From Tateyamaria sp. ANG-S1 (GTDB taxonomy: Bacteria > Pseudomonadota > Alphaproteobacteria > Rhodobacterales > Rhodobacteraceae), in contig NZ_JWLL01000004.1 of NCBI RefSeq assembly GCF_000814025.1, positions 124,001-188,000 of the forward strand: a stretch of 64,000 bases of DNA, read 5' to 3'. Below the pieces are notes generated by a model. It saw only the letters and a list, made by a program, of their open reading frames with translations, had not been told where the DNA came from and did not search any database. The translations under genes and the position numbers were made by a program. This document shows, piece by piece, positions 1-64,000 of the stretch (the stretch's first letter is position 1; every line of letters begins with the position of its first letter).

Positions 1-651
1 CACATCCAGCTCCTGGAACCCACCGTCACCGACCGGGCTCACACCATTGGCGAGGAACACGTGCTCCAGCACCTGGGACATGAAATTCTCGTCCACCTTA
101 GTGGCGGCGACAAAGCCATACATCTCCGGCGGATTGTGCAGCGCCTCAAGTGCAGCCTGTACGTTTGCAAAGGTGTTCGGCGGCTCCAGCCCCTTCTCTG
201 CGAACAGATCGGCACGGTAGACCACCATCTGCGTCCAGCCATCGACCGGAACAGAGGCGATGTCGCCATCATAAGCCGCCATCGACAACGGACCCTCGGC
301 AAATGTGTCGCGACCCAGACCATCGACAACCTCAGTTGCCGCTTCAGTGTCCAGAATGCCCGCTTCGGCCCAGGGCAGGGCGTATTGCAGCGAATGGTAA
401 ATCACGTCGGGCAGATCACCGGCGGCAAAGGCGGCGGTCGTCCGGGTGCCAAGCTCTGTCTCGCTGACCGGAATCACTTCGACAGAATTGCCGGTCGCCG
501 CTTCGAATTGGGCCGCCATCTCCTGCTGTTTGGCCAGCCGCTCGGGCTGTTCTTCTGTGGTCCAGAACCGGATGTCCTCGGCCATCGCGGCGCCGGCGCC
601 CAGCACCAGGGCCATCGCCGTGCCGGTCATCAGACCTTTGGTTGCGGTCAT
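1..651 (-). CDS. ABC transporter sugar-binding protein, C-terminus cut by window edge
   Basis: The first 217 codons of a periplasmic family 1 extracellular solute-binding protein are present; the rest lies beyond base 1. The ATG at 651 is preceded by GGGAGGA at good spacing. The N-terminus is a Sec signal peptide ending near AMA-ED, followed by IRFWTTEEQPERLAKQ and later segments (AFAAGDLPDVIYHS, IASVPVDGWTQMVVYRADLF) typical of maltose/oligosaccharide-type binding proteins. It would deliver a sugar or polyol to an ABC permease that is not visible here. It is divergent from a LacI-family gene, and the intergenic region holds several ATTGCA palindromes, so control by that repressor is likely. 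The substrate cannot be named. Confidence 0.85.
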   Translation of the reverse strand, partial: MTATKGLMTGTAMALVLGAGAAMAEDIRFWTTEEQPERLAKQQEMAAQFEAATGNSVEVIPVSETELGTRTTAAFAAGDLPDVIYHSLQYALPWAEAGILDTEAATEVVDGLGRDTFAEGPLSMAAYDGDIASVPVDGWTQMVVYRADLFAEKGLEPPNTFANVQAALEALHNPPEMYGFVAATKVDENFMSQVLEHVFLANGVSPVGDGGFQELDV

Positions 652-732
652 GTGGTGTCCTCCCTTTGATCGTCCTTGGTCCGGCCACCTGCGCGGCACC
701 CGAACGGAACCTGCCATAAATGGTCGCAGATA

Positions 733-748
733 ATTGCAACGATGCAAT
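733..748. promoter_or_regulatory. candidate LacI-family operator, ATTGCA-N4-TGCAAT
   Basis: The sequence is ATTGCAACGATGCAAT, a palindrome with 6-base arms and 4 central bases, 82 bases upstream of the sugar-binding protein start. Its left part, ATTGCAACGAT, recurs at 832-842. Even-spaced TTGC/GCAA palindromes are usual for LacI-type repressors. Confidence 0.5.
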
Positions 749-798
749 AAAATTCTTTGCTGCAGTGCTTTTTGAAAAACCGAATAAAAATCATTGTT

Positions 799-815
799 TT
801 GCCGCATTGCGGCAA
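799..815. promoter_or_regulatory. perfect inverted repeat TTGCCGC-N3-GCGGCAA
   Basis: Seven-base perfect arms around ATT lie between the divergent sugar-binding protein and LacI genes. It may be a second operator or part of the lacI-side promoter. It differs from the ATTGCA sites, so a different regulator is possible. Confidence 0.35.
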
Positions 816-831
816 TTCGCATGAGCTTAAA

Positions 832-847
832 ATTGCAACGATACACT
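832..847. promoter_or_regulatory. second ATTGCAACGAT half-operator
   Basis: ATTGCAACGATACACT repeats the first 11 bases of the 733 site exactly, then loses the right arm. Two related sites about 100 bases apart in a divergent region would suit repression by looping or autoregulation of the LacI gene starting at 924. Confidence 0.35.
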
Positions 848-923
848 TGATTCGTTGTTGATCGACGGCCCCCGGCCTGTTCTGTTGTGACACAAAGCCA
901 ATCCCCATTTCCCAAGGCAGGCC

Positions 924-1937
924 ATGGCCGACCCGACCCGCAAACCGCCGACGCTCAAGACAATTGCCGAGATTACCGGCCTCAGCCTGTCGACCGTGTC
1001 GCTGTCCCTGCGCGATGGTTCGCGGTTGAAAAAGGAAACGCGGGACAAGATCGCGCGCGCGGCAGAGCAGGTGGGCTATGTGCCCAACCGCGCGGGCGTA
1101 CGCTTGCGCACGGGGCAGACCAATGTCCTGACGCTGGTTCTGTCACCAGCCAAGAACACCATCGACTACACCCGCCAGATGATCGAAGGGATCGGCGCGC
1201 ACTTGTCAGGCACCAAGTATCACCTGAACGTGATTCCCGATCTCCAAGGGGCCACGCCCGAGGAATCGGTGCGCTATGTTCTGCAAAACCGCACTTCGGA
1301 CGGCATCATCCTGACCCACACCAGCGCGCGTGATCCAAGGGTCCAGATGCTGATCGACGCAGACTTTCCTTTCGTGTCGCACGGGCGGACAGAGTTCTAT
1401 GCCGCCCACGCCTTTCACGACTTTCACGCCGAGCGGTATGTTGAGATGGCCGTTGAACGGCTGATTGCCCGCGGGCGCAAGCGGTTCGTGCTGGTGGCCG
1501 AGGATGACGCGACCACCAACTTTGCCAAGATCACCGGTGGCTTTCACCGCACGCTTGCGCGTCACGGCATGACGGGGGAGGTGGCGACCGAAACCGGCAT
1601 CCTGATCTCGACCGAGACGGCTCGCGCCTTTGGACAATCACTGGCGCAGCGTGCCGACCCGTTCGATGCGATCATCAGCAACAATGAACTGGCGACGCTC
1701 GCCCTGATGGGCGGGATGGCGGACAAGGGGCAGGCGCTGGGTCGCGACTACGACCTGATTTGCCGCCAGACGACCCAGATTCTGCCCACGCTCTATCCGC
1801 AGATCGACACCGTGGCCGAAAATCTGGTCGCGACGGGCCGCGAATTGGCCCGTCTGCTGATTGATCGCGTCTCAGGCGTGCCCGTGGATCAGTTGCAGAC
1901 CCTGCACGAACCAGAACCGCTCTGGCGCAGCGGCTAG
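924..1937 (+). CDS. LacI-family transcriptional regulator
   Basis: This 337-residue protein has the N-terminal LacI helix-turn-helix (residues about 10-35: TLKTIAEITGLSLSTVSLSL, then the hinge region VGYVPNRAGVRLRTGQT), followed by a periplasmic-binding-protein-like effector domain starting at NVLTLVLSP. Length is normal for the family. It is divergent from the sugar ABC binding protein, with ATTGCA palindromes between, so it most likely represses that uptake locus and releases on binding a sugar. Its TAG stop interleaves with the TAG of the convergent oxidoreductase gene within a single CTAG (1934-1937). The effector is unknown. Confidence 0.9.
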   Translation: MADPTRKPPTLKTIAEITGLSLSTVSLSLRDGSRLKKETRDKIARAAEQVGYVPNRAGVRLRTGQTNVLTLVLSPAKNTIDYTRQMIEGIGAHLSGTKYHLNVIPDLQGATPEESVRYVLQNRTSDGIILTHTSARDPRVQMLIDADFPFVSHGRTEFYAAHAFHDFHAERYVEMAVERLIARGRKRFVLVAEDDATTNFAKITGGFHRTLARHGMTGEVATETGILISTETARAFGQSLAQRADPFDAIISNNELATLALMGGMADKGQALGRDYDLICRQTTQILPTLYPQIDTVAENLVATGRELARLLIDRVSGVPVDQLQTLHEPEPLWRSG

Positions 1938-3529
1938 GCCACGCCCCGAATCAGGTCCGACGCTTTCTCGCCAATCATGATCGCCGGGGCGTTTGTGTTG
2001 CCGCTCACGATCTCGGGCATGATTGAACAGTCCGCGACGCGCAGGCCTTCGATGCCGTGCACCCGCAACTGATCGTCCACCACTGCGCTCTTGTCCGACC
2101 CCATCTTGCAGGTGCCTGTCGGGTGATAGATCGACGCGGTGTTGTTGCGTGCCCAGTCCAGCGTGGCTTCGTAGTCGTCCATGGGAAGGTCCGCATGGGG
2201 CCGATACTCTTCCGAGATTTTCGATGTCAGCGGCGCGTGGCGCGCGATTTTCCGCGCAATATTCACGCCATCCACTACCGTCCGGCAATCGGTTTCGGTG
2301 CTCAGGTAGTTCGCGATGATCTTCGGATAGGTGCGCCCGTCCTTGCTGGCGAGACGAATCTCGCCCTTTGATTCGGGGCGCAACTGGCACACGGACATGG
2401 TGAAGGCCGAGAACGGGTCAGCACCTTTGCCGGGGTTTTCTGCCGAAAGTGGCTGGACATGGAACTGAATGTCCGGCGTCTCAAGCTCTTCGCGCGTCTT
2501 CATGAACCCGGTGGCAAGGCTTGCCGCCATGGTCATCGGACCGGCCCGGAACATCATGTATTTGAGGCCGATCTTGGCCTGCCCGAACAGGCTCGAAACC
2601 TCGTCATTCAGGGTCGGTTCGTTGCACTTGTAGACCAGCCGCGCCTGCAGGTGATCCTGCAGGTTTTTACCCACACCCGGCAGGTCGGCGACCACATCAA
2701 TGCCGTGTTCCTGAAGCTGCGCTGCCTCTCCGATCCCCGACAGCATCAGAAGCTGTGGCGAGTTAATCGAACCGCCCGACAGGATCACCTCCTTGCGGGC
2801 CTTTACGGTCTGCCAGGCACCAGCCTTGTCGCGGTAGGAAACACCGGTCACCTTCTTGCCCTCCAGCTCGATCTTCTCGACCTGGGCATGGGTGACGATG
2901 TTCAGATTGTCCCGGCTGCGGGCCGGGTTCAGGAACGCCACGGCAGACGAACAGCGCCGTCCATTGCGGGCGGTTAATTGAAAGAAACCAACACCTTCCT
3001 GATCGGCGCCGTTGTAATCGGGGTTGAACTTGTAGCCCGCTGCCTGCGCCGCCGCGACCCACGCATCGGTGATCGGGCGCTGGATGCGCATGTTGGACAC
3101 CGACAGGTTGCCCTGATCGCCATGAAACTCATCCGCACCGCGCTCATTCTTCTCGGACCGCTTGAACAGGGGCAGCACATCGTCCCACGCCCAGCCGCGA
3201 TTGCCCATCTGTGCCCAGCGGTCATAATCCTGCGGTTGCCCGCGAACATAGAGCAACCCGTTCAGCGACGACGACCCGCCCAGCACCTTGCCGCGCGGCC
3301 ACTCGATGGACCGGCCATTCAGGCCCGGATCTGGTTCGGTCTTGTAGCACCAGTCGACATTCGGATTGTGGATTGTCTTGAAGTACCCCACGGGAATGTG
3401 AATCCACGGATTCCAGTCCCGGCCGCCCGCTTCAAGCAATACAACCTTGGTATTTGGGTCCGCACTTAGCCGGTTTGCGATCACGCAGCCCGCACTTCCG
3501 GCTCCCACGATGACATAATCGGCTTCCAA
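1934..3529 (-). CDS. GMC-family FAD-dependent oxidoreductase (choline/alcohol dehydrogenase-like)
   Basis: This 531-residue flavoenzyme starts with the dinucleotide-binding motif YVIVGAGSAGCVIANRL (residues 5-21) and has the GMC signature PRGKVLGGSSSLNGLLYVRG near residue 80. The C-terminal catalytic and FAD-contacting block contains YHPTGTCKMG, then SGNTNAPAIMIGEKA. The family oxidises primary alcohols such as choline, polyethylene glycol or aliphatic alcohols to aldehydes. No betaine aldehyde dehydrogenase or BetI is adjacent, so betA is not justified. It is divergent from a TRAP operon and may act on the imported compound. Confidence 0.88.
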   Translation of the reverse strand: MEADYVIVGAGSAGCVIANRLSADPNTKVVLLEAGGRDWNPWIHIPVGYFKTIHNPNVDWCYKTEPDPGLNGRSIEWPRGKVLGGSSSLNGLLYVRGQPQDYDRWAQMGNRGWAWDDVLPLFKRSEKNERGADEFHGDQGNLSVSNMRIQRPITDAWVAAAQAAGYKFNPDYNGADQEGVGFFQLTARNGRRCSSAVAFLNPARSRDNLNIVTHAQVEKIELEGKKVTGVSYRDKAGAWQTVKARKEVILSGGSINSPQLLMLSGIGEAAQLQEHGIDVVADLPGVGKNLQDHLQARLVYKCNEPTLNDEVSSLFGQAKIGLKYMMFRAGPMTMAASLATGFMKTREELETPDIQFHVQPLSAENPGKGADPFSAFTMSVCQLRPESKGEIRLASKDGRTYPKIIANYLSTETDCRTVVDGVNIARKIARHAPLTSKISEEYRPHADLPMDDYEATLDWARNNTASIYHPTGTCKMGSDKSAVVDDQLRVHGIEGLRVADCSIMPEIVSGNTNAPAIMIGEKASDLIRGVA

Positions 3530-3597
3530 AATGACCCCTCCCGTCTTTAAGATGAAAAAAAGACTAGGCAGATTGTTTAAGCTGCGCTAGCCTTTTC

Positions 3598-3614
3598 TGA
3601 GATAAAACGTCTCA
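3598..3614. promoter_or_regulatory. candidate operator TGAGA-N7-TCTCA upstream of TRAP operon
   Basis: A perfect 5-base inverted repeat, TGAGA-TAAAACG-TCTCA, lies 24 bases upstream of the TRAP binding protein start, in the 109-base region divergent to the GMC gene. The short arms make this tentative. The nearby IclR gene at 7058 is the natural candidate regulator. Confidence 0.25.
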
Positions 3615-3638
3615 ATAATGCGTATCAGGGAGGATTGC

Positions 3639-4871
3639 ATGAAACTTGAGAAAAACCTCGCGGGCATTTCGCGCCGCGATCTTTTCCGTGTGGCTGGTCG
3701 CTATGGCCTGAGCTCCACGCTGCTTGCAGCGGGCAGCTTTGGTGGCGCGATGAGCCTTGCCAATCTGGCAGCAGCCGCGGAATCAACCTACGAGAAACGC
3801 TTCTCGAAAGAGCCCAAGCACACGCTGAAGTTCGGCGCGGCTGGCTTCAACCAGCAGAACCTGCTGATCGAGCGTGCCGGCTGCCTTGAGTTTGCCCGCG
3901 ACCTCGAAGAGCGCACGGACGGGGAGATTCGTGTCGAGTTCATCGGGAACAACCAGATCTGCGGCCAGCTGTCCTGCGTGGAGAAAGCCCAGCAGGGGAT
4001 CGTCGACATCTACGCGGCCTCGACCCAGAACTCCGCCGGTGGCGCGCCCTATCTGAACGTGCTCGACTACGCCTACATGTTCCGCAACCGGGCCGACCAG
4101 TACCACTTCATGTACAGCCCGGACAGCCAACGCATCCTGCGTGATCCGTTCGAAAAGCGTCACGGCCTGAAGTTCCTCTTCACCCACGCCGAATTGCGCG
4201 GGATCCAGCTGGGTCTCGCTTGGGAAGACAAGCCCACGGTCGACAACATCGACGTATTGCGCGGCACGAAGAACCGCGTGACGGGCACGCAGCTTGGCCG
4301 TATTGCCATGAACGCTCTGGGCCTGAACCCCGTGCCCGTTGCATGGGAAGAAACGCTCGACGGTCTGAAGCAGGGCCTGATCGACGGCGCCGAAACATGG
4401 GCATCGGCCGTGGCCTACGCCAACATGTCGCCCGTTGTCAGCCAATGTGTGGACCTGCGCTTCTTCTGCGGGACCGAGCACACGGCGATGAACGCCCAAA
4501 GCTTCGACAACCTCGGCGGTGAGCTGCAGGATGCCGTCATGGAAGCGTCGTATCTGACACAGGTGCACGTCCAGGCCGCAAACGAAGCCGCTCTGGTCAA
4601 CACCGTTGGTTTCTCGCACCCGCACCAGGGTCCGGACACCATCTTTGCCAAGAACAACGTGCGCGTCGCCGCACTGTCCGATGCAGAGATCAAGAAAGCG
4701 GAAGAGCAGTGCTCGCCCGAGTTCCAACCGCAACTGTGGGAGCAGTGGCGCGAGCGGATCAACGGCTGGGCCGGTGGCATCGACACGTACCAGGAAATCT
4801 ACGACAGCGTGCGTCAGAACACGCATACCCTGGCCGAAAACGTCGAGCCCCGTCGCTGGTGGCGCGGCTAA
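3639..4871 (+). CDS. TRAP transporter substrate-binding protein, DctP type, Tat-exported
   Basis: The 410-residue protein carries a twin-arginine leader (SRRDLFRVAG at residues 11-20, then a hydrophobic stretch ending in ANLAAAAES). The DctP fold follows, with conserved features such as TRAP-type ETWASAVAYA and the binding-helix region around RGTKNRVTGTQLGRIAMNAL. It captures an organic acid or related ligand in the periplasm for the DctQM permease encoded next. I chose the ATG at 3639 because GGGAGGATTGC precedes it directly; an in-frame ATG at 3618 has no such site. Tat export is less common than Sec for DctP proteins. A terminator-like hairpin overlaps the stop codon. Confidence 0.9.
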   Translation: MKLEKNLAGISRRDLFRVAGRYGLSSTLLAAGSFGGAMSLANLAAAAESTYEKRFSKEPKHTLKFGAAGFNQQNLLIERAGCLEFARDLEERTDGEIRVEFIGNNQICGQLSCVEKAQQGIVDIYAASTQNSAGGAPYLNVLDYAYMFRNRADQYHFMYSPDSQRILRDPFEKRHGLKFLFTHAELRGIQLGLAWEDKPTVDNIDVLRGTKNRVTGTQLGRIAMNALGLNPVPVAWEETLDGLKQGLIDGAETWASAVAYANMSPVVSQCVDLRFFCGTEHTAMNAQSFDNLGGELQDAVMEASYLTQVHVQAANEAALVNTVGFSHPHQGPDTIFAKNNVRVAALSDAEIKKAEEQCSPEFQPQLWEQWRERINGWAGGIDTYQEIYDSVRQNTHTLAENVEPRRWWRG

Positions 4872-4888
4872 TCCGCAGCCGGATTTTT
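4870..4888 (+). terminator. terminator-like hairpin after the TRAP binding protein
   Basis: AATCCG-CAGC-CGGATT is followed by TTTC, giving a 6-base stem and a run of five T. It begins inside the stop codon of the binding-protein gene while dctQ and dctM continue downstream. Partial termination here would give the usual excess of binding protein over permease. Confidence 0.45.
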
Positions 4889-4901
4889 CACAAAATCAAA
4901 C

Positions 4902-4925
4902 GCTTGGGCGCAAGTCCGCCCAAGC
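4902..4925 (+). promoter_or_regulatory. intercistronic stem-loop, 9-base perfect stem
   Basis: GCTTGGGCG-CAAGTC-CGCCCAAGC forms a perfect 9-base stem with a 6-base loop and no T run. Lying between the TRAP binding protein and small permease genes, it could protect the 3' end of the upstream message. Confidence 0.45.
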
Positions 4926-5018
4926 ACCATCCATGCCGGTTCACGCTGGCGTGGATTTCCGTATCCTGACACGGGCGAGATGTCGGAGCGGCTTTGCCAG
5001 GCACGAGGGAGGTGCATC

Positions 5019-5690
5019 ATGGACATGATCACGGGCATGGGAGAGATTATCTCCGCCCTAATGACGGCCGACTCGTTCGAGCTGCAAACCGCCCTGCGTG
5101 GCAATTCCGGGATGTGGCCTCTGGGCTTTATCGCCACGCTGATTGGCGGCGTCTTGGTCGCATTGCTCTACCGCGCGGTGCCGTTCATTGAACGCAACCT
5201 CGAACCGGCGGTGATGGTCGTGGCCTACCTCGCCATCGGCTACATCATCTTCGCGGGCGTGATCCAGCGCTTCTACCTCAGCGGCCAGCCCGCGTGGTCC
5301 ACGACCCTGCCGCCCTTCCTGTTCCTCGTCATGACGTGGGTCGGGTGCAGCTATAACGTCAAGCTGCGCACGCACCTCGCCTTTGCCGAATTCCGCCGCA
5401 GCGCGCCGCGCGCCGTGCAGTTTGCCCTTCTGATCCTCGACGCGATCCTGTGGTTCTGCTTTGCCTGGATCGTGGTGGTGACCACCTCGCAAGAGACCGT
5501 CCGCGCTGCCGCCAACTTCGCCATCATGCTCGGCACCGACAATGTTATGCAGTGGTGGTTCCTGGGCACCGTGCCCATCGCCTTCATCCTGCTGACAGCC
5601 CGCGTGTTCGAAAACCTGGCAAAAGACATCAACAAATACAAAAACGGTAACGAGATGATCGAAGCCGCCGTGATCGGAGGTGACGCATGA
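5019..5690 (+). CDS. TRAP transporter small permease subunit, DctQ family
   Basis: A 223-residue membrane protein with about four hydrophobic helices (roughly residues 33-50, 62-82, 92-107, 130-150) and a fifth near 175-192. It is the small DctQ subunit that pairs with DctM. The ATG at 5019 is preceded by GAGGGAGGTG; the in-frame ATG at 4980 lacks a ribosome site. It is somewhat longer than the commonest DctQ proteins (about 160-200 residues), with an added N-terminal stretch. Its last four bases overlap the start of dctM (ATGA), indicating translational coupling. Confidence 0.85.
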   Translation: MDMITGMGEIISALMTADSFELQTALRGNSGMWPLGFIATLIGGVLVALLYRAVPFIERNLEPAVMVVAYLAIGYIIFAGVIQRFYLSGQPAWSTTLPPFLFLVMTWVGCSYNVKLRTHLAFAEFRRSAPRAVQFALLILDAILWFCFAWIVVVTTSQETVRAAANFAIMLGTDNVMQWWFLGTVPIAFILLTARVFENLAKDINKYKNGNEMIEAAVIGGDA

Positions 5691-7045
5691 GCGATCCAAC
5701 CCTCATCACGCTGATCTCCATCGGCGTTACCCTGTTCTTCATGATGGGCGTGCCCGTCTTCCTCGTCATCGCCTATTGGGTCATCGGCATGTCCTACGTG
5801 CTGGACCTGCAACTTCTGAACATGGGCGCGGCCCTGCAGGACGTGTTCACCGACGGCTTCGCGCTTCTGGCCATGCCGCTCTTCATCCTGACGGGTGACC
5901 TGATCAACCGCTCCGGCATCGCGCGGCGTCTGTCTGACTTCGCCTATGCCTGCCTCGGCTGGATCAGGGGCGGCCTCGCCATGGCGTCGCTCGGCGCGTG
6001 CGGCCTTTTCGCTGCGATCTCCGGCTCGAACTCGGCCACCACGGCCACCATCGGTTCGATGCTGCACCCTGAAATGGTCAAGGGCGGCTATGACGAACGC
6101 TTCTCTGCCGCCACAGCGGCTGCGGGCGGCACCGTCGGCATCATCATCCCGCCGTCGATCATCTTCATCGTCTACGGCTTCCTGATGAACCTGCCGATCT
6201 CGGACCTGTTCGTTGCCGGTATCATCCCGGGCTCGCTCATGGTTCTGGGCATGATGCTCGCCTGCTTCATCATCTGCTGGCGCAACGGCTGGGGCTATCT
6301 GATCGCTCTGTCGCCCTTCCGGGTCTTCAAAACGGGCCTCGGTGCGTGGCTTGGCTTCTTCGCCATCGGCCTCGTGCTCTGGGGCATCTACACCGGCAAG
6401 TTCTCGCCCACCGAGGCGGCGGGCGTGACCGTCGGCTTCGGGATCATCGCGGGCCTTGCCAGCTGGGTGATTTCCAAGACGCTCAAGATGGACCAGACCA
6501 AGGATTGGTCTGAGAAATCCGCCGTCTCCATGCTGGTGGTCGAAGGGTTCACCATTCCGCAAATCCCGGGCATCGTGATGCGTTCCGCTCAGATCACGGG
6601 CATCCTCGCACCGCTGATCGCGATTTCAGTGGTGATGCAGCAAATCCTGTCGCTCTTGGGCGCGCAGGAGGTCATCGGCAACTTCGTGACGTCGATGGGC
6701 GGGTTCTATCCAGTGCTCTTCACCGCAATGGCCATCGTGTTCATCTTCGGCATGGTGCTGGAATCGCTGCCGGTGACGATCATCCTTGCACCGATCTTGG
6801 CGCCTATCGCGGCCAATATCGGTGTCGATCCGGTCCACTTTGCGGTGATCTTCCTGGTCGGGGCCTCCATCGGCTTCATCACGCCGCCCTATGGCTTGAA
6901 CCTATACGTCGCGTCAGGCGTGACAGGCGTTCCCTACTTCAAGCTGTTGCGCTATACGGTGCCCTATCTGTTTGCCCTGATTTCAGTGTGGATCCTGGTG
7001 TCGCTGGTTCCTGACCTCGCCCTGATCCTGCTGCCGGAAAGATAA
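5687..7045 (+). CDS. TRAP transporter large permease subunit, DctM family
   Basis: A 452-residue polytopic protein with DctM hallmarks: PLFILTGDLINRSGIARRL near residue 65, ACGLFAAISGSNSATTATIG near 105 and GGTVGIIIPPSIIFIVYG near 147, ending with IGFITPPYGLNLYVASGV. It is the ion-coupled transport subunit of the DctPQM system encoded from 3639. The gene is slightly longer than usual for DctM (about 425-430) because of an insertion near residues 255-290 (KTLKMDQTKDWSEKSAV). The IclR regulator follows 12 bases downstream. Confidence 0.92.
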   Translation: MSDPTLITLISIGVTLFFMMGVPVFLVIAYWVIGMSYVLDLQLLNMGAALQDVFTDGFALLAMPLFILTGDLINRSGIARRLSDFAYACLGWIRGGLAMASLGACGLFAAISGSNSATTATIGSMLHPEMVKGGYDERFSAATAAAGGTVGIIIPPSIIFIVYGFLMNLPISDLFVAGIIPGSLMVLGMMLACFIICWRNGWGYLIALSPFRVFKTGLGAWLGFFAIGLVLWGIYTGKFSPTEAAGVTVGFGIIAGLASWVISKTLKMDQTKDWSEKSAVSMLVVEGFTIPQIPGIVMRSAQITGILAPLIAISVVMQQILSLLGAQEVIGNFVTSMGGFYPVLFTAMAIVFIFGMVLESLPVTIILAPILAPIAANIGVDPVHFAVIFLVGASIGFITPPYGLNLYVASGVTGVPYFKLLRYTVPYLFALISVWILVSLVPDLALILLPER

Positions 7046-7057
7046 GCCGCACGCGCC

Positions 7058-7837
7058 ATGCCTGACGATCACCGCTCCCGCAAGGACACCCAAATCCCCA
7101 CCAATCTGCGCCTGCTGATGGTGATGGAAGAGGTTGCCAAGCGCGGAGTGGCCGTCAAACCGACAGACCTGATCGACGCATTGGGTCTGCCGAAACCCAC
7201 CGTCCACCGGCTCTTGCAAACGGCCGAGAGCGAGGGGTTCCTGCAACGCGACCTCGACGGGCGCAGCTACGGCCCCGGGCCCCGTCTGCGGGCCTTGGCC
7301 ATCAGCACCGTATCGTCCGAACACCTGCGCACCGCGCGCCTCACGATCCTGCGCAGTGTGGCGGAAGAGGTGGGCGAGACCTGCAACCTCGCGACAGCGG
7401 ATCGTGAAGGCATGACCTATCTCGACCGCGTCGAAACCCAATGGCCGCTCCGCATCCAACTGCCCATCGGCAGCCAGGTGCCATTCCACTGCACCGCGTC
7501 GGGCAAGATGTACCTCTCGACCCTGCGCCCCCACATCCTGCGCACGGTCCTCACCGCCCGCCCGCTTGAGGCACATACCGAAGGCACGCTGACCGACCTC
7601 GACAAGATCAAGGCCGAGCTGGAGGCTACCCGCCTGCGCGGCTACTCCACCGACAATGAAGAGTTCATGCCCGGCATGGCCGCCGTCGCTGTCCCGATCT
7701 GGGACGGGCAGGGCAAGCTGCTCGCGACCATCTCTGCCCACGCACCCATCCAGCGCCGTAGCCTCGTGGACCTGATCGACTTTCTGCCCGCCCTCCGCCG
7801 CGGGTCCGAAGAGCTGACCAAGCTGCACACGTCCTAA
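7058..7837 (+). CDS. IclR-family transcriptional regulator
   Basis: A 259-residue regulator with an N-terminal winged helix (about residues 8-70: NLRLLMVMEEVAKRGVAVKP, then IDALGLPKPTVHRLLQTAE) and a C-terminal IclR effector domain containing CTASGKMYLS, TPGMAAVAVPIW-like and ISAHAPIQRR segments. It is 12 bases after dctM on the same strand and is likely co-transcribed, so it probably controls the TRAP operon in response to its substrate or a breakdown product. Its TAA stop overlaps the stop of the convergent GntR gene by four bases. Confidence 0.9.
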   Translation: MPDDHRSRKDTQIPTNLRLLMVMEEVAKRGVAVKPTDLIDALGLPKPTVHRLLQTAESEGFLQRDLDGRSYGPGPRLRALAISTVSSEHLRTARLTILRSVAEEVGETCNLATADREGMTYLDRVETQWPLRIQLPIGSQVPFHCTASGKMYLSTLRPHILRTVLTARPLEAHTEGTLTDLDKIKAELEATRLRGYSTDNEEFMPGMAAVAVPIWDGQGKLLATISAHAPIQRRSLVDLIDFLPALRRGSEELTKLHTS

Positions 7838-8496
7838 AGCCCGTGAAACTGGTGCTTTTCGAGTAGAGCCACCAACATATCCCGCGCTGCCTGCCGATGC
7901 GCATGGTGCGTATCATGCGCCACCTGCGCATCCCCTCGCGCGATGGCCTGATAGACCACCCGATGATCCTCGTTCGACTGCTTCGGCTTGGGCCGCATGA
8001 ACAACGTCGTCGCCCGCGCGCGGCGCACCTGATCGCGCATGACGGACACCACCATGCTCAACCGCGCATTGCGACCCAGCCGCACCAACTCCCGGTGAAA
8101 CCGGTCATCCGCCTCTGCCCAAGCGCGCAGATCATCCACAGCCAAGGCCGCATCCATATCCCGAATGGCCGTCGCCAGATTGGCCAGATCCGCTTTTGAA
8201 TACTGCGCCTCTGCCGCACGAGCCGCCGCCAAACTCTCCAACTCCGTCAGAATGTCGTAAATCTCAGCCATGTCGTCTGCCGACACCGGCGTGATACGAA
8301 TGCCCCGCCGCGGCCGCATTTCAACCAACCCCTGCGCCTGCAACATCAACGCCGCCTCGCGCACCGGCGTCCGGGACATGCCCAGCTTCTCGGCCAGTTC
8401 CGTCTCCAGATGATCCGACCCTGGCGGCAACTCCCCGGCAAAGATCATCTGGCGCAGCGCCGACACGGCCCGTTCCACATTGCTCATGGCCCCCAT
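7834..8496 (-). CDS. GntR-family regulator with FCD domain
   Basis: A 220-residue regulator with an N-terminal winged helix (LETELAEKLGMSRTPVREAALMLQAQGLVEMRPRRGIRI in pieces) and an all-helical FCD domain (DILTELESLAAARAAE, DDRFHRELVRLGRN, HRVVYQAIARGD with metal-binding His/Asp pattern). It is the third gene of an operon behind a sugar-acid-type dehydrogenase and a Gfo/Idh protein, with a stop/start overlap TGATG at 8494-8498. FCD regulators of such loci usually sense a sugar acid or other carboxylate. A GTG at 8499 is an alternative start; GGAGGAGG precedes both. Confidence 0.88.
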   Translation of the reverse strand: MGAMSNVERAVSALRQMIFAGELPPGSDHLETELAEKLGMSRTPVREAALMLQAQGLVEMRPRRGIRITPVSADDMAEIYDILTELESLAAARAAEAQYSKADLANLATAIRDMDAALAVDDLRAWAEADDRFHRELVRLGRNARLSMVVSVMRDQVRRARATTLFMRPKPKQSNEDHRVVYQAIARGDAQVAHDTHHAHRQAARDMLVALLEKHQFHGL

Positions 8497-9509
8497 CACG
8501 CCTCCTCCAATACGATCTTCCGCCCCGCGTCAGCCGAGGCATAGATCGCATCCTTCACCGCAATCACCCGCAGATAGTCCCGCGCCTCGTTCTCCAAGGT
8601 GGTGCAACCCTTCATCGCGCCAACCACATGAGACTGCAGCGCATGCACGCAATCGCCACCAAACCCGTCCCACGTATCGGGACCAAGCACCGTCTGAACC
8701 ATATCCGACCCGAACCCGCGCCGCGTCACCGCCCCATCCCCCGACAACGCCAACACACCGCATGTCCCCTCGATCAGCGCCTCCCCCATCGTCCGGCGCA
8801 AATTATCCGCCACATGATCCAGATGCCGGTTCCCATCAAAGAGTGCCCGCACCGGCCCGTGATCAAAGATCACATGCCCCGCATCCTCGCCCGCAATCAC
8901 AGGATTAATGCGCCGCAGGTCGGCATAGACAGCCTCAGCAGGCCCAAACAGGTAGGCAAACGTATCCACCCAATGCACCGCCGTCTCATGCACGAGAAAG
9001 CGGGGCATCTCCTGAAAATACGGCTGGCGATCCAGATAGGCCTCCGGCCCCTGGCCGTCACCGGGCCGCAAGCGAAAGGTCGCGTTCAGCACCTCGCCAA
9101 TCGACCCTGCCTCCAGCTCCGCCTTGATGGCGCGATACCACGGCTGAAACCGAAAATTCTCATGCACAATCAAACGCGCTCCCGCAGCCTCCGCCTCGGC
9201 TACGATCCTGCGCGCTTCCTCCAGATCCATGCAAAACGGCTTCTGGCAGATGATCCACTTCACCCCCGCCGTCAGTGCGGCCCGGATGGTCGCTGCATGC
9301 GCGGGCGGCGGCAGAATGACATCCAGCAGATCAGGCGCCGCCTCGGTCAACATCGCCCCCAGATCGTCAAAGGCAGGCGCACCCGTCGCCGCCGCCTTCT
9401 CGCGATCCAGATCGCAGGCGCCAACAACTTCAACGCCCTCCATCCGCGCCCAACTGCCATAGTGGAACTGGCTGAAATAGCCCGCCCCGACACCGGCGAC
9501 CCGTATCAT
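8496..9509 (-). CDS. Gfo/Idh/MocA-family oxidoreductase
   Basis: The 337-residue protein has an N-terminal Rossmann nucleotide-binding domain ([20 protein letters not shown]) and the family's catalytic lysine motif in the form QKPF near residue 90, where most members have EKP. The C-terminal alpha/beta domain includes ENFRFQPWYRAI and VHETAVHWVDTFAYLFG. Members oxidise sugars, inositols or other polyols with NAD(P). It overlaps the upstream dehydrogenase gene by four bases (9506-9509) and the downstream GntR gene, so the three are one operon. Substrate unknown. Confidence 0.87.
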   Translation of the reverse strand: MIRVAGVGAGYFSQFHYGSWARMEGVEVVGACDLDREKAAATGAPAFDDLGAMLTEAAPDLLDVILPPPAHAATIRAALTAGVKWIICQKPFCMDLEEARRIVAEAEAAGARLIVHENFRFQPWYRAIKAELEAGSIGEVLNATFRLRPGDGQGPEAYLDRQPYFQEMPRFLVHETAVHWVDTFAYLFGPAEAVYADLRRINPVIAGEDAGHVIFDHGPVRALFDGNRHLDHVADNLRRTMGEALIEGTCGVLALSGDGAVTRRGFGSDMVQTVLGPDTWDGFGGDCVHALQSHVVGAMKGCTTLENEARDYLRVIAVKDAIYASADAGRKIVLEEA

Positions 9510-10582
9510 GCCAGCGCCCCCTGAATCGCGGCGACCACCTGCGCGGTATCTGCTGACCCGCCCAGATCGCGGGTCAGCACGCGGCCCTCTGACACCACCG
9601 CATCGACAGCATCTCGCAACCGCTTCGCATCCGCAGCCATGGCAGGCACGTCATGCCGCCCCGCCAGCCAATCCAGCATCATCGCGCCGGACAGGATCAT
9701 CGCCATCGGGTTCGCCACCCCTTGGCCCGCGATGTCCGGGGCAGAGCCATGGCACGGCTGAAACACCGCATGATCCGTCCCAATATCCGCCGACGGTGCC
9801 AACCCAAGGCCACCCATCAACCCGGCCCCCAGATCCGACAGAATGTCGCCAAACATGTTCTCAGTGACCATCACGTCGAACGACCATGGCCGTTCCACCA
9901 TCCACAGCGCGGTCGCATCGACATAGGCGTGATCCGCCTCGATCTCCGGATGCTTCGCGGCTTCCGCATCAAACATCTCGCGAAAGAAGGCGAAGGCGCG
10001 GAACACGTTGGCCTTGTCCACGCAAGTCACCTTGCCCGGCCCCTGACCGGACGCCTTGCGCGCCTGCGCCATGTCAAAGGCAAAGCGGAACAACGGCTCC
10101 GAAATCTCTCGGGTGATGCGCAAGGTCTCGCGCGCCTCGTCGGGTTCCACCTCTCCTCGGCCCTGGGTATAGAAAAGCCCCTCCGTGCTCTCGCGTATCA
10201 GCACGAAGTCCACCGGCCTGTCAGTGGCGAGCGGCGTCGGCTGCCCGGGCCGGATTGTCACGGGCCGGACCCCGGCAAACAGCGTCAGCGCCTTGCGCAA
10301 CTCGATCTGCGGTGCAATCTCGGTCCCGTCCTCATAGCGAATACTCGGCAGGCCCATCGCCGAAAGCAGGATAGCGTCTGCCGCACGCGCACCGTCCATT
10401 GACGCCGCGGGCAGGCTCTCGCCCGTCTTGGCATAATGCGCTGCCCCGGCAGGCAGGTGCGTCCACCCCAACTCATAGCCGGACCCCGCCGCCATGCGTG
10501 CCAACAACTCGACCGTCGGCGCCATGATCTCCGGCCCGATTCCATCCCCTTCAAAAACGGCGATGTTGAATGTTTTGGTCAT
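9506..10582 (-). CDS. isocitrate/isopropylmalate-family dehydrogenase (tartrate dehydrogenase-like)
   Basis: The 358-residue protein has the beta-decarboxylating dehydrogenase fold: [16 protein letters not shown] at residues 12-27, the substrate arginines in [13 protein letters not shown] and [21 protein letters not shown] with the catalytic lysine, and the metal site [23 protein letters not shown]. It lacks leu-operon neighbours and sits with a Gfo/Idh protein and GntR regulator, so a tartrate/D-malate or related 2-hydroxyacid dehydrogenase is more likely than leucine synthesis. I chose the ATG at 10582 (MTKTFNIAV); upstream in-frame codons lack support. It is divergent from the ABM/MBL pair. 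Confidence 0.85.
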
Positions 10583-10641
10583 GGCACGGGTCCCTTTCGG
10601 CATAAGCTGATGAAAAGCGACTCGCTTCTCGTATGCGCTTG

Positions 10642-10649
10642 TGTATACA
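10642..10649. promoter_or_regulatory. candidate GntR/FCD operator TGTATACA
   Basis: The perfect 8-base palindrome TGTATACA sits in the 132-base divergent region between the dehydrogenase operon and the ABM/MBL pair. FCD-type GntR proteins commonly bind sites of the ATNGTATACNAT kind, and the regulator gene at 7834 is the natural partner. Confidence 0.4.
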
Positions 10650-10714
10650 TTAACGCATAATTTATCAAATACCCTTCCGCATCCACTGCGAAGGATCAGC
10701 ACAAGGACCACCCC

Positions 10715-11008
10715 ATGCCCTACGCCGTCACCGTCATCTTCGACCTCAAACCGGGCACGCAAGAGGCGTTCATGCCGCTGATCCTCAACAACGCGCGCTG
10801 TTCAGTGCGGGATGAACCCGGCTGCCAGCAATTCGACGTCTGCACCGACCCCACGCAGCCCGACACGGTGTTCCTCTATGAACTCTACGACGATCTGGCG
10901 GCGTTCGAGGCGCATCAACAGATGCCGCACTACCTCGAAACAGGACCCAAGATCAGTGACATGATCGCCGACAAGACACTGAAAACATTCGAAAAGGTCA
11001 ACAGATGA
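10715..11008 (+). CDS. antibiotic biosynthesis monooxygenase (ABM)-domain protein
   Basis: A 97-residue single-domain protein with the ABM dimeric alpha/beta barrel pattern: AVTVIFDLKPGTQEAFMPLI, a GCQQFDVC strand and VFLYELYDDLAAFEAHQQ, then MPHYLETGPKI. Relatives include YgiN-type quinol monooxygenases and small enzymes or isomerases of catabolic pathways. It overlaps the following metallo-hydrolase gene by four bases (ATGA), so the two are translationally coupled and likely act on one pathway with the divergent dehydrogenase operon. Confidence 0.82.
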   Translation: MPYAVTVIFDLKPGTQEAFMPLILNNARCSVRDEPGCQQFDVCTDPTQPDTVFLYELYDDLAAFEAHQQMPHYLETGPKISDMIADKTLKTFEKVNR

Positions 11009-11799
11009 CCTACGAGGTCTACGCCATCAAATACGCCGAGCAAACGGCGCGGGTGCGTGGCGACAACTACATGTTTGACGACAACCACGACGCGCCGGAC
11101 CCCATCGACTTCTACATGTGGCTGATCCGGGGCGAGGGGCGCGTGATCCTCGTCGACACCGGCTTTGACGCCGCCGAAGGGCAGGCGCGCGGCCGCCCCA
11201 TCCGCCTCGATCCGGGCGAGGCTTTGAAGCCCTTCGGCCTGCAACCCGAGGACGTCACCGAGATCATCGTCACCCACCTCCACTTCGATCACGCTGGCGG
11301 TCTGCACCTCTTCCCCAACGCGCAGCTGCACCTGCAAACGGCCGAGATGGCCTATGCCACCGGCCCCTGCATGTGCCACGCGGCCCTGCGCTTTCCCTTC
11401 ACCGTGGGCCACGTGGTCGAGGCTGTGCAGCGGCTTTATTCCGGCAAGGTCACCTTCCACGACGGCGACAGCGAGATTGCCGAAGGCATCACCGTCCACC
11501 GGGTTGGCGGGCACACAAAGGGGATGCAGGCGGTGCGTGTCCGTACGCAAGCCGGGTGGCTGGTGCTGGCGTCAGATGCCGCGCATTTCTACGGGAACTT
11601 CCTGCAAGGCGTGCCGTTCCCCATTGTGGTCGACATGCAGGACATGCTGGACGGGTTCGCGGCCATCCAGCGGCTCGCCAGTGCGCCAAAACTGGTGGTG
11701 CCGGGGCATGACCCGCTGGTGCGTCAGCATTTCCCCGCGGGGATGGCCGAGCATATCACCCGGCTGGACATGGGCCCGCTGACCGACCCGACGCTGTAG
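11005..11799 (+). CDS. metallo-beta-lactamase-fold hydrolase, AHL-lactonase-like
   Basis: A 264-residue MBL-fold enzyme. The zinc motif is TH91-L-H93-F-D95-H96-AGG, with later ligands in VGGHTKGMQAV, ASDAAHFYGN and VPGHDPLV. The N-terminal segment around NYMFDDNHDAPDPIDFYMW resembles the N-acyl-homoserine-lactonase branch. Given its neighbours (ABM protein, sugar-acid-type dehydrogenases, GntR), hydrolysis of a catabolic lactone is at least as likely as quorum quenching. A weak terminator-like hairpin follows at 11823. Confidence 0.85.
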   Translation: MTYEVYAIKYAEQTARVRGDNYMFDDNHDAPDPIDFYMWLIRGEGRVILVDTGFDAAEGQARGRPIRLDPGEALKPFGLQPEDVTEIIVTHLHFDHAGGLHLFPNAQLHLQTAEMAYATGPCMCHAALRFPFTVGHVVEAVQRLYSGKVTFHDGDSEIAEGITVHRVGGHTKGMQAVRVRTQAGWLVLASDAAHFYGNFLQGVPFPIVVDMQDMLDGFAAIQRLASAPKLVVPGHDPLVRQHFPAGMAEHITRLDMGPLTDPTL

Positions 11800-11822
11800 C
11801 AAAACCGCTCGCGAAACAGGCG

Positions 11823-11858
11823 AAAACACGCAAATTGCCCCCGCAAACTGCGCGTTTT
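11823..11858 (+). terminator. imperfect hairpin with T run after the MBL gene
   Basis: Two 16-base arms pair at 13 of 16 positions around a CCCC loop, with the 3' arm ending in TTTT. Position 24 bases after the MBL stop suits a factor-independent terminator, though the mismatches weaken the call. Confidence 0.4.
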
Positions 11859-11956
11859 GTCACGTCAGTGCGAGAACGCCGTCGTGGAGTTGTTGCGTGC
11901 GCCGGTCGTTCTTACCTGTGGGGAACCCGAGGTTCCGCGTGAAAGGGAGCGCCCGC

Positions 11957-13051
11957 ATGTCAGGCACAAATGGCCGTGCCAAACGGCACGAAAAGTCCAT
12001 CAACCTCGCTCTGCAGGGCGGCGGCTCGCATGGGGCCTTCACCTGGGGCGTCCTCGACCGGATGTTCGAGGAGGACCGGCTGTGGATCGAGGCCATTAGC
12101 GGCACCTCTGCCGGGGCCATGAACGCCGTGGTCGCCACGCAAGGCATGTATGACGCAGGTGCGGCGGGTGCGCGGCAGGCGCTGGAAGATTTCTGGCGCG
12201 CGGTGAGCGTGGCGGGGCAGGGCAGTCCGATCCAGCGGACGCCACTTGATAGGATGCTGGGGTCCTGGTCGCTGGATGCCTCACCCGGTTACCTGATGAT
12301 GGATATGATGAGCCGGATGGCCTCGCCCTATGATTTGAACCCGATGGGCTTTAATCCGCTGCGCGATGTGGTTGAGCGGTTCGTCGACTTCGACAAGGTC
12401 GCGAAATGCGATGACATGGGTCTCTATATCTCGGCCACGAATGTTGAGACGGGGCGCGCGCGGGTCTTTCACCGGCACGAGGTGACGCTGGATGTGGTCA
12501 TGGCCTCGGCCTGTTTGCCCAACATGTTCAAGGCGGTCGAGATTGACGGGGTGCCCTATTGGGATGGTGGGTTCATGGGGAACCCGGTGCTGTTTCCCTT
12601 TATCGACCATTCGCCGTCCTCGGACATTGTGATCGTGCAGATCAACCCGCTGAAGCGTCCGGGCACGCCGCGGCAGGCGCGGGATATTCAGAACCGGGTG
12701 AATGAGATCACGTTCAACGCCTCGCTTTTGCGGGATTTGCGGACCATCGACCTGATCCACCGCCTGATCGAGGAAGGGGCGCTGTCGGACAAGGACTACC
12801 GGGTGATGAACATGCACATGATCGATGGGTGCGAGGACATGCTGGCGCTTGATGCGTCCTCCAAGCTGAATTCGGAATGGGCGTTTTTGATCCATCTGCG
12901 CGATATGGGGCGGGATTATGCGGACCGTTGGTTGAGGACGCATTTCGACAAGATCGAACAGGAAAGCACGCTGGATCTGCGTGAGATGTTTGATGACTTC
13001 GGCGCGCCGCACGGGGCGAATGTGGTGGAGCTGAAAGCACGGCGGGGGTGA
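11957..13051 (+). CDS. patatin-like phospholipase
   Basis: A 364-residue patatin-family lipid hydrolase. The oxyanion loop GGGSHG is at residues 21-26, the nucleophile elbow GTSAG has Ser51, and the catalytic aspartate lies in YWDGGFMGNP. A region near residues 110-150 (MMDMMSRMASPYDLNPMGFN) and VNEITFNASLLRDLRTIDLI near 250 match bacterial patatin-like proteins of this size. No signal peptide is visible, so it is probably cytoplasmic or membrane-associated. GAAAGGGAG lies just before the ATG at 11957; upstream in-frame sequence has no ribosome site. It appears monocistronic. Confidence 0.9.
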   Translation: MSGTNGRAKRHEKSINLALQGGGSHGAFTWGVLDRMFEEDRLWIEAISGTSAGAMNAVVATQGMYDAGAAGARQALEDFWRAVSVAGQGSPIQRTPLDRMLGSWSLDASPGYLMMDMMSRMASPYDLNPMGFNPLRDVVERFVDFDKVAKCDDMGLYISATNVETGRARVFHRHEVTLDVVMASACLPNMFKAVEIDGVPYWDGGFMGNPVLFPFIDHSPSSDIVIVQINPLKRPGTPRQARDIQNRVNEITFNASLLRDLRTIDLIHRLIEEGALSDKDYRVMNMHMIDGCEDMLALDASSKLNSEWAFLIHLRDMGRDYADRWLRTHFDKIEQESTLDLREMFDDFGAPHGANVVELKARRG

Positions 13052-13053
13052 TG

Positions 13054-13069
13054 TGTCCCCGCGGGGACA
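13054..13069. repeat. 16-base perfect palindrome TGTCCCCGCGGGGACA, intergenic copy
   Basis: This exact palindrome follows the patatin stop codon by two bases and recurs exactly at 59306-59321 inside cobL, with a 14-of-16 copy at 59241. AAAAA follows on the plus strand rather than T, so it is not an obvious plus-strand terminator. Confidence 0.6.
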
Positions 13070-13110
13070 AAAAGGTGAAAGCTTGTGTTCTCAATGAGTT
13101 GGAGGGCGCG

Positions 13111-13126
13111 TTAACCGCTTTTTAAC
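13111..13126. promoter_or_regulatory. CtrA-like box TTAA-N7-TTAAC
   Basis: TTAA-CCGCTTT-TTAAC matches the alphaproteobacterial CtrA consensus exactly. It lies in the 204-base convergent gap between the patatin gene and dppDF, 42 bases after the TGTCCCC palindrome; the cobL copy of that palindrome also has a TTAA-N7-TTAAC box beside it. Confidence 0.4.
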
Positions 13127-13196
13127 CGTGGTGTTTGGCTGGCTTTTCCGCCTTTTTTGAATGTGCGCTTGCGCGCGCGCGATCTATTTTTGCTGA

Positions 13197-13219
13197 CGAG
13201 GGGGCTGTCTGCCCCCTCG
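13197..13219. terminator. GC-rich hairpin and conserved 3' element between convergent genes
   Basis: CGAGGGGGC-TGTCT-GCCCCCTCG forms a perfect 9-base stem. It is followed by CTCCCCCGAAGG, then TATTTTTGGCCAGAAGAAAG (to about 13253), directly at the stop of dppDF. From memory, closely similar strings sit at gene ends in many Rhodobacteraceae genomes. It probably terminates or processes one or both convergent transcripts. Confidence 0.6.
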
Positions 13220-13255
13220 AGCTCCCCCGAAGGTATTTTTGGCCAGAAGAAAGGG

Positions 13256-14968
13256 TTAGGCGTTTTCGAGCCCTTCGGTGGAGAGGCCTTCGAGTTTTGG
13301 CATGAGGTGCAGGAGTTCCTTGGTGTACTCTGCATTGGGGTTTGCGAAGAGTTGTTCGGTATCCGCCACCTCGACCATTTGGCCCTGGCGCATGACGCCG
13401 ACGCGGTCGCACATTTGGCGCACCACGGGCAGGTCGTGGCTGATGAAGAGCATGGTGAGGCCGAGATGTTCCTGCAGGTCCTTGAGGATGTTGAGCACCT
13501 GCGCCTGAATCGAGACGTCGAGGGCGGAGGTGGGCTCATCACAAATGAGGAAGCGCGGTTGGGTGGCGAGCGCGCGGGCGATGGAGATGCGTTGGCGCTG
13601 GCCGCCTGAAAATTCGTGGGGGTATTTGCGGCCTGCTTCGGCGCCCAAGCCCACGCGGTCGAGGAGTTCGTCGACGCGGGTTTGGACGGCGCTGCCGGTG
13701 AGGAGTTTGTGGTGGAGGACCGGTTCAGCGACGATGGCGTCAACGCGCATGCGCGGGTTGAGGCTGCTGAATGGGTCCTGGAAAATCATCTGGATTTGGC
13801 GGCGGTAGGCATCGCGTTCGGCGCGTGAGGCCAGTTGCGTGATGTCGGTGTCGTCGAAGTAGATGTGCCCGCCATCGGTGTCGTAGAGCGTGGCGATCAT
13901 GCGGGCGACGGTGGATTTGCCGGAGCCGGATTCGCCGACGAGGCCGAACACTTCGCCCTCGCGGATGTCGAAGCTGACCTTGTCCACGGCTGTGAACATC
14001 TTGCGCCATGCGGGTATTATGGAGGCGCGTTGGGTGAATTCCTTGGTGATCCCGTCCACCTGCACCAGCGTGCCGGTTTTGGATTTGGGGGGCGTCGGCC
14101 AGTTACGCGCGAGGTCTTCGATCGCGAAGCGGGTGCTTCGACCGCCATAGGAAAGCTGCGGGAAGCGGTGAACCTTGAGTGTGGCGCGGGGGACGGCGGC
14201 GATGAGGGACTTGGTATATTCGTGTTTTGGCGCGCCCATGACCTGTTTGGTCGTGCCCGTTTCCACCACTTCGCCCTGATACATGACCGTGACGCGGTCG
14301 GTGGTGTCGGCGATGACACCCATGTCGTGAGTGATGAGGATGACGCCGACTTGCCGTTCGCGCGCGAGTTCCTTGATCAGGTCGAGGATTTGGGCCTGTA
14401 TCGAGACGTCGAGCGCGGTTGTGGGTTCGTCCGCGATGATGACATCGGGTTCCGAGCAGAGGGCGAGGGCGATGACCACGCGCTGGCGCATGCCGCCGGA
14501 GAACTGGTGGGGGTACTGTTTGACGCGCTCGGCTGGGTCCGGGATGCCGACGCGGTCGAGCAGCTCCACGGCGCGGGCCTTGGCCGCTTTGTCGCCGAGT
14601 TTCAGGTGCGCTTCGATGGTTTCAGTCAGCTGTTCTTCGACCGTGAGGAGCGGGTTGAGGGAGGTCAGCGGGTCCTGGAAGATCATGGAGATCTTGGCGC
14701 CGCGCAGCGCGCGCATGGCCGAGGCGTCGCGGCCGGAGATTTCTTCGTTCCGGAAGTTGACTGTGCCGCCCGCGATGTGCCCCGGCGGGTCAATCAGGCC
14801 CATGACCGCGGCGCCGATGGTGGATTTGCCCGCGCCGGATTCGCCGACGAGGCCGTGGATTTCGCCTGGTGCGACCGTGAGATCCGCGCCGTTGACGGCG
14901 ACGAAGGTGCCCTTGCGCGTCGGGTAGTGGACGGAGAGGTCAGAGATGTTGAGGAGGGGGGTGGTCAT
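13256..14968 (-). CDS. peptide ABC transporter, fused double ATPase (DppD-DppF)
   Basis: A 570-residue protein with two complete ABC ATPase modules. The first has Walker A GESGAGKST near residue 40, signature QFSGGMRQR and Walker B ADEPTTALDV. The second has GESGSGKST near 345, EFSGGQRQR and CDEPTSALDV. Between them is the linker typical of the oligopeptide ATPase C-terminus (MYQGEVVETGTT). It powers the DppBC permease encoded at 15552-17487. The fusion of the two ATPases is common in alphaproteobacteria. A plus-strand microprotein pair separates it from dppC. Confidence 0.93.
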   Translation of the reverse strand: MTTPLLNISDLSVHYPTRKGTFVAVNGADLTVAPGEIHGLVGESGAGKSTIGAAVMGLIDPPGHIAGGTVNFRNEEISGRDASAMRALRGAKISMIFQDPLTSLNPLLTVEEQLTETIEAHLKLGDKAAKARAVELLDRVGIPDPAERVKQYPHQFSGGMRQRVVIALALCSEPDVIIADEPTTALDVSIQAQILDLIKELARERQVGVILITHDMGVIADTTDRVTVMYQGEVVETGTTKQVMGAPKHEYTKSLIAAVPRATLKVHRFPQLSYGGRSTRFAIEDLARNWPTPPKSKTGTLVQVDGITKEFTQRASIIPAWRKMFTAVDKVSFDIREGEVFGLVGESGSGKSTVARMIATLYDTDGGHIYFDDTDITQLASRAERDAYRRQIQMIFQDPFSSLNPRMRVDAIVAEPVLHHKLLTGSAVQTRVDELLDRVGLGAEAGRKYPHEFSGGQRQRISIARALATQPRFLICDEPTSALDVSIQAQVLNILKDLQEHLGLTMLFISHDLPVVRQMCDRVGVMRQGQMVEVADTEQLFANPNAEYTKELLHLMPKLEGLSTEGLENA

Positions 14969-15018
14969 GGGTGCAGGCGCTCCATCGCTGGATTTGCACA
15001 GGAATTAGGCGTTATTTC

Positions 15019-15045
15019 GCATGCGCAGCATTTTTGCTGCGATGC
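15019..15045. promoter_or_regulatory. stem-loop upstream of dppDF and the microprotein gene
   Basis: GCAT(G)CGCAGCA-TTTT-TGCTGCGATGC pairs over 11 bases with one bulged G. It lies in the 170-base divergent region between dppDF (minus) and the first microprotein (plus). It may be an operator or leader hairpin; no matching regulator can be named. Confidence 0.35.
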
Positions 15046-15138
15046 GGCGTGAATTGTCTGGGCAACCTTTTCGCGACTTGGCACGTTCACGGCATAGCAC
15101 GACAGGGAGGGCAACCGCGCAGCGCGAGGAGAACGCCC

Positions 15139-15354
15139 ATGTGCCTGACAACTGAAGCTTTGGCCGCCTTTCTGAACATTCTCGGGATGGCTTATGTCAC
15201 GGGCGACGCCCATACGATTACGGTGCATGCCACCGCCGGTGATGTGGAGTGGCATTACGTGGTCAACGAATGGTGCACAGGTGCGCCGCACGCCACGCCC
15301 GCGTCTTTTCTTGCGCAGATTGATCCGCAGTACGGCCCCGAGACGGGCCGCTGA
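15139..15354 (+). CDS. MCLT/EWCTGA microprotein, first of a tandem pair
   Basis: This 71-residue reading frame starts at an ATG preceded by GCGAGGAGAACGCCC, a strong ribosome site. It begins MCLTTEALAAFLNILGMAYV and has a core GDVEWHYVVNEWCTGA near residues 34-49. The next gene encodes a paralogue with the same MCLT start and GDV-W--V--EWCTGA motif, so the frame is real. Two cysteines (positions 2 and near 46) are shared. There is no signal peptide; residues 8-20 are hydrophobic. I do not recognise the family. It lies on the strand opposite the dpp genes, between dppC and dppDF. Confidence 0.6.
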   Translation: MCLTTEALAAFLNILGMAYVTGDAHTITVHATAGDVEWHYVVNEWCTGAPHATPASFLAQIDPQYGPETGR

Positions 15355-15370
15355 CACTGGAGTATTTGAG

Positions 15371-15559
15371 ATGTGTTTGACGGCCCAATCCTTTGGACTG
15401 CTTTTGAGCCTCGTGTCTATGAACAACCTGACGGTCGAGGAGGGGCGTGTGGTTGTGCACTTGCCCGATGGTGACGTGCATTGGTTGGCCGTGGGGGCCG
15501 AGTGGTGCACGGGGGCCGGCGAGTATGCTTTGGATGCGGGAGCGGAGCGGGTCATCTGA
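15371..15559 (+). CDS. MCLT/EWCTGA microprotein, second of a tandem pair
   Basis: A 62-residue protein starting 17 bases after the first microprotein stop. GGAG lies about eight bases before the ATG. It begins MCLTAQSFGLLLSLVSMNN and ends with the core GDVHWLAVGAEWCTGA near residues 34-49 and a short tail. Identity to the first copy is concentrated at the first four residues and the core, and the spacing between them is the same. Its 3' end overlaps the convergent dppC stop by eight bases. A minus-strand frame here is the shadow. Function unknown. Confidence 0.55.
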   Translation: MCLTAQSFGLLLSLVSMNNLTVEEGRVVVHLPDGDVHWLAVGAEWCTGAGEYALDAGAERVI

Positions 15560-16505
15560 GCCTCGGGTTCAGCGCATCACGCAGCCAGTCGCCCAGCAGG
15601 TTGACGCTGAGTGCCAGTGCCAGGAGGGTGCAGGCGGGGAAGAAGAGGATCCACCATTCGCCGGAGAAGAGGAAGCCTTGGCCAATGCGGATCAGGGTGC
15701 CCAGCGATGGCTGTGTGGGTGGGGCGCCGACGCCGAGGAAGCTGAGCGTGGCTTCGGCGATGATGGCGAGGGCCAGCGAGATTGTGGCGATCACGAGGAC
15801 CGGCGACAGGACGTTGGGCAGGATGTGCTGGACCATGATCGCGGGGCCTGAGCGTCCGATCAGGCGGGCGGCCTGGACGTATTCCTTGCTTTTTTCAACC
15901 AGGGTCGCGCCGCGGACGACGCGGGCGAATTGGACCCAGTCGGACAAGCCGATGGCAATGATCAGGACCCAGATGGCCATTTGATCGCGGTATTCGACGG
16001 GCGTGACGCCCTTGGCGATGCCGAAGATCAGCATGGCGACGAGGATGCTAGGAAACGTCAGTTGTACGTCGGCGATGCGCATGATGATGGTTTCGGTCCA
16101 GCCGCCGACATAGCCTGCGACGAGGCCGAGCGTGATGCCGAGCACCATGGCGAAGAGCACGGCGGCGACGCCCACGAAGAGCGAGATGCGCATGCCGTAG
16201 AGGATGGTTGAGAAGACGTCGCGCCCCTGGTCGTCGGTGCCCAGCCAGAAGGTGTCGCCGGTGAAGGCGTTGGGCTCCATCGGTTTGGAAAAGCCGTTCA
16301 TCAGGTTCAGTGAGGCCGGATCGAACGGGTTGTAGGGGGCGATGAGCGGGGCGAAGACTGCGCCGAGGATCAGGAGCATCGCGACGGTGAAGCTGACGAT
16401 GGCCACCGGCGAGCGCTTGAACTGGTAGTAGAAGTCGCTGTCGGCCCAGCGTTGCAGGTGCGTGGGTGCTTTGGACTGTGTCTGGGTTTGGGTGGCGTCG
16501 GTCAT
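15552..16505 (-). CDS. dppC: peptide ABC transporter permease, DppC type
   Basis: A 317-residue inner-membrane permease. It has a cytoplasmic N-terminus with QTQTQSK, a first helix near residues 37-58 (VAIVSFTVAMLLILGAVFAP), the DppC hallmark FWLGTDDQGRDVFSTILYG, and the EAA loop ILPNVLSPVLVIATISLALAIIAEATLSFLGVG in pieces near 235-270. It pairs with DppB, whose gene ends one base upstream; GGAGGACACTAAG precedes this ATG inside the dppB stop region. The C-terminus LLGDWLRDALNPRLR is normal. Confidence 0.92.
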   Translation of the reverse strand: MTDATQTQTQSKAPTHLQRWADSDFYYQFKRSPVAIVSFTVAMLLILGAVFAPLIAPYNPFDPASLNLMNGFSKPMEPNAFTGDTFWLGTDDQGRDVFSTILYGMRISLFVGVAAVLFAMVLGITLGLVAGYVGGWTETIIMRIADVQLTFPSILVAMLIFGIAKGVTPVEYRDQMAIWVLIIAIGLSDWVQFARVVRGATLVEKSKEYVQAARLIGRSGPAIMVQHILPNVLSPVLVIATISLALAIIAEATLSFLGVGAPPTQPSLGTLIRIGQGFLFSGEWWILFFPACTLLALALSVNLLGDWLRDALNPRLR

Positions 16506-16506
16506 C

Positions 16507-17487
16507 TTAGTGTCCTCCGGCCCGGTCCAAGCGCAAGCGCGGGTCGATGGCAAAGTAGAGTAGGTCCACGATCAGGTTGATTCCGACGAACATGACCGAG
16601 ATCAGCATGAGGTATGCGGCCATCACGGGGATGTCGACGAACTGGATCGCGTTGATGAAAAGAAGGCCTACGCCTGGCCACTGGAACACTGTTTCGGTGA
16701 TGATGGCGAAGGCGATGATGCTGCCCAGTTGCAGGCCGGTGACCGTGATCACCGGGACAAGGGTGTTTTTCAGGGCGTGGCGGAAGTTGATCGCGCGTTC
16801 CTTGAGCCCTCGGGCGCGGGCGAAGCGGATGTAGTCTTGTCTAAGCACTTCCAGCATCTCGGATCGGACGAGCCGCATGATCAGCGTCATCTGGTAGAGG
16901 CCGAGGGTGATGGCGGGCAGGATCAGGGCCTTGAGCCCGCTTTCTGTCAGGAACCCGGTGGTCCAGTTCCCTATCCTCACAGTCTCGCCCCGCCCGAAAC
17001 TGGGCAGCCAGCCGAGTTCGACTGAGAACAGGTAGATGAGCAGGATGCCGATGAGGAAGGTGGGGAGGGATACGCCTATGAGAGAGGCGGACATGATCAC
17101 GTTCGCCCATAGCCCGTTTCGTCGGATTGCGGTGAAGACGCCGAGGGCGATGCCAAGGCCGATAGCGAGGATGCCCGAGACGGCGGCCAATTCCAGCGTG
17201 GCAGGGGCGCGTTCCAGCAGGATTTCGGCCACGGGGCGGCCTTGCCTGTAGCTGACGCCGAAATTGCCCTGCACGGCCCCTTCGAGGAAGCGGTAGTACT
17301 GCACGACAAAGGGCTGATCGAGGCCGAGCTGCGCGCGCAGCCGTTCGACATCTTCGATGGTCCGTTCCTGCCCGAGCAGGTTGTCGATGGGGTCGCCCAC
17401 GAAGCGGAACATGGAAAAGGCGACGAGGCCCACGACCAGAAGAACGAGAAAGGATTGCGCAACGCGCTGGATGACAAAGGAGAGCAT
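16507..17487 (-). CDS. dppB: peptide ABC transporter permease, DppB type
   Basis: A 326-residue inner-membrane permease starting MLSFVIQRVAQSFLVLLVVG, the usual DppB N-terminal helix. It has LRAQLGLDQPFVVQYYRFLE and NFGVSYRQGRPV near residues 60-95, and the EAA loop RHALKNTLVPVITVTGLQLG near 240. I prefer the ATG at 17487, with AGGA about nine bases upstream, to the in-frame ATG at 17514. It is followed by dppC after one base. The binding-protein gene lies upstream but is separated by the plus-strand ompA-like gene. Confidence 0.9.
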   Translation of the reverse strand: MLSFVIQRVAQSFLVLLVVGLVAFSMFRFVGDPIDNLLGQERTIEDVERLRAQLGLDQPFVVQYYRFLEGAVQGNFGVSYRQGRPVAEILLERAPATLELAAVSGILAIGLGIALGVFTAIRRNGLWANVIMSASLIGVSLPTFLIGILLIYLFSVELGWLPSFGRGETVRIGNWTTGFLTESGLKALILPAITLGLYQMTLIMRLVRSEMLEVLRQDYIRFARARGLKERAINFRHALKNTLVPVITVTGLQLGSIIAFAIITETVFQWPGVGLLFINAIQFVDIPVMAAYLMLISVMFVGINLIVDLLYFAIDPRLRLDRAGGH

Positions 17488-17630
17488 CAAGGATCCTGAG
17501 TTCGGATGATCCATCGGTTATCCGCGCACCTATGAGCGGGGTCAAGCCGATTGCGGTGGGCTTCGGGTGATGGTGCGGGAACCCTCTTGCACGGTGCGGG
17601 GTTGGGTAGGCGGACAGCACAGGAGGTCTT

Positions 17631-19394
17631 ATGATGCTTTCCCGATTGATGCAGACGGTGTCCATCACCGCCCTTATGCTTGGTACGCCGCCGGTTTTTG
17701 CACAGGATGCAGCCGCCTGTGCCGAAGGTGAAACGCAGGTGGTGACGGAAGGTGTGGCATCCTGCGTACCCTTGATTGAAGCTGAGGAGGGCGTTGCTGC
17801 GGACGCTGAAGTGGGTGTTGAAGCGCCTGCCGAGGAGATGGTTGAAACACCTGCCGAAGAGGCCCCGACCGAGGGTGTGGCGGATGCCCCCGTAGAGGAC
17901 GCCCCTGCTGAAGAAACAGTCGAAACGCCTGCGGAGGATGCACCGGCGGAAGAGGTTGTGGAGACGCCTGCGGAAGAGGCGCCTGCCGATGACGTCGCTG
18001 AAACGCCGGCCGAGGAGGCTCCAGCCGAGGAGGTGGTAGAGACGCCATCGGAGGAGGCCCCGGCAGAAGGTGTGACCGAAGCACCTGCTGAAGACGCGCC
18101 GGTAGAAGAGACTGCGGAAACACCGACAGAAGGCGCGCCTGCTGACGATGTCGCTGAAACGCCTTCGGAAGACGCCCCGGCTGAAGAGGTTGTTGAAACG
18201 CCTGCTGAGGAGGCTCCGGCGGAGGAGGTTGTTGAGACGCCTGCCGAAGGCGCACCCACGGACGAGGTGGTCGAGACTCCGGCGGATGAGGCACCCGCCG
18301 AAGACGCGACCGCGGAGGCCGAGCCGGAGGTTGTGCAGGACGATACCGCCGATACGACTGCCGCGGCCAATGCGCAGGTCGAAACCGAGGCCGCTGCGGC
18401 CCCTGTTGCCGCCGAGGCGAGCGAGGGTGCGGAGGTTGAGACCGTCACCGAAGAGACTGCGCGGTCCTCTAGCGAAGAGTTTGCGCGCGCCGAGGCGGTG
18501 GCCGAGGACGATGACGGGCTGTCAAAGCTTGAAAAATTCGCGCTGGGCGCTTTGGGCGTGGCCGCTGTTGCCACAATTCTCAACCAGGATGATGATGTTG
18601 TCGTGGCGTCGGACGACCGCGTTGTTCTGCAGGACGGGCAGGGCGGGTACCGCGTGCTTAAGAACGACGACGAGTTGCTGCGCCGTCCCGGTGCGCGCGT
18701 ATCGACCGAGCAGTTTGATGACGGATCGACCCGCACCATAGTCAATCGCGAGGATGGATCGCGTGTGGTGACGATCCGCTCGGCTACCGGTCAGACGCTG
18801 ATGCGCACGCGCATTCTGCCTGATGGGCGCGAGGTCATGCTGTTCGATGACACGCAGACCGTGCAGCCGGTGGACGTAGCGACATTGCCCACAGGGGATG
18901 TTCGTCCGGCCCTGCGTGCGTCTGACAACGATGAGTTGCGGGCGGCCCTGGCTGCGCTGGAGAACCCGACCGACCGCGCCTATTCGCTGCAGCAGGTGCG
19001 TCAGATTCGTGCGGTGCGCGACCTTGTGCCCGAGATCGACGTTGAAGCGGTGAACTTTGCCAGCGGCTCTGCCGTTATTGCGCCGGAAGAGGCGCGTGAT
19101 TTGGCCGAGATCGGGCAGTTGATCGCCGACGAGATCGCTGTTGATCCGGGGGCCGTGTTCCTGATCGAAGGGCACACCGATGCCGTGGGCGGGGCGGCCA
19201 TGAACCTGGCCCTGTCGGACCGGCGCGCGGAATCGACGGCGCTTGCGCTGACGGAGTATTTCGCCATTCCGCCGGAAAACCTTGTGGTGCAGGGCTATGG
19301 CGAGTCGAACCTGAAGGTGCGGACCAATGAAGCGGAGCGCATCAATCGCCGTGTCGCGATCCGCAAGATCACCCCGTTGCTGCGCGCCCAGTGA
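17631..19394 (+). CDS. OmpA-family protein with long Glu/Pro/Ala repeat
   Basis: A 587-residue envelope protein. Order: Sec signal peptide (to PVFA near residue 24), a short segment with two cysteines (DAAACAEGETQ, GVASCVPL), 12 tandem 13-residue units of the form VVETPAEEAPAEE (residues 70-225), an acidic linker, a hydrophobic segment near 300-315 (FALGALGVAAVATIL), a middle domain of about 140 residues, and a C-terminal OmpA peptidoglycan-binding domain (VNFASGSAVIAPEE, EGHTDAVGGAAMN, LSDRRAES, NRRVAIRKI). The repeat may span the periplasm or extend outside. AGGAGG precedes two consecutive ATGs (17631, 17634). It interrupts the dpp locus on the other strand. Confidence 0.88.
   Translation: MMLSRLMQTVSITALMLGTPPVFAQDAAACAEGETQVVTEGVASCVPLIEAEEGVAADAEVGVEAPAEEMVETPAEEAPTEGVADAPVEDAPAEETVETPAEDAPAEEVVETPAEEAPADDVAETPAEEAPAEEVVETPSEEAPAEGVTEAPAEDAPVEETAETPTEGAPADDVAETPSEDAPAEEVVETPAEEAPAEEVVETPAEGAPTDEVVETPADEAPAEDATAEAEPEVVQDDTADTTAAANAQVETEAAAAPVAAEASEGAEVETVTEETARSSSEEFARAEAVAEDDDGLSKLEKFALGALGVAAVATILNQDDDVVVASDDRVVLQDGQGGYRVLKNDDELLRRPGARVSTEQFDDGSTRTIVNREDGSRVVTIRSATGQTLMRTRILPDGREVMLFDDTQTVQPVDVATLPTGDVRPALRASDNDELRAALAALENPTDRAYSLQQVRQIRAVRDLVPEIDVEAVNFASGSAVIAPEEARDLAEIGQLIADEIAVDPGAVFLIEGHTDAVGGAAMNLALSDRRAESTALALTEYFAIPPENLVVQGYGESNLKVRTNEAERINRRVAIRKITPLLRAQ
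17838..18305 (+). repeat. 12 tandem 39-base coding repeats (13-residue acidic units)
   Basis: Each unit encodes a variant of V-V-E-T-P-A-E-E-A-P-A-E-E. Units differ by several synonymous and conservative changes, so the array is old rather than newly expanded. Composition (Glu/Asp, Pro, Ala, Thr, Val) predicts an extended, negatively charged rod. Confidence 0.85.
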
Positions 19395-19404
19395 TCAAGG
19401 AAGG

Positions 19405-19426
19405 CGGGCGGGGGAGACCCCGCCCG
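19405..19426. terminator. bidirectional hairpin between ompA-like gene and dppA
   Basis: CGGGCGGGG-GAGA-CCCCGCCCG forms a perfect 9-base GC stem with a tetraloop in the 39-base gap between convergent stop codons. On the plus strand TGTTCGTT follows, a weak T-rich tail. Confidence 0.6.
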
Positions 19427-19433
19427 TGTTCGT

Positions 19434-20996
19434 TCAGTTGATCGTGACCCAGCGCAGGATAAAGAAGTTGTCCGGGCGTTGGGTCAGGTCGATATTGGCC
19501 TTTGCCCCCCAGACCAGCGGTTGGACGTACATGGGCACGTAGGCCACTTCGTCCTGCAGGATTTTGGTGGCCTCATCCAACATGGCTTGGCGCTTGGTGT
19601 CGTCGATTTCCGACTGGATCATGGGCAGGAGTTCGTCCACGCGGGCGTTCGAGTAGCCACCGAAGTTCCAGCTGCCCAGCTTCTTTTCCTCGTTCGGGGT
19701 CGAGGCGAGGAAGCGGATGGGGTGTTCGGCATCGAATGTACCCGGGGACCAGCCCAGCAGGTACATGTCGTAATTGTCGGCGCGCAGTTCGGGCCAGTAG
19801 TTCTGAACCGGCATGGCGTCGAGTACGGCGGTGATGCCGACCTGCGCCAGCATCCCCGTGACGGCCTGGCAGACGGCTTCATCGTTCAGGTAGCGGTCGT
19901 TGGGGCATTTGAGGCCGAAGGAGAAGCCGTTTTCATAGCCTGCTTCAGCCAGCAGGGCCTTGGCCTGGTCCGGGTCGTAGGCAGGGCGGTCGGCGAGGGC
20001 CGCCGAGTAGCCGCGCATGGCGGGGCTGACCAGTTGGCTGGCGGGTTCGGCGTTGCCGCGCATGATGGTTTGCAGGATGGCGGGCACGTTGATGGCGTGG
20101 GCCACCGCTTGGCGGACCCTTGGGTCCGCGAACGGGTTGGTATCCGTCGTTTCGTTGGAAAACTTCAGCGCGTCGGCTTCGTGCGGGAAGCCGAGCATGA
20201 TGACGCGCGCTTCGATCCCTTGGATCACCTGCACGTTGCCTGCAGCGGCGAGGCGCTGGGCGTCCTGGATGGGCACAGGGTTGATCATGTCCACGTCACC
20301 GGACAGGAGCGCCGCGACGGCGGTGGCCGGGTTCTGGATGGGGGTCAGTTCGGCGCGGGTGATGTTGTGTTCCGCCTCGTCCCACCAGTCGGTATTGGGT
20401 TCCAGCACCGTGCGCAGGCCGGGTTCGCGCGCTGTGACTTTGAACGCGCCGGTGCCGTTGGTGTTGAGCGTGGCGTAGTTGCCGCTTTCCTTGTCGGGCA
20501 GGGCGGTGTTGTTCGCTTCGGCCCAGCCGCTGTCCATCATCATCCAGTTGGCGATGCTGTCGGGGAAGATCGGGTTCGGGGCGGTGGTCATGATGTCGAC
20601 GGTGTAGTCGTCGACCTTGATGACCTCGGATACGGGGGCGAACCAGCTGCGCGTGTCAGACGCTTCATCGCTGGCGCGCTGGTAGGAGAAGATCACGTCG
20701 TCGGCGTTGAACTCAGCCCCGTCGTGGAAGGTGACGCCCTGCCGGAGGGTGAACCGCCAGCCTTCGCCCGCGCCGATGGGTTCCCATGCGGTTGCGAGGG
20801 CGGGTTCGATGGTCATGTCCTTGCCGCGGCGGACGAGCCCTTCGTAGACGTTGTTCAGGAAGCCCAGGACGGCGGCCGAATTGACAGCGTGCGGGTCCAT
20901 GGTTTGCGGGTCGGTGGTTTCGGCCCAGTTGAACTCTTCGGCGAGAACCGGGGGCGCTGCGAGCGCGAGGGCAAGGGGGAGAGTGTAGCGAAACAT
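19434..20996 (-). CDS. dppA: peptide ABC transporter substrate-binding protein
   Basis: A 520-residue periplasmic binding protein of family 5. It has a signal peptide (MFRYTLPLALALAAPPVLA), then EEFNWAETTDPQTMDPHA, the family signature WRFTLRQGVTFHDGAEFNADD near residue 80, and a C-terminal TQRPDNFFILRWVTIN. It would feed DppBC and DppDF encoded downstream on the same strand. The ATG at 20996 is chosen because it begins the signal peptide; the longer frame upstream is unsupported. The plus-strand ompA-like gene lies between it and dppB, so it may be transcribed separately from the permease genes. Confidence 0.9.
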   Translation of the reverse strand: MFRYTLPLALALAAPPVLAEEFNWAETTDPQTMDPHAVNSAAVLGFLNNVYEGLVRRGKDMTIEPALATAWEPIGAGEGWRFTLRQGVTFHDGAEFNADDVIFSYQRASDEASDTRSWFAPVSEVIKVDDYTVDIMTTAPNPIFPDSIANWMMMDSGWAEANNTALPDKESGNYATLNTNGTGAFKVTAREPGLRTVLEPNTDWWDEAEHNITRAELTPIQNPATAVAALLSGDVDMINPVPIQDAQRLAAAGNVQVIQGIEARVIMLGFPHEADALKFSNETTDTNPFADPRVRQAVAHAINVPAILQTIMRGNAEPASQLVSPAMRGYSAALADRPAYDPDQAKALLAEAGYENGFSFGLKCPNDRYLNDEAVCQAVTGMLAQVGITAVLDAMPVQNYWPELRADNYDMYLLGWSPGTFDAEHPIRFLASTPNEEKKLGSWNFGGYSNARVDELLPMIQSEIDDTKRQAMLDEATKILQDEVAYVPMYVQPLVWGAKANIDLTQRPDNFFILRWVTIN

Positions 20997-21841
20997 GGGC
21001 ATCCTTTCTTGGGGCGCGAGACGGGCCTGTGTGGACGAGTAGACCCGAGCGGGATGCAAAATAGAAGGGTGTCTTCTTTTGTCGATGTGGGACGGCTCCG
21101 TTTGGGCGCAATACAATCCATGCTGCGCGGCAAACGAATATAAGCTGTTGAGGCCCGTTACGTTCGTTCCCTTCTATTACATTTGGTGGGCGCCGCCTTG
21201 CTGACGGGCAGCATTGCGTCCAGACCATTTACAGAATGAGATCCAGATTAAGGATCGCTCGCCGAATCCTAAATGGCTGAATTAAAATTATAATTTCGCT
21301 TAGTGATGAAAGAAGCGGCGTTTCTGCAGCTGTGTTGTCCAGAATAGCCAAACCCTCCCAAGATGAGGTCACGATCTGACTTTCTGACGCGGCTGGCGGT
21401 AAGGCGACGCGCGCTGTTTGTTGCGACATACTGAGGCCTCCGGAAATCAATGTGTCGGACGTCACAATCGATGTGCAATCGGAGACAGTGGATAAGGGTG
21501 ATGCCACACCACAGGCAGTGGACAAGCCGCATTCGATCAAAACAACGGGCGAGCAAAGCCAGGCTGTGGCGATCGTCCAAGGATCGTGAACTTTCGCAAG
21601 CCGTAAAATCGTGCCGATGCCGACCATTGATCCCGAGCTTGGCCAACAGGTTTTGAAATACTGGCTGACCTTCCAGATGACGTGCTGTGGCCCGCAAGTC
21701 TGGGTGGGACATGGTGTGACAATCTATGCGGGTAGTTTGACGCCCAATGCGACCTTACATCGGCCATGACGTTGGGTGTCTGAGCACAGTCTTGGACAGC
21801 GGACCCCGTCGAAAGCGTTTGGATGCGGAGGTGGTTGAAGA
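20997..21841. other. 845-base region with no confident gene, AT-richer than surroundings
   Basis: This region separates dppA (minus) from the GnnA-like gene (plus). It should contain their promoters. Apart from one doubtful short frame at 21229-21429 I see no supported coding sequence: the longer open frames lack ribosome sites and have non-protein-like composition. Base composition is visibly lower in GC than the neighbours, which suggests decayed or acquired DNA. Confidence 0.5.
21229..21429 (-). CDS. doubtful small ORF, 66 residues
   Basis: An ATG at 21429 is preceded by CCGGAGGCCTCAGT, a plausible ribosome site. The product begins MSQQTARVALPPAASESQ and ends in a hydrophobic and basic stretch (LSEIIILIQPFRIRRAILNL). 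I do not recognise it. It could be a small real protein, a gene remnant or chance. The ribosome site is the only positive evidence. Confidence 0.2.
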   Translation of the reverse strand: MSQQTARVALPPAASESQIVTSSWEGLAILDNTAAETPLLSSLSEIIILIQPFRIRRAILNLDLIL

Positions 21842-22789
21842 ATGACACTCTGTAGGACTGCGGTTATTGGGTTGGGCGAGCAAGGAAAGCGGCACGCACA
21901 GAAATTTGCGGCGCTCGACGAGTGCCGGTTGGTCGCGGTCGTCGACCCGGTTTCCGAACGCGCGGCAGAGGTTGCATTAGGTCACGGGATCGATGCAGTC
22001 GCGGATTATCGGGATCTGAATGGTGAAGTCGATGCCGTCGCAATCGCGACACCGACGGCGAGCCATTTCGAAATCGCGCACACCCTGCTTGAAAACGACA
22101 TAGATGTCCTGATCGAGAAGCCATTTACTGCGATGATGGATGAGGCATCGCAGCTTGTTGCCTTGGCAGAAGGTCGATCAAGGATACTGCAGGTCGGGCA
22201 CCAGGAACGGTTCAATCCGGCTGTCCTTGCGCTTGCCGACTGTATTGAGAAACCACTTTTTATCGAATCCAATCGTATTGCGCCGTATCGCCCCAGATCA
22301 TTGGACGACAGCGTCGTTTTCGATCTGATGATCCATGACATTGATCTGATCCACAGCTTCGTTCGGTCACCGACGGTGCGTGTTGATGCCGTTGGGCGAA
22401 AGGTGTTTTCCAACAGTATTGACGTTGCGAACGCGCGTATTCAGTTCGAAAACGGGTGCGTTGCAAACGTCACGAGTTCGCGGATCAGCCTTAAGACTGA
22501 GCGGTCCATTCGTGTGTTCCAAGAGCAGTCCTATGCGTCGCTGGATCTGCTGAACAGGTCCGTGCGGACCTTCGATAAGGTCGCTGGTCGGCCATGCAAG
22601 AGCCCCGACGACGTCGAGATGAAGTCCCTGACTTTCGAAGAAAGCGACTCCATGCTGGCGCAATCACGCGCCTTTATCGCGTCCGTTGCGGGTGGGCCAC
22701 CGCCGTTGGTGAGTGGCCGGACCGCCATGGAATCCCTTGGGACCGCGGAACAGATATCGGCCCTCGTCGAGCGGGAGTGCGGGACATGA
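21842..22789 (+). CDS. Gfo/Idh/MocA oxidoreductase, UDP-GlcNAc 3-dehydrogenase-like
   Basis: A 315-residue dehydrogenase with an N-terminal Rossmann motif (AVIGLGEQGKRHAQKF), catalytic IEKPF with Lys93, GHQERFNP near residues 119-126, and IHDIDLIHSF. The later stretch with SSRISLKTERSIRVFQEQ resembles GnnA-type enzymes that oxidise the 3-position of UDP-GlcNAc before amination; this is from memory of that family. The following gene, a PLP sugar aminotransferase, overlaps it by four bases, which supports that pathway. Product use could be an amide-linked lipid A backbone or another surface glycan. No lpx genes are adjacent. Confidence 0.8.
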   Translation: MTLCRTAVIGLGEQGKRHAQKFAALDECRLVAVVDPVSERAAEVALGHGIDAVADYRDLNGEVDAVAIATPTASHFEIAHTLLENDIDVLIEKPFTAMMDEASQLVALAEGRSRILQVGHQERFNPAVLALADCIEKPLFIESNRIAPYRPRSLDDSVVFDLMIHDIDLIHSFVRSPTVRVDAVGRKVFSNSIDVANARIQFENGCVANVTSSRISLKTERSIRVFQEQSYASLDLLNRSVRTFDKVAGRPCKSPDDVEMKSLTFEESDSMLAQSRAFIASVAGGPPPLVSGRTAMESLGTAEQISALVERECGT

Positions 22790-23886
22790 AGGTGCCCTTC
22801 GTGGATCTTGGCAGGGCCTATGACGGGGTCAGCACGCAAGCCGCCGCTGCGTTCACTGACATAGCCAGAAGCGGGCAGTACATTCTGGGCGAGAACGTGC
22901 GCGCACTTGAAGCGGCGGTCGCGGATTACCTTGGTGTTCAACACACCGTTGCGGTCGGTTCGGGGACCGATGCGCTGCATCTCGCACTTTTGGCGATGGG
23001 GATCTCTCCGGGTGATGAGGTCATCACGACACCGTTCACCTTTGCTGCGACCGTTGAAGCGATTGAGTATGTGGGTGCGACGGCTGTTCTGATCGACATC
23101 GATCAAGAGACTTACAACATGGACCCCGCACATCTTGAAGCTGCGATCACAGAGCGGACACGCGCGATAATCGCCGTTCACCTGTTCGGGCGACCGGCGG
23201 ATATGTCTTCGTTGCTGGAGATTGCAAGGCGTCACAACCTGGTGGTCATTGAAGACTGTGCACAGGCCTTTGGCGCAACAGTCAAGGATCAGAGGGTGGG
23301 GAGTATAGGTCACGCAGGGGCCTTTAGCTTTTATCCGACGAAGACACTGGGGGGGCTTGGCGACGGCGGCATGATCGCGACGAACGATCCTGCTGCCGCG
23401 GGCCGCATCCGGGAGCTTCGCAACCATGGGGCAAGTGCAGACGGCGAACACAGGGTTTTGGGGTTCAACAGCCGTCTGGACGAAGTTCAAGCTGCGGTCA
23501 TTCACATGAAACTCGGGCACATCGACAAGATGAATACCCGACGCCGAGAGATTGCGGCACGGTATTCAGCCGTACTCGCGGGAAGTTCCGCGACGGTGCC
23601 AGCCGAAGACTTGGGCGCGGCCCGGAGCGTTTTTGGTTACTATACAATTCTGGTGGATGATCGGGATCGGTTCAGAGTTGAGATGGCCGATCGTGGCATC
23701 GCCACTGCGATTTACTACCCTAAACCGTTGCACCGGCATGCGCATTTCGCGCAGTCTTGTCGCGCCGGGTCTCTACCAGTTGCTGAACGGATCGCTGCGC
23801 GTTGTGTTTCGCTGCCAATTTTTCCGGAGATGACAGAGGCAGAAGTTGACTATGTGGCCGCAACAAGCGTCGCATGTCTTGCCTGA
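22786..23886 (+). CDS. DegT/DnrJ/EryC1 sugar aminotransferase, GnnB/WbpE-like
   Basis: A 366-residue PLP enzyme. It starts VPFVDLGRAYD, has VGSGTDALHLAL near residue 57, IEDCAQAFGA with Asp157, and the PLP lysine in SFYPTKTLGGLGDGG (Lys186), then NHGASADGEH and FNSRLDEVQAA. It transfers an amino group to a keto-sugar nucleotide, expected to be the product of the dehydrogenase encoded just upstream (ATGA overlap at 22786-22789). Together they would make a 3-amino-3-deoxy sugar nucleotide. The pair stands alone, without acyltransferase or glycosyltransferase neighbours. Confidence 0.85.
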   Translation: MKVPFVDLGRAYDGVSTQAAAAFTDIARSGQYILGENVRALEAAVADYLGVQHTVAVGSGTDALHLALLAMGISPGDEVITTPFTFAATVEAIEYVGATAVLIDIDQETYNMDPAHLEAAITERTRAIIAVHLFGRPADMSSLLEIARRHNLVVIEDCAQAFGATVKDQRVGSIGHAGAFSFYPTKTLGGLGDGGMIATNDPAAAGRIRELRNHGASADGEHRVLGFNSRLDEVQAAVIHMKLGHIDKMNTRRREIAARYSAVLAGSSATVPAEDLGAARSVFGYYTILVDDRDRFRVEMADRGIATAIYYPKPLHRHAHFAQSCRAGSLPVAERIAARCVSLPIFPEMTEAEVDYVAATSVACLA

Positions 23887-24317
23887 ATTGGCATGTGGGC
23901 TCGATGCCTGAATTGTTGGAATTCGGCAAATTGGGCGCTGGGTAGGCTTTGGGCCGGGGCGCTTTTTGTGACGTCTGCGCGATCCGTGACGCGACAAAAC
24001 TGCGGACATGCCAGCCACTCGCGCCTGTCGCGGATGGGGTTTGGATGGCGAGGCTTGCAGGCCACCATCGAAACTTCAAACAGAGTGGGCGCGCCGGACC
24101 GACTGCCTGCGGCTCTTTGATGGCGGTTGCGGCGCGGGATGGGGCTATGTCTCGGTCAACGCAACGGGTGCCATAGACCTCGTTGAACCTGCAATAGAGA
24201 GAGACCGGTCTGGTCGTGCGTGTCGGGGGCAGTTCGCCATACCCCCAATCCCGCGCAGTTAACCGGACAGAAAAAGGCGGCACCGGTGGTGGCGCCTTTG
24301 GTCTTTCAAGCCAACGC
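23887..24317. other. 431-base gap after the aminotransferase, no gene seen
   Basis: No frame here has a ribosome site or recognisable motif. The last 47 bases hold the terminator of the minus-strand peptide-binding protein. The rest may be 3' untranslated sequence or a degraded gene; I could not identify one. Confidence 0.5.
24271..24299 (-). terminator. intrinsic terminator of the orphan peptide-binding protein
   Basis: Read on the minus strand, AAAGGCGCCACC-ACC-GGTGCCGCCTTT is followed by further T (TTTTTCTG). The 12-base stem has a single mismatch. It lies 18 bases past the stop codon at 24318. Confidence 0.75.
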
Positions 24318-25895
24318 TTAGTTGACGGAGAAGTATTTCACCTTGGGCTGGTCTTCGGGATCAACCTCGATCCCCATGCCATCGGCCATGCCCCAGTTCA
24401 GCACCTGGTGGTGGATGGGGATGTAAAGCTGTTCGTCCTGCACCACGCGCCAGATGGCGGCGATGTCGGCGTTGCGCGCTTCCAGATCGGTGTTGGAGGC
24501 CAGTGATTTGATCTTGGCGTCCAGATCATCGTTGTCGAAGCCTGTGCCGTTCCATGTGCCGATGTCCGACTCCCGCCCGTGGACGAGGAAGTTGAAGACG
24601 TATTCGGAATCGTAGGTCGGAACACCCCAGCCCAGCATGTAGAAGTCCGTCTTGCTATCGGTGATCAGCGGGAAGTGCTGCGCCTTGGGCTTGGCATCAA
24701 GGTTCACGGTGATGCCGATCTGGCCCAGCATGCCGACGGCGGCCTGACAGATCGCTTCGTCGTTGATGTAGCGATCATTTGGGCAGTCGAGACGGATGGA
24801 GAAGCCGTCTTCGTACCCGGCCTCGGCCAGCAGCGCCTTGGCCGCGTCCACATCGGTGGAGCTTTCGGCGTCCATTTCAGCCGTCCAGCCGTTGACGAAG
24901 GGCGGGGCGATCATGCCTGCCGGTTCGGACTGGCCACGCATCACCACCTGGCGGATGGCGTCGCGGTTGATGGCCTTGGACATCGCCTGACGCACGCGCA
25001 CGTCCGCGAGCGGGTTGGCGCCGTCCACGTTGTCGGCCTCGATGTCATCCGCACCCTGGTTCATGCCGAAGAAGATCACGCGGTTTTGAGGGGCCTGCTT
25101 GACCGTCAGGCCGTCGGCGGATTCAACACGCTGGAGGTCCTGTACGGGCATGTCCTGGAGGAAGTTCACCTCACCCGACAAGAGCGCAGCCACTCGCGTC
25201 GCGGCGTTCTGGATCGGGGTGTAGACGATTTCGGTGATTTCAAGCGGGAACTGGTCGATGCCCCAGTAGCTTTCGTTCTTTGTCATCACCGTTTTGACGT
25301 CAGGCTCGCGGCTTTGCAGGATGTACGGGCCCGTACCGTTCGCATTGGTCGTGGCGTAGGTGATCTCGCCGCCTTCAAAGTCCTGCACGTTCACGGTGTT
25401 GTTCGCTTCGGTCCAGCCCTTGTCCATGATGAACAGGTTGGTGAGGTTCGAGGGCAGGATGGGGTTCGGGCCGTCTGTGACCATTTCGATGGTGAAGTCA
25501 TCTACGGCGCGTACTTCGGTGATGGAGCCAATCAGTTCTTTCATGTCCGAGTTGGGCTGTTTTGCACGTTGGAAGCTGAAGACAACATCTTCGGCGGTGA
25601 ACTCTTCGCCGCCGTGGAAGGTCACGCCTTCGCGCAGTTTGAAGACCCAAACAGTCGGGTCATCGGTTTTGGGTGCCCACTCGGTCGCAAGTGCCGGTTC
25701 AAACGCGCCGGTGACGTCGCGGATGATGAGCGGTTCGTACATCTGGTGCCGAATCGTGTGTGTCGGCCCCTCGTTCTGGGCGTGGGGGTCGAGGGTGAGG
25801 GCATCGCCTGCGCGTGCCCATTTCAGCGTCTCTGCGCTGACCATGGCCGTGCTTGATAGCAGCAGGGCTGTGGACAGGATGGATGTGAGTTTCAT
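24318..25895 (-). CDS. orphan peptide ABC transporter substrate-binding protein
   Basis: A 525-residue family 5 binding protein with a signal peptide (MKLTSILSTALLLSSTAMVSA), then LKWARAGDALTLDPHAQNEG, VFKLREGVTFHGGEEFTAED and a C-terminus with DGMGIEVDPEDQPKVKYFSVN. GGGGAGATTTCC precedes the ATG. No permease or ATPase genes are beside it; the Dpp permease genes at 13-17 kb could serve it, or its own transporter may lie elsewhere. It has its own hairpin leader (25918) and terminator (24271), so it is an independent unit. Confidence 0.9.
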   Translation of the reverse strand: MKLTSILSTALLLSSTAMVSAETLKWARAGDALTLDPHAQNEGPTHTIRHQMYEPLIIRDVTGAFEPALATEWAPKTDDPTVWVFKLREGVTFHGGEEFTAEDVVFSFQRAKQPNSDMKELIGSITEVRAVDDFTIEMVTDGPNPILPSNLTNLFIMDKGWTEANNTVNVQDFEGGEITYATTNANGTGPYILQSREPDVKTVMTKNESYWGIDQFPLEITEIVYTPIQNAATRVAALLSGEVNFLQDMPVQDLQRVESADGLTVKQAPQNRVIFFGMNQGADDIEADNVDGANPLADVRVRQAMSKAINRDAIRQVVMRGQSEPAGMIAPPFVNGWTAEMDAESSTDVDAAKALLAEAGYEDGFSIRLDCPNDRYINDEAICQAAVGMLGQIGITVNLDAKPKAQHFPLITDSKTDFYMLGWGVPTYDSEYVFNFLVHGRESDIGTWNGTGFDNDDLDAKIKSLASNTDLEARNADIAAIWRVVQDEQLYIPIHHQVLNWGMADGMGIEVDPEDQPKVKYFSVN

Positions 25896-25917
25896 GGAAA
25901 TCTCCCCGTGTTTGTGT

Positions 25918-25948
25918 TCTGGCGCGAGTTTTCGTTACTCGCGCCAGA
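25918..25948. promoter_or_regulatory. perfect 12-base stem-loop upstream of the orphan binding protein
   Basis: TCTGGCGCGAGT-TTTCGTT-ACTCGCGCCAGA lies 23 bases upstream of the binding-protein ATG and 67 bases past the RND pump stop, both on the minus strand. There is no T tail. It may end the pump message, or be a leader hairpin or operator for the binding protein. Confidence 0.55.
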
Positions 25949-26014
25949 TTGGCAAGCAGGTAGGGGAGGGTGTGGCCCTGCCGAAGCGGGGCCGACTGAT
26001 TTTTTGTGCGCCCG

Positions 26015-29000
26015 CTATTCGGCGGCTTGGCTGTAGGGCGGGTGCAGGACGAAGGGGGTATCCTTGTCGTGCGCCGGTTGGTCTTCGACCTCGGGCGTGC
26101 GGCGGACCCGGTGGATCAGGGCAAAGACGGGGGGCGTGAAGTAGAAGCTGACCACTGTGGACAGCAGCACACCGCCCGCCACCGACATTGCGAAGGGGGG
26201 CCAGAAGCCGCCACCGGCGAGGATCAGGGGGAGAAAGCCGCCGAAGGTGGTGATCGTGGTTGAGACGATGTGGCGGCTGGAGCCCATGACCACATCGACC
26301 ATGGCGTCTTTGTCGCCGCTGGCGGCGAGGTCGTCCTCTTGCAAGCCCGTCAGGATGATGATGGCTGCGTTGATCGACACGCCGATGGAGCCGATGACGC
26401 CGATGATGGCGTTGATGCCGAAGGGGTACTGGAACACCGCGAGGGCGAGGAGGCTGAGCCCAGCGGAGAGGCCGGAGACCACCAGCACGACGGCTGTGAG
26501 CCGGAAGCTGTTGAAGGTGAGTGCGATGGCGGCAATCGACAGCGTCACGATCAGGCCCATTGAGGCGAGCAGATCGCTGAGCGTGTCGGCGCGCGCGTCG
26601 CTGTCGCCGCCAAGCTCGAGGCGCATGTCTGCCGGTACTGCGAAACCGTTGGTGTCGAGGGCGGCTTGCACCTCAACCAGCGCTTCCTCCGGCAGCACAT
26701 CGCGCAAGATGAAGGCTTGGACCGTATTCACCCGTTCGCCGTTGCGGCGGGTGATGCTGCTGGCGGCAGGTTCCAACTCGATTGTGGACACGGCGGAGAG
26801 GGGCAGGGCAGGCCAGCGCCCTTGTGCCGAGAGTTGCGCCGCGTCAGGCCGCAGGATGGGCAGGTCGCGGATGGCCTGCATGGACCCACGTGTGTCGTCG
26901 CCCAGGCGGACACGGATGGGCAGTTCCTCGTCCCCTTCGACCATGGAGCCGCCGGTGACGCCTTCGAGCCCGGCCTGCAATTGGCCCGCGATCTGGCGCA
27001 GGTCGAGGCCGAGCAGTTGTGCCTGGGCTTCGTTCACGGTCACGACCGCCTTGGGCGCGCCGCTGCCGATGGTGCCGCGTGTGATAAGGACGCTGTCGAC
27101 GCCTGACATGATGCGCCGCACCTCGTCCCCTGTTTCGCGCAGGTCGGCGAGGTCTTTGCCAACCAGCCGTATTTCGACAGGTGCGTTGACCGGGGGGCCT
27201 TGGACGAGGCCACGGACAAGGATCTCCGCCTCGGGCGCGGTGAGCGATAGGGTGGCTTGCAGGTCGCGCAGCACCTCTTCGGTCGCTTCGGGCGATTGGG
27301 TTGTCAGCAGGGCCTGCGCGTGGCCCGGTGCGTTTTCGCGTGCACCGACGATGTTGTAGTAGAAGGCCGGTGCCGAGCGGCCAACTGTCCACATCACCTG
27401 CTGGATTCGGTCATCTGCCAAAAGCCGGTCGTTCAGTCGCGCTACGACATCCTGCGTGTCTGCGATGCCTGCGCCGGGGGCGAGATCGACCTCGATATAG
27501 AACTGGTCGCGGTCCACGCCGGGGAAGAATTGTGCCGTGAGTGTTGGCATGGACAGAAAACCGGTGATGGGCAGGATCAGCGCCAGCGCGATGGAGCGGA
27601 CCGGGTTGTTGACAGACCAGCGTAGGGAGGCGGCAAAGGCGCGGCTGATTGCGCAGCCCTTGATCCCGCCGCGTGTGCCGTTTGCGGGCAGAAGGTGCCC
27701 GGCGATGGCGGGGGTCAGGGTGATGGCGACGACGAAAGACCAGCCAAGCATGATCACCACGGCAATGGCGATGGAGCCGACAAAGTCCCCAGCCGGACCG
27801 GGCAGTAGGATCAGCGGGGTGAAGGACAGCGCCGTGGTGATTGTCGAAGCGAGGAGCGGCGCGAAGAGCCGTTTGACGGACTGACCCGCGGCCTTGAGGC
27901 GGCTCATGCCTTTTTCCAGCCTTTGCCCCACCTCGTCCGTCATCACGATACCCGCATCAACCAGCAGGCCGAGCGCCACGATCAGGCCCGTGACGCTCAT
28001 CTGGTGGATGGCGAGGCCGATGAAATTCATGGTGAAGAGCGTGGCCAGCGTGACCACTGGCAGGATCAGCGCCACGATCATGGCTGACCGCAGGCCAAGG
28101 GTCAGAAGCAGAACGCCGACCACAAGGCCCACGCCGATGGCCATGTTCAGGCCGACCTCTTGCAAGCGCTCGGCGGTGTAGCCCGACTGGTCAAAGGTGA
28201 GATCCAGCGAGACGCCGAGGGGGACGTTGGCCTGATAGCTCTCGATTTCCTCGCGCACGAAGGCGGCCCATTTGTCGACCTGTAGGCCGCTTTCCAACTT
28301 TGCGCCCAACAGCACGGCCGGTTTGCCGTTGTAGATGGCGAGGTCTGCTTCGGGCATCCTTGGGCCGCGCGTGATCTCGGCCACTTGAGACAGGTAGGTG
28401 ACAGCGCCTGCATCAGACCGGCGCACGACGATCTCGCCCAGCCGGTCAAGCGCCTGTACCTCGCCCGCGACGGAGATCAGCAGGTCCGACCCTGCCGGGC
28501 GTACCCGTCCGGCAGGGCCCTTGGCATCGGCCTGGGCAATGGCTTGGGAGATATCGCTTGCCGTCAGGCCGAGGGCGGCGGTGGCCACGGGGTCAAGCGT
28601 GACCAGCACCTCATCCTCGGGCGCGCCGAACAACTCGACAAGTTCGGTGCCGGGGATGTTGCGGAGTTCCTGGGCCAGATCGCGCGCGTAGCGCCCCAGG
28701 ATCGTTGTGGGGGCGCCGGGATCGGCGGAAAAGGCCGCGATGGCGGCAAAGGCACTGCCGCCTTCAGTATCGAACTCTGGCTCTTGCGCGTCGGCGGGCA
28801 GGGTCGGCGACAGCTCGACCAGATCATCGCGGATTTGGGCCCAGACCTCTTCGATACGATTGTCCGGCACCATCACGCCCAACTCGACTGACACGATGGA
28901 AATGCCCGTCGATGACGTGCTTTCGATCACATCGACTTCGGAGACCTCGCGCAGGATGTCTTCGATGGGTTGCGTCACCAGCGCCTCGACTCGCGCGGGG

Positions 29001-29158
29001 TCGGCGCCGGGCACAATGGTTGTCACAGTGCCGAAGAGGTTGGTGATTGTCGGGTCTTCCTGCCGTCCGATGGCCAGCAGTGAGGACAGGCCCGCCGCAA
29101 TGATGACCAGCAGGGCAAGGGCGACGAGGCGGGGCTGGCGGAAGGTGAGGGTTTCCAT
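26015..29158 (-). CDS. RND-family efflux pump, inner-membrane subunit
   Basis: A 1047-residue protein with the RND plan: an N-terminal helix (LVALALLVIIAAGLSSLLAI), a porter domain with GQREDPTITN-like opening, helices 2-6 from about 340 (VGLVVGVLLLTLGLRSAMIV), the helix 4 segment LLVDAGIVMTDEV, and a repeated second half from about residue 525. The helix 4 site has one aspartate where AcrB has two. It would extrude small molecules using the proton gradient together with the fusion protein encoded upstream (TGATG overlap at 29156-29160). No outer-membrane channel gene is adjacent. A GTG at 29161 is an alternative start. Confidence 0.9.
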   Translation of the reverse strand: METLTFRQPRLVALALLVIIAAGLSSLLAIGRQEDPTITNLFGTVTTIVPGADPARVEALVTQPIEDILREVSEVDVIESTSSTGISIVSVELGVMVPDNRIEEVWAQIRDDLVELSPTLPADAQEPEFDTEGGSAFAAIAAFSADPGAPTTILGRYARDLAQELRNIPGTELVELFGAPEDEVLVTLDPVATAALGLTASDISQAIAQADAKGPAGRVRPAGSDLLISVAGEVQALDRLGEIVVRRSDAGAVTYLSQVAEITRGPRMPEADLAIYNGKPAVLLGAKLESGLQVDKWAAFVREEIESYQANVPLGVSLDLTFDQSGYTAERLQEVGLNMAIGVGLVVGVLLLTLGLRSAMIVALILPVVTLATLFTMNFIGLAIHQMSVTGLIVALGLLVDAGIVMTDEVGQRLEKGMSRLKAAGQSVKRLFAPLLASTITTALSFTPLILLPGPAGDFVGSIAIAVVIMLGWSFVVAITLTPAIAGHLLPANGTRGGIKGCAISRAFAASLRWSVNNPVRSIALALILPITGFLSMPTLTAQFFPGVDRDQFYIEVDLAPGAGIADTQDVVARLNDRLLADDRIQQVMWTVGRSAPAFYYNIVGARENAPGHAQALLTTQSPEATEEVLRDLQATLSLTAPEAEILVRGLVQGPPVNAPVEIRLVGKDLADLRETGDEVRRIMSGVDSVLITRGTIGSGAPKAVVTVNEAQAQLLGLDLRQIAGQLQAGLEGVTGGSMVEGDEELPIRVRLGDDTRGSMQAIRDLPILRPDAAQLSAQGRWPALPLSAVSTIELEPAASSITRRNGERVNTVQAFILRDVLPEEALVEVQAALDTNGFAVPADMRLELGGDSDARADTLSDLLASMGLIVTLSIAAIALTFNSFRLTAVVLVVSGLSAGLSLLALAVFQYPFGINAIIGVIGSIGVSINAAIIILTGLQEDDLAASGDKDAMVDVVMGSSRHIVSTTITTFGGFLPLILAGGGFWPPFAMSVAGGVLLSTVVSFYFTPPVFALIHRVRRTPEVEDQPAHDKDTPFVLHPPYSQAAE

Positions 29159-30324
29159 CACTCCGCTCCGGTCACGCGGACCTGATCACCCGGGACCAGA
29201 CGGTGGGTGCCGTCGGGCACGACCATCGCGTCGCCCTGTAGCGTGCCGCGGACAAAGGCTGTGTCGCCCTCAATCTGCAGCACTTCGACGGCGGCGGCCT
29301 GGGCAGTGTAAGTCGCGCCCTCCTCGGGCGACAGGACTATGACGGTCCACAAGCCGCGGACGCCATTGCGCAGGGCGCGCAGTGGGACGGCATAACCGGT
29401 TTGATCCAACTGCCCTTGCAGCGTCAATGTGCCGGAGGAGAGGTAGACGGGATCGGTCGTGTCGATCTCGAATAGGGCGGTGCGGGTGCGGGTCTGTGCA
29501 TCAAGGTCCGCGCGGAAGCCAACAAATGTGGCGTCGTAGTCCGCGCCGTCCAAGGTGATGGTGGCGGTTTTCTCGCGTACGGTCGCTGCCAACTTTGGGT
29601 CGATGCCGACGCGGAACAGGGGCGCGGTGTCTTCGCGGATGTCGAGTACCGGCGCGCCGACGGACAGGATCGCGCCGGGGTCCACGTGGCGCGCGCCAAC
29701 GACGCCGTCGAATGGGGCGAGCAATTCGGTTTGGCTAAGCTGTACCTCGACCTGTGTTATGGCTGCGTCCACTTCGGCGATCTGGGCTTGCAGGGCGGCA
29801 AGGTTTAGGGCCGTGTTGTCCACGGCCTGATCCGAGGCGAACCCGCGGTTGCGCAGTTCTCTTTGCCGGTCTGTGGTGCGGCGGGAGAGTTCGGCCTGCG
29901 CTTCCAGTGCGTCGCGCGCGGCAACCAGTCGCGCACGTTCGGCCATCAGGATGCGGGTGTCGAGCCGGGCGAGCACCTGGCCAGCCTGGACGCGGTCGCC
30001 TTCGTTCACGTCGAGAACGTTCAGGCGCCCGTTCTGCTCGAACCCGAGCGACACGGTCTGTGCCGCCTCGACCTGTCCGTGAAAGGCGCGGGTGACGGTC
30101 AAGGCGTTGGATGGGCTAACCCGCATGGCGGCAACCGTGGCAATGGGGGCCGGTGGCGGGGCGTCTACGGCGGCAGCACGAGTGGCTAAGGTGGCGCTAC
30201 CGATCCAGACTGCGCCAGCTGCGATGGCGACCACCGACGCGGTGCCGGTGAGGGTCACGACCCGGCGCAAGGTGCGCTTCCAAAGCGGTAGTTTCGGTGT
30301 ATCCTTGACGCGGTCGTTGGGCAT
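29158..30324 (-). CDS. RND efflux periplasmic adaptor (membrane fusion protein)
   Basis: A 388-residue HlyD/AcrA-type adaptor. It has an N-terminal membrane anchor near residues 20-45, a lipoyl-like half motif (ALTVTRAFHGQVEAAQTVSL, VNEGDRVQAGQVLARLD), a coiled hairpin about 110-180, the second lipoyl half (LLAPFDGVVGARHVDPGAIL) and beta-barrel domains. It links the RND pump to an outer-membrane channel. The ATG at 30324 starts at MPNDRVKDTPK with AAGGA upstream. It is divergent from a TetR gene, with an AAGTAAG palindrome 19 bases before the start. Confidence 0.88.
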   Translation of the reverse strand: MPNDRVKDTPKLPLWKRTLRRVVTLTGTASVVAIAAGAVWIGSATLATRAAAVDAPPPAPIATVAAMRVSPSNALTVTRAFHGQVEAAQTVSLGFEQNGRLNVLDVNEGDRVQAGQVLARLDTRILMAERARLVAARDALEAQAELSRRTTDRQRELRNRGFASDQAVDNTALNLAALQAQIAEVDAAITQVEVQLSQTELLAPFDGVVGARHVDPGAILSVGAPVLDIREDTAPLFRVGIDPKLAATVREKTATITLDGADYDATFVGFRADLDAQTRTRTALFEIDTTDPVYLSSGTLTLQGQLDQTGYAVPLRALRNGVRGLWTVIVLSPEEGATYTAQAAAVEVLQIEGDTAFVRGTLQGDAMVVPDGTHRLVPGDQVRVTGAE

Positions 30325-30343
30325 TGTATCCGTCCTTGACAGG

Positions 30344-30362
30344 AAGTAAGGGGTGCTTACTT
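30344..30362. promoter_or_regulatory. TetR-type operator AAGTAAG-N5-CTTACTT
   Basis: A perfect 7-base inverted repeat around GGGTG lies between the pump operon and the divergent tetR gene. A further CTTACTT half site occurs at 30389-30395, 26 bases before the tetR start. Position and form fit repression of both genes by the TetR protein. Confidence 0.65.
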
Positions 30363-30420
30363 GTGTTTCGAGACATATGTAATAGCCACTTACTTTGGCA
30401 AGGGAAGAAGGCAATAAAAA

Positions 30421-31032
30421 TTGGAGCAGAGCCGGAAAAACACCCCTCGCACGCAGTATCACCACGGTGATTTGCGCGCGCATCTTATTGAAACTGTGAG
30501 GGTTTTGGTCGAAGAGAAGGGCGCTGATGGTTTTTCGATTTCCGAGGCCGCGCGGCGCGCCGGAGTGAGTTCTGCCGCCCCCTACAAGCACTTCAGTGAC
30601 CGGGCCGAGATCGTACGCGAGGTTGCGCTTGCGGGAATCGACCGGATGCGGGACCGGATGGATCAGGTGGCCCAAGCGGCGTCAGGTGACCCTCTGGCGC
30701 CGGTCACTGCACTGGGGCTGTGCTATGCTGATTTCGCCCGCACCGAACCCGGCGTGTTTCGGCTTATATTTGGTCTCGCCGAGGGGCACGAGCGCGACGC
30801 CGAGATGCAGGCGCGGGGCGATGGCTGTCTTGCCATCGTCAAACGCGAGATCCGGACTGCCATGCCCGAGGACACGCCCGAAACCGAGATTGAGCGGCGC
30901 AGCCTTATGCTGCACATGTTCGTGCATGGCCACGCCTTTCTGGAAATCGACGGCAAGCACGAGCTGGAGCTGACCGCCGAACAGGAGAAGGCGCTGATGG
31001 CCGACATCTCGCGCCGGATCTTGCGCGACTAG
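30421..31032 (+). CDS. TetR-family repressor of the RND pump
   Basis: A 203-residue TetR regulator using a TTG start (MEQSRKNTPRTQYHHGD). The helix-turn-helix covers about residues 30-60 (FSISEAARRAGVSSAAPYKHF), followed by a WHG-like C-terminal ligand domain (FARTEPGVFRLIFGLAEG). It is divergent from the efflux operon, with an AAGTAAG/CTTACTT operator between, so it most likely represses pump and self. GAAGG lies about ten bases upstream of the TTG. Its TAG stop interleaves with that of the convergent gene in one CTAG (31029-31032). Confidence 0.88.
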   Translation: MEQSRKNTPRTQYHHGDLRAHLIETVRVLVEEKGADGFSISEAARRAGVSSAAPYKHFSDRAEIVREVALAGIDRMRDRMDQVAQAASGDPLAPVTALGLCYADFARTEPGVFRLIFGLAEGHERDAEMQARGDGCLAIVKREIRTAMPEDTPETEIERRSLMLHMFVHGHAFLEIDGKHELELTAEQEKALMADISRRILRD

Positions 31033-32042
31033 CGGAACAGTCGCGCAAAGAGCGGCGCGCCGAGGATCACCACGAAGATGCGCAAGACGTGGTGTGCAAT
31101 GACAAAGGCGACGTCCGCTCCGACAATCAGTGCGAGCACCGTGAGTTCCGCCTGCCCGCCGGGGGCAAAGGCGAGGAGTGTTTCCATCCCCGGGGCGAGA
31201 CCGGCCGTATAGACCCCTTCGACAAAGATCACAGTCAATACGATCAGGATGACGCAGAACCCCAGCCCCGCAGCCAGATCGCGCCGGATCTCTGCCATGG
31301 TGATGCCGGTGTATTTCACGCCAACGGTCATCCCGATGAAAAACTGCGCCGCCCAGATGGCCTCTGCCGGGGGGCGGTGTTGCAGCAGTCCGGTCAGCGC
31401 CATGGCGGCGGCGACGATGAGGGGTCCGAGGATCGAGGCACCGAACATGCCAATCGCTTTTGCCCCGCGCCAGCCGATGAGTGCTGCCGCAACCATCAGT
31501 GCCAATTGATCGAGGCCCAGGGACGCGGCGGGCGCGCCGGGCGGGTTGCTGAGGTCTGCGTCCCACACCCCTTGGAGGATAAAGGGCAGGGCGACAACGA
31601 TCACCATCACCCGCGTCGCGTGGATCAGCGACAGGCTGCGCGGGTTGCCCCCGGCTTCCTCTCCGAAGACCAGCATGTCCTGTAGACCGCCCGGCATGGC
31701 GCTGTAGTAGCTGGTGGCAAAGTCAAAGCCCCAAAGCCTGCGGAAATAGGGCACACCGATCAGGCCGATGACTACCGTCATCACGGGGATCAGCATCAGT
31801 GTCGGCCACATGCCCAGCATTGACGCCAGAAGGACCGGGGTGAAGGTCGCGCCCACCGCGACACCCAGAACTGTGCGCATCCCTTCGTTGAGCAGCCGGA
31901 TGCTTTTCATCCGCACGCCCAGCAACGCGCTGATCAGGCAGGCAAAGATCGGCCCCAGCAGCCAGGGCAGTGGGAGGTCCGCCCAATGAAAGAGCGCAAC
32001 ACCCGTTCCTGCAATGCCAAAAGTCAGGGCAATCCGGATCAC
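31029..32042 (-). CDS. AbrB-family (AmoA-like) membrane protein
   Basis: A 337-residue polytopic protein of the AbrB/AmoA family, with two repeated halves of hydrophobic helices. Typical motifs are LPLPWLLGPIFACLISALLG near residue 27, MPGGLQDMLVFGEEAGGN near 115 and FAPGGQAELTVLALIVGADVAFV near 290. Members are presumed transporters; some were labelled ammonia monooxygenase in error. It overlaps the upstream GntR gene by four bases (32039-32042) and is likely co-transcribed and controlled with it. Substrate unknown. Confidence 0.85.
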   Translation of the reverse strand: MIRIALTFGIAGTGVALFHWADLPLPWLLGPIFACLISALLGVRMKSIRLLNEGMRTVLGVAVGATFTPVLLASMLGMWPTLMLIPVMTVVIGLIGVPYFRRLWGFDFATSYYSAMPGGLQDMLVFGEEAGGNPRSLSLIHATRVMVIVVALPFILQGVWDADLSNPPGAPAASLGLDQLALMVAAALIGWRGAKAIGMFGASILGPLIVAAAMALTGLLQHRPPAEAIWAAQFFIGMTVGVKYTGITMAEIRRDLAAGLGFCVILIVLTVIFVEGVYTAGLAPGMETLLAFAPGGQAELTVLALIVGADVAFVIAHHVLRIFVVILGAPLFARLFR

Positions 32043-32674
32043 CGGGCCAGTGCCCTGAGCCTGTAGCGCAGCGAGGTTTGCAGGTGCGCTTCCGCCGCCT
32101 CTCCGGCGGTGGCGGCGTCGCCTGCGGCGATGGCTTTGAGGATGTCGTCATGTTGCGCCGTGACCACGTCGATCCGTTCCTGATCGGCCAGAGTGGTTGG
32201 CCCCATCAACATCAGCGCGTTGTTCAGGGCCCGCGCGGCGTCCAGAAGGAACCGGTTGCGGGTCGCAAGGTAGATGCCGCGGTGGAAGTCCTGGTTCAGC
32301 GCGGGCGCTTCGGTGGGGGCGCTCTTGGCGATGGCGGCATTCAGGTCACGCAAGGCGTCCACTTCGGCAGCCGCCGCGTGCTTAGCGGCCATCTCGGCGG
32401 CTGTGCGCTCGAGTACGATCCGCATCTCGTAAAGCTCGACCAGTTCCGCGTGGCTGAGCTGGCGGATGACAGCGCCAAGCCGGGGTCGGTGTTCCACGAT
32501 GCCGTCCGCTTCGAGCCTGCGCAGCGCTTCGCGGACGGGCGTGCGGGACAGGTTCAGCCTGTCGGCCACATCGGTTTCGCGCAAACGATCACCGGGGGCG
32601 AATTCGCCTGTGCGTATCGCCTGAAGAAGCTGGGCATAGGCGGCTTCGCCCTGCGACATGTCCCGATCTGTCAT
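32039..32674 (-). CDS. GntR-family regulator with FCD domain
   Basis: A 211-residue regulator with a winged helix (LRETDVADRLNLSRTPVREAL near residues 30-50) and FCD domain (ELYEMRIVLERTAAEMAAKH, LNQDFHRGIYLATRNRFLL, QHDDILKAIAAGD). It heads an operon with the AbrB-family membrane protein gene. A perfect TGTATCC-N4-GGATACA palindrome sits 16 bases upstream of its start, the expected form of an FCD-GntR operator, so autoregulation is likely. Confidence 0.88.
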   Translation of the reverse strand: MTDRDMSQGEAAYAQLLQAIRTGEFAPGDRLRETDVADRLNLSRTPVREALRRLEADGIVEHRPRLGAVIRQLSHAELVELYEMRIVLERTAAEMAAKHAAAAEVDALRDLNAAIAKSAPTEAPALNQDFHRGIYLATRNRFLLDAARALNNALMLMGPTTLADQERIDVVTAQHDDILKAIAAGDAATAGEAAEAHLQTSLRYRLRALAR

Positions 32675-32689
32675 GCTGTGCCTTTCAAT

Positions 32690-32707
32690 TGTATCCGGAG
32701 GGATACA
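32690..32707. promoter_or_regulatory. GntR-type operator TGTATCC-GGAG-GGATACA
   Basis: A perfect 7-base inverted repeat lies in the 62-base gap between tamB and the gntR start. The outer TGTAT...ATACA part matches the FCD-GntR consensus and resembles the TGTATACA at 10642. Confidence 0.65.
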
Positions 32708-32736
32708 GTACCGGCGTCAGGATGAACAGCCCGGGC

Positions 32737-35700
32737 CTAGTAGTCCCGTTCGATAAAGATGCCGATGCCCGTATTGCCATCGCCACCCACCGATCCACGC
32801 GCGGTGATGTTGGGGGTCAGGTCGATGTTCAGCGACACTTCCGGTCCGTCCGCGCCGCCCACCGTCACGTCGGTATAGACGTTTTCCGACAGGTAGCGCC
32901 CTGCGCGCACGGCCGTGTTGCCCTCTTCATCCGACGCCACATCCAGGTCGTCGAGGCCGAACGAGCCCCGCAGTTGTGACACCACTCCTTCGCCACCTGC
33001 ACCGGCGAGGCTGGCCACCGCACTGGCCAGTTGTAACGCCTGGAACGCAGACAATTGGCTGATGTCGCGGCCAAAGATGATCTGGGCCAGGACCTGATCC
33101 TCGGGCGCTTCGGGGGTGGCTTCGAAGCGGACATCGGGATCGTCTGCTGGTCCGTCCACGATGATGCGTGCCGTGCCGGTCGAGGTGTCGGTCTCAACGA
33201 CGAACAACAGGATCGGTTCGAACCGGCCTTGCAGGGTGACACGCCCCTCGTCCAGGGTGAAGCGCTGCGCGAGGATGCTGAGCCGCCCCCGGATCAGGTC
33301 GAATTGTCCTGTCGAGATGATGTCCGCCGTGGTGCCGGACAGGCGCAGCCTGCCCCCCAGTTCCGCGTCAAGGCCCCGACCGCGGATGAAGATGCGGTTG
33401 GGGGCGTTGATCGTCAGGTCGAGCGGATAGGCTGCCCCGGTGCCCCCTGCGCTTTCTTCCCGGATCAGCCCGGCGCGGGCTTGCGTGCGCATGACGGGGC
33501 GCGTGGCCCCGATATGGGTGATGTCGGGGATTGCGCCAAAGCTCGCGATCCCGGTCGAGGGAACTTGTACGTTTGTTTCACCAAGGTTGAGCGCGCCTGA
33601 AATGGCGGCCCCCCCGGTCAACGGCCCGCGCAGATCGACCCGTCCGTCTACAGTTGTGGAGTAGAGTGTCGGGTCTTTCAGCAGGACAGCGTTCAACGCC
33701 ACAGCCAGTTGCGCAGAATACCCACCGTTCAGTGTGATGGGACCGGAGATGGCGACCGACCCGCCCTCTGCAATGGCTGCGTTGAAGTCGAGCGCGGCCT
33801 GTCCACCTGAAAGCTGCACGACGCCGGACAGATCCGAAATCGTCACCGGCAGGTTCGGTGTGGCCACCCGCGCACCTTGTGTTGTGATTTGACCGGACAC
33901 CGAACCGAGCGCGGGCGGGCCGTTCATGGCCAGGTCAAAGCGTGCTGTGCCAAGGATGCTGCGGGGTGTGATGAATGGATTGATAAGGCCCAGTTGAAGC
34001 TGGCCTTGGGTGCTCAGGTTCAAGGTACCGTCGGTTTGGACACGCCCTGTTGCCGTAGCCGTCGTTCCGGAGGGGCCAGCGATCTGCGTGTCGATGTCAA
34101 AGGCGTCTCCGACCTGTTGCAGCGTGCCGTTGACCGACGCACCGCCGCTCAAACCGGGCACGAGCGGTGCAACATTCGGCAGGCTCAGCGCGTAGCGCGC
34201 CGCTGCGACCCCGTCAGTGAGCGAGGCCGAGACGCGGCCCGTGCTGTTGTAAGGGCCTGCCACATCTGTCACCACGTCCCAACCGGTCGCCGTTTGCGTC
34301 AACGTGCCGTCCAGGTTCAGCGGACCGCGCACGCCGGGTGCAACAGCGGCCACATTGGGCACAGACAGGTCGAAATCCGTGACAAGCGTGTCTTCGAACG
34401 TGCCCGAAAGCGTGCCACTGCTGTCATAGGGACCGCTCAGCGCGGTGTCGAACGCCCAGCCCTCTGCCGTCTGGCGCACATCGCCGTTCAGCGCGGCACC
34501 GCCTGGCACACCGGGGGCAAAGGCCGACAGGTTCGGGGCGGATACGTCATAGCGGGCCGACAGTCGTGTTCCGTCGAAGAGGCCCGTAACTGCAGCCCGT
34601 GCCTCGGCCGGACCGTCGATAGTGGTGTCAAACTGCCACGCGCCGTCCCGTTGCGCGGCAGTTGCCGTCAGGCGCACTGGCGCGTTGATCTGTGGGACGA
34701 GCGCTTGCAGGTCGGCCACGCGCGCATCAAGCGAGATGTCGGTTTGGTCGCCCGCAACGCGTGCCGTCGCTGTCGCAGTCGTCTCAAGAGGGCCGGTCAA
34801 GGCGCCGGAGATGTCCCAGACCTCACCCGTCTGCGTCGCCGTACCATCCATGGTGATCGGACCCGCGACCGCTTCGGTGACAAGCCCCGCATCCGCCAGC
34901 GAGGCGTTGAACCGCGCGACCGACGCGCCGGTGCGCAGATCAGCCGATGCCGTGAGGTCCAGCGCCTCGTTTTCCAGCGTCAGGCGGTCGAGGACGGTCC
35001 CGGTCGTGTCGCGCCGCGCCGCAAGCACCACGTCCGTTTGCCCAGCCAGCACAGGGTCAGCCTGCGGGATACCAACCGCCAGATCGCGCGTCTGGCCGGT
35101 CACGGTCACATCGAAAAACCCACCCAGTGCGGCGGTGCCCGAGGCCGACAGGTCGCCCGCGCCCGACAGCGCCACCCCGGCAAGGTCTGCAAATGCCGAC
35201 AAATCCTGCGCGGACAGGTTGGTGTCAAAGCTGGTTTCGAACCCGTCATCGAACCCGCTGACCTCGACTGTGCCGCCTAGGGCCCACGCCGCGCCGGTGA
35301 GAGCCAGGTTCGCCAAACGCAGCGGCGCGTCGTCGGCATATGCGATGTTGAGCCCACCGCTGACCGTGTCACCCACCGCACGGGCAAGGCCCGTGTCCGA
35401 GAGCGCGATGCCATTGGCGCGCAGATCCAGCCGCCCCTCCAGCGCACCTATGGCGTCCACATCCCTGCTGAGCGTGCCGTCAAAGGTCAGCGCGACCTCA
35501 TTCACCGCGTCGTCGTTTTGATCGAGATCCGTTGCTGTGATCCGGGCTTGCAAGGCATCGCTGCGCGCCGCGTCAAAGGCGATGTCGAGGGCCGCTTCGG
35601 CAATGGTGGTGCCACCGGTGCCGGGCAGGGTGACCGGCGTGCCGTCGGGGTCGCGCAGCGCCCCTTCGATGTCGAGCAGCGTGGGCCAGCCGTCACTGTT

Positions 35701-36666
35701 CAGGCTGGCCTGGCCCGCCAACGCGACCGAGCGGGCTGTGAGCGCGAAGCTTTCGAGCGTGAGCGCACCGTTTGCATCGGTGCTGCCTTGCGCCGCAAGG
35801 CCAACATCAGTGCCGAAAAAGTCTCGGTATTCCTGCAAGACAAGGGCGGAGATGTCGCCATCCAGCGCGGCGTCAAACGCCATTGGCCCGTCCGCTTGGT
35901 TTTGCAGTGCAAGCGTACCCGCCAGCCGGGGTGTGTCGTCTGTGCGGAGGTCCAGCGTCGCGTTGAAGTCGCTCAGCGCACCTGATCCGTTGACCGTCAG
36001 ATCAACACTTGGGCGGTCCGGTAGGTTCAGAAGGCCGGAGATCAGTCCATTCTCGGCCTCGCTCAGCCCCAGATCCAGTGTCAGATCGCGGGTGTCATTG
36101 GCATAGGCCGCGGTGACATCGAAGCTGGCGCGCGCGCCGTCCGTGCGTGTTGCGTTGATCGTTGTGCTGCCCGCACCGTCGGCCAGCTCCGCCGCGCCGG
36201 ACACCGACAGTACCGCCGCTTCGCCAAGCAGAGGTGCGCCAAGCGATACGGCACCGAGATCAAGCTGCGCGATGCGGATGGCTGCCGGCAGGTCCGGCAG
36301 GGCAAAAGGTGTCGCCTCGGGTGCGGGCAGATCAGTGCCCTGCGCGACCGGCAGGCGCGGCAGGTCGATGCGCGCGGCGCGCAGTTCCTGAATGTCGATT
36401 GTCGCGCGGAACAGGGCCGCACGGTTCCACTGCATCGCAATGTCTTCGAGGGTCAGCCAGATGCCTTCGCTGTCGGCGATGGTGATCCGTTCGATGGTGG
36501 CACGGCTGCTGAGCGCGCCTGCGAAGCCGTCGATGCGGACCGTGCGCCCTTCACCGCCCAGGCTGCTTTCCAGAAGCCCGACGATAAACCCGCGATCCTC
36601 ACCCTCTTGCGCCGATGCTGCGATCGGCCAAAGCAGGACCAGCCATATGCAGAACAGTCGCCGCAT
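32737..36666 (-). CDS. tamB: translocation and assembly module protein TamB
   Basis: A 1309-residue AsmA-like protein. It has an N-terminal signal/anchor (MRRLFCIWLVLLWPIAASAQ), a long region of repeated beta-groove segments, and the C-terminal TamB (DUF490) domain (LDLTINAPNRIFIRGRGLDAELGG in pieces, then IIFGRDISQLSAFQALQLA and VGGADGPEVSLNIDLTPNI). TamB spans the periplasm and with TamA inserts outer-membrane proteins and moves phospholipid. Internal segments repeat around 'VTGLFDGTRLSARYDVSAPN' and 'SVPNVAAVAPGVRGPLNLDG', giving several tandem units of about 70 residues. Its ATG overlaps the tamA stop (TGATG). Confidence 0.92.
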   Translation of the reverse strand: MRRLFCIWLVLLWPIAASAQEGEDRGFIVGLLESSLGGEGRTVRIDGFAGALSSRATIERITIADSEGIWLTLEDIAMQWNRAALFRATIDIQELRAARIDLPRLPVAQGTDLPAPEATPFALPDLPAAIRIAQLDLGAVSLGAPLLGEAAVLSVSGAAELADGAGSTTINATRTDGARASFDVTAAYANDTRDLTLDLGLSEAENGLISGLLNLPDRPSVDLTVNGSGALSDFNATLDLRTDDTPRLAGTLALQNQADGPMAFDAALDGDISALVLQEYRDFFGTDVGLAAQGSTDANGALTLESFALTARSVALAGQASLNSDGWPTLLDIEGALRDPDGTPVTLPGTGGTTIAEAALDIAFDAARSDALQARITATDLDQNDDAVNEVALTFDGTLSRDVDAIGALEGRLDLRANGIALSDTGLARAVGDTVSGGLNIAYADDAPLRLANLALTGAAWALGGTVEVSGFDDGFETSFDTNLSAQDLSAFADLAGVALSGAGDLSASGTAALGGFFDVTVTGQTRDLAVGIPQADPVLAGQTDVVLAARRDTTGTVLDRLTLENEALDLTASADLRTGASVARFNASLADAGLVTEAVAGPITMDGTATQTGEVWDISGALTGPLETTATATARVAGDQTDISLDARVADLQALVPQINAPVRLTATAAQRDGAWQFDTTIDGPAEARAAVTGLFDGTRLSARYDVSAPNLSAFAPGVPGGAALNGDVRQTAEGWAFDTALSGPYDSSGTLSGTFEDTLVTDFDLSVPNVAAVAPGVRGPLNLDGTLTQTATGWDVVTDVAGPYNSTGRVSASLTDGVAAARYALSLPNVAPLVPGLSGGASVNGTLQQVGDAFDIDTQIAGPSGTTATATGRVQTDGTLNLSTQGQLQLGLINPFITPRSILGTARFDLAMNGPPALGSVSGQITTQGARVATPNLPVTISDLSGVVQLSGGQAALDFNAAIAEGGSVAISGPITLNGGYSAQLAVALNAVLLKDPTLYSTTVDGRVDLRGPLTGGAAISGALNLGETNVQVPSTGIASFGAIPDITHIGATRPVMRTQARAGLIREESAGGTGAAYPLDLTINAPNRIFIRGRGLDAELGGRLRLSGTTADIISTGQFDLIRGRLSILAQRFTLDEGRVTLQGRFEPILLFVVETDTSTGTARIIVDGPADDPDVRFEATPEAPEDQVLAQIIFGRDISQLSAFQALQLASAVASLAGAGGEGVVSQLRGSFGLDDLDVASDEEGNTAVRAGRYLSENVYTDVTVGGADGPEVSLNIDLTPNITARGSVGGDGNTGIGIFIERDY

Positions 36667-38450
36667 CAGAACGCCTGCCCGATGCCGATGTAAATCTCGA
36701 CCCCGGAACTGTCACCGGGGCCGGAGCCGGGCAGCGCCACATCAAATCGGATCGGGCCAATCCCTGTGTCGTAGCGCACCCCGGCGCCAAATCCGGTGTG
36801 CCATTCGCCCGAGCCGTCAAAGAAGCTTTCTGATCCGATATAGCCCGCGTCATAGAACCCTACGACCGAGAACCGCTCGCCGGTCTTGACCCGCATCTCG
36901 CCCGAAAGCCCCAAGAATGACCGCCCGCCGATGGTCACACCCGGGCTCAGCTCGACGCCAAGCGATTGATAGTCCTGCCCGCGCACCGTCCCGCTGCCGC
37001 CGGAGAAGAACAGAAAGTCTGCGGGGGCCTCTTCGATGGACGGACCGGCAACCGATCCAAGCAGCCCGCGTACGGCCAGCACCACGCGGTCGCCAAACTT
37101 GCGATATGTGCGTAGGTCAAGCGTTGTCACAACGCCGTCGCTGGTGCCGTCGATGTTGATGAACGGGCGCAACGAGGCCTCGGCATAGTATCCGGCGGTG
37201 GCGTTTAGCTCATTGTCGCGGCGATCAAAGGTGGCTTTGATGGGGAAGGTCAGGATGGTGTAGTCCCGTTCGCCCAGGTCGTCGCGCGTGCGTGCGCGTT
37301 GCAGGCCCACGCCGTAGCTGTATTCGCGGTCTTCGCTGGCAAAGTAGACTGTACTGAACTCAAGCCGACCGGTGCGGGAGAACAGGTTTGGATCATCGCG
37401 CTGCTCGATCTCGGCCAGCAAGACGGCCTCAAGGTCCGTGCGCCAGGTGGCAGGGCGGGACAGTTGTGCGCCAAGCCGAAAATCGACGCCATCCGTATCG
37501 CCACCGACGCCGGAGATCTGACCGTCGATCTGCAAACGCTCAGCGCCGCCAAAGATGTTGCGATGCAGCCAGAGCGCGCTGACGCTGACGCCATCAGTGG
37601 TCCCGTATTCTGCGCCAAAGCGGTAGCGGCGCGGCAGTTGGTCGGTGATTTGGGCGGTGATGTCGAGCGTGCCATCGGGGTTGGGCACATCGGCCTCGGT
37701 CAGGCTGGCGCTGGCAAAGGTACCGGTCCGCCGAAACCGCCCCTCGACCTGGTCCAGCGTGTCGGGATCAAACACTTCTCCGCTGGGCCAGCCCGCAATC
37801 TCGCGCAGGCGCTTCTCGCGGACGTTGCTTTCGCCCTCTATGTTAAGACGCCCGAGGCGCAGGCGCGGGCCCGGGTCCAGGCGAATGTCGGCGTTCAACT
37901 GGCCAGCCGGGTGGTTTGCAACGATCTGCTGATCTGACACGGCGGCCTTGGCATGGCCCTGCTGCCGCCATCCTTCGATCCCTGCCTCTGTCGCGGTGCG
38001 AAGTGCAGAGACGTTGGCAGTTTCGCCACGGGCCGCCTGAAAAACGGGCTCTGTGCCCTTTGCTGTGGGGCTGACAGTCACAGTGCCGAAGGTAAAAACC
38101 TTGCCCGGATCTACGGTCACGACCACGGAGCGGACCGCGCCGGGTGGCGAAACCGGCGACAGGCTGGCAGCCTCGCGCCCATCCACGGTGATCGAAATGG
38201 TGGGGCCGAAATAGCCTTTGTCGTAAAGCAACCCTATCAGCCGGGCATAGTCCGCCTGTGCTGCGCTGATGACGTCGATGGCGCGGGGGGCTGTGTCTTC
38301 TTCCGGCAAAGCTGCGGTCAATGAGGCCGCGCGCAATTCCCCAGCGAGATCATCGGGTGCGCGTACCTCAACTGTGAGGGCCAATGCGGCCCCCGCCGCG
38401 CCAAACGTGGCGCCGATCACTGCCAAAACCTGGCAGACAGTCCGATACAT
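36666..38450 (-). CDS. tamA: outer-membrane assembly protein TamA (BamA/Omp85 superfamily)
   Basis: A 594-residue outer-membrane protein with a signal peptide (to about residue 25), POTRA domains (LIGLLYDKGYFGPTISITVD, GKVFTFGTVTVSP, LGRLNIEGESNVREKRLREI) and a C-terminal 16-strand barrel domain beginning near residue 290. The barrel has the Omp85 motif GGSGTVRGQDYQSLG and ends in GPGDSSGVEIYIGIGQAF with terminal Phe. It partners TamB encoded immediately downstream. The unusual ABC-exporter-like gene ends 103 bases upstream on the same strand and may share a transcript. Confidence 0.92.
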   Translation of the reverse strand: MYRTVCQVLAVIGATFGAAGAALALTVEVRAPDDLAGELRAASLTAALPEEDTAPRAIDVISAAQADYARLIGLLYDKGYFGPTISITVDGREAASLSPVSPPGAVRSVVVTVDPGKVFTFGTVTVSPTAKGTEPVFQAARGETANVSALRTATEAGIEGWRQQGHAKAAVSDQQIVANHPAGQLNADIRLDPGPRLRLGRLNIEGESNVREKRLREIAGWPSGEVFDPDTLDQVEGRFRRTGTFASASLTEADVPNPDGTLDITAQITDQLPRRYRFGAEYGTTDGVSVSALWLHRNIFGGAERLQIDGQISGVGGDTDGVDFRLGAQLSRPATWRTDLEAVLLAEIEQRDDPNLFSRTGRLEFSTVYFASEDREYSYGVGLQRARTRDDLGERDYTILTFPIKATFDRRDNELNATAGYYAEASLRPFINIDGTSDGVVTTLDLRTYRKFGDRVVLAVRGLLGSVAGPSIEEAPADFLFFSGGSGTVRGQDYQSLGVELSPGVTIGGRSFLGLSGEMRVKTGERFSVVGFYDAGYIGSESFFDGSGEWHTGFGAGVRYDTGIGPIRFDVALPGSGPGDSSGVEIYIGIGQAF

Positions 38451-38462
38451 CGCAGCACTCCA

Positions 38463-38479
38463 CCGCGCGCAGCGCGCGG
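38463..38479. repeat. CG-rich palindrome CCGCGCGC-A-GCGCGCGG
   Basis: Eight-base perfect arms around a single A lie 13 bases upstream of tamA. It could be an alternating-CG hairpin ending the upstream ABC-like gene or a regulatory site; there is no T tail on the minus strand. Confidence 0.3.
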
Positions 38480-38553
38480 GTATCCCTTACGCAGTCAATG
38501 CCAAACTTGTGCGGAAGGTTCCAGTGAAGATACCGTGCTGGGCGGGATCGTGA

Positions 38554-41500
38554 TCAGGTTGTGACGTAACCCGCCACCACTTGCAGCAGGCGGAAGGCTG
38601 TAGCTGCGTCGTTCTCGACCACGGCCATGAATTCCTCTTCCCCGATGCGCAGGCACGTGAGGTCAGATTTGGCACGCATGTCGAGCGCGCGGGGCTCGCT
38701 GCGGATCAGGCCTAATTCACCGACCAAGGCACCGGACCCTACTGTCGCGATCAAGGTGTGTTCTGACCCGTCCTGCGGCAGCAGGAGGTCTGCTTCGCCT
38801 TCGGTGATCATGTACGCGCCATCGGTCGGATCGTCGTTCTTGTGAAAGACGTATTCGCCCGGCTGTGCGCTGTACCACCGCGCACCAAAGGCCAGCAGAC
38901 GCAGCTGGCGGCGCTTGAGCCCCGCGAACATGGGTGCTTGCCGCAGCGCCTCGACCTTGCGTGCCAGATCGGCGCTGGCGTCGCTGCCGATGTCGGCGCG
39001 TTCTCCTTCTGCGCCTTGTAGACGGCCCTGTACCACCTCGACATGTGTATCAAAGACCTGGTCGTCTTCGAAGGATGTACCAAGGAAAACCAGCGTCGCA
39101 TCCGGCAGAAGCTCACGCAGTTTTTCGATCAGGGAGGTGCGTATCTCGTCCCCATAGCTCGCCATAGGCTCATCAAGGATCAGGATGTCGGGGCGCTTGA
39201 TGCTGGCGCGGCTGATGGCAAGCGGTTCCGCAAAAAGTGCGGGCAGGTTGGCGCCACCCAGCGCGATTGGCACGTCAAAGACCAGCTCAAGCACAAGATG
39301 GCTCATGCCTGCCTCGGTCAGCACATCCACGACAATGCCGCGCAAATCGTCCGCACGTGCGCCTGCACTGTCGGCCACTTTGCCGAACAGGGCGTTTTCG
39401 AGAACGGACAGGCCATGCACGTGTTTGTCAGCTTCGATGGGGACAAAGATGTCCTCCATTTGCGCCCGCAGTGTCGCCCCATGTGCGACCCGCATATCCA
39501 GCACTCGCTGGCGGACCTCTTCGGGGAAGGCGGCGGCCACCTGTTCCGCGGTGACGTTGGCAGGCACGCTCAGCAGCAATGCCAGTTCCTTGTCCGAGAT
39601 GTCGGAGCCTTCCGGCTTGCGCTCCACCAGTTCCAGCGCTGCGTTGTAGACTTCGGCCTGCAATCCCACGCGCTGGAACAGCGGGTGATCGGTGCCGTTC
39701 GGGCCAAAGGTCTGGCGCAGCATTTCCAGAATGTTCCGCGCGAGCATTTCCAGATTTGACGCCAGCGACAGGTCGTGCAGCAGGCGTAGGAAGTCCAGCT
39801 TCTCTTCGACCACCTCGGGCGTGATCGTGATCTTTGGCGTGGCGTATAGCAGGTTCTGCGCAATCGGCAGCGCCGGGTTGTAGCTGTCGGGATGGAAGCT
39901 GTGCACATGGCGGTCCAGCCCGGCCTTTGCCACGGCGGCCGCGACCTTGGGGCGCAGCGCGACCAGAGTTTCGGCCAGCTCGGCGTTGCGCTCCGCATCA
40001 AAGGTCTGGTCCATGGTGCGCCGGGTCAGGGCGTCGCCGCTGCCACTGCCCGCAATCAGCGTATACCACCAGGCCCGCAGCGCGTCCTTGTCCGGCACGC
40101 CCGCGATGCTAGGGTCGAGCCATTGAGCGTCGAGCATGTCGGCACTGTTGCCTGCGCGCAGAGCCTCGCGGCTGAAATCGCTTTCGGCGGCTGCTTCGGT
40201 CGGGGCAAGCCGCATGGGCATCATCACGTTTTGCCCATAGCTGCCCTGAAACATGATCGGCCGCGAGGTCGCATGACCGATCCGCTTGGCAATCGCGGTC
40301 TGGTGGAGGGTGCGGATATCGTGGCCTGCAAGGGTGACGGAGCCGCTGGTGGGCAGTGTCTCGCGCGTCAGCACCTCGGCCAATGCGCGGCGGTCCTCGT
40401 CATTTGGGGCGGTGATCCCGATGCTTGTCCCTGCAGGTACAGTGAGCGAGATGTCCTCAAGCACGGCATTCCCGTCGCCATCGCGCACCGTGACCTGATC
40501 CAGCACGATGTCCCCGGTCAGGCGCGGCGTTTCGGGGGCGGGGCCGTAGAACAGGTCGTCGTCGATCATGCCCGCTGGCGCGAAGCGTTCAGTGATGGTC
40601 TCCCACCGCAGGGACATGTCGGCGACCTGGTTGTAGTAGGCCAGCAATTCTTTCCACGGGCTCGACAGGTCCTTGTAAGCCGCAAGTGCGGCGACGAGCG
40701 CGCCGATCGTCACCTCGCCTTGGATGACCAGGTAACCACCGATGGAAAAGAAGAAGAACGGGGTCAGCTGTGTGATGAAGTTGTTGAGAAACTTCATGAA
40801 GAATTTCTTCTGGTAGATCTCGAACCGGATGGCAAAGAGGTTGCCTAACCGATTGCCGATCATCGCCATACGGTAGCGCCAACCGCCATTGACGCGCAGG
40901 GTGCCTGCACCTGCGGCCCCTTCGCCAATCTCCGCCGCCAGCGCGCGGACCTGGATTACGCGGCTCTTGTTCAGCAGGTTGATCTGGCGTTGCAGCTTGG
41001 GGATCAACCACGCTTGCAGCGGGATCAGCGCGATGGCGGCAAGACCAAACGCCACCGACTGGAAAAAGAGAAAGCCGAGGATCGTCAGCATCTGACCGGC
41101 CTGCAGCACCGGCTGGGCAATCGCATCGCCCATTAACCCACCCATAGGCTCACTTTCAGCAGTGACCATGCTGACCAATTCACCTTGGCTCGTGCGTTCG
41201 AAATAGGGTTGCGGAAAGCGCAGGATGCGGGCGATCAGGGTGTAGCGGAACCGGCGCAGCAGTCGCTCGGCCAGCACGCCTTTCATCGTATTGATCCGCA
41301 TCTTCAGAAGACCATGACACAGCACCGCCAGCAGGAACCCGCCGCACAGGATCATCAGGTAGGTGATCTGGTCGAACTCGAAACCATGGGCCGATACAGT
41401 CGCGGAACCGGAGCCGATGGCATCGTTGATGATCCGCTTGGGCAGCTCCAGCGTCAGATAGAGCAGCGGAAACAGCATCAGCGTCACCGCCAGCAGGATC

Positions 41501-41595
41501 AGCTGGTCGCGCTTTGAATAGATCCAGATAAATCGAAAGAGGGAGCGTTCTATGGTGCCGGTCCACGTACTGAAAAGGGCGGGCAAGGCGCCCAA
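38554..41595 (-). CDS. degenerate ABC-exporter protein with large NBD insertion and cyclic-nucleotide-binding domain
   Basis: A 1013-residue protein. Residues about 30-345 form an ABC exporter membrane domain (six helices; intracellular-loop motif RFPQPYFERTSQGELVSMV). The nucleotide-binding domain starts near 362 (GDIVLDQVTVRDGDGN), but the Walker A site reads GITAPNDEDRRA at 393-404, with no GxGKS/T. The Q-loop and switch histidine are also absent; the signature is only LGGANLPALFAEP (779-791). Walker B DILILDEP (803-810) is intact. About 270 residues are inserted between 455 and 725. Residues about 880-1010 are a cNMP-binding fold (FAGLKRRQLRLLAFGARWYS, YMITEGEADLLLP). It precedes tamA-tamB on the same strand. 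ATP use by this subunit alone looks unlikely. Confidence 0.82.
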   Translation of the reverse strand: MGALPALFSTWTGTIERSLFRFIWIYSKRDQLILLAVTLMLFPLLYLTLELPKRIINDAIGSGSATVSAHGFEFDQITYLMILCGGFLLAVLCHGLLKMRINTMKGVLAERLLRRFRYTLIARILRFPQPYFERTSQGELVSMVTAESEPMGGLMGDAIAQPVLQAGQMLTILGFLFFQSVAFGLAAIALIPLQAWLIPKLQRQINLLNKSRVIQVRALAAEIGEGAAGAGTLRVNGGWRYRMAMIGNRLGNLFAIRFEIYQKKFFMKFLNNFITQLTPFFFFSIGGYLVIQGEVTIGALVAALAAYKDLSSPWKELLAYYNQVADMSLRWETITERFAPAGMIDDDLFYGPAPETPRLTGDIVLDQVTVRDGDGNAVLEDISLTVPAGTSIGITAPNDEDRRALAEVLTRETLPTSGSVTLAGHDIRTLHQTAIAKRIGHATSRPIMFQGSYGQNVMMPMRLAPTEAAAESDFSREALRAGNSADMLDAQWLDPSIAGVPDKDALRAWWYTLIAGSGSGDALTRRTMDQTFDAERNAELAETLVALRPKVAAAVAKAGLDRHVHSFHPDSYNPALPIAQNLLYATPKITITPEVVEEKLDFLRLLHDLSLASNLEMLARNILEMLRQTFGPNGTDHPLFQRVGLQAEVYNAALELVERKPEGSDISDKELALLLSVPANVTAEQVAAAFPEEVRQRVLDMRVAHGATLRAQMEDIFVPIEADKHVHGLSVLENALFGKVADSAGARADDLRGIVVDVLTEAGMSHLVLELVFDVPIALGGANLPALFAEPLAISRASIKRPDILILDEPMASYGDEIRTSLIEKLRELLPDATLVFLGTSFEDDQVFDTHVEVVQGRLQGAEGERADIGSDASADLARKVEALRQAPMFAGLKRRQLRLLAFGARWYSAQPGEYVFHKNDDPTDGAYMITEGEADLLLPQDGSEHTLIATVGSGALVGELGLIRSEPRALDMRAKSDLTCLRIGEEEFMAVVENDAATAFRLLQVVAGYVTT

Positions 41596-41714
41596 CCGTA
41601 GCCTATCAACGGCCCGAGCCTGAAATCAATGGTGCGTCAGGCGCGCGACAGGACGATTGCGACACAGCCCGGCCCGTCCTAGGGTGAGGGTGGAAGGCTT
41701 GCGAGAGGTACATT

Positions 41715-42095
41715 TTGACCGACCCCGTTACATTTGCCCTGGCCCTGCTGTTTCTGCTGCAGGCCAAGCATCTGTTCGCCGACTTCTACCTTCAGACACC
41801 GCGGATGCTGGCGAACCGGGGTGTCTACATGCATTTCGGACGGCTGCAACACGCCGGGCTCCATGCCGTCGGATCGCTTGTCGCCATGGTGCTGGTGGGG
41901 GTGCCGGTCTGGCTTGGCTTCGTCGTCGCGATCGCAGAATGGGTCGCGCATTTCCACATCGACTGGGGCAAGGGGCGGTGGTCCGAACACACCGGCCACG
42001 ACCCGAGCCAAGGCGGGTTCTGGCGCGCCTTCGGCCTGGATCAGGCGCTGCACCAATGGACCTATCTGATCATGGTCTGGGTGGTTCTGCCTTGA
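41715..42095 (+). CDS. DUF3307-family membrane protein
   Basis: A 126-residue integral membrane protein with three to four helices and conserved polar residues in them: FLLQAKHLFADFYLQTPRML near residues 13-32, YMHFGRLQHAGLHAVGSLVA, AHFHIDWGKGRWSEHTGHDP and LHQWTYLIMVWVVL. These match DUF3307. It uses a TTG start with GAGAGGT upstream. The His/Asp-rich helix ends suggest a membrane enzyme, but no function is established. It is divergent from the ABC-exporter-like gene. Confidence 0.75.
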   Translation: MTDPVTFALALLFLLQAKHLFADFYLQTPRMLANRGVYMHFGRLQHAGLHAVGSLVAMVLVGVPVWLGFVVAIAEWVAHFHIDWGKGRWSEHTGHDPSQGGFWRAFGLDQALHQWTYLIMVWVVLP

Positions 42096-42256
42096 TGCCG
42101 CCATATGCACGTCTCGGGATGGAGCGTATCGTAAACACGTCATCGCATCGCACGCTCTTGTCTGTCCCTTCCAGCGCTGTGTGCTGTATTCTCTGCATTG
42201 ACAGACGGCGCGTCCGCTGGCTCACATGACAGAAATATGAATTGGGAGGACACACC

Positions 42257-43372
42257 ATGATGAAAACCCGCGCTGCTGTGGCCGTTGAAGCTGGCAAACC
42301 ACTCGAAATCATGGAGGTGAACCTCGAAGGCCCCCGCAAGGGCGAGGTGCTGGTAGAGATCAAGGCAACCGGCCTATGCCACACAGACGAATTCACTCGT
42401 TCGGGTGCAGACCCGGAAGGGATTTTCCCTGCAATTCTTGGTCACGAAGGCGCTGGCGTTGTCATCGAAGTGGGCGAGGGGGTGACGACCCTCGAAGTGG
42501 GCGACCATGTCATCCCGCTTTACACGCCCGAATGTCGCGAATGCGAATACTGCCTGAACCCGAAAACCAACCTCTGCCAGAAGGTTCGGGCCACGCAGGG
42601 TCAGGGGCTGCTGCCCGATGGGTCCACCCGGTTCTCGATGCTCGATGGCACGCCGATCCACCACTACATGGGCTGCTCGACCTTCGCCAACCATACTGTC
42701 GTACCTGAGATCGCGCTCGCCAAGGTCCGCAAGGACGCACCCTTTGACAAGATTTGCTACATCGGCTGCGGGGTCACGACCGGCATCGGTGCCGTGATCA
42801 ATACAGCCAAGGTCGAGATTGGCAGCCGCTGCATCGTCTTCGGTCTGGGCGGCATCGGTCTGAACGTGATCCAGGGCCTCAAGATGGCGGGCGCGGATCA
42901 GATCGTGGGCGTCGATCTGAACGACGACAAGGTTGAGATGGGTGAGCATTTCGGCATGACCGATTTCGTGAACCCGTCAAAGGTTGAGGGCGACATGGTG
43001 GCCCACCTGGTGGAACTGACTAAGGGCGGCGCCGACTATACCTTCGACGCCACCGGCAACGTGGACGTGATGCGCACCGCGTTGGAAGCCGCGCACAAGG
43101 GTTGGGGCGAAAGCATCATCATCGGCGTGGCACCTGCCGGTGCGGAGATCTCGACCCGCCCTTTCCAACTCGTGACAGGCCGCGTCTGGCGCGGCACAGC
43201 CTTCGGCGGCGCCAAGGGGCGCACTGACGTGCCGAAAATCGTGGACTGGTACATGGACGGCAAGATTGAGATTGATCCGATGATCACCCACAAGCTGACA
43301 TTGGACGAGATCAACCACGGTTTTGACCTGATGCACGAGGGCAAGTCGATCCGCGCCGTCGTTGAATTTTAG
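42257..43372 (+). CDS. S-(hydroxymethyl)glutathione dehydrogenase / class III alcohol dehydrogenase
   Basis: A 371-residue zinc alcohol dehydrogenase. Catalytic zinc ligands are Cys41 (GLCHTDEF), His63 (LGHEGAG) and a cysteine in YIGCGVTTG. The structural zinc cysteines are 93, 96, 99 and 107 (PECRECEYC...NLC). The nucleotide site is VFGLGGIGLNVIQG. Its C-terminus VVEF and overall form are class III, which oxidises the glutathione adduct of formaldehyde in the cytoplasm. GGGAGGA precedes two consecutive ATGs (42257, 42260). The usual partner S-formylglutathione hydrolase is not next to it. Confidence 0.93.
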   Translation: MMKTRAAVAVEAGKPLEIMEVNLEGPRKGEVLVEIKATGLCHTDEFTRSGADPEGIFPAILGHEGAGVVIEVGEGVTTLEVGDHVIPLYTPECRECEYCLNPKTNLCQKVRATQGQGLLPDGSTRFSMLDGTPIHHYMGCSTFANHTVVPEIALAKVRKDAPFDKICYIGCGVTTGIGAVINTAKVEIGSRCIVFGLGGIGLNVIQGLKMAGADQIVGVDLNDDKVEMGEHFGMTDFVNPSKVEGDMVAHLVELTKGGADYTFDATGNVDVMRTALEAAHKGWGESIIIGVAPAGAEISTRPFQLVTGRVWRGTAFGGAKGRTDVPKIVDWYMDGKIEIDPMITHKLTLDEINHGFDLMHEGKSIRAVVEF

Positions 43373-43696
43373 ACCGGACGCCGCGCCACACGTTTGGTGG
43401 GCAACTCTCGTGGGTATGGCCGGTTCGCTTTGTGGTAGCCCGCTGCCTTAATAGGCGGCTGCTGCACAGTGGCGGGGCAAGTGTCCAGCAGCTTTATTGC
43501 GTTTGCCCTGTTGGTGTTTCAGTGCCTCGGGCCATCGCCGAATGCTTTGGGATATGTGCGCAAACGTCCCTGACATAAGCGATCTAAATGCAAGTGACGT
43601 CGCGATCTGTGACCGCATTGGCGCGATCTGCAGGTTTTCCAATCGCCTCCCGTCGCCTAGCTTTATGTTCAAACCAAGGTTGTTCAGGAGCGCACG
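43373..43696. other. 324-base gap upstream of iorA, no gene seen
   Basis: No supported frame occurs here. It should hold the end of the adh message and the promoter of the iorAB operon. CAGGAGCGCACG directly precedes the iorA ATG. I see no clear palindrome or terminator. Confidence 0.5.
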
Positions 43697-44155
43697 ATGA
43701 AACTCACGGTCAACGGGACAGAGCATGAGGTGGATGTCGAGGACGACATGCCCCTGCTGTGGGTTCTGCGGGATGAGCTGAACATCAAGGGCGTCAAATA
43801 TGGCTGCGGTGTCGCGCAATGCGGTGCCTGCACCGTGCATATCGACGGCGAAGCGGTGCGCTCTTGCCAGACGGCTGTCGCCGATGTCTGGGGCGATGTG
43901 ACGACGATTGAAGGACTTGGCACACCAGATGCGATGCATGCGGTTCAAGCGGCGTGGGTCGAACATCAGGTCGCGCAATGCGGCTACTGCCAGTCTGGAC
44001 AGATCATGCAGGCTGCCGCTCTGCTGGCCACAAACCCTGTGCCAACAGATGCCGATATCGACGACGCGATGAACGGCAACCTCTGCCGCTGCGGCACCTA
44101 TCCACGCATCCGCGCCGCCGTCAAAACCGCCGCCACCAAGTTGCAGGAGGTCTGA
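43697..44155 (+). CDS. molybdenum hydroxylase small [2Fe-2S] subunit, IorA type
   Basis: A 152-residue protein with a plant-type [2Fe-2S] cluster bound by Cys37, 42, 45 and 57 ([17 protein letters not shown]) and a second cluster bound by Cys95, 98, 130 and 132 ([20 protein letters not shown]). This is the small subunit of two-subunit aldehyde/N-heterocycle dehydrogenases such as isoquinoline 1-oxidoreductase. It transfers electrons from the molybdenum centre of the next gene product, two bases downstream. There is no signal peptide of its own; it would be carried out with its Tat-signal-bearing partner. Confidence 0.9.
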
Positions 44156-44157
44156 GG

Positions 44158-46395
44158 ATGAGCCGCATCGGAAAAATCGCCCGCCGCAGTTTCCTTGTTG
44201 GCTCTGCCGCTGTCGTGGGTGGCGTGGCCTTCGGCTACTATGCATACAAGCGCCCCGTCACGAACCCGCTTCTGGCTGATCTGGCTGAGGGTGAGGCGGC
44301 GCTGACGCCCTATGTAAAAATCGACAGCACCGGCATCACCCTGATCACGCCACGTGCCGATAGCGGGCAGGGGGCCTATCACGTGCAAGCCGCCCTGATT
44401 GCCGAGGAACTGGATGTCGAACTGGATCAGGTGCGCGTGGATCCCGGCATGCCCGACTCGGCCTACTACAACACCGCGCTGAGTGCGGAGGCAGCGCCGT
44501 TCCGCTCCACGGATGATGGCCTCATGGCTGATACAACCCGCGGGATCATGGACGCGATGATGAAGTTCATGGGCCTCCAGATCACCGGCGGCTCCACCAC
44601 AGTGCCCGACAGCTTCGAAAAGCTGCGCCTTGCAGGTGCCGTGGCCCGCGAAACGCTGAAGGCAGCAGCGGCGCAAGAGACGGGCGCGAACGTCGCCGAC
44701 CTGAAGACCGCAAAAGGAGAGGTCATCTTGCCCGGCGGCGGCACGCTGGCCTATACCGCGCTTGCCGCTACGGCCGCCACGCTCGATCCGGTCAACGACG
44801 TGACGCTGCGCGACCCCTCCACCTGGCGGCTTGTGGGCAAAGAGATGGAGCGGATCGATATCCGCGCCAAATCGACGGGCACCCAGCGCTACGGCATCGA
44901 CTTTGAGGTTGAGGGCATGGTCCACGCCTCCGTCCGCACCAGCCCGCGACGCGGCGCGATGAACAGCTATGACGCAACAACAGCCCGCGACATGCGCGGC
45001 GTGATAGACGTGGTCGAACTGCCCGATGGGGTCGCTGTGGTCGCCGACAACACATGGCGGGCCATGCAGGCCGTGAATGCCATCGATATCGACTGGGCGC
45101 CCGCCACCTACCCAGCTGAACAGGCGGAGCATTGGCAGGCTCTTTCCGACAGTTTCCACGCCGACCAGCAGGACAGCCGGTTCCGCGATGATGGAGACGT
45201 GGACGTTGCATTGGAAGGCGCAGAGATAATCGAAGCCGAATATCGCGCGCCATACCTCGCCCACGCCCCGCTCGAACCGATTTCGGCGGTGGTGCAGGTC
45301 ACGGACGACCGCGCCGATGTCTGGACCGGCACCCAGATCCCGCGCTTTGTGCAAAGCAATGTCGCCAAGCTGACAGGCCTCGACACCGATCAGATCTTTG
45401 TCCACGTGCTGGTGATGGGCGGCAGCTTCGGCCACCGGCTTGAGGACCGCGTGGTGCGCGAGGCGACCCAGATCGCGATGCAGATCAAGGGCACACCGGT
45501 CAAGCTGACCTACAGCCGGGAAGAGGACACGCTGCAAAACGACACCCGCCAGATCGCCATGGCGCGCGGGCGCGGCACGGTGAAGAATGGCCGGGTCGAA
45601 GCCTATGACCTCGGCATCGCTATGCCCTCGGTCATCGCAAGCCAGATGGGGCGGCAAGGCATGCCCACGCCGGGGCCTGACCTACAAATCGTGGCTGGCG
45701 CATGGGAACAACCCATGCAGATCCCGAACTACCGCGTCACCGGATACCGCGCGCCCGAACTGGCACCTATCTCAAGCTGGCGGGCGGTAGGGGCATCCAC
45801 CAACGGGTTCTTCCACGATGTTTTCTTGGATGAACTGATCCACGCGGCGGGCGCCGACCCGATGGAAGAACGGCTGCGCCTCTGCTGGCATGATCCGTCG
45901 CGCAAGGCGCTGGAAGCGGTGGCCGAAATGTCCGGTTGGGGCAGTGACCTTGGACCAAACAAGGGTCGCGGCGTCGCCTTCTGCATGTCTTTCGGGGTGC
46001 CCACAGCCGAAGTGGTCGAGGTCAGCAACATTGATGGCGCCATCAAGATCAACAAGGTCTGGGTCGCTGCTGAAGTGGGCCGTGTGATCGACCCCATCAA
46101 CTTCGAAAACATGGTGCAGGGCGGGATCAACTGGGCGCTTGGGCACGCCATGAACTCGGAAATCACCTACTCCGACGGGATGGCGGACCAGCGCAATTAC
46201 TACGACTTCGAGGGGATGCGCCTGGCGCAATCGCCCGAGATCTTTGTCCGCGGTCTGGAAAACGGCGACACCGTGCGCGGCATGGGCGAGCCGATGGTGC
46301 CACCCGCTGCAGCCGCATTGTCAAACGCCATCTTCGCCGCAACAGGCCAGCGGGTCCGCGAAATGCCGATGACAAAGCACACCGACTTCGTCTGA
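44158..46395 (+). CDS. molybdenum hydroxylase large molybdopterin subunit, IorB type, Tat-exported
   Basis: A 745-residue molybdopterin-binding subunit. It has a twin-arginine leader (IARRSFLVGSAAVVGG), two xanthine-dehydrogenase-type halves (RYGIDFEVEGMVHASVRTSP, LAHAPLEPISAVVQV), cofactor-contacting segments (GGSFGHRLEDRVVREA, GYRAPELAPISSWRAVGAS) and the C-terminal GMGEPMVPPAAAALSNAIFAATG with the catalytic glutamate region. Members hydroxylate N-heterocycles or oxidise aldehydes in the periplasm. No flavin subunit is present, which fits the IorAB type; no cytochrome c gene follows. The ATG at 44158 has GAGG just upstream. Confidence 0.9.
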   Translation: MSRIGKIARRSFLVGSAAVVGGVAFGYYAYKRPVTNPLLADLAEGEAALTPYVKIDSTGITLITPRADSGQGAYHVQAALIAEELDVELDQVRVDPGMPDSAYYNTALSAEAAPFRSTDDGLMADTTRGIMDAMMKFMGLQITGGSTTVPDSFEKLRLAGAVARETLKAAAAQETGANVADLKTAKGEVILPGGGTLAYTALAATAATLDPVNDVTLRDPSTWRLVGKEMERIDIRAKSTGTQRYGIDFEVEGMVHASVRTSPRRGAMNSYDATTARDMRGVIDVVELPDGVAVVADNTWRAMQAVNAIDIDWAPATYPAEQAEHWQALSDSFHADQQDSRFRDDGDVDVALEGAEIIEAEYRAPYLAHAPLEPISAVVQVTDDRADVWTGTQIPRFVQSNVAKLTGLDTDQIFVHVLVMGGSFGHRLEDRVVREATQIAMQIKGTPVKLTYSREEDTLQNDTRQIAMARGRGTVKNGRVEAYDLGIAMPSVIASQMGRQGMPTPGPDLQIVAGAWEQPMQIPNYRVTGYRAPELAPISSWRAVGASTNGFFHDVFLDELIHAAGADPMEERLRLCWHDPSRKALEAVAEMSGWGSDLGPNKGRGVAFCMSFGVPTAEVVEVSNIDGAIKINKVWVAAEVGRVIDPINFENMVQGGINWALGHAMNSEITYSDGMADQRNYYDFEGMRLAQSPEIFVRGLENGDTVRGMGEPMVPPAAAALSNAIFAATGQRVREMPMTKHTDFV

Positions 46396-46407
46396 GGAAA
46401 ACATCGT

Positions 46408-46430
46408 AAGGCGGAGGTGTCCTCCGCCTT
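46408..46430. terminator. bidirectional terminator between iorB-type gene and ureG
   Basis: AAGGCGGAGG-TGT-CCTCCGCCTT is a perfect 10-base stem with a three-base loop in the 41-base convergent gap. A short T run overlaps the 3' arm on each strand. Confidence 0.75.
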
Positions 46431-46436
46431 TGTCCC

Positions 46437-47063
46437 CTACGCAGGTGTCAGGCCCAGCCCCGACAACGCCCGGATGTGCCTGATGATCTCGTCCACACCC
46501 GTGCCGTGACGCAGCGCTGCAAAGACAAAGGGCCGTTCCCCGCGCATCCGTTTTGCATCCTGCTTCATCACCTCCAGTGACGCGCCGACATGGGGGGCGA
46601 GGTCGGTCTTGTTGATGATCAGCAGATCCGACTTGGTGATGGCCGGGCCACCCTTGCGCGGGATTTCCTCACCCGCCGCCGTGTCGATGACATAGAGCGT
46701 GATGTCAGCCAACTCGGGCGAGAACGTTGCCGACAGGTTGTCGCCTCCGCTCTCGATCAGGATGGCTTCCACATCCGGATGCCGTTCCCGCATCTCGGCT
46801 ACGGCGGCAAGGTTGATCGACGCATCCTCGCGAATGGCGGTGTGTGGGCAGCCCCCGGTTTCCACCCCGATTATACGGTCCTGTGGCAAGATCTGACGGC
46901 GCATCAACTCCTCCGCATCCTCCTGCGTGTAGATGTCGTTGGTGATCACCCCGATGGAATGCTGATCCTTGAGGGCGGCGGCAAGCGCGGCGGTCAGCGT
47001 CGTCTTGCCCGCACCCACGGGACCACCGATACCGATGCGAAGCGGGCCATTGAGCTGTGTCAT
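46437..47063 (-). CDS. ureG: urease accessory GTPase UreG
   Basis: A 208-residue SIMIBI GTPase with P-loop [13 protein letters not shown] (residues 10-22). The nickel and dimer motif [18 protein letters not shown] carries the Cys-Pro-His site, followed by LIESGGDNL and the base-specificity motif [12 protein letters not shown]. It drives GTP-dependent delivery of nickel to apo-urease with UreD, UreE and UreF. The ATG at 47063 overlaps the ureF stop by four bases. Length is normal. Confidence 0.96.
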
Positions 47064-47689
47064 GTGCGAAAAATCCTCGGTTGCAGGGTTTCGTGACGCA
47101 TGGCTGCAATATCGGCAGCAAAACTGGCGGATGAAAGAGCCTCTAGCGGGATTTTCTCGGCCTCCTGCGCGGTCTCCGCGATGATGGGGGACAAGGCAGC
47201 TAATACGGTTTGCCCATCTGTCTGCCCAAGGGGCAGGGCGCGCTGCGCGACTGACACGAGGTTCGAGGCAAAGGCATGCAGGTAGAGTGGCACCGTCTCG
47301 GCTAGAGGAATGTCTACCGCGCGCGCCGCAGCACCCACAGCGACGGGATAGGTCAGACCGGCAATCTCGATCCCCCAGACAGCGCTGGCGGTGTCGCAAA
47401 ACGCTGCGCCTTGCAGGTCGGTCTCCTTCAACCGCTCGGCCCCGGCGGCAAAGGCGCGGGCCGTGGCGTCCACGTCTGCAGGATCGTCTGCGCGATAGCT
47501 TGCCGCAAGTAGGATGGCATCTGCACGCCCCGACCCATGCTCCAGCAGATCGCCCAGCCAGTCCCGCAGCGTGTCCGCATCCGCGACAACCTCGTCCGCG
47601 ATCACCTGCTCCAGCCCATGCGAATATGCGAACGCCCCGACCGGAAAGGCCGGGGAGAGCCATTGCATTAGGGTCAGCGCGTGGCTCAT
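47060..47689 (-). CDS. ureF: urease accessory protein UreF
   Basis: A 209-residue all-helical protein starting [28 protein letters not shown], the family's N-terminal motif. It forms the UreDFG complex on apo-urease and acts as a checkpoint for UreG GTP hydrolysis. Its C-terminus [21 protein letters not shown] is typical. It overlaps ureG by four bases and ureE by four bases, so the three accessory genes are translationally coupled. Confidence 0.94.
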
Positions 47690-48141
47690 GAGTGGCTGTG
47701 CGAGTGATCGTGGCCGTGGGTACGCCCGTGGCCGTATGCCCCGCCTTCGGGCGTAAATGGCTCGACAACCTCGCGCGTGGTGGCCCCGATCTTGGCCAGC
47801 ATATCTGCCATCACGTGATCACGCTGGATCAGCAGGCGGGTGTCCTCGATCTGGCAGGGGGTATGGCGGTTGCCGATGTGCCAGGCGATCCGGTGCAGCT
47901 TGTCACCGGTGACTTCCAGCAATGGCTCGGGTGCCGCCTCGATCCGGATCTCAGCCTTGTCGGTGGTGATCAGCGCCCCGCCATGGTCAAGCGAAGTGGT
48001 CTGTGGCAGGTCGACCAGCAGTTGCGCCCCAGAGGCGAGGGTCAGCACCTTGCGGCGCAGGAAACGGTCTTCATAGGTCAGCGACACGTGATCGCTCACC
48101 TCTCCATGCGTGTGATCGTGGTAGTGCTGCGCCGTCAACAT
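47686..48141 (-). CDS. ureE: urease nickel metallochaperone UreE, His-rich tail
   Basis: A 151-residue protein with the N-terminal peptide-binding domain ([20 protein letters not shown]), the metal-binding domain ([16 protein letters not shown]) and a C-terminal [15 protein letters not shown] tail that binds extra nickel. It also starts His-rich ([10 protein letters not shown]). It supplies Ni to UreG. A DUF1127 microprotein gene ends 16 bases upstream and may share the transcript. Confidence 0.94.
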
Positions 48142-48157
48142 GGGGTGGCCCCCGCGA

Positions 48158-48328
48158 TTACGACCAGTCCCCGTTGACCATGATCTGCCGTGCCGCCTCG
48201 CGCCGTTTTAATCCGCGCGCCTTGAGTTCGGCATCGCTGAGGGCATAGACAGCCTGCGTTTGCACCAGTGCGCCGTGCGGCAAGCTGATGCGGGACAGAA
48301 AAGCGGCGATCCGCTGGAAGAGGGTCAT
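48158..48328 (-). CDS. DUF1127-family small protein
   Basis: A 56-residue protein ending in the DUF1127 pattern YALSDAELKARGLKRREAAR. N-terminal residues MTLFQRIAAFLSRISLPHGA form an amphipathic helix. In alphaproteobacteria small DUF1127 proteins have been tied to RNA binding and phosphate or carbon adaptation; no role in urease is known. AGGTGTCCC precedes the ATG. It lies directly before ureE on the same strand, after a 177-base non-coding gap. Confidence 0.78.
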   Translation of the reverse strand: MTLFQRIAAFLSRISLPHGALVQTQAVYALSDAELKARGLKRREAARQIMVNGDWS

Positions 48329-48505
48329 GGGACACCTGTTTTGTTTCTCCCTTAGTAATTTAAGCTTTGCCGTTGCTTTGGTCAGACGTGTAGGCGCATG
48401 GCAGGGTTTCTGCGCACGCATATCCAAATGTCTTGATGAAGGTATGGCGGTCCGCGTCTCGCATCACCTGATGTGAGGGCGGGATGTTGACCATCAGGTC
48501 AGCAA

Positions 48506-49102
48506 TCATCGCTCCAGTACCTCAATCGCAACATAGTCATACCGGTCGTTGTAGTCGCTGCCCCGAGACGCAGCCAGATAGCTGATGCCCAATTCCGGAA
48601 GGTAATGCAGTTCGTCCGTCCCGGCCTCGTCCTCACCCTCAAGGCGGTAGCGATAGGTGATCGGGATCATCTCGTAAAAGCACGCGCCATAGCCCTGCCT
48701 GCGCGGTGTGCCGAATGTGTAGCTCTGGATTTCCCGGTCGAGACCGCCCGGCGACAACAGCGTCGCCTCAACGTTCCAACCGCCGCCATCGGCAGGGTCG
48801 GGCATCTCGCCGGGTCGCAGCGGATAGGTAAATGTCTCGCGCGTGCCGGGGACAAGTGCGCTGCTCTCAACTTCGATTATGCTGACAATATAGACCCCTT
48901 GGCTCAGCGAAACCTGCGTTGCTTCGCCCGGCTCATAGTAGAACATCGCCTCGATGACCGTGTCGGAGATGCGGCGGAACGTTTCCCACTCGCCGCTGGC
49001 GAGTTCGAACCGGATACCCGTACCTAGGTCAGCCGCAGTGGGGCAAGCCATCGCTGTTCCCGGCAGCGCAAGCAAACATGCGAGTTGAGTGATCCGTGCC
49101 AT
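48506..49102 (-). CDS. secreted hypothetical protein downstream of ureC
   Basis: A 198-residue protein with a Sec signal peptide (MARITQLACLLALPGTAMA-C). The mature part is rich in beta-type sequence: TGIRFELASGEWETFRRISD, SQGVYIVSIIEVESSALVPG, ETFTYPLRPGEMPDPADGGG, then YGACFYEMIPITYRYR and a C-terminal YDYVAIEVLER. I do not recognise a family. The ATG at 49102 has GAGGATTGTC just upstream and begins eight bases after the ureC stop, so it is probably translated from the urease message. A role in the periplasm or outer envelope is all that can be inferred. Confidence 0.7.
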   Translation of the reverse strand: MARITQLACLLALPGTAMACPTAADLGTGIRFELASGEWETFRRISDTVIEAMFYYEPGEATQVSLSQGVYIVSIIEVESSALVPGTRETFTYPLRPGEMPDPADGGGWNVEATLLSPGGLDREIQSYTFGTPRRQGYGACFYEMIPITYRYRLEGEDEAGTDELHYLPELGISYLAASRGSDYNDRYDYVAIEVLER

Positions 49103-49110
49103 GACAATCC

Positions 49111-50871
49111 TCAAAACAGAAAATACCGCTGCGCCATCGGCAACACTTCCGCAGGCTGACAGGTCAGCAATTCGCCATCCGCCCGCACCTCATAGGTCTC
49201 TGGATGCACCTCAACCTCAGGCGTCGCGTCGTTCAGCTTCAGGTCCTTCTTCCCGATGTTCCGCGTGTTTTGCACAGCCACCGTGTCCTTCGCCAGCCCA
49301 AGCGCCGCGCCAACCCCTTCGGCCTGTGCCGCCGCCGACACGAAGGTCACGGCAGAGCGCTCCACCGACCGCCCATAGGCGCCAAACATCGGACGGGTAT
49401 AGACCGGCTGCGGCGTCGGGATCGACGCATTCGGGTCGCCCATTTGTGCACAGGCAATCGTCCCGCCCAGCAGCACCATCTCGGGCTTCACCCCGAAAAA
49501 CGCCGTGTTCCAAAGGCAAAGGTCTGCCCGCTTGCCGACCTCAATGGAACCGATCTCGTGACTGATCCCATGCGCAATTGTCGGGTTAATCGTGTACTTC
49601 GCGATGTAGCGGCGCACGCGGGCGTTGTCGTTGTCGCCGGTCTCCTCCGGCAGAGACCCGCGTTGTTTCTTCATCTTGTCCGCCGTTTGCCACGTCCGGA
49701 TGATCACCTCACCCACACGGCCCATGGCCTGGCTGTCCGACGCGATGATCGAGAACGCCCCCATATCGTGCAGGATGTCTTCGGCGGCAATGGTCTCGCG
49801 CCGGATGCGGCTCTCGGCAAAGGCGACGTCTTCGGGGATCGACTTGTCGAGGTGGTGACAGACCATGAGCATGTCGAGATGCTCTTCGAGCGTGTTCACC
49901 GTAAAGGGCCGCGTCGGGTTGGTGGAGGAGGGGAGCACATGCTCCTCCCCACAAATCTTGATGATGTCCGGCGCGTGCCCGCCACCCGCACCCTCGGTAT
50001 GGAAGGCGTGGATCGTGCGGCCTTTCATGGCGGCCACTGTGTTCTCGACAAAGCCGGACTCGTTCAGCGTATCGGTGTGGATCATCACCTGCACGTCCAT
50101 GTCGTCGGCCACCGACAGGCAGCAATCTATGGCTCCCGGCGTTGTCCCCCAATCCTCGTGCAGCTTCATCGCACAAGCGCCCGCCTTGACCTGTTCTTCC
50201 AACGCCGCTGGCAGCGACGCATTGCCCTTGCCCGCGAAAGCCAGGTTCATCGGAAACGCATCCGCCGCCTGCAACATCCGGCCCAGATGCCAAGGCCCCG
50301 GGGTCACCGTCGTGGCCAGCGTGCCGTGCGCAGGCCCGGTCCCGCCACCCAGCATTGTTGTCAGACCAGAATGCAGAGCGTCGTCAATCTGTTGCGGGCA
50401 GATGAAGTGTATGTGGCTGTCAAAGCCCCCCGCGGTCAGGATCTTGCCCTCCCCCGCAATGGCCTCGGTTCCCGGCCCAATAATGATGTTCACGCCGGGT
50501 TGCGTGTCTGGATTGCCCGCCTTGCCGATGGCGGCAATGCGCCCGTCCTTAAGGCCCACATCCGCCTTGTAGATCCCAGTCCAGTCGACGATCAGTGCGT
50601 TGGTGATAACTGTATCGACGGCCCCATCGGCCCGCGTGACCTGAGACTGCCCCATCCCGTCGCGAATGACCTTGCCACCACCAAACTTGACCTCTTCGCC
50701 ATAAAGCATGGCGTTGTCACCACTACCCCCGGTCGCGGCTTGGCCCGCACCTTCGGCGGTCAGGTCACGCTCAACCTCAATGATCAGTTCAGTGTCGGCA
50801 AGACGTACCTTGTCGCCGACGGTGGGGCCAAACATGGCGGCATAGTCGCGACGGGAAATGGATGTGGGCAT
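49111..50871 (-). CDS. ureC: urease alpha subunit UreC
   Basis: A 586-residue catalytic subunit. Nickel ligands are in HIHFICPQ (His153, His155), the carbamylated lysine of [10 protein letters not shown] (Lys236), [12 protein letters not shown] (His265), [13 protein letters not shown] (His291) and Asp379 (ASDSQAMG). The mobile-flap pair Cys338-His339 is in MVCHHLDKS. It hydrolyses urea to ammonia and carbamate in the cytoplasm with UreA and UreB. It is separated from ureB by three unrelated genes (50887-52596), which is unusual. All catalytic residues are present. Confidence 0.97.
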
Positions 50872-50886
50872 AGCGGTATCCTTGGA

Positions 50887-51333
50887 TCAATCCGGAGTGT
50901 TCTCGGCCAGCAGGCGCAGTCGCCCCTTGTGCCTATGGGCATAAAGCTTGCGACCCCACCACGCGAAAAGCGGTGTGAGGGGGCCTGCATCAATGTCGAT
51001 GGTGTCGGTGAGCCGCGCGCCAGTCTCGGTCGGCGTGACCGTCAAATGATGGCGCCAGCTTTTGACGCCAGCACCATGTTCTGCGGACTGAAGGGTCATG
51101 GCGACGTCATCCTGTGCAACGACTTCCATTTGATAGTCCTGCGCAGGCAACAGGCCGAACAGGCGGACGCCGACAGACAGGTGCTGTCCGGCTTCGCATC
51201 GCCCCTCCGGCAAGCCTTCAAAGGTGATCAGAGGGCGGCAGACCTCGGCCAGTGCAGCAAAATCGGTAGCCACGCGCCAAACGTCTTTGGCAGAGGCGGT
51301 ATAGTCGTGGCTAAGGCTGATTTGAGCGGTCAT
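50887..51333 (-). CDS. SRPBCC-fold protein in the urease locus
   Basis: A 148-residue START/SRPBCC-type protein: ISLSHDYTASAKDVWRVATD at the N-terminus, a central VGVRLFGLLPAQDYQMEVVA, WRHHLTVTPTETGARLTDTIDI and a C-terminal helix WWGRKLYAHRHKGRLRLLAE. The fold binds hydrophobic ligands in a cavity; CoxG proteins of molybdenum hydroxylase loci are related in form. The start at 51333 is tentative because its ribosome site is weak. It lies between ureC and a carboxymuconolactone-decarboxylase-family gene whose end (51380) is 46 bases upstream. Ligand unknown. Confidence 0.75.
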   Translation of the reverse strand: MTAQISLSHDYTASAKDVWRVATDFAALAEVCRPLITFEGLPEGRCEAGQHLSVGVRLFGLLPAQDYQMEVVAQDDVAMTLQSAEHGAGVKSWRHHLTVTPTETGARLTDTIDIDAGPLTPLFAWWGRKLYAHRHKGRLRLLAENTPD

Positions 51334-51379
51334 TGTGCCGTCAGCCCAGCGTCGTTGTATGCAGTGCCGTTGAGTCGGC

Positions 51380-51775
51380 TCATATCTCAAACACCTCATC
51401 CACTGGCACCTGCATCGCTGTCACCAGCCCATTGGTCTGCATCGCCATGCCAATAACACCCATCACCTCGCCATGCTGCGCAGGCGTCATCCCCTTGGTA
51501 CGCGCGGCGGCGGTGTGGGAGTGGATGCAATACTCACACCCGTTTGCTACGGAGACCGCGATATAGAGCATCTCCTTGACCAGCGGATCGAGCTCGCCCG
51601 GTCCCATAACTTCTTTCAAGCGTCCCCAGGTGGCGGCCAGCAGCGCCGGATCATGCGCCAGCGCCCGCCAGAAATTGTTGATGTAGTCGGTCCCGCGCAC
51701 CGCACGAATATCTTCAAAAACGGCCAGCACCTCGGCGCTGGCCTCCTCGTCGGATATGAGCGGCAGGGTCGCCAT
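51380..51775 (-). CDS. carboxymuconolactone decarboxylase / AhpD-family protein
   Basis: A 131-residue protein with the CMD/AhpD redox motif GCEYCIHSH (Cys80, Cys83, His87). The helices around LALHDPALLAATWGRLKEVM-like and KEMLYIAVSVANG match the family. A C-x-x-C-x3-H site points to a peroxidase or thiol-disulfide function rather than true decarboxylation. Its ATG overlaps the stop of the upstream cyclase gene (TGATG at 51773-51777), so the two are coupled. Embedded between ureB and ureC. Confidence 0.85.
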   Translation of the reverse strand: MATLPLISDEEASAEVLAVFEDIRAVRGTDYINNFWRALAHDPALLAATWGRLKEVMGPGELDPLVKEMLYIAVSVANGCEYCIHSHTAAARTKGMTPAQHGEVMGVIGMAMQTNGLVTAMQVPVDEVFEI

Positions 51776-52596
51776 CAGACCATCGCAAAAATACGGGCCG
51801 GACCACCCGTGCCGCCAACGTGGTTGGGGGCACCCACGACAAGGGTCGCTCCGGCAGCAGGCACCTGATCCAGACCGGCCAAATTCTCAATGCCGTAGCG
51901 GCCGCTGGGCAACCACGCATAGTGGGTGGCAAAGTCCGGCGACGGCCCGTGATCAAGAGACAGCGTGTCCACCGCCATTGCGACGGCAGTCGTCTCTTCC
52001 AGCAGCATTTGGGTCGCTTCGATGTGGAAGCCGGGGAAGTGCTTTACGTCATCGGCATCATTGCCCACATAAGCCGCCGCATCGCCCGACTTGGCAGCCC
52101 ACCCGGAATGCATGGCAATGCACGCCTTGTCGGGAATGTCGCCATTGGCCGCGATCCAGGCCTTCAGATCATCCGGGGTCACCTGCGCATCAGCATCTTC
52201 CGCCGCCTTTGCCGCGATATCCACGACGCATAGCGGGATCACCAGATCACTGACCGGGATTTCGTCGACCGATGTGCCATCCGCTGAAAAGTGCAAAGGG
52301 GCATCAATATGGGTGGCCGTATGCTCGTTCACGGCAAGGTTCATCAGGTTGAAGCCATGTTCGGCAAAGTTGAAACTCTGCTCCATCGAAATGCCGGGTA
52401 CACCGAAAAAGGTGGGGAAGTCAGGGCTCAGCTTGTGGCTCATGTCCACGACGCCACCATGTCCTGCCGCCATGGCCGCAGGGGCTGCAGCCATCCCGAC
52501 GGTTGCTGCCGCTCCGACAGCGGCGCTCGCCTTGAACAGATCACGCCGCGACAGCATCCGGTCCTTGACCGCGTTCATCACACATACATCACACAT
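51775..52596 (-). CDS. cyclase-family metal hydrolase (kynurenine formamidase/isatin hydrolase-like), Tat-exported
   Basis: A 273-residue protein of the cyclase family. It has a twin-arginine leader (MLSRRDLFKASAAVG, Arg17-Arg18), then the metal motif EHTATHIDAPLHFS (the HxxxD block), IAMHSGWAAKSGD, HFPGFHIEATQMLLEE and VDTLSLDHGPSPDF. Relatives hydrolyse amide bonds in formamides or cyclic amides such as isatin, using Mn or Zn. The leader places it in the periplasm. GGGAGGAGAGACCC precedes the ATG. It follows ureB by 30 bases on the same strand. A periplasmic amidohydrolase feeding nitrogen to urease is a reasonable inference, but the substrate is unknown. Confidence 0.85.
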   Translation of the reverse strand: MCDVCVMNAVKDRMLSRRDLFKASAAVGAAATVGMAAAPAAMAAGHGGVVDMSHKLSPDFPTFFGVPGISMEQSFNFAEHGFNLMNLAVNEHTATHIDAPLHFSADGTSVDEIPVSDLVIPLCVVDIAAKAAEDADAQVTPDDLKAWIAANGDIPDKACIAMHSGWAAKSGDAAAYVGNDADDVKHFPGFHIEATQMLLEETTAVAMAVDTLSLDHGPSPDFATHYAWLPSGRYGIENLAGLDQVPAAGATLVVGAPNHVGGTGGPARIFAMV

Positions 52597-52626
52597 GGGT
52601 CTCTCCTCCCGTTGGGGTTGCCCTGC

Positions 52627-52932
52627 TCAAAGGTCGCCCATCACCTGCTGGTTAAATCCATACACCTTTCGCGCCCCGCCGATGGGGATCAATTGCACAT
52701 CACGCGCCTGACCGGGTTCAAAGCGCACCGCAGTGCCCGCTGCGATATCCAGCCGCATCCCACGCGCCGCATCGCGGTCGAACTCTAGCGCCGCGTTCGC
52801 CTCGCCGAAGTGGTAGTGGCTGCCCACCTGTACGGGGCGGTCGCCAGTATTGGCCACATGCAGCGTGATTGCGTGAACCCCGGTGTTCAGTTCAATGCTG
52901 CCATCAGCGGGGATGATTTCGCCGGGGATCAT
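52627..52932 (-). CDS. ureB: urease beta subunit UreB
   Basis: A 101-residue structural subunit starting [16 protein letters not shown], with [40 protein letters not shown] and [16 protein letters not shown], all standard. It combines with UreA and UreC in the (ABC)3 urease. Its ATG overlaps the stop of the small His-rich membrane protein gene (TGATG). The next urease gene on the strand, ureC, is displaced 1.7 kb by three other genes. Confidence 0.95.
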
Positions 52933-53093
52933 TTACGCCGCCACATGATCACTGCCGCCACCGCGATCAGGGCCAGACCCATGGCAACGAGCCACGGTTC
53001 TGATCCGTGCGGATGCGTGTGGGGGCCCGGGTGGGCCAAGGCCGGGGTGGCCATGAACAGTGGTGCGGCGACCGCGAAACGTAGTACTTTCAT
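52929..53093 (-). CDS. 54-residue His-rich membrane microprotein in the urease operon
   Basis: The frame [40 protein letters not shown] ends with a hydrophobic helix and the basic tail MWRRK. It has a signal-type N-terminus with cleavage after ALA, a short histidine cluster ([10 protein letters not shown]) and one C-terminal transmembrane segment. It is coupled to ureB by a TGATG overlap and lies 28 bases after ureA; AAGGAGAAATACCC precedes the ATG. The exposed His cluster next to a membrane anchor suggests periplasmic nickel binding, but I know no named family. Confidence 0.7.
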
Positions 53094-53121
53094 GGGTATT
53101 TCTCCTTGGGTTGGCAGCGGC

Positions 53122-53424
53122 TCAACGGATTGGATTGTGCACGGTCACCAATTTGGTGCCGTCGGGAAAGGTCGCCTCGACCTGCACGTCGTGGATCATC
53201 TCGGGCACGCCTTCCATGCACTGATCCCGGGTAATGATCTGTGCGCCCGCCTCCATCATATCGGCGACAGAGCGTCCATCCCGCGCGCCCTCGACCACGG
53301 CGTCCGTAATCAGGGCGATGGCCTCAGGGTGGTTCAGCTTGACGCCGCGCGCCAGCCGCTTGCGTGCCACCTCGGCGGCCATGGCGACCAGCAGCTTGTC
53401 CTTTTCGCGGGGGGTGAGTTGCAT
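53122..53424 (-). CDS. ureA: urease gamma subunit UreA
   Basis: A 100-residue subunit with the standard sequence [56 protein letters not shown] and a C-terminal [18 protein letters not shown]. It forms the structural enzyme with UreB and UreC. It begins three bases after the ureD stop. Confidence 0.96.
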
Positions 53425-53427
53425 GGG

Positions 53428-54258
53428 TTAGAGTCTCCAGCAGATGGGCAGATGACCACCGGTCAGGTGGTTGAGAATGGGCAAAAGTGTCTTGCGCAGG
53501 TGATAGCCGGACGGGGCAAGGGCGCGCAGGACAAGGGTGTCGTCGGTCAACAGGCTGGCACCGCCTGTCTCGGGCAAACGGGCGCGGATGGGATCAAGCT
53601 GCGCCTCTGCGTCCGGCGCCACATAGGTCAGGCTGACCATCGCCGTCGCACCGCCACCGATGGCCGTGCGCGCCATTTGTGCCGTCATATCGCCCGACAG
53701 CGACCAGGCATCCAGCACCAGCGGCGCGCCATCGCGCCTGACCTCGATCCGGTCCGAAAACTGGCCCTGCACGGCGTCCTCGCCCATGGCGATCCGGCCC
53801 AGACACATCGGCTCGACAATCAAGGCGCGGGCCGAGGGGGCCAGATCGCAGGACAGGCGACGCGACATCGCACAGCCGTCAAAGATCAGCGTCTCCTGCG
53901 GCAGCCACCAAAGCGTCGCGTCGTCTTTGACAGTAAGGCGGGTCTCGACCCGCCCGACCTCGCCCGGTTGTGCGCGATAGGCGCGCTCGCAAGCCTGCGT
54001 GGTCAACGTGAGATGCGTGCCTGCACCAGCGGTAGCAGCATAATCGAAGCGGTCGCCGCCCGTCACACCGCCCGACGTGTTCAGCAGCACAGCTGTCATG
54101 CCATGCGCGGCCCGTGGAAAGACGGCCTTGGCCGCACCTTGTTGGTAGAGCCCGTCAATCGCGGTGCGCCCGTCAACCGGCTTGGTCGACAGCCGAACAG
54201 AGCCTATGGCGCGCGGTTGCGCAGGCGTCGCAGCAGTGAGGGGCAGGTGGGCAGTCAT
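53428..54258 (-). CDS. ureD: urease accessory protein UreD
   Basis: A 276-residue chaperone with motifs VLLNTSGGVTGGDRFDYA near residue 55, LTTQACERAYRA, WWLPQETLIFDGCAMSRRL and a C-terminal LAPSGYHLRKTLLPILNHLTGG. It binds apo-urease and recruits UreF and UreG; a tunnel through it may carry nickel. It is the first gene of the urease locus here, with about 97 non-coding bases before cobF. The start at 54258 begins MTAHLPLTAAT. Confidence 0.93.
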   Translation of the reverse strand: MTAHLPLTAATPAQPRAIGSVRLSTKPVDGRTAIDGLYQQGAAKAVFPRAAHGMTAVLLNTSGGVTGGDRFDYAATAGAGTHLTLTTQACERAYRAQPGEVGRVETRLTVKDDATLWWLPQETLIFDGCAMSRRLSCDLAPSARALIVEPMCLGRIAMGEDAVQGQFSDRIEVRRDGAPLVLDAWSLSGDMTAQMARTAIGGGATAMVSLTYVAPDAEAQLDPIRARLPETGGASLLTDDTLVLRALAPSGYHLRKTLLPILNHLTGGHLPICWRL

Positions 54259-54343
54259 TCAGGTTCGCGGCAGCTCAAGTCGCCTGATATGACCATTCTT
54301 GGGCGCCTTCGGCTAGCCCTTCGGCCAAATGCCTGAAAATTCG

Positions 54344-54366
54344 CCGAAAAAGCGCCTATTTTTCGG
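54344..54366 (-). terminator. hairpin overlapping the cobF stop codon
   Basis: On the minus strand CCGAAAAA-TAGGCGC-TTTTTCGG forms a perfect 8-base stem, the TAG stop lying in the loop; CGAATTTTC follows. The AT-rich stem is weak, so termination is only possible. Confidence 0.35.
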
Positions 54367-55096
54367 GCAGTTGGCGGAGCAGATAGGTATCCATGATCCA
54401 CCCATGCGCCGCCCGCGCGGCGGCCCGCCGCGCAATGATCCGCTCCGACACATCCGCCAGGCGCCCGTGTTCCAGGATTTGCTCGGGCATCCCTAGATAC
54501 GCCCCCCACCAGATGTCAAAGCGATCGCCGTCCAGTGTCTGGAACGTACAATCACCATCCAGCATCACGACCAGCGTCTCGCACCCTTCGGGCCAGCCAT
54601 GATCCCGCAACCGCCGCCCGGTCGAGATCGTCACAGGCGCGTTGAGCGTGTTGAGCGGGATCGCATGCGCCGCCGTCAGCGCCTGAATCGAGGTGATCCC
54701 GGCAACCACCCGTATCTCCGGCTTCGGCTCCAACCGCGCCGCGATGCGCAACGTGCTGTCATAGAGCGAAGGATCGCCCCACACGAGCAGCGCAACTTTG
54801 CGGGCCTCAGGATGCTGCGCCATCGTCTCGGTCCAGATGCGTGCAATCTCGTCATGCCAAGCATCAACGCGGGCGATGTAGGGCAGGCTGTCGTCGCGCA
54901 CCGGCATATCAAACAGGGCGACCGTGGCGTCATCGCGCACATCCGAGATGATCTGTGTGCGCAGATCGGCAAGATCGCTCTTCCCTGCGCCCTTGTGCGG
55001 CACCAAAAACAGATCGGCCTCGGCCATCACGCGGCGCGCTTCGCCTGTTAGGTGATCAGGGTTGCCCGTGCCGATACCAATCAGAAATAGCTCCAA
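54356..55096 (-). CDS. cobF: precorrin-6A synthase (deacetylating) CobF
   Basis: A 246-residue tetrapyrrole methyltransferase starting MELFLIGIGTGNPDHLTGEA with the CobF-specific ADLFLVPHKGAGKSDLADLR near residue 30. It also has LVWGDPSLYDSTLRIAARLE and VVAGITSIQALTAAHAIPLN. It methylates C-1 of precorrin-5 and removes acetate, a step of the aerobic cobalamin route. It is the last gene of the cob cluster and starts five bases after cobA. Confidence 0.93.
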   Translation of the reverse strand: MELFLIGIGTGNPDHLTGEARRVMAEADLFLVPHKGAGKSDLADLRTQIISDVRDDATVALFDMPVRDDSLPYIARVDAWHDEIARIWTETMAQHPEARKVALLVWGDPSLYDSTLRIAARLEPKPEIRVVAGITSIQALTAAHAIPLNTLNAPVTISTGRRLRDHGWPEGCETLVVMLDGDCTFQTLDGDRFDIWWGAYLGMPEQILEHGRLADVSERIIARRAAARAAHGWIMDTYLLRQLPEK

Positions 55097-55101
55097 GGTA
55101 G

Positions 55102-55821
55102 TTACCCCTCCGCCAGCGCCCCGTAGAGGATCAGGGCAGGGGCATCGCTCACCCCCTCCTGCAACCGTGCGGCGAGGTCTGCCACACTCATCCGGTGCAA
55201 TGCCTGCGCGTCAGTAGACACCCCTTCAGCGAGCAGCGCAGGGGTGTCCCCCGGCAACCCGCCATCCATCAGCATTTCTGCCAACGCGGGAAAGGTCCGC
55301 TGCCCCATAAACACAACCGTCGTCGCCTGCGGATCGGCCAACGCTGCCATGTTCAGATCCTCAGGCAAGGCCCCGCGCACATCATGGCCCGTGATGAACT
55401 GTACGCGCCGCGCGGTCAGCCGCCGGGTCAATGGAATGCCCGCCGCCGCGGCGGCCGCACAGGCCGAGGGCACGCCGGGAACAATCTCGTATTCAATGCC
55501 CGCTGCCTTCAGCGCGTCGGTCTCTTCTTCCAATCTGCCAAAAGTGCCGCCATCCCCTGACTTGAGGCGCACAACGCGGGCATTGTCCTGCGCATAGTCC
55601 ACCAGCAACTGGCTCACGTGATGCTGCTTGGGCGACGGGCGACCGGCCCGCTTTCCCACACCGACCAGATCGGCCCCACTGCGCGCATGGGTCAGGATGG
55701 GCCCCGCACTCAGGTCATCAAACAACACCGCATCGGCTCGCTTCAACCGGTCCACGGCCTTCAGCGTCAGCAGTTCCGGATCACCGGGGCCGGAGCCGAC
55801 GAAACTGACAAACCCCGTCAT
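55102..55821 (-). CDS. cobA: uroporphyrinogen-III C-methyltransferase CobA
   Basis: A 239-residue SAM-dependent methyltransferase making precorrin-2. It has FVGSGPGDPELLTLKAVDRL, VLFDDL, VVRLKSGDGGTFGRLEEE and VPGVPSACAAAAAAGIPLT. The third motif is unusual: the family normally has RLKGGDP-FGRG, whereas this copy reads SGDGG with the proline replaced by glycine. The other SAM-site segments look intact, so it is probably active. Its start overlaps the cobB stop by four bases (55818-55821). Confidence 0.9.
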   Translation of the reverse strand: MTGFVSFVGSGPGDPELLTLKAVDRLKRADAVLFDDLSAGPILTHARSGADLVGVGKRAGRPSPKQHHVSQLLVDYAQDNARVVRLKSGDGGTFGRLEEETDALKAAGIEYEIVPGVPSACAAAAAAGIPLTRRLTARRVQFITGHDVRGALPEDLNMAALADPQATTVVFMGQRTFPALAEMLMDGGLPGDTPALLAEGVSTDAQALHRMSVADLAARLQEGVSDAPALILYGALAEG

Positions 55822-57125
55822 CCCGCCTCTCCGGTGATGAGGTGAAAGAACGTGCCGGTCACATGGCCCTTGCGCGATCCGGTCTCGGGCACGGGATTGC
55901 CATCGGCATCCGCCACTTGGGCCAACGGTTCGTCCGGTTCATCCAGAATGGTCGTGTAGTGAAATTCGTGCCCGCGCAGCGCCGCACCGGTCTCAAATCC
56001 CGGCATCGGCGTGTCCAGCACCGCGCGCCGATAGCCCAGATGGAACTTCCGCTTCTCAAAGCTCGTCTCAAGACCAAAGAGGCCAGTCATCTCGTGGCGC
56101 GTGCCGTCCTTGTCGGTCAATCCAGCGCCCAGCACCATGTAGCCACCGCATTCGCCATGTATGGGCCGCGTCTCCGCATGTTTACGCAGCCCGGCCTTGA
56201 AGGTGGAAGCCGCAGCCAGCGTTCCGCCATGCAATTCAGGATACCCGCCAGGCAACCAGACGAGGTCGGCGTCTTCGGCGGGCGCCTCATCCGCCAGAGG
56301 CGAGAAAGGCGCGATTTCAGCGCCTGCCGCGCGCCAACCCTCCAGAAGATGCGGATAAGTAAAGGAAAACGCCGCATCACGGGCCAACGCGATCTTCTGC
56401 GCAGGTGGCTTGGGCAGCGGATGCGCGTGAAGCGCAGGGCCAGCTTGCGCCGCCGCCCTGATCGCGTCCAGATCAACATTCTCGCGCAAGAACTCCGCGT
56501 ATCCCGCAATCGCGGCTTCAAGATCCGGATGCTCCACCGCCTGGATCAGCCCCAAATGGCGCTCTGGCAGCTTAAGGTCACCGCGCCGGGGCAGGCTACC
56601 CAGCACCTTCACGCCCGCGCGCTCCATCCCCAGCCGCGTTAGCCGTTCGTGTCGCGGGCTCGCCACCCGGTTCAGGATCACCCCGGCAAAGGGCAGGTCG
56701 GGATTGTAGCTCTTGAACCCCAGCGCCGTTGCCGCTGCCGATTGCGCTTGTCCACCCACGTCGATGACCAGCACCACTGGCCAACCCATGGTCAGCGCCG
56801 TCTCCGCACTTGACCCGAACCCCGACTGACCGCGCGTGGCAACCCCGTCGAACAGACCCATGGACCCCTCGGCCACGCAAATATCCGCGCCATTCATCTG
56901 CGCCACCACACCACCAAGCAGCGCATCATCCATCGCCCATGTGTCTAGGTTGAACGACGCCCGCCCTGCGGCAGCGAGGTGAAAGGCCGGGTCGATATAG
57001 TCCGGCCCCGACTTGTAGGGCTGAACCACAAGCCCATCATCCCGTAGCGCCCGCAACAGACCCAGCATCACCGTCGTCTTGCCCGTGCCCGACGCAGGCG
57101 CAGAGATCATAAGCCCCTTAATCAT
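55818..57125 (-). CDS. cobB: hydrogenobyrinic acid a,c-diamide synthase CobB
   Basis: A 435-residue two-domain enzyme. The N-terminal dethiobiotin-synthase-like ATPase has P-loop [12 protein letters not shown] (residues 7-18) and [12 protein letters not shown]. The C-terminal class I glutamine amidotransferase has the nucleophile cysteine in [12 protein letters not shown]. It amidates the a and c side chains of hydrogenobyrinate. I chose the ATG at 57125, with GGAG eight bases upstream; an ATG at 57131 is also possible. The start lies inside the end of cobM. Confidence 0.92.
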
Positions 57126-57912
57126 CGCCATGGCTCCAGCTTGCCCAGGGGCTCTCCGCGCTTTGCGGTCGATAGCGCCGGTCGTAATCCTTTGAATAGA
57201 GGCAGCTTTCGTCAAAACTCTCCGCCCCGATGGCGCGGCCCACAAGTATCAACGCCGTGCGGCTGATCCCATCGTGCATCGCATCCTTGAGCGTCGACAG
57301 AGTGGCATGAATGATCTGCTCATCCGGCCAACTTGCGCGGTAGACAACCGCCACGGGGCAGTCCGCACCATACGCAGGCGTCAAGTCTGCAATGACCTGA
57401 TCCAGATTGCCAATGCTCAGGTGGATGGCCAGCGTGGCACCGGTGGCGGCAAAGTTGGTCAAGGTCTCACCGTCCGGCATGGACGAGGCCCGCCCCGGCG
57501 TCCGCGTCAGCACCACCGACTGCGCAACGCCCGGCAGGGTCAGTTCTGCCCCAAGTGCCGCGGCCGCGGCCGAGAATGACGGCACGCCCGGCGTCACGGT
57601 GAACGGAATGCCCGCCGCCCTAATCCGACGCAACTGCTCGCCCATGGCTGACCATACGGACACGTCTCCTGAGTGTAGTCTCGCGATGTCATGGCCCGCC
57701 ATATGGGCGGCTTCGATCTCCGCCATGATCTGGTCCAGATCCATGGACGCAGTGTTCACGATCTTCGCCCCCTCAGGGCAGTGGCCGAGGATGGCTTCGG
57801 GCACCAGCGACCCGGCATAAAGGCAGACGGGGCAAGCCGCGATCAGGTCGCGTCCCCGCAGGGTCAAAAGGTCGGGCGCACCGGGGCCCGCGCCGATGAA
57901 ATGAACGGTCAT
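57118..57912 (-). CDS. cobM: precorrin-4 C11-methyltransferase CobM
   Basis: A 264-residue tetrapyrrole methylase with [49 protein letters not shown] and [20 protein letters not shown], the CobM-specific set. It methylates C-11 of precorrin-4. Its C-terminus ([19 protein letters not shown]-like) is normal. Its start overlaps the cobE stop by four bases. Confidence 0.93.
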
Positions 57913-58265
57913 GTGTCTTGTCCTTCGGCTATGGCGCAGGTGGCCATGCGATCATGTGAAATGGTGCGCGATCCGATGAGCGTGGCGCCCGGCCCCGCGG
58001 CGGCAAGTGCCGTGGCCTCCGCCACGCTGGGCATGTCTTTTTCCGCGCTGCTGCGGGCGGAGTGCGTCACTGTCGTTTGTGCCTTTGCATCCACAGCGCT
58101 GACGGTTATCGTCTGAATCCCTTTGGCTCTGGCGAAAGACTGCAACGCAGAAGCCTTCGTCTCAAGCGTCGCCACCGCATCCGGCGTCACGTCATGCTGC
58201 GCCAAAGCATCTGCAAGGCTGGCAGCCGTAGCTTTGGTGCTAAATCCGAACCCGGCCACGATCAT
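57909..58265 (-). CDS. cobE: CobE-like cobalamin biosynthesis protein (CbiG C-terminal domain)
   Basis: A 118-residue protein matching the CobE / CbiG C-terminal fold: [20 protein letters not shown] at the start, [20 protein letters not shown] in the middle and [19 protein letters not shown]. Its exact job in aerobic cobalamin synthesis is not settled. It is coupled to cobL (58262-58265 overlap) and cobM (57909-57912 overlap), supporting the assignment. Confidence 0.85.
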
Positions 58266-59473
58266 CGCTCAAGGCTCCACTGCACAATCGGGTAAGCCGA
58301 TGCCCAACCGCGTTTCGGTCCCAGCGGGGACGCATGGCTGAGCGCGATGCGCATCAATTCCCCGCCGTGCTCGGCCTGTGCTGCGGTCAACAGCGCCTCA
58401 CCCTCCAGAGTTACGGCGTTCACGACAAGCCGCGCATTTAAAGTCAGCACCTTGTCCAGCAGGTGTTGAGACAATCCCCCGCCGACAAAGATCGCATCCG
58501 GCATGCGCAATCCATCCAGCGCATTTGGTGCCGCACCTTCGACAACGTCAAGACGATGCTCCACCCCAAGCTCCACCGCGTTCGTCCGAATACGCGCCGC
58601 CCGATCCGCGCGTGGCTCGATCGTCGTTGCAGTCGTCGTTGGATGCGTCAAAAGCCACTCCAGCGCGATGGAGCCCGATCCGCCGCCGATGTCCCACAGA
58701 TGCTCGTCTGGCTTGGGGGCAAGGGTGGACAGGGTGATCGCGCGAACGGGGCGTTTGGTGATTTGTCCGTCGTTTTGAAACGTGTCGTCTTTCTGACCAG
58801 TCGCCACGGTCAGCGAAGTGCCCCTCCCCGCCACTTCGACGGCCACGCAAACGGGATGTTCAAACGTGTCCGCGACAGCATCAACGCGACACGTCGTAAG
58901 GCGGTCCTGTGGCCCGCCGAGGTGTTCCATCACATGCAGCGCGCTGTCGTTGAAGCCCTGCGCGACGAGGTAGTTTGCAAGTTCGGACACGGCCTCACCG
59001 TCGCGCAGTGTTACGATCAGTTGCGTGCCGGGGGTAAGGTGGCGGCGCAGGCGGGCCATGGGCGCGGCGTGCAGGCCCAGGCAGGTGGTTTTTTCGAGTG
59101 CCCATCCCAGCCGCGCGGCGGCGAGGGAGAAGCAGGAAGGGCCGGGTAAGGCCGTCCATTCGCCAGCGCTGAAGCTGCGGGCGATGACGGAGCCTGCGCC
59201 GAACCAGAAGGGGTCTCCGGAGGCGAGGACAACGACCCTTTGTCCCCGCAGGGACGCGAGGGTGGCGATACCGTCGGCGAAAGGAACGGGCCAGGGGATG
59301 AGATTTGTCCCCGCGGGGACACTTGTGGTTAATGGCGCATTAACCACCAGATCCAGATGGCGTTGGGGGGCCATGATGACCTCTGCCTGCGCCAGTGCGT
59401 CTTGACTTGCCTGGCCCAGACCGGCAACTCCGTCCTCGCCTATGCCGATGATTGTGAGCCAGGGGTCAGACAT
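58262..59473 (-). CDS. cobL: precorrin-6Y C5,15-methyltransferase (decarboxylating) CobL
   Basis: A 403-residue fusion of a CbiE-like methylase (residues about 1-200: PWLTIIGIGEDGVAGLGQAS, VVLASGDPFWFGAGS, CFSLAAARLGWA) and a CbiT-like methylase (about 225-403: PDEHLWDIGGGSGSIALEWL, PDAIFVGGGLS). It methylates C-5 and C-15 and decarboxylates the acetate at C-12. The residues VNAPLTTSVPAGTNLIPWP (about 43-61) are encoded by two adjacent perfect palindromes (59306-59347), one shared exactly with an intergenic site at 13054. Its ATG shares the bases CATG with the divergent cobK start. Confidence 0.92.
   Translation of the reverse strand: MSDPWLTIIGIGEDGVAGLGQASQDALAQAEVIMAPQRHLDLVVNAPLTTSVPAGTNLIPWPVPFADGIATLASLRGQRVVVLASGDPFWFGAGSVIARSFSAGEWTALPGPSCFSLAAARLGWALEKTTCLGLHAAPMARLRRHLTPGTQLIVTLRDGEAVSELANYLVAQGFNDSALHVMEHLGGPQDRLTTCRVDAVADTFEHPVCVAVEVAGRGTSLTVATGQKDDTFQNDGQITKRPVRAITLSTLAPKPDEHLWDIGGGSGSIALEWLLTHPTTTATTIEPRADRAARIRTNAVELGVEHRLDVVEGAAPNALDGLRMPDAIFVGGGLSQHLLDKVLTLNARLVVNAVTLEGEALLTAAQAEHGGELMRIALSHASPLGPKRGWASAYPIVQWSLER
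59241..59256. repeat. 14-of-16 copy of the TGTCCCCGCGGGGACA palindrome inside cobL
   Basis: TGTCCCCGCAGGGACG differs at two positions from the perfect palindrome 50 bases away. It encodes SLRGQR of CobL. Confidence 0.5.
59306..59321. repeat. 16-base perfect palindrome TGTCCCCGCGGGGACA, copy inside cobL
   Basis: Identical in all 16 bases to the intergenic palindrome at 13054-13069. It is read in frame in cobL as part of SVPAGTN. Confidence 0.65.
59325..59347. repeat. palindrome GTGGTTAATG-GCG-CATTAACCAC with CtrA-like box inside cobL
   Basis: Perfect 10-base arms lie three bases from the TGTCCCC palindrome and contain TTAA-TGGCGCA-TTAAC, a CtrA-type consensus. It encodes VVNAPLT of CobL and starts about 125 bases inside the gene. 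Confidence 0.55.
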
Positions 59474-60227
59474 GCGCGCGAACCTTTTGATCCTGGGCGG
59501 GACGACCGAGGCAACGGCCTTTGCCAACGCTGCTGCTGAGCGTGGGCTGACCGGAACAGTCAGCTTTGCGGGACGTGTGGACCGGCCCAAGCGGCAGCCT
59601 TTGCCCCAGCGGATCGGAGGTTTTGGCGGAGTTGAGGGGCTTGTTGACCATCTCAAGGCTGAAAAGATCACGCATGTTGTTGATGCGACGCATCCCTTTG
59701 CCGCGCAGATGAGCGGGAATGCGGTTGAGGCATGTGGTCAAGCCGATGTGCCGCTCATCGCGCTGACCCGTGCGCCTTGGAGCGAGCAGGATGGCGACCG
59801 CTGGACCCATGTGCCGGACATCACGGGCGCGGTTGCAGCCCTTGATCAGCCCGCCAAGCGGGTCATGCTGGCGGTGGGACGGATGCATCTGGCGGAGTTC
59901 GCGCCGAACCCGCAGCATTTTTACCTGCTCCGGCTGGTTGATCCACCGAAGGATCTGCCGCCCTTTCCGGACCATCACGTGCTGGTGTCGCGTGGGCCGT
60001 TCACAGAGGCCGACGACCGGGCGTTGATGAAAGAGCACCGGATTGATCTGGTCGCGTCCAAGAACGCGGGCGGGACGGGTGCCTATGCCAAGATCGCGGC
60101 GGCCCGCAGCCTTGGCTTGCCCGTTGTCATGATCGACCGGCCTGCCGTGCCGGAGCGACAGGAAGCGCATAGCGTGGGCGAGGTGATGGACTGGCTGCGT
60201 CATTCCGGCGTCGACCTCGGGGTGTAG
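59472..60227 (+). CDS. cobK: precorrin-6A reductase CobK
   Basis: A 251-residue NADPH-dependent reductase with ANLLILGGTTEATAFANAAA at the start, VVDATHPFAAQMSGNAVEAC near residue 70, LTRAPWSEQDGDRW, LLAVGRMHLAEF-like, and SKNAGGTGAYAKIAAARSLG. It reduces precorrin-6A to precorrin-6B. It is the only cob gene on the plus strand here; its ATG overlaps that of cobL in the sequence CATG, and its 3' end runs 28 bases into convergent cobJ. AGGGG lies just upstream of the start. Confidence 0.92.
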   Translation: MRANLLILGGTTEATAFANAAAERGLTGTVSFAGRVDRPKRQPLPQRIGGFGGVEGLVDHLKAEKITHVVDATHPFAAQMSGNAVEACGQADVPLIALTRAPWSEQDGDRWTHVPDITGAVAALDQPAKRVMLAVGRMHLAEFAPNPQHFYLLRLVDPPKDLPPFPDHHVLVSRGPFTEADDRALMKEHRIDLVASKNAGGTGAYAKIAAARSLGLPVVMIDRPAVPERQEAHSVGEVMDWLRHSGVDLGV

Positions 60228-60952
60228 ACAATTGGTGCCCCGTCACGCTCGATGATCCTTGTGCGGGATGAGCCGACGATGACTATGGTGCGCATGTCGG
60301 CCATGTCGGGGGTCGTGTCCGGCAAGGGGACTATTTTGATCTCTTCATCGGGCCGCGTGACGTTGCGGGCGAAGATGACAGGGCGGGTATCGCCACATGC
60401 CTCTTTCAGCACGTCGAGCGTGCGCACGAAACCTTCGGGCCGGGATTTCGAGCGCGGGTTGTAGAAGGCCATGGCGAAGTCGGCCTCTGCCGCGAGACGC
60501 AGGCGCTTTTCGATGAGGCTCCACGGTTTGAGGTTGTCGCTGAGGTTAATGGCGCAGAAGTCGTGGCCCAGTGGTGCGCCGCAGCGGGCAGAGGCGGCGA
60601 GCATGGCGGTGATGCCGGGCAGTACGGAGATATCGAGGGTGCGCCAGTGGCCGGGGCCCGCTTCGACGGCCTCGAAGACGGCGGCGGCCATGGCGAAGAC
60701 GCCGGGATCGCCGGAGGACACGACGACGACCTTTTTGCCTTCGTAGGCCATGTCGAGGGCGTGGCGGGAGCGGTCGATCTCGACCCGGTTGTCGCTGGCA
60801 TGCAGCGTCAGGCCGGGGCGTTCGGCGATGCGGGCGACGTAGGGGGTGTAGCCGACGATGTCGGTGGCTTCGGCCAGCACATCAGACACTTCGGGCGTGA
60901 TGAGCGCGTCACCCCCCGGCCCGAGCCCCGCGATGCGCACCCAACCGGTCAC
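60200..60952 (-). CDS. cobJ: precorrin-3B C17-methyltransferase CobJ
   Basis: A 250-residue methylase that starts at GTG 60952, which overlaps the cobI stop (GTGA). It has VRIAGLGPGGDALITPEVSD, IVGYTPYVARI, VVSSGDPGVFAMAAAVFEAV, VLPGITAMLAASARCGAPLG and AFYNPRSKSRPEGFVRTLDV, all CobJ-specific. It carries out ring contraction by methylating C-17. Its last 28 bases overlap the convergent cobK end. Confidence 0.93.
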   Translation of the reverse strand: MTGWVRIAGLGPGGDALITPEVSDVLAEATDIVGYTPYVARIAERPGLTLHASDNRVEIDRSRHALDMAYEGKKVVVVSSGDPGVFAMAAAVFEAVEAGPGHWRTLDISVLPGITAMLAASARCGAPLGHDFCAINLSDNLKPWSLIEKRLRLAAEADFAMAFYNPRSKSRPEGFVRTLDVLKEACGDTRPVIFARNVTRPDEEIKIVPLPDTTPDMADMRTIVIVGSSRTRIIERDGAPIVYTPRSTPE

Positions 60953-61701
60953 GGGCGGCGGCCCTGTCCATGGACAACGATGATCGAGAAATAGGGGGTC
61001 ACTTTGCCCTCGGCCTCGCACAGCTTTTGCACGTTCTGGTTCGGCATCGCGGCGTACTCGATCAGGTAGGCGTCCTCGAACTTGCCTGCGCGGTGCAAGG
61101 CGCTGCGCACCTTGTCGATGTTGCGCCCGATTTTCATCACCACCAGCGCGTCGGCTTGTTCCATGCGGTCCACGAGCGTGTCTTCGTCGAGCGTGCCCAT
61201 GAGGATCGTCAGTATGTCGTCGCCCCAAGTGATGGGCGCACCCGTCGCTGTCCATGCGCCCGACATGCCGGTGATGGCGGGGACGACTTGCACCGGGACG
61301 TGGGGTTCGAGCCGTGTGTAGAGGTGCATGAAGGAGCCGTAGAAGAACGGGTCGCCTTCGCACAGCACGACGATGTCTTCGCCCCCTTCGGCGAGGCTGC
61401 GCAGGTGCGCGGTGCAGTCTGCGTAGAACGCCGACATGATTTCATTGTAGCGCGGGTCGGTCAGCGGGATTTCTGTCGTGACCGGGTATTCCATGGGAAA
61501 TTCGATGGCGTGATCCGCCAGCATCCCGTTCACGATGCGGCGGGCTTGACCGGGGCGGCCCGCCTTACGGAAGAAGGCGACGTGCTTGGCGTTCCGCACC
61601 AGCCGGTCGGCACGGACGCTGAGCAGGTCCTGCGCGCCGGGGCCGAGGCCTACACCGTGCACTGTTCCGGCGGATGTGGTTGAACTGCGCATCGCAGTCA
61701 T
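60949..61701 (-). CDS. cobI: precorrin-2 C20-methyltransferase CobI
   Basis: A 250-residue methylase with VHGVGLGPGAQDLLSVRADR, VAFFRKAGRPGQARRIVNGM, VVLCEGDPFFYGSFMHLYTR, VPAITGMSGAWTATGAPITW and MKIGRNIDKVRSAL. It methylates C-20 of precorrin-2. The ATG at 61701 overlaps the cobH stop by four bases (ATGA); an internal ATG at 61692 is less likely. Confidence 0.93.
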   Translation of the reverse strand: MTAMRSSTTSAGTVHGVGLGPGAQDLLSVRADRLVRNAKHVAFFRKAGRPGQARRIVNGMLADHAIEFPMEYPVTTEIPLTDPRYNEIMSAFYADCTAHLRSLAEGGEDIVVLCEGDPFFYGSFMHLYTRLEPHVPVQVVPAITGMSGAWTATGAPITWGDDILTILMGTLDEDTLVDRMEQADALVVMKIGRNIDKVRSALHRAGKFEDAYLIEYAAMPNQNVQKLCEAEGKVTPYFSIIVVHGQGRRP

Positions 61702-62327
61702 TCCTTGCGGCTTGCGATGGCGTTGACGGCGGCGACGGTAATGGCGCTGCCCCCCAGCCGCCCTTGCACGATGCAGCACGGGACGGGTTGGTCGGCCCAG
61801 AGGGCGTCTTTGGATTCCACCGCGCCAACGAAGCCTACGGGGCAGCCGATGATGGCGGCGGGGCGGGGGCAGTCGGGGTCTTCGAGCATGTTCAGGAGGT
61901 GGAAGAGCGCCGTCGGGGCGTTGCCGATGGCGACGACGGCGCCTTCGAGGTGAGGTCGCCAGAGTTCGAGCGCGGCGGCGGAGCGGGTGTTTTGCATCTC
62001 AGCTGCCAGCTCGCGGACGCCGTCATTGTGGAGGGTGCAGATAACTTGGTTATCTGCGGGCAGGCGGGGGCGGGTGATGCCTTCGCTCACCATGCGGGCG
62101 TCGCATAGGATGGGGGCGCCTGCTTCGAGGGCGGTGCGGGCGGATTGGACGAAGCCGGGGGAGAAGCGGCAGTGCTGTTCCAGCCCCACGAGCCCTGCGG
62201 CGTGGATCATGCGGACGGCGACCTGTTCTTCGTTTTTGTCAAAGCGGTCGAGGTCGGCCTCGGCCCGGATCGTGGCAAAGGATTGCAGGTAAATGGCCGC
62301 GCCATCGGTTTCGTATTCGTAGGGCAT
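61698..62327 (-). CDS. cobH: precorrin-8X methylmutase CobH
   Basis: A 209-residue mutase with the active histidine in RMIHAAGLVGLEQ near residue 40, GAPILCDARMVSEGITRPRL near 73, AIGNAPTALFHLLNML near 133 and IIGCPVGFVGAVESKDAL near 160. It moves a methyl group from C-11 to C-12, giving hydrogenobyrinic acid. It starts one base after the cobG stop. Confidence 0.95.
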   Translation of the reverse strand: MPYEYETDGAAIYLQSFATIRAEADLDRFDKNEEQVAVRMIHAAGLVGLEQHCRFSPGFVQSARTALEAGAPILCDARMVSEGITRPRLPADNQVICTLHNDGVRELAAEMQNTRSAAALELWRPHLEGAVVAIGNAPTALFHLLNMLEDPDCPRPAAIIGCPVGFVGAVESKDALWADQPVPCCIVQGRLGGSAITVAAVNAIASRKE

Positions 62328-62328
62328 T

Positions 62329-63423
62329 TTAGCTCGCTGGCGTCAGGAGGTCTGTGGCCGTGAGGCCGGTCGCGCGCGGGGCATCCCATGGATGGCCGTT
62401 TTCCACAAGGTCGAACGTGCCGTCGTTGCCGACGAGCGTGGTGGCGGCGCGGCGGGGGTGGGCGCAGCCCTTCGCACAGCCTGAGATGTGGAGGCCGGGT
62501 TTGGCCAGTTTGCGGGCAAGTGCCCGTGTGTCGACGGTGGCGGAGGCGCAGGCGGGCGCGCCGGGGCAGGCGTGGGTGTGCAGGAGCGGGTCGTTTGCGT
62601 CGGTGATGAAGCCGTGTGGGGCGCAGGGTTGGGCGTTTTCGAGGGTGAAGAGCCGCCATGGGGTGACGCGGAGGGCGGTTGCTTGGCTGTTTTGGATGAG
62701 GGCGGCGAGGGCTGCAGCGTCGATGCTGCCGAAGGGTGCGCCGTAGGTGGTGCCTCCGGGTTGCGGCGGTTGTGCTGCTTGATTGGGCGCCGTGTCTTGC
62801 CAGTTGTCGGGCAGTGGTGTCGATTTCAGGTGCTTTGCCATGCGCCCGGCGGCTGCACCGTTTGTGTCGAGGAACCAGTTGGCGAGGTCGAGGAGAGCCC
62901 GGGGCGCTTCGGCTTCGCTGATCGCTTGGCCTGTGAGGGCGCCGTCGGCGCGCAGGATCAGGCCGGTTGCGCTGCATTCGAAGCGGAAGTCGGCGGAGGT
63001 GTCAGTCAGGATCGGTTGCGTACCGGTGTCGATGACGATGCCCATTTTGGCGGGAAGCGTCGGCATCTGCGGCAAGGTGTCGAGGATGGCGGCGTGGAGG
63101 CGCGTAGTCAGGTCTCCGTCCTGCCAGAGCGGGGTGGTGACGATGTTGCGTTTGGCTTCGGCCTCGGGGGTCGTGTCCAGCAGGTCGAGGTCTTGGAGGG
63201 CTGTGAGGACGGTTTGGTGATCGTCGTCTTTGATCCCGCGCATTTGCAGGTTGGCGCGGCTGGTGAGGTCGATGATGCCGTTGCCATGGCTTTGCGACAG
63301 GGCGCAGAGGCCGAGGATCTGGTCGCGGGTGAGCCGTGCTAGACGGGGGCGGATGCGCATGATGAGCCCGTCGCCAGACATCATGGGGCGCCAGGCGCCG
63401 GGGCACCAACCTTTGACACTCAT
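62329..63423 (-). CDS. cobG: precorrin-3B synthase CobG
   Basis: A 364-residue sirohaem/Fe-S oxygenase of the sulfite/nitrite reductase superfamily. It opens VKGWCPGAWRPMMSGDGLIM, has a ferredoxin-like half with ANLQMRGIK, and carries the cluster cysteines in HACPGAPACASA and LHISGCAKGCAHP. It uses O2 to hydroxylate precorrin-3A, marking the aerobic cobalamin route. The protein is rather short for the family but both cluster motifs are present. Overlaps the cobN end by four bases. Confidence 0.92.
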   Translation of the reverse strand: MSVKGWCPGAWRPMMSGDGLIMRIRPRLARLTRDQILGLCALSQSHGNGIIDLTSRANLQMRGIKDDDHQTVLTALQDLDLLDTTPEAEAKRNIVTTPLWQDGDLTTRLHAAILDTLPQMPTLPAKMGIVIDTGTQPILTDTSADFRFECSATGLILRADGALTGQAISEAEAPRALLDLANWFLDTNGAAAGRMAKHLKSTPLPDNWQDTAPNQAAQPPQPGGTTYGAPFGSIDAAALAALIQNSQATALRVTPWRLFTLENAQPCAPHGFITDANDPLLHTHACPGAPACASATVDTRALARKLAKPGLHISGCAKGCAHPRRAATTLVGNDGTFDLVENGHPWDAPRATGLTATDLLTPAS

Positions 63424-64000
63424 TGCGCCGCTTCCAGGCTGGCGCGGATGGAGTTGCGGCGGGTGTGCCAGAGGCCTGCAGCATCCAGCGCGGCGAACTG
63501 GTCTTGCATTGCCTGGTAGGCGCCGGGGTTGGCGTCTTGGAGAAAGGCTGCGACCTCGGGGTCGCCCAGGGTCGCGTCGTGGTAGGCGTCGAAAAGGTGC
63601 GGGCCGACGACGCCAGCGAGGTGCGCGAAGGAGGCCATATGGTCGAGCGTGGCGGCAATCTCGGCCCCGCCGCGGAAGCCATGGCGTATCATGCCCGCGA
63701 GCCAGTCCGGTTGCGTGGCGCGGGCCTGGACGACGCGGGCGATCTCTTCGGGCAGGGTGCGGGCGCGGGGGCGGTCGGGTTGGGTCGTGTCGAGGTGGTA
63801 GAGGGAGGCCTTGCCGCCCGTGACCGCCTGGGCGGCGGCGAAGCCTGCTTCGTGGGCGGCGTAATCGGAGGCGAGAAGGACATCGGTTTCGGGCAGGTCC
63901 TGCAGGTGGACGAAGCTGTCGGCGGCTGCCACGCGGGCGCGGATGCCTGCCTCATCCTTGACAGTCTTCGGCCCGTCTAGAGCGTAGGCGCTAGCGGCGA
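63420..64000 (-). CDS. cobN: cobaltochelatase large subunit CobN, C-terminal part
   Basis: The last 192 codons are visible; the gene runs past the window end. The frame reads through to base 64000 as ASAYALDGPKTVKDEAGIRA and includes ETDVLLASDYAAHEAGFAAA, IRHGFRGGAEIAATLDHMAS and the conserved end NPGAYQAMQDQFAALDAAGL with RRNSIRASLE. CobN with CobS and CobT inserts cobalt into hydrogenobyrinate diamide. It lies upstream of cobG in one operon. Confidence 0.93.
   Translation of the reverse strand, partial: AASAYALDGPKTVKDEAGIRARVAAADSFVHLQDLPETDVLLASDYAAHEAGFAAAQAVTGGKASLYHLDTTQPDRPRARTLPEEIARVVQARATQPDWLAGMIRHGFRGGAEIAATLDHMASFAHLAGVVGPHLFDAYHDATLGDPEVAAFLQDANPGAYQAMQDQFAALDAAGLWHTRRNSIRASLEAAQ

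Follow-up and report, generated by a model that had tools for sequence, protein, structure and literature searches.

Heterodimeric ABC exporters with one degenerate nucleotide site, such as BmrCD, TM287/288, TAP and CFTR, keep the other site canonical, and type I exporters of the MsbA kind place the NBD behind the membrane domain. Some ABC exporters, HetC among them, come with a cNMP-binding domain, a domain of the PKA/CRP type, HetC being presented in the accessible passages of PMC10986499 as a peptidase-containing exporter. At the level of translation, infC, pcnB, S. aureus ccpN and cvfC1 are bacterial genes with AUU or AUA starts, and the available part of PMC13009471 reports AUA for S. aureus infC and ccpN.

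Here we describe a gene that recalls all of these systems and departs from each. It lies in the window, by which we mean the whole stretch of 64,000 nucleotides of Tateyamaria sp. ANG-S1 that was analysed (contig NZ_JWLL01000004.1, positions 124,001 to 188,000). Its product shares with MsbA and the type I exporters the order of membrane domain and NBD, has its best NCBIfam match in TIGR02203 (MsbA_lipidA, E 5e-32), and finds PCAT, BSEP and ABCB10 chains among PDB sequences. However, it reaches only 111.1 bits against the TIGR02203 cut-off of 602, lacks Walker A, signature and H-loop, holds about 278 residues between motifs and has a cNMP partner. As in the heterodimeric exporters, the catalytic motifs of an ABC exporter are degenerate, but here none of 86 members has a complete site and no canonical partner was found nearby. 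HetC shows the same tie to a cNMP-binding domain, whereas the NBD of the present family is degenerate and its context one of glycan genes. Finally, the gene has in common with infC, pcnB, ccpN and cvfC1 a conserved non-canonical start; unlike them, it encodes a large membrane protein and keeps ATA/ATC in 27 orthologues, all from a single bacterial family, where these starts stand beside ATA/ATC in infC. Among publications judged mostly without their full texts, we recognised none describing the family, nor did we recognise a report on the start codon of this gene. The available part of PMC3305630 gives ATG/GTG/TTG ratios and checks new starts for canonical codons, and a word search of the accessible text of PMC6308992 returned no passage on starts.

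Architecture of the Window Protein

The open reading frame covers 38554-41595 on the minus strand (1013 open codons), but its called start, the TTG at 41595, is probably wrong, and the protein would rather begin at the ATA of 41553-41551 and have 999 residues (Table 1). Pfam matches above the cut-offs cover residues 53-304 (ABC_membrane) and 911-996 (cNMP_binding), and also ABC_tran, which is matched in two pieces, the best of them at 379-467. The ABC exporter order, ABC_membrane then ABC_tran, is thus present, while a functional Walker A (GxxGxGK[ST]) and the LSGGQ signature are both missing. This bears out the preliminary description, which had read the letters as an ABC exporter-like protein with a broken NBD, an insertion of some 270 residues and a cNMP tail; the P-loop GITAPNDED, the His-less switch FLGTSFEDD and the reduced signature LGGANLPAL that it had named were all located at the corresponding motifs. 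The membrane domain is the most conserved part of the family (of the 37 invariant columns of alignment A2, 28 fall within the first 338 residues) and, being under the strongest constraint, is probably still the working part.

It had also been proposed that a broken NBD was duplicated over three segments, marked by SYGQNVMMP (residues 452-460), PIAQNLLYATP (577-587) and SVLENALFGK (730-739). This holds for segments 2 and 3, true internal repeats that hhalign matches to each other with a probability of 98.9 (E 2e-17); segment 1 was rejected as an equal third repeat, its match to the others being weak (probability 14-18, E ~1e-3).

Table 1. Positions in the window of the degenerate ABC exporter-like gene, its features and its neighbours.
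Feature	Position	Strand	Basis
Probable true CDS, degenerate ABC exporter-like protein, 999 aa, ATA start	38554..41553	-	ORF and orthologue start comparison
Probable ATA initiation codon, aligned with relatives' ATG	41551..41553	-	clade A/B/wide start comparison
Shine-Dalgarno-like GG at -11/-10 before ATA	41563..41564	-	G conservation among orthologues
Elbow helix and ABC_membrane transmembrane domain	40576..41553	-	Pfam and invariant columns
GITAPNDED at Walker A place, residues 393-401	40393..40419	-	motif alignment
About 278 residues between Q-loop-side N456 and N734 of the third N-x-L-F-G motif	39394..40227	-	invariant columns N456, N581, N734
Internal repeat copy, segment 2, residues ~543-625	39721..39969	-	hhalign; ends inferred from alignment
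Internal repeat copy, segment 3, residues ~697-775	39271..39507	-	hhalign; ends inferred
Degenerate ABC signature LGGANLPAL, residues 779-787	39235..39261	-	motif census
Walker B DILILDEP, residues 803-810	39166..39189	-	motif census
H-loop place FLGTSFEDD without His, residues 837-845	39061..39087	-	motif census
cNMP-binding domain, phosphate-binding cassette VGELGLIRSEPR at residues 958-969	38608..38865	-	Pfam PF00027, E 1e-15
TamA-like Omp85 protein; adjacent here, outside conserved system	36666..38450	-	NCBIfam BamA and TamA matches below cut-off
TamB-like protein; adjacent here, outside conserved system	32737..36666	-	NCBIfam match below cut-off
Divergent DUF3307 gene, recurrent clade A neighbour	41715..42095	+	Pfam PF11750

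Motif Loss and the Cyclic Nucleotide Sensor Across the Family

Members occur in 31 of the 149 genomes sampled from the window's bacterial family and in 58 of the 190 sampled from its class. In the tree, the window's clade (A) has a support of 60 when taken alone, with the long branch L213 beside it, and of 99 when joined with clade B. In 23 other genomes, clade A orthologues with an identity of about 54-64 percent have reading frames that stay open for 999-1028 codons. The motif census rests on 86 alignment rows, hand-picked from 103 candidate references, that comprise 22 rows of clade A, three of clade B and 61 wide members; the letters were given there by identity to the window protein, and the tree places one of the three B rows, L034, outside A+B.

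In these rows, the glycine pair of LSGGQ and the full set of Walker A Lys, Ser/Thr and Walker B Asp are both found in 0/86. The Walker A Lys with Ser/Thr occurs in three members (0/22 in clade A, 0/3 in B, 3/61 wide), all three without the Walker B Asp, so that the search for homologues with an intact GxGKS did not turn the window protein into an isolated mutant. The P-loop pattern was not found in any of the 22 clade A and three clade B rows. The replacement motif of clade A is constrained, with an Arg, and a D/E preceding it, in 22/22. Wide members have Lys (36/61) or Arg (20/61) at P-loop place 7 and an acidic residue at Walker A place 8 (47/61). The Walker B Asp is kept by 16/22 clade A rows and 3/61 wide members, and the switch His by 0/22 and 27/61, respectively. 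Walker B had been called normal in the preliminary description; DILILDEP is indeed there, but its Glu, present in 39/61 wide members, is no feature of the clade, since the window is the only one of 22 rows that has it. Furthermore, all six other ABC-type ORFs that the same protein search matched in the window's genome carry GxxxxGK[ST]T, LSGGQ and DE, so the degeneration is specific to this protein. A single mutated copy is ruled out, the aligned family being degenerate throughout, and degeneracy over 86 rows supports the earlier view of a conserved non-canonical ABC protein. Given the Walker B Glu, Walker A Lys and His of wide members and the Walker B Asp of clade A, some members may still bind ATP or slowly hydrolyse it.

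The cyclic-nucleotide fold announced for the C-terminus is confirmed by PF00027 (57.9 bits, above the cut-off), and the window protein has both the phosphate-binding Arg and the Glu of the cassette. Among relatives, the Arg is present in 97/97 cNMP domains (70/70 separate, 27/27 fused) and the Glu in 91/97 (67/70 and 24/27). The residues following the Arg are PRAL in clade A versus PRTA in the separate proteins, and this difference leaves room for a change in clade A of ligand choice, or of binding at all. Outside the window's bacterial family, a separate cNMP ORF accompanies the ABC gene at 70 of 80 wide loci, in 68 cases with an offset of -163 to +525 bases relative to the ABC stop; the other ten have none in the cluster, and five of these have ABC ORFs of more than 1000 residues. 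PDB sequence matches of a separate cNMP relative are PKA, PKG, Epac and Crp/Fnr chains. The pairing of a degenerate NBD with a cNMP sensor seems to be widespread in bacteria.

A Probable Isoleucine Start Codon

At the place of the ancestral Met1, the clade A orthologues have ATA in 18 cases and ATC in 9, that is, in 27/27 (26 from one count, plus L184, with ATC, from another). The sister paralogue, clade B, has ATG there in 17/17 (one count scored 16 of the 17 loci, leaving aside L213, for which the other found ATG), and so do 57 of the 74 wide loci scored among 80. Elsewhere, ATA accounts for 36 of 1356 Ile codons. A G stands at -10 in 25/25 and at -11 in 21/25 clade A loci; in another count, the G at -10 is found in 26/26 of clade A versus 5/17 of clade B. 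The Shine-Dalgarno match itself is modest, with a mean duplex energy of -5.6 versus -4.2 for shuffles, and -3.9 in the window. Sequence conservation drops off at the ATA/ATC codon. The search pattern behind this profile, which all 25 loci given did match, fixed codon 0 as Ile and codon 1 as Glu, plus several following residues, so zero entropies there were forced, and the start codons were recounted with codons 0 and 1 free.

Upstream and up to the stop, an in-frame ATG, GTG or TTG is absent in 14 of 24 clade A loci, several loci having an in-frame stop within 12 codons. A conserved codon, a Shine-Dalgarno-like spacing and the lack of a usable canonical start would thus coincide, and the comparison strongly suggests that ATA/ATC is the start. 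In turn, infC begins with ATA in 23 and ATC in 2 of the 25 genomes tested (25/25; located by a first pattern in 21 and by a second in the remaining 4). The CDS annotated for Ruegeria sp. TM1040 starts 17 codons downstream, at a TTG, and would be an example of annotation truncating a gene with such a start.

Genomic Context

The recurrent partner of the family, by co-occurrence, is a glycosyltransferase cluster. In the class sample of 190 genomes, a GT28/MJ1255-like gene occurs in 57, the ABC gene in 58 and both in 55 (Fisher 1.7e-41, ancestry ignored); in the family sample of 149, it is present in 31/31 ABC-positive genomes (p 6e-25, ancestry ignored). The glycosyltransferase is found without the ABC gene in 8/39 family and 2/57 class genomes, and the reverse in 3/58 class genomes. 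These clusters are homology clusters, each named from a single representative. An ORF belonging to them lies within the fetched flank at 67/80 wide loci, and in Rhizobium and Sulfitobacter records the ABC gene comes immediately behind glycan genes; in the window's genome the two are on separate contigs. In Sinorhizobium meliloti, SMb20813, an msbA homologue according to the accessible text of PMC10945364, is a candidate match to the pSymB copy of the family, and smb20804/smb20805, tied to capsular polysaccharide in the available part of PMC5539429, are candidates for a place beside it.

Closer by, the DUF3307 gene is found next to the ABC gene in 23/23 other clade A loci. This is not the case for TamA and TamB, whose conserved adjacency the preliminary description had expected: neither occurs in the flanks of any of the 23 orthologous loci (up to 8 kb per side, less at contig ends, which shorten L177, L180, L183, L195 and L197, the last two to ~0.3-0.4 kb beyond the ABC gene). 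A separate ORF search for recurrent neighbours lost the ABC gene itself in L191 and L207. A TamA match exists in 24/24 genomes searched, one of which (G055) has no clade A copy, and in the 23 orthologue genomes it is either on a different contig or at a distance of over 50 kb. TamA/TamB as a conserved partnership was consequently rejected.

A Possible Function and Its Alternatives

With our confidence evenly divided for and against, we propose that the family contributes an ABC-fold component to glycan export, one that does not hydrolyse ATP, is controlled by a cNMP and is held at low levels by a start codon sensitive to IF3. The protein would retain the type I exporter fold and would no longer be an ordinary Mg-ATPase. 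Its NBD, having presumably lost the usual handling of Mg2+ and gamma-phosphate, harbours a duplicated segment and has as its partner a cNMP-binding domain of the PKA/CRP type, to which it is fused in the window protein. What the glycosyltransferase cluster makes would be flipped, scrambled or assembled by the membrane domain, with a cyclic nucleotide as the switch, either in place of ATP hydrolysis or on top of it. In the window's clade the gene would start at AUA/AUC, the class it shares there with infC; the expected result is a low level of synthesis that increases once IF3 becomes scarce. The sequences themselves show the loss of motifs, the repeat, the pairing with the sensor, the joint occurrence with glycosyltransferases and the conserved ATA/ATC codon. 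From them we infer, strongly, that this codon is the start, and also the absence of hydrolysis, the gating, the glycan substrate and the IF3 control. The narrower version, a glycan or glycolipid mover working without ATP hydrolysis, gated by cyclic nucleotide and AUA/AUC-started under infC-like IF3 control in Rhodobacteraceae-like bacteria, is tentative, possible rather than probable.

Three other functional readings appear unlikely to a similar degree. Degenerate sites are familiar among exporters (PMC7756269, as far as its available text goes), and of the 25 genomes in the family sample that contain clade A, 21 contain another full-length copy of 49-53 percent identity, B-type by identity (the tree placed 16 B loci); A could then supply the degenerate site of a heterodimer, with B or with a canonical ABC half-transporter. 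Yet degeneracy affects A and the three examined B rows alike, most wide-clade genomes have a single copy, four clade A genomes (G110, G108, G119, G100) have no full B copy, and no canonical ABC partner is prominent among the recurrent neighbours, not every cluster of which was identified. It is just as improbable that the membrane domain merely anchors a cNMP-controlled platform that tunes glycosyltransferases, with no transport; the lost catalytic motifs, the retained cassette and the co-occurrence would fit such a scaffold, but 28/37 invariant columns in the membrane domain exceed what an anchor needs. Nor do we find it likely that ATP still drives export from an unusual site, with the usual Mg ligands substituted by acidic residues or by the repeat: K or R at P-loop place 7 and the Glu and His of wide members speak for it, against the signature glycines missing in 86/86 and the P-loop pattern absent from the A and B rows.

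Two further readings are very improbable. A pseudogene or decaying copy, in which ATA is an internal Ile and translation begins upstream, could draw on the TTG codons at -14 and -11 of the window and on the 10/24 clade A loci with an upstream ATG, GTG or TTG; it was rejected because the orthologues are open and their motifs constrained, and an upstream start is opposed by the other 14/24 loci, the nearby stops, the fall of conservation at ATA/ATC and the G kept at -10. The envelope lipid path shared with TamA/TamB, suggested earlier, fares no better in its second half: an envelope role is plausible, and in the window both genes follow the ABC gene on its strand, at a distance of 103 bases (their labels being below the NCBIfam cut-off), but 0/23 orthologous loci repeat this, though a TamA match is in all genomes searched. 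A strain-specific co-transcription may still occur.

Implications

If the proposal of a cNMP-controlled component of glycan export is correct, a cyclic-nucleotide sensor would have taken the place of the ATPase, or overruled it, in a large conserved ABC lineage, and this would bear on whether ABC membrane domains can function in the absence of hydrolysis, the glycosyltransferase link naming a candidate pathway. On the narrower version, an ABC pump would have been converted into a second-messenger-gated flippase and placed in an IF3 regulon.

Architecture and distribution of the family

The protein specified by the gene studied here combines an ABC exporter membrane domain with a broken nucleotide-binding domain (NBD) and a C-terminal cyclic-nucleotide-binding (cNMP) domain, and every motif cited in the preliminary description was recovered in its sequence. 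The top NCBIfam match of the protein is MsbA, with a score far under the cut-off, and the genome carries a second, full-length paralogous copy (51 percent) at another place.

Within the same family, 31 of 149 genomes contain relatives (threshold E 1e-60); the figure is 58 of 190 for the class (1e-40) and, by profile search at 1e-100, 21 of 299 for the phylum. The relatives with names include Ruegeria, Tritonibacter and Sulfitobacter, on which grounds the group is read as Rhodobacteraceae-like. A scan of named genomes confirmed at least 557 stretches, and the best 80 of these constitute the wide set; they are alphaproteobacterial for the most part, with some metagenome-assembled genomes labelled Beta-, Gammaproteobacteria or Anaerolineae. 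In a 101-row tree, the wide clade W stands apart from a fused group (support 99) holding clade A, i.e., the window gene and its orthologues (60 alone), and clade B, the sister paralogue. Genome G055 carries a third copy (L213), very divergent and on a long branch, whose search match includes one stop. The match in Sinorhizobium meliloti 1021 is split over two frames and is a single piece in some other strains.

Coordinates of the genes and clusters discussed
Feature	Location	Strand	Remarks
ABC exporter-like gene	window 38554-41595	-	called start TTG; probable start ATA 41553-41551
DUF3307 gene	window 41715-42095		divergent from the ABC gene
UreG-, UreF-, UreE-like (urease accessory) proteins	window 46437-48141		judged by eye only
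Glycan cluster of the window's genome	L247 6478-12868		methyltransferase, deacetylase-like, GT28-like, histidine phosphatase, two GT4, GT28/MJ1255-like
ABC match, S. meliloti 1021 pSymB	L214 15001-18205		two frames

A degenerate nucleotide-binding domain

The motif census covers 86 aligned members, assigned to clades by identity to the window gene and not by the tree (A 22, B 3, W 61). The glycine pair of LSGGQ occurs in none of the 86, and the Lys and Ser/Thr of Walker A are found together in 0/22, 0/3 and 3/61, respectively. Among the 61 W members, 47 have an acidic residue at the Walker A Ser/Thr place, three retain the Walker B Asp, and both canonical residues are gone in 54. The six other ABC-type ORFs of the window's genome carry the complete motif set. 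The Walker A Lys (36/61), Walker B Glu (39/61) and His (27/61) retained in W, together with the Walker B Asp kept by 16 of the 22 clade A members, count against a fully dead nucleotide site. At the P-loop place, clade A presents a distinct constrained sequence, with an Arg preceded by D or E in 22/22. The internal duplication proposed previously proved to be a genuine repeat, located inside a 278-residue NBD stretch flanked by the family-invariant asparagines N456 and N734.

The cyclic-nucleotide sensor

The cNMP domain is fused to the ABC protein in clades A and B and in a few wide members. It is a separate ORF at 70 of the best 80 of at least 557 loci, 68 of these ORFs being placed between -163 and +525 bases relative to the ABC stop, with a median of 25. 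The putative phosphate-binding Arg is conserved in 97/97 domains and the Glu in 91/97. One separate relative matches, by sequence, PDB chains of PKA, PKG, Epac and the Crp/Fnr type.

Genomic context

The protein had been proposed to be a partner of the adjacent TamA/TamB in an envelope lipid path. This link is not a conserved one: none of the 23 other clade A loci carries either gene in the fetched flanks. TamA has a match in 24/24 genomes searched, and in the 23 clade A ones it lies on another contig or more than 50 kb away. A DUF3307 gene accompanies the ABC gene at all 23 loci; among 25 loci counted by eye, its likely start codon is TTG or GTG in 21 and ATG in two.

The recurrent neighbours in the wide set (best 80 of at least 557), named by Pfam matches of cluster representatives, are GT28 (64/80), GT4 (62/80), histidine phosphatase (51/80) and Methyltransf_17 (40/80). 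A deacetylase-like cluster, whose representative has no Pfam match and is named after a matching Sulfitobacter annotation, is found at 45 of these 80 loci. Rhizobium leguminosarum presents a row of three glycosyltransferases, ABC and cNMP genes, and in Sulfitobacter dubius glycosyltransferases, phosphatase and deacetylase genes are followed by a full-length fused ABC gene. The window's genome has the same glycan cluster, but on a different contig from the ABC gene. The ABC gene and the GT28/MJ1255-like gene share one contig in 9 of 25 clade A genomes, 20-41 kb apart in eight.

Co-occurrence of these two genes was counted at E-value limits that we chose and ignoring kinship. In the class, of 190 genomes, 58 have the ABC gene, 57 the GT28/MJ1255-like gene and 55 both. 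In the family sample, the glycosyltransferase gene accompanies the ABC gene in 31/31 genomes and occurs alone in eight more, kinship being likewise ignored.

Probable start codons shared with infC

ATG starts the gene in 17/17 clade B members and in 57 of 74 scored relatives of the wide set (best 80 of at least 557). At the same place, ATA (18) or ATC (9) stands in the 27 clade A orthologues, which come from 26 genomes plus Ruegeria TM1040; 26 were read by a pattern leaving codons 0 and 1 free, and locus L184 comes from a separate count. The recount with these codons free is consistent with the earlier start-codon counts. GAA follows in 26/26, and a G stands at -10 in 26/26 versus 5/17 in clade B. 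Elsewhere in 25 of the clade A ABC genes, ATA accounts for 36 of 1356 Ile codons; at the probable start place it stands in 17 of the 25 (binomial tail 1.4e-21, assuming independent orthologues). Upstream, third bases and residues are free to vary, and 14 of 24 sequences hold no in-frame ATG, GTG or TTG; residues 10-20, left unfixed by the search pattern, are strongly conserved. The anti-SD energy of the leaders is -5.6, a modest gain over the -4.2 of shuffles. The annotated TM1040 CDS starts at a TTG 17 codons downstream.

In infC (L219 and L220-L243, from 24 clade A genomes, the window's included, plus G055; TM1040, G119 and G087 were left out), an AGGA-type SD precedes ATA in 23 of 25 genomes and ATC in two, among them the window's. 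PMC13009471 reports AUA starts for infC and ccpN in S. aureus and states that IF3 modulates initiation at such starts. Because ATA/ATC start codons are common to the ABC gene and infC, the former would be tied to IF3 control.

Functional implications

Taken together, the conserved features suggest a membrane protein working with a glycan cluster and a cyclic-nucleotide sensor but lacking a standard ATPase. Such a protein may flip a substrate, gate a path, or act in regulation alone.
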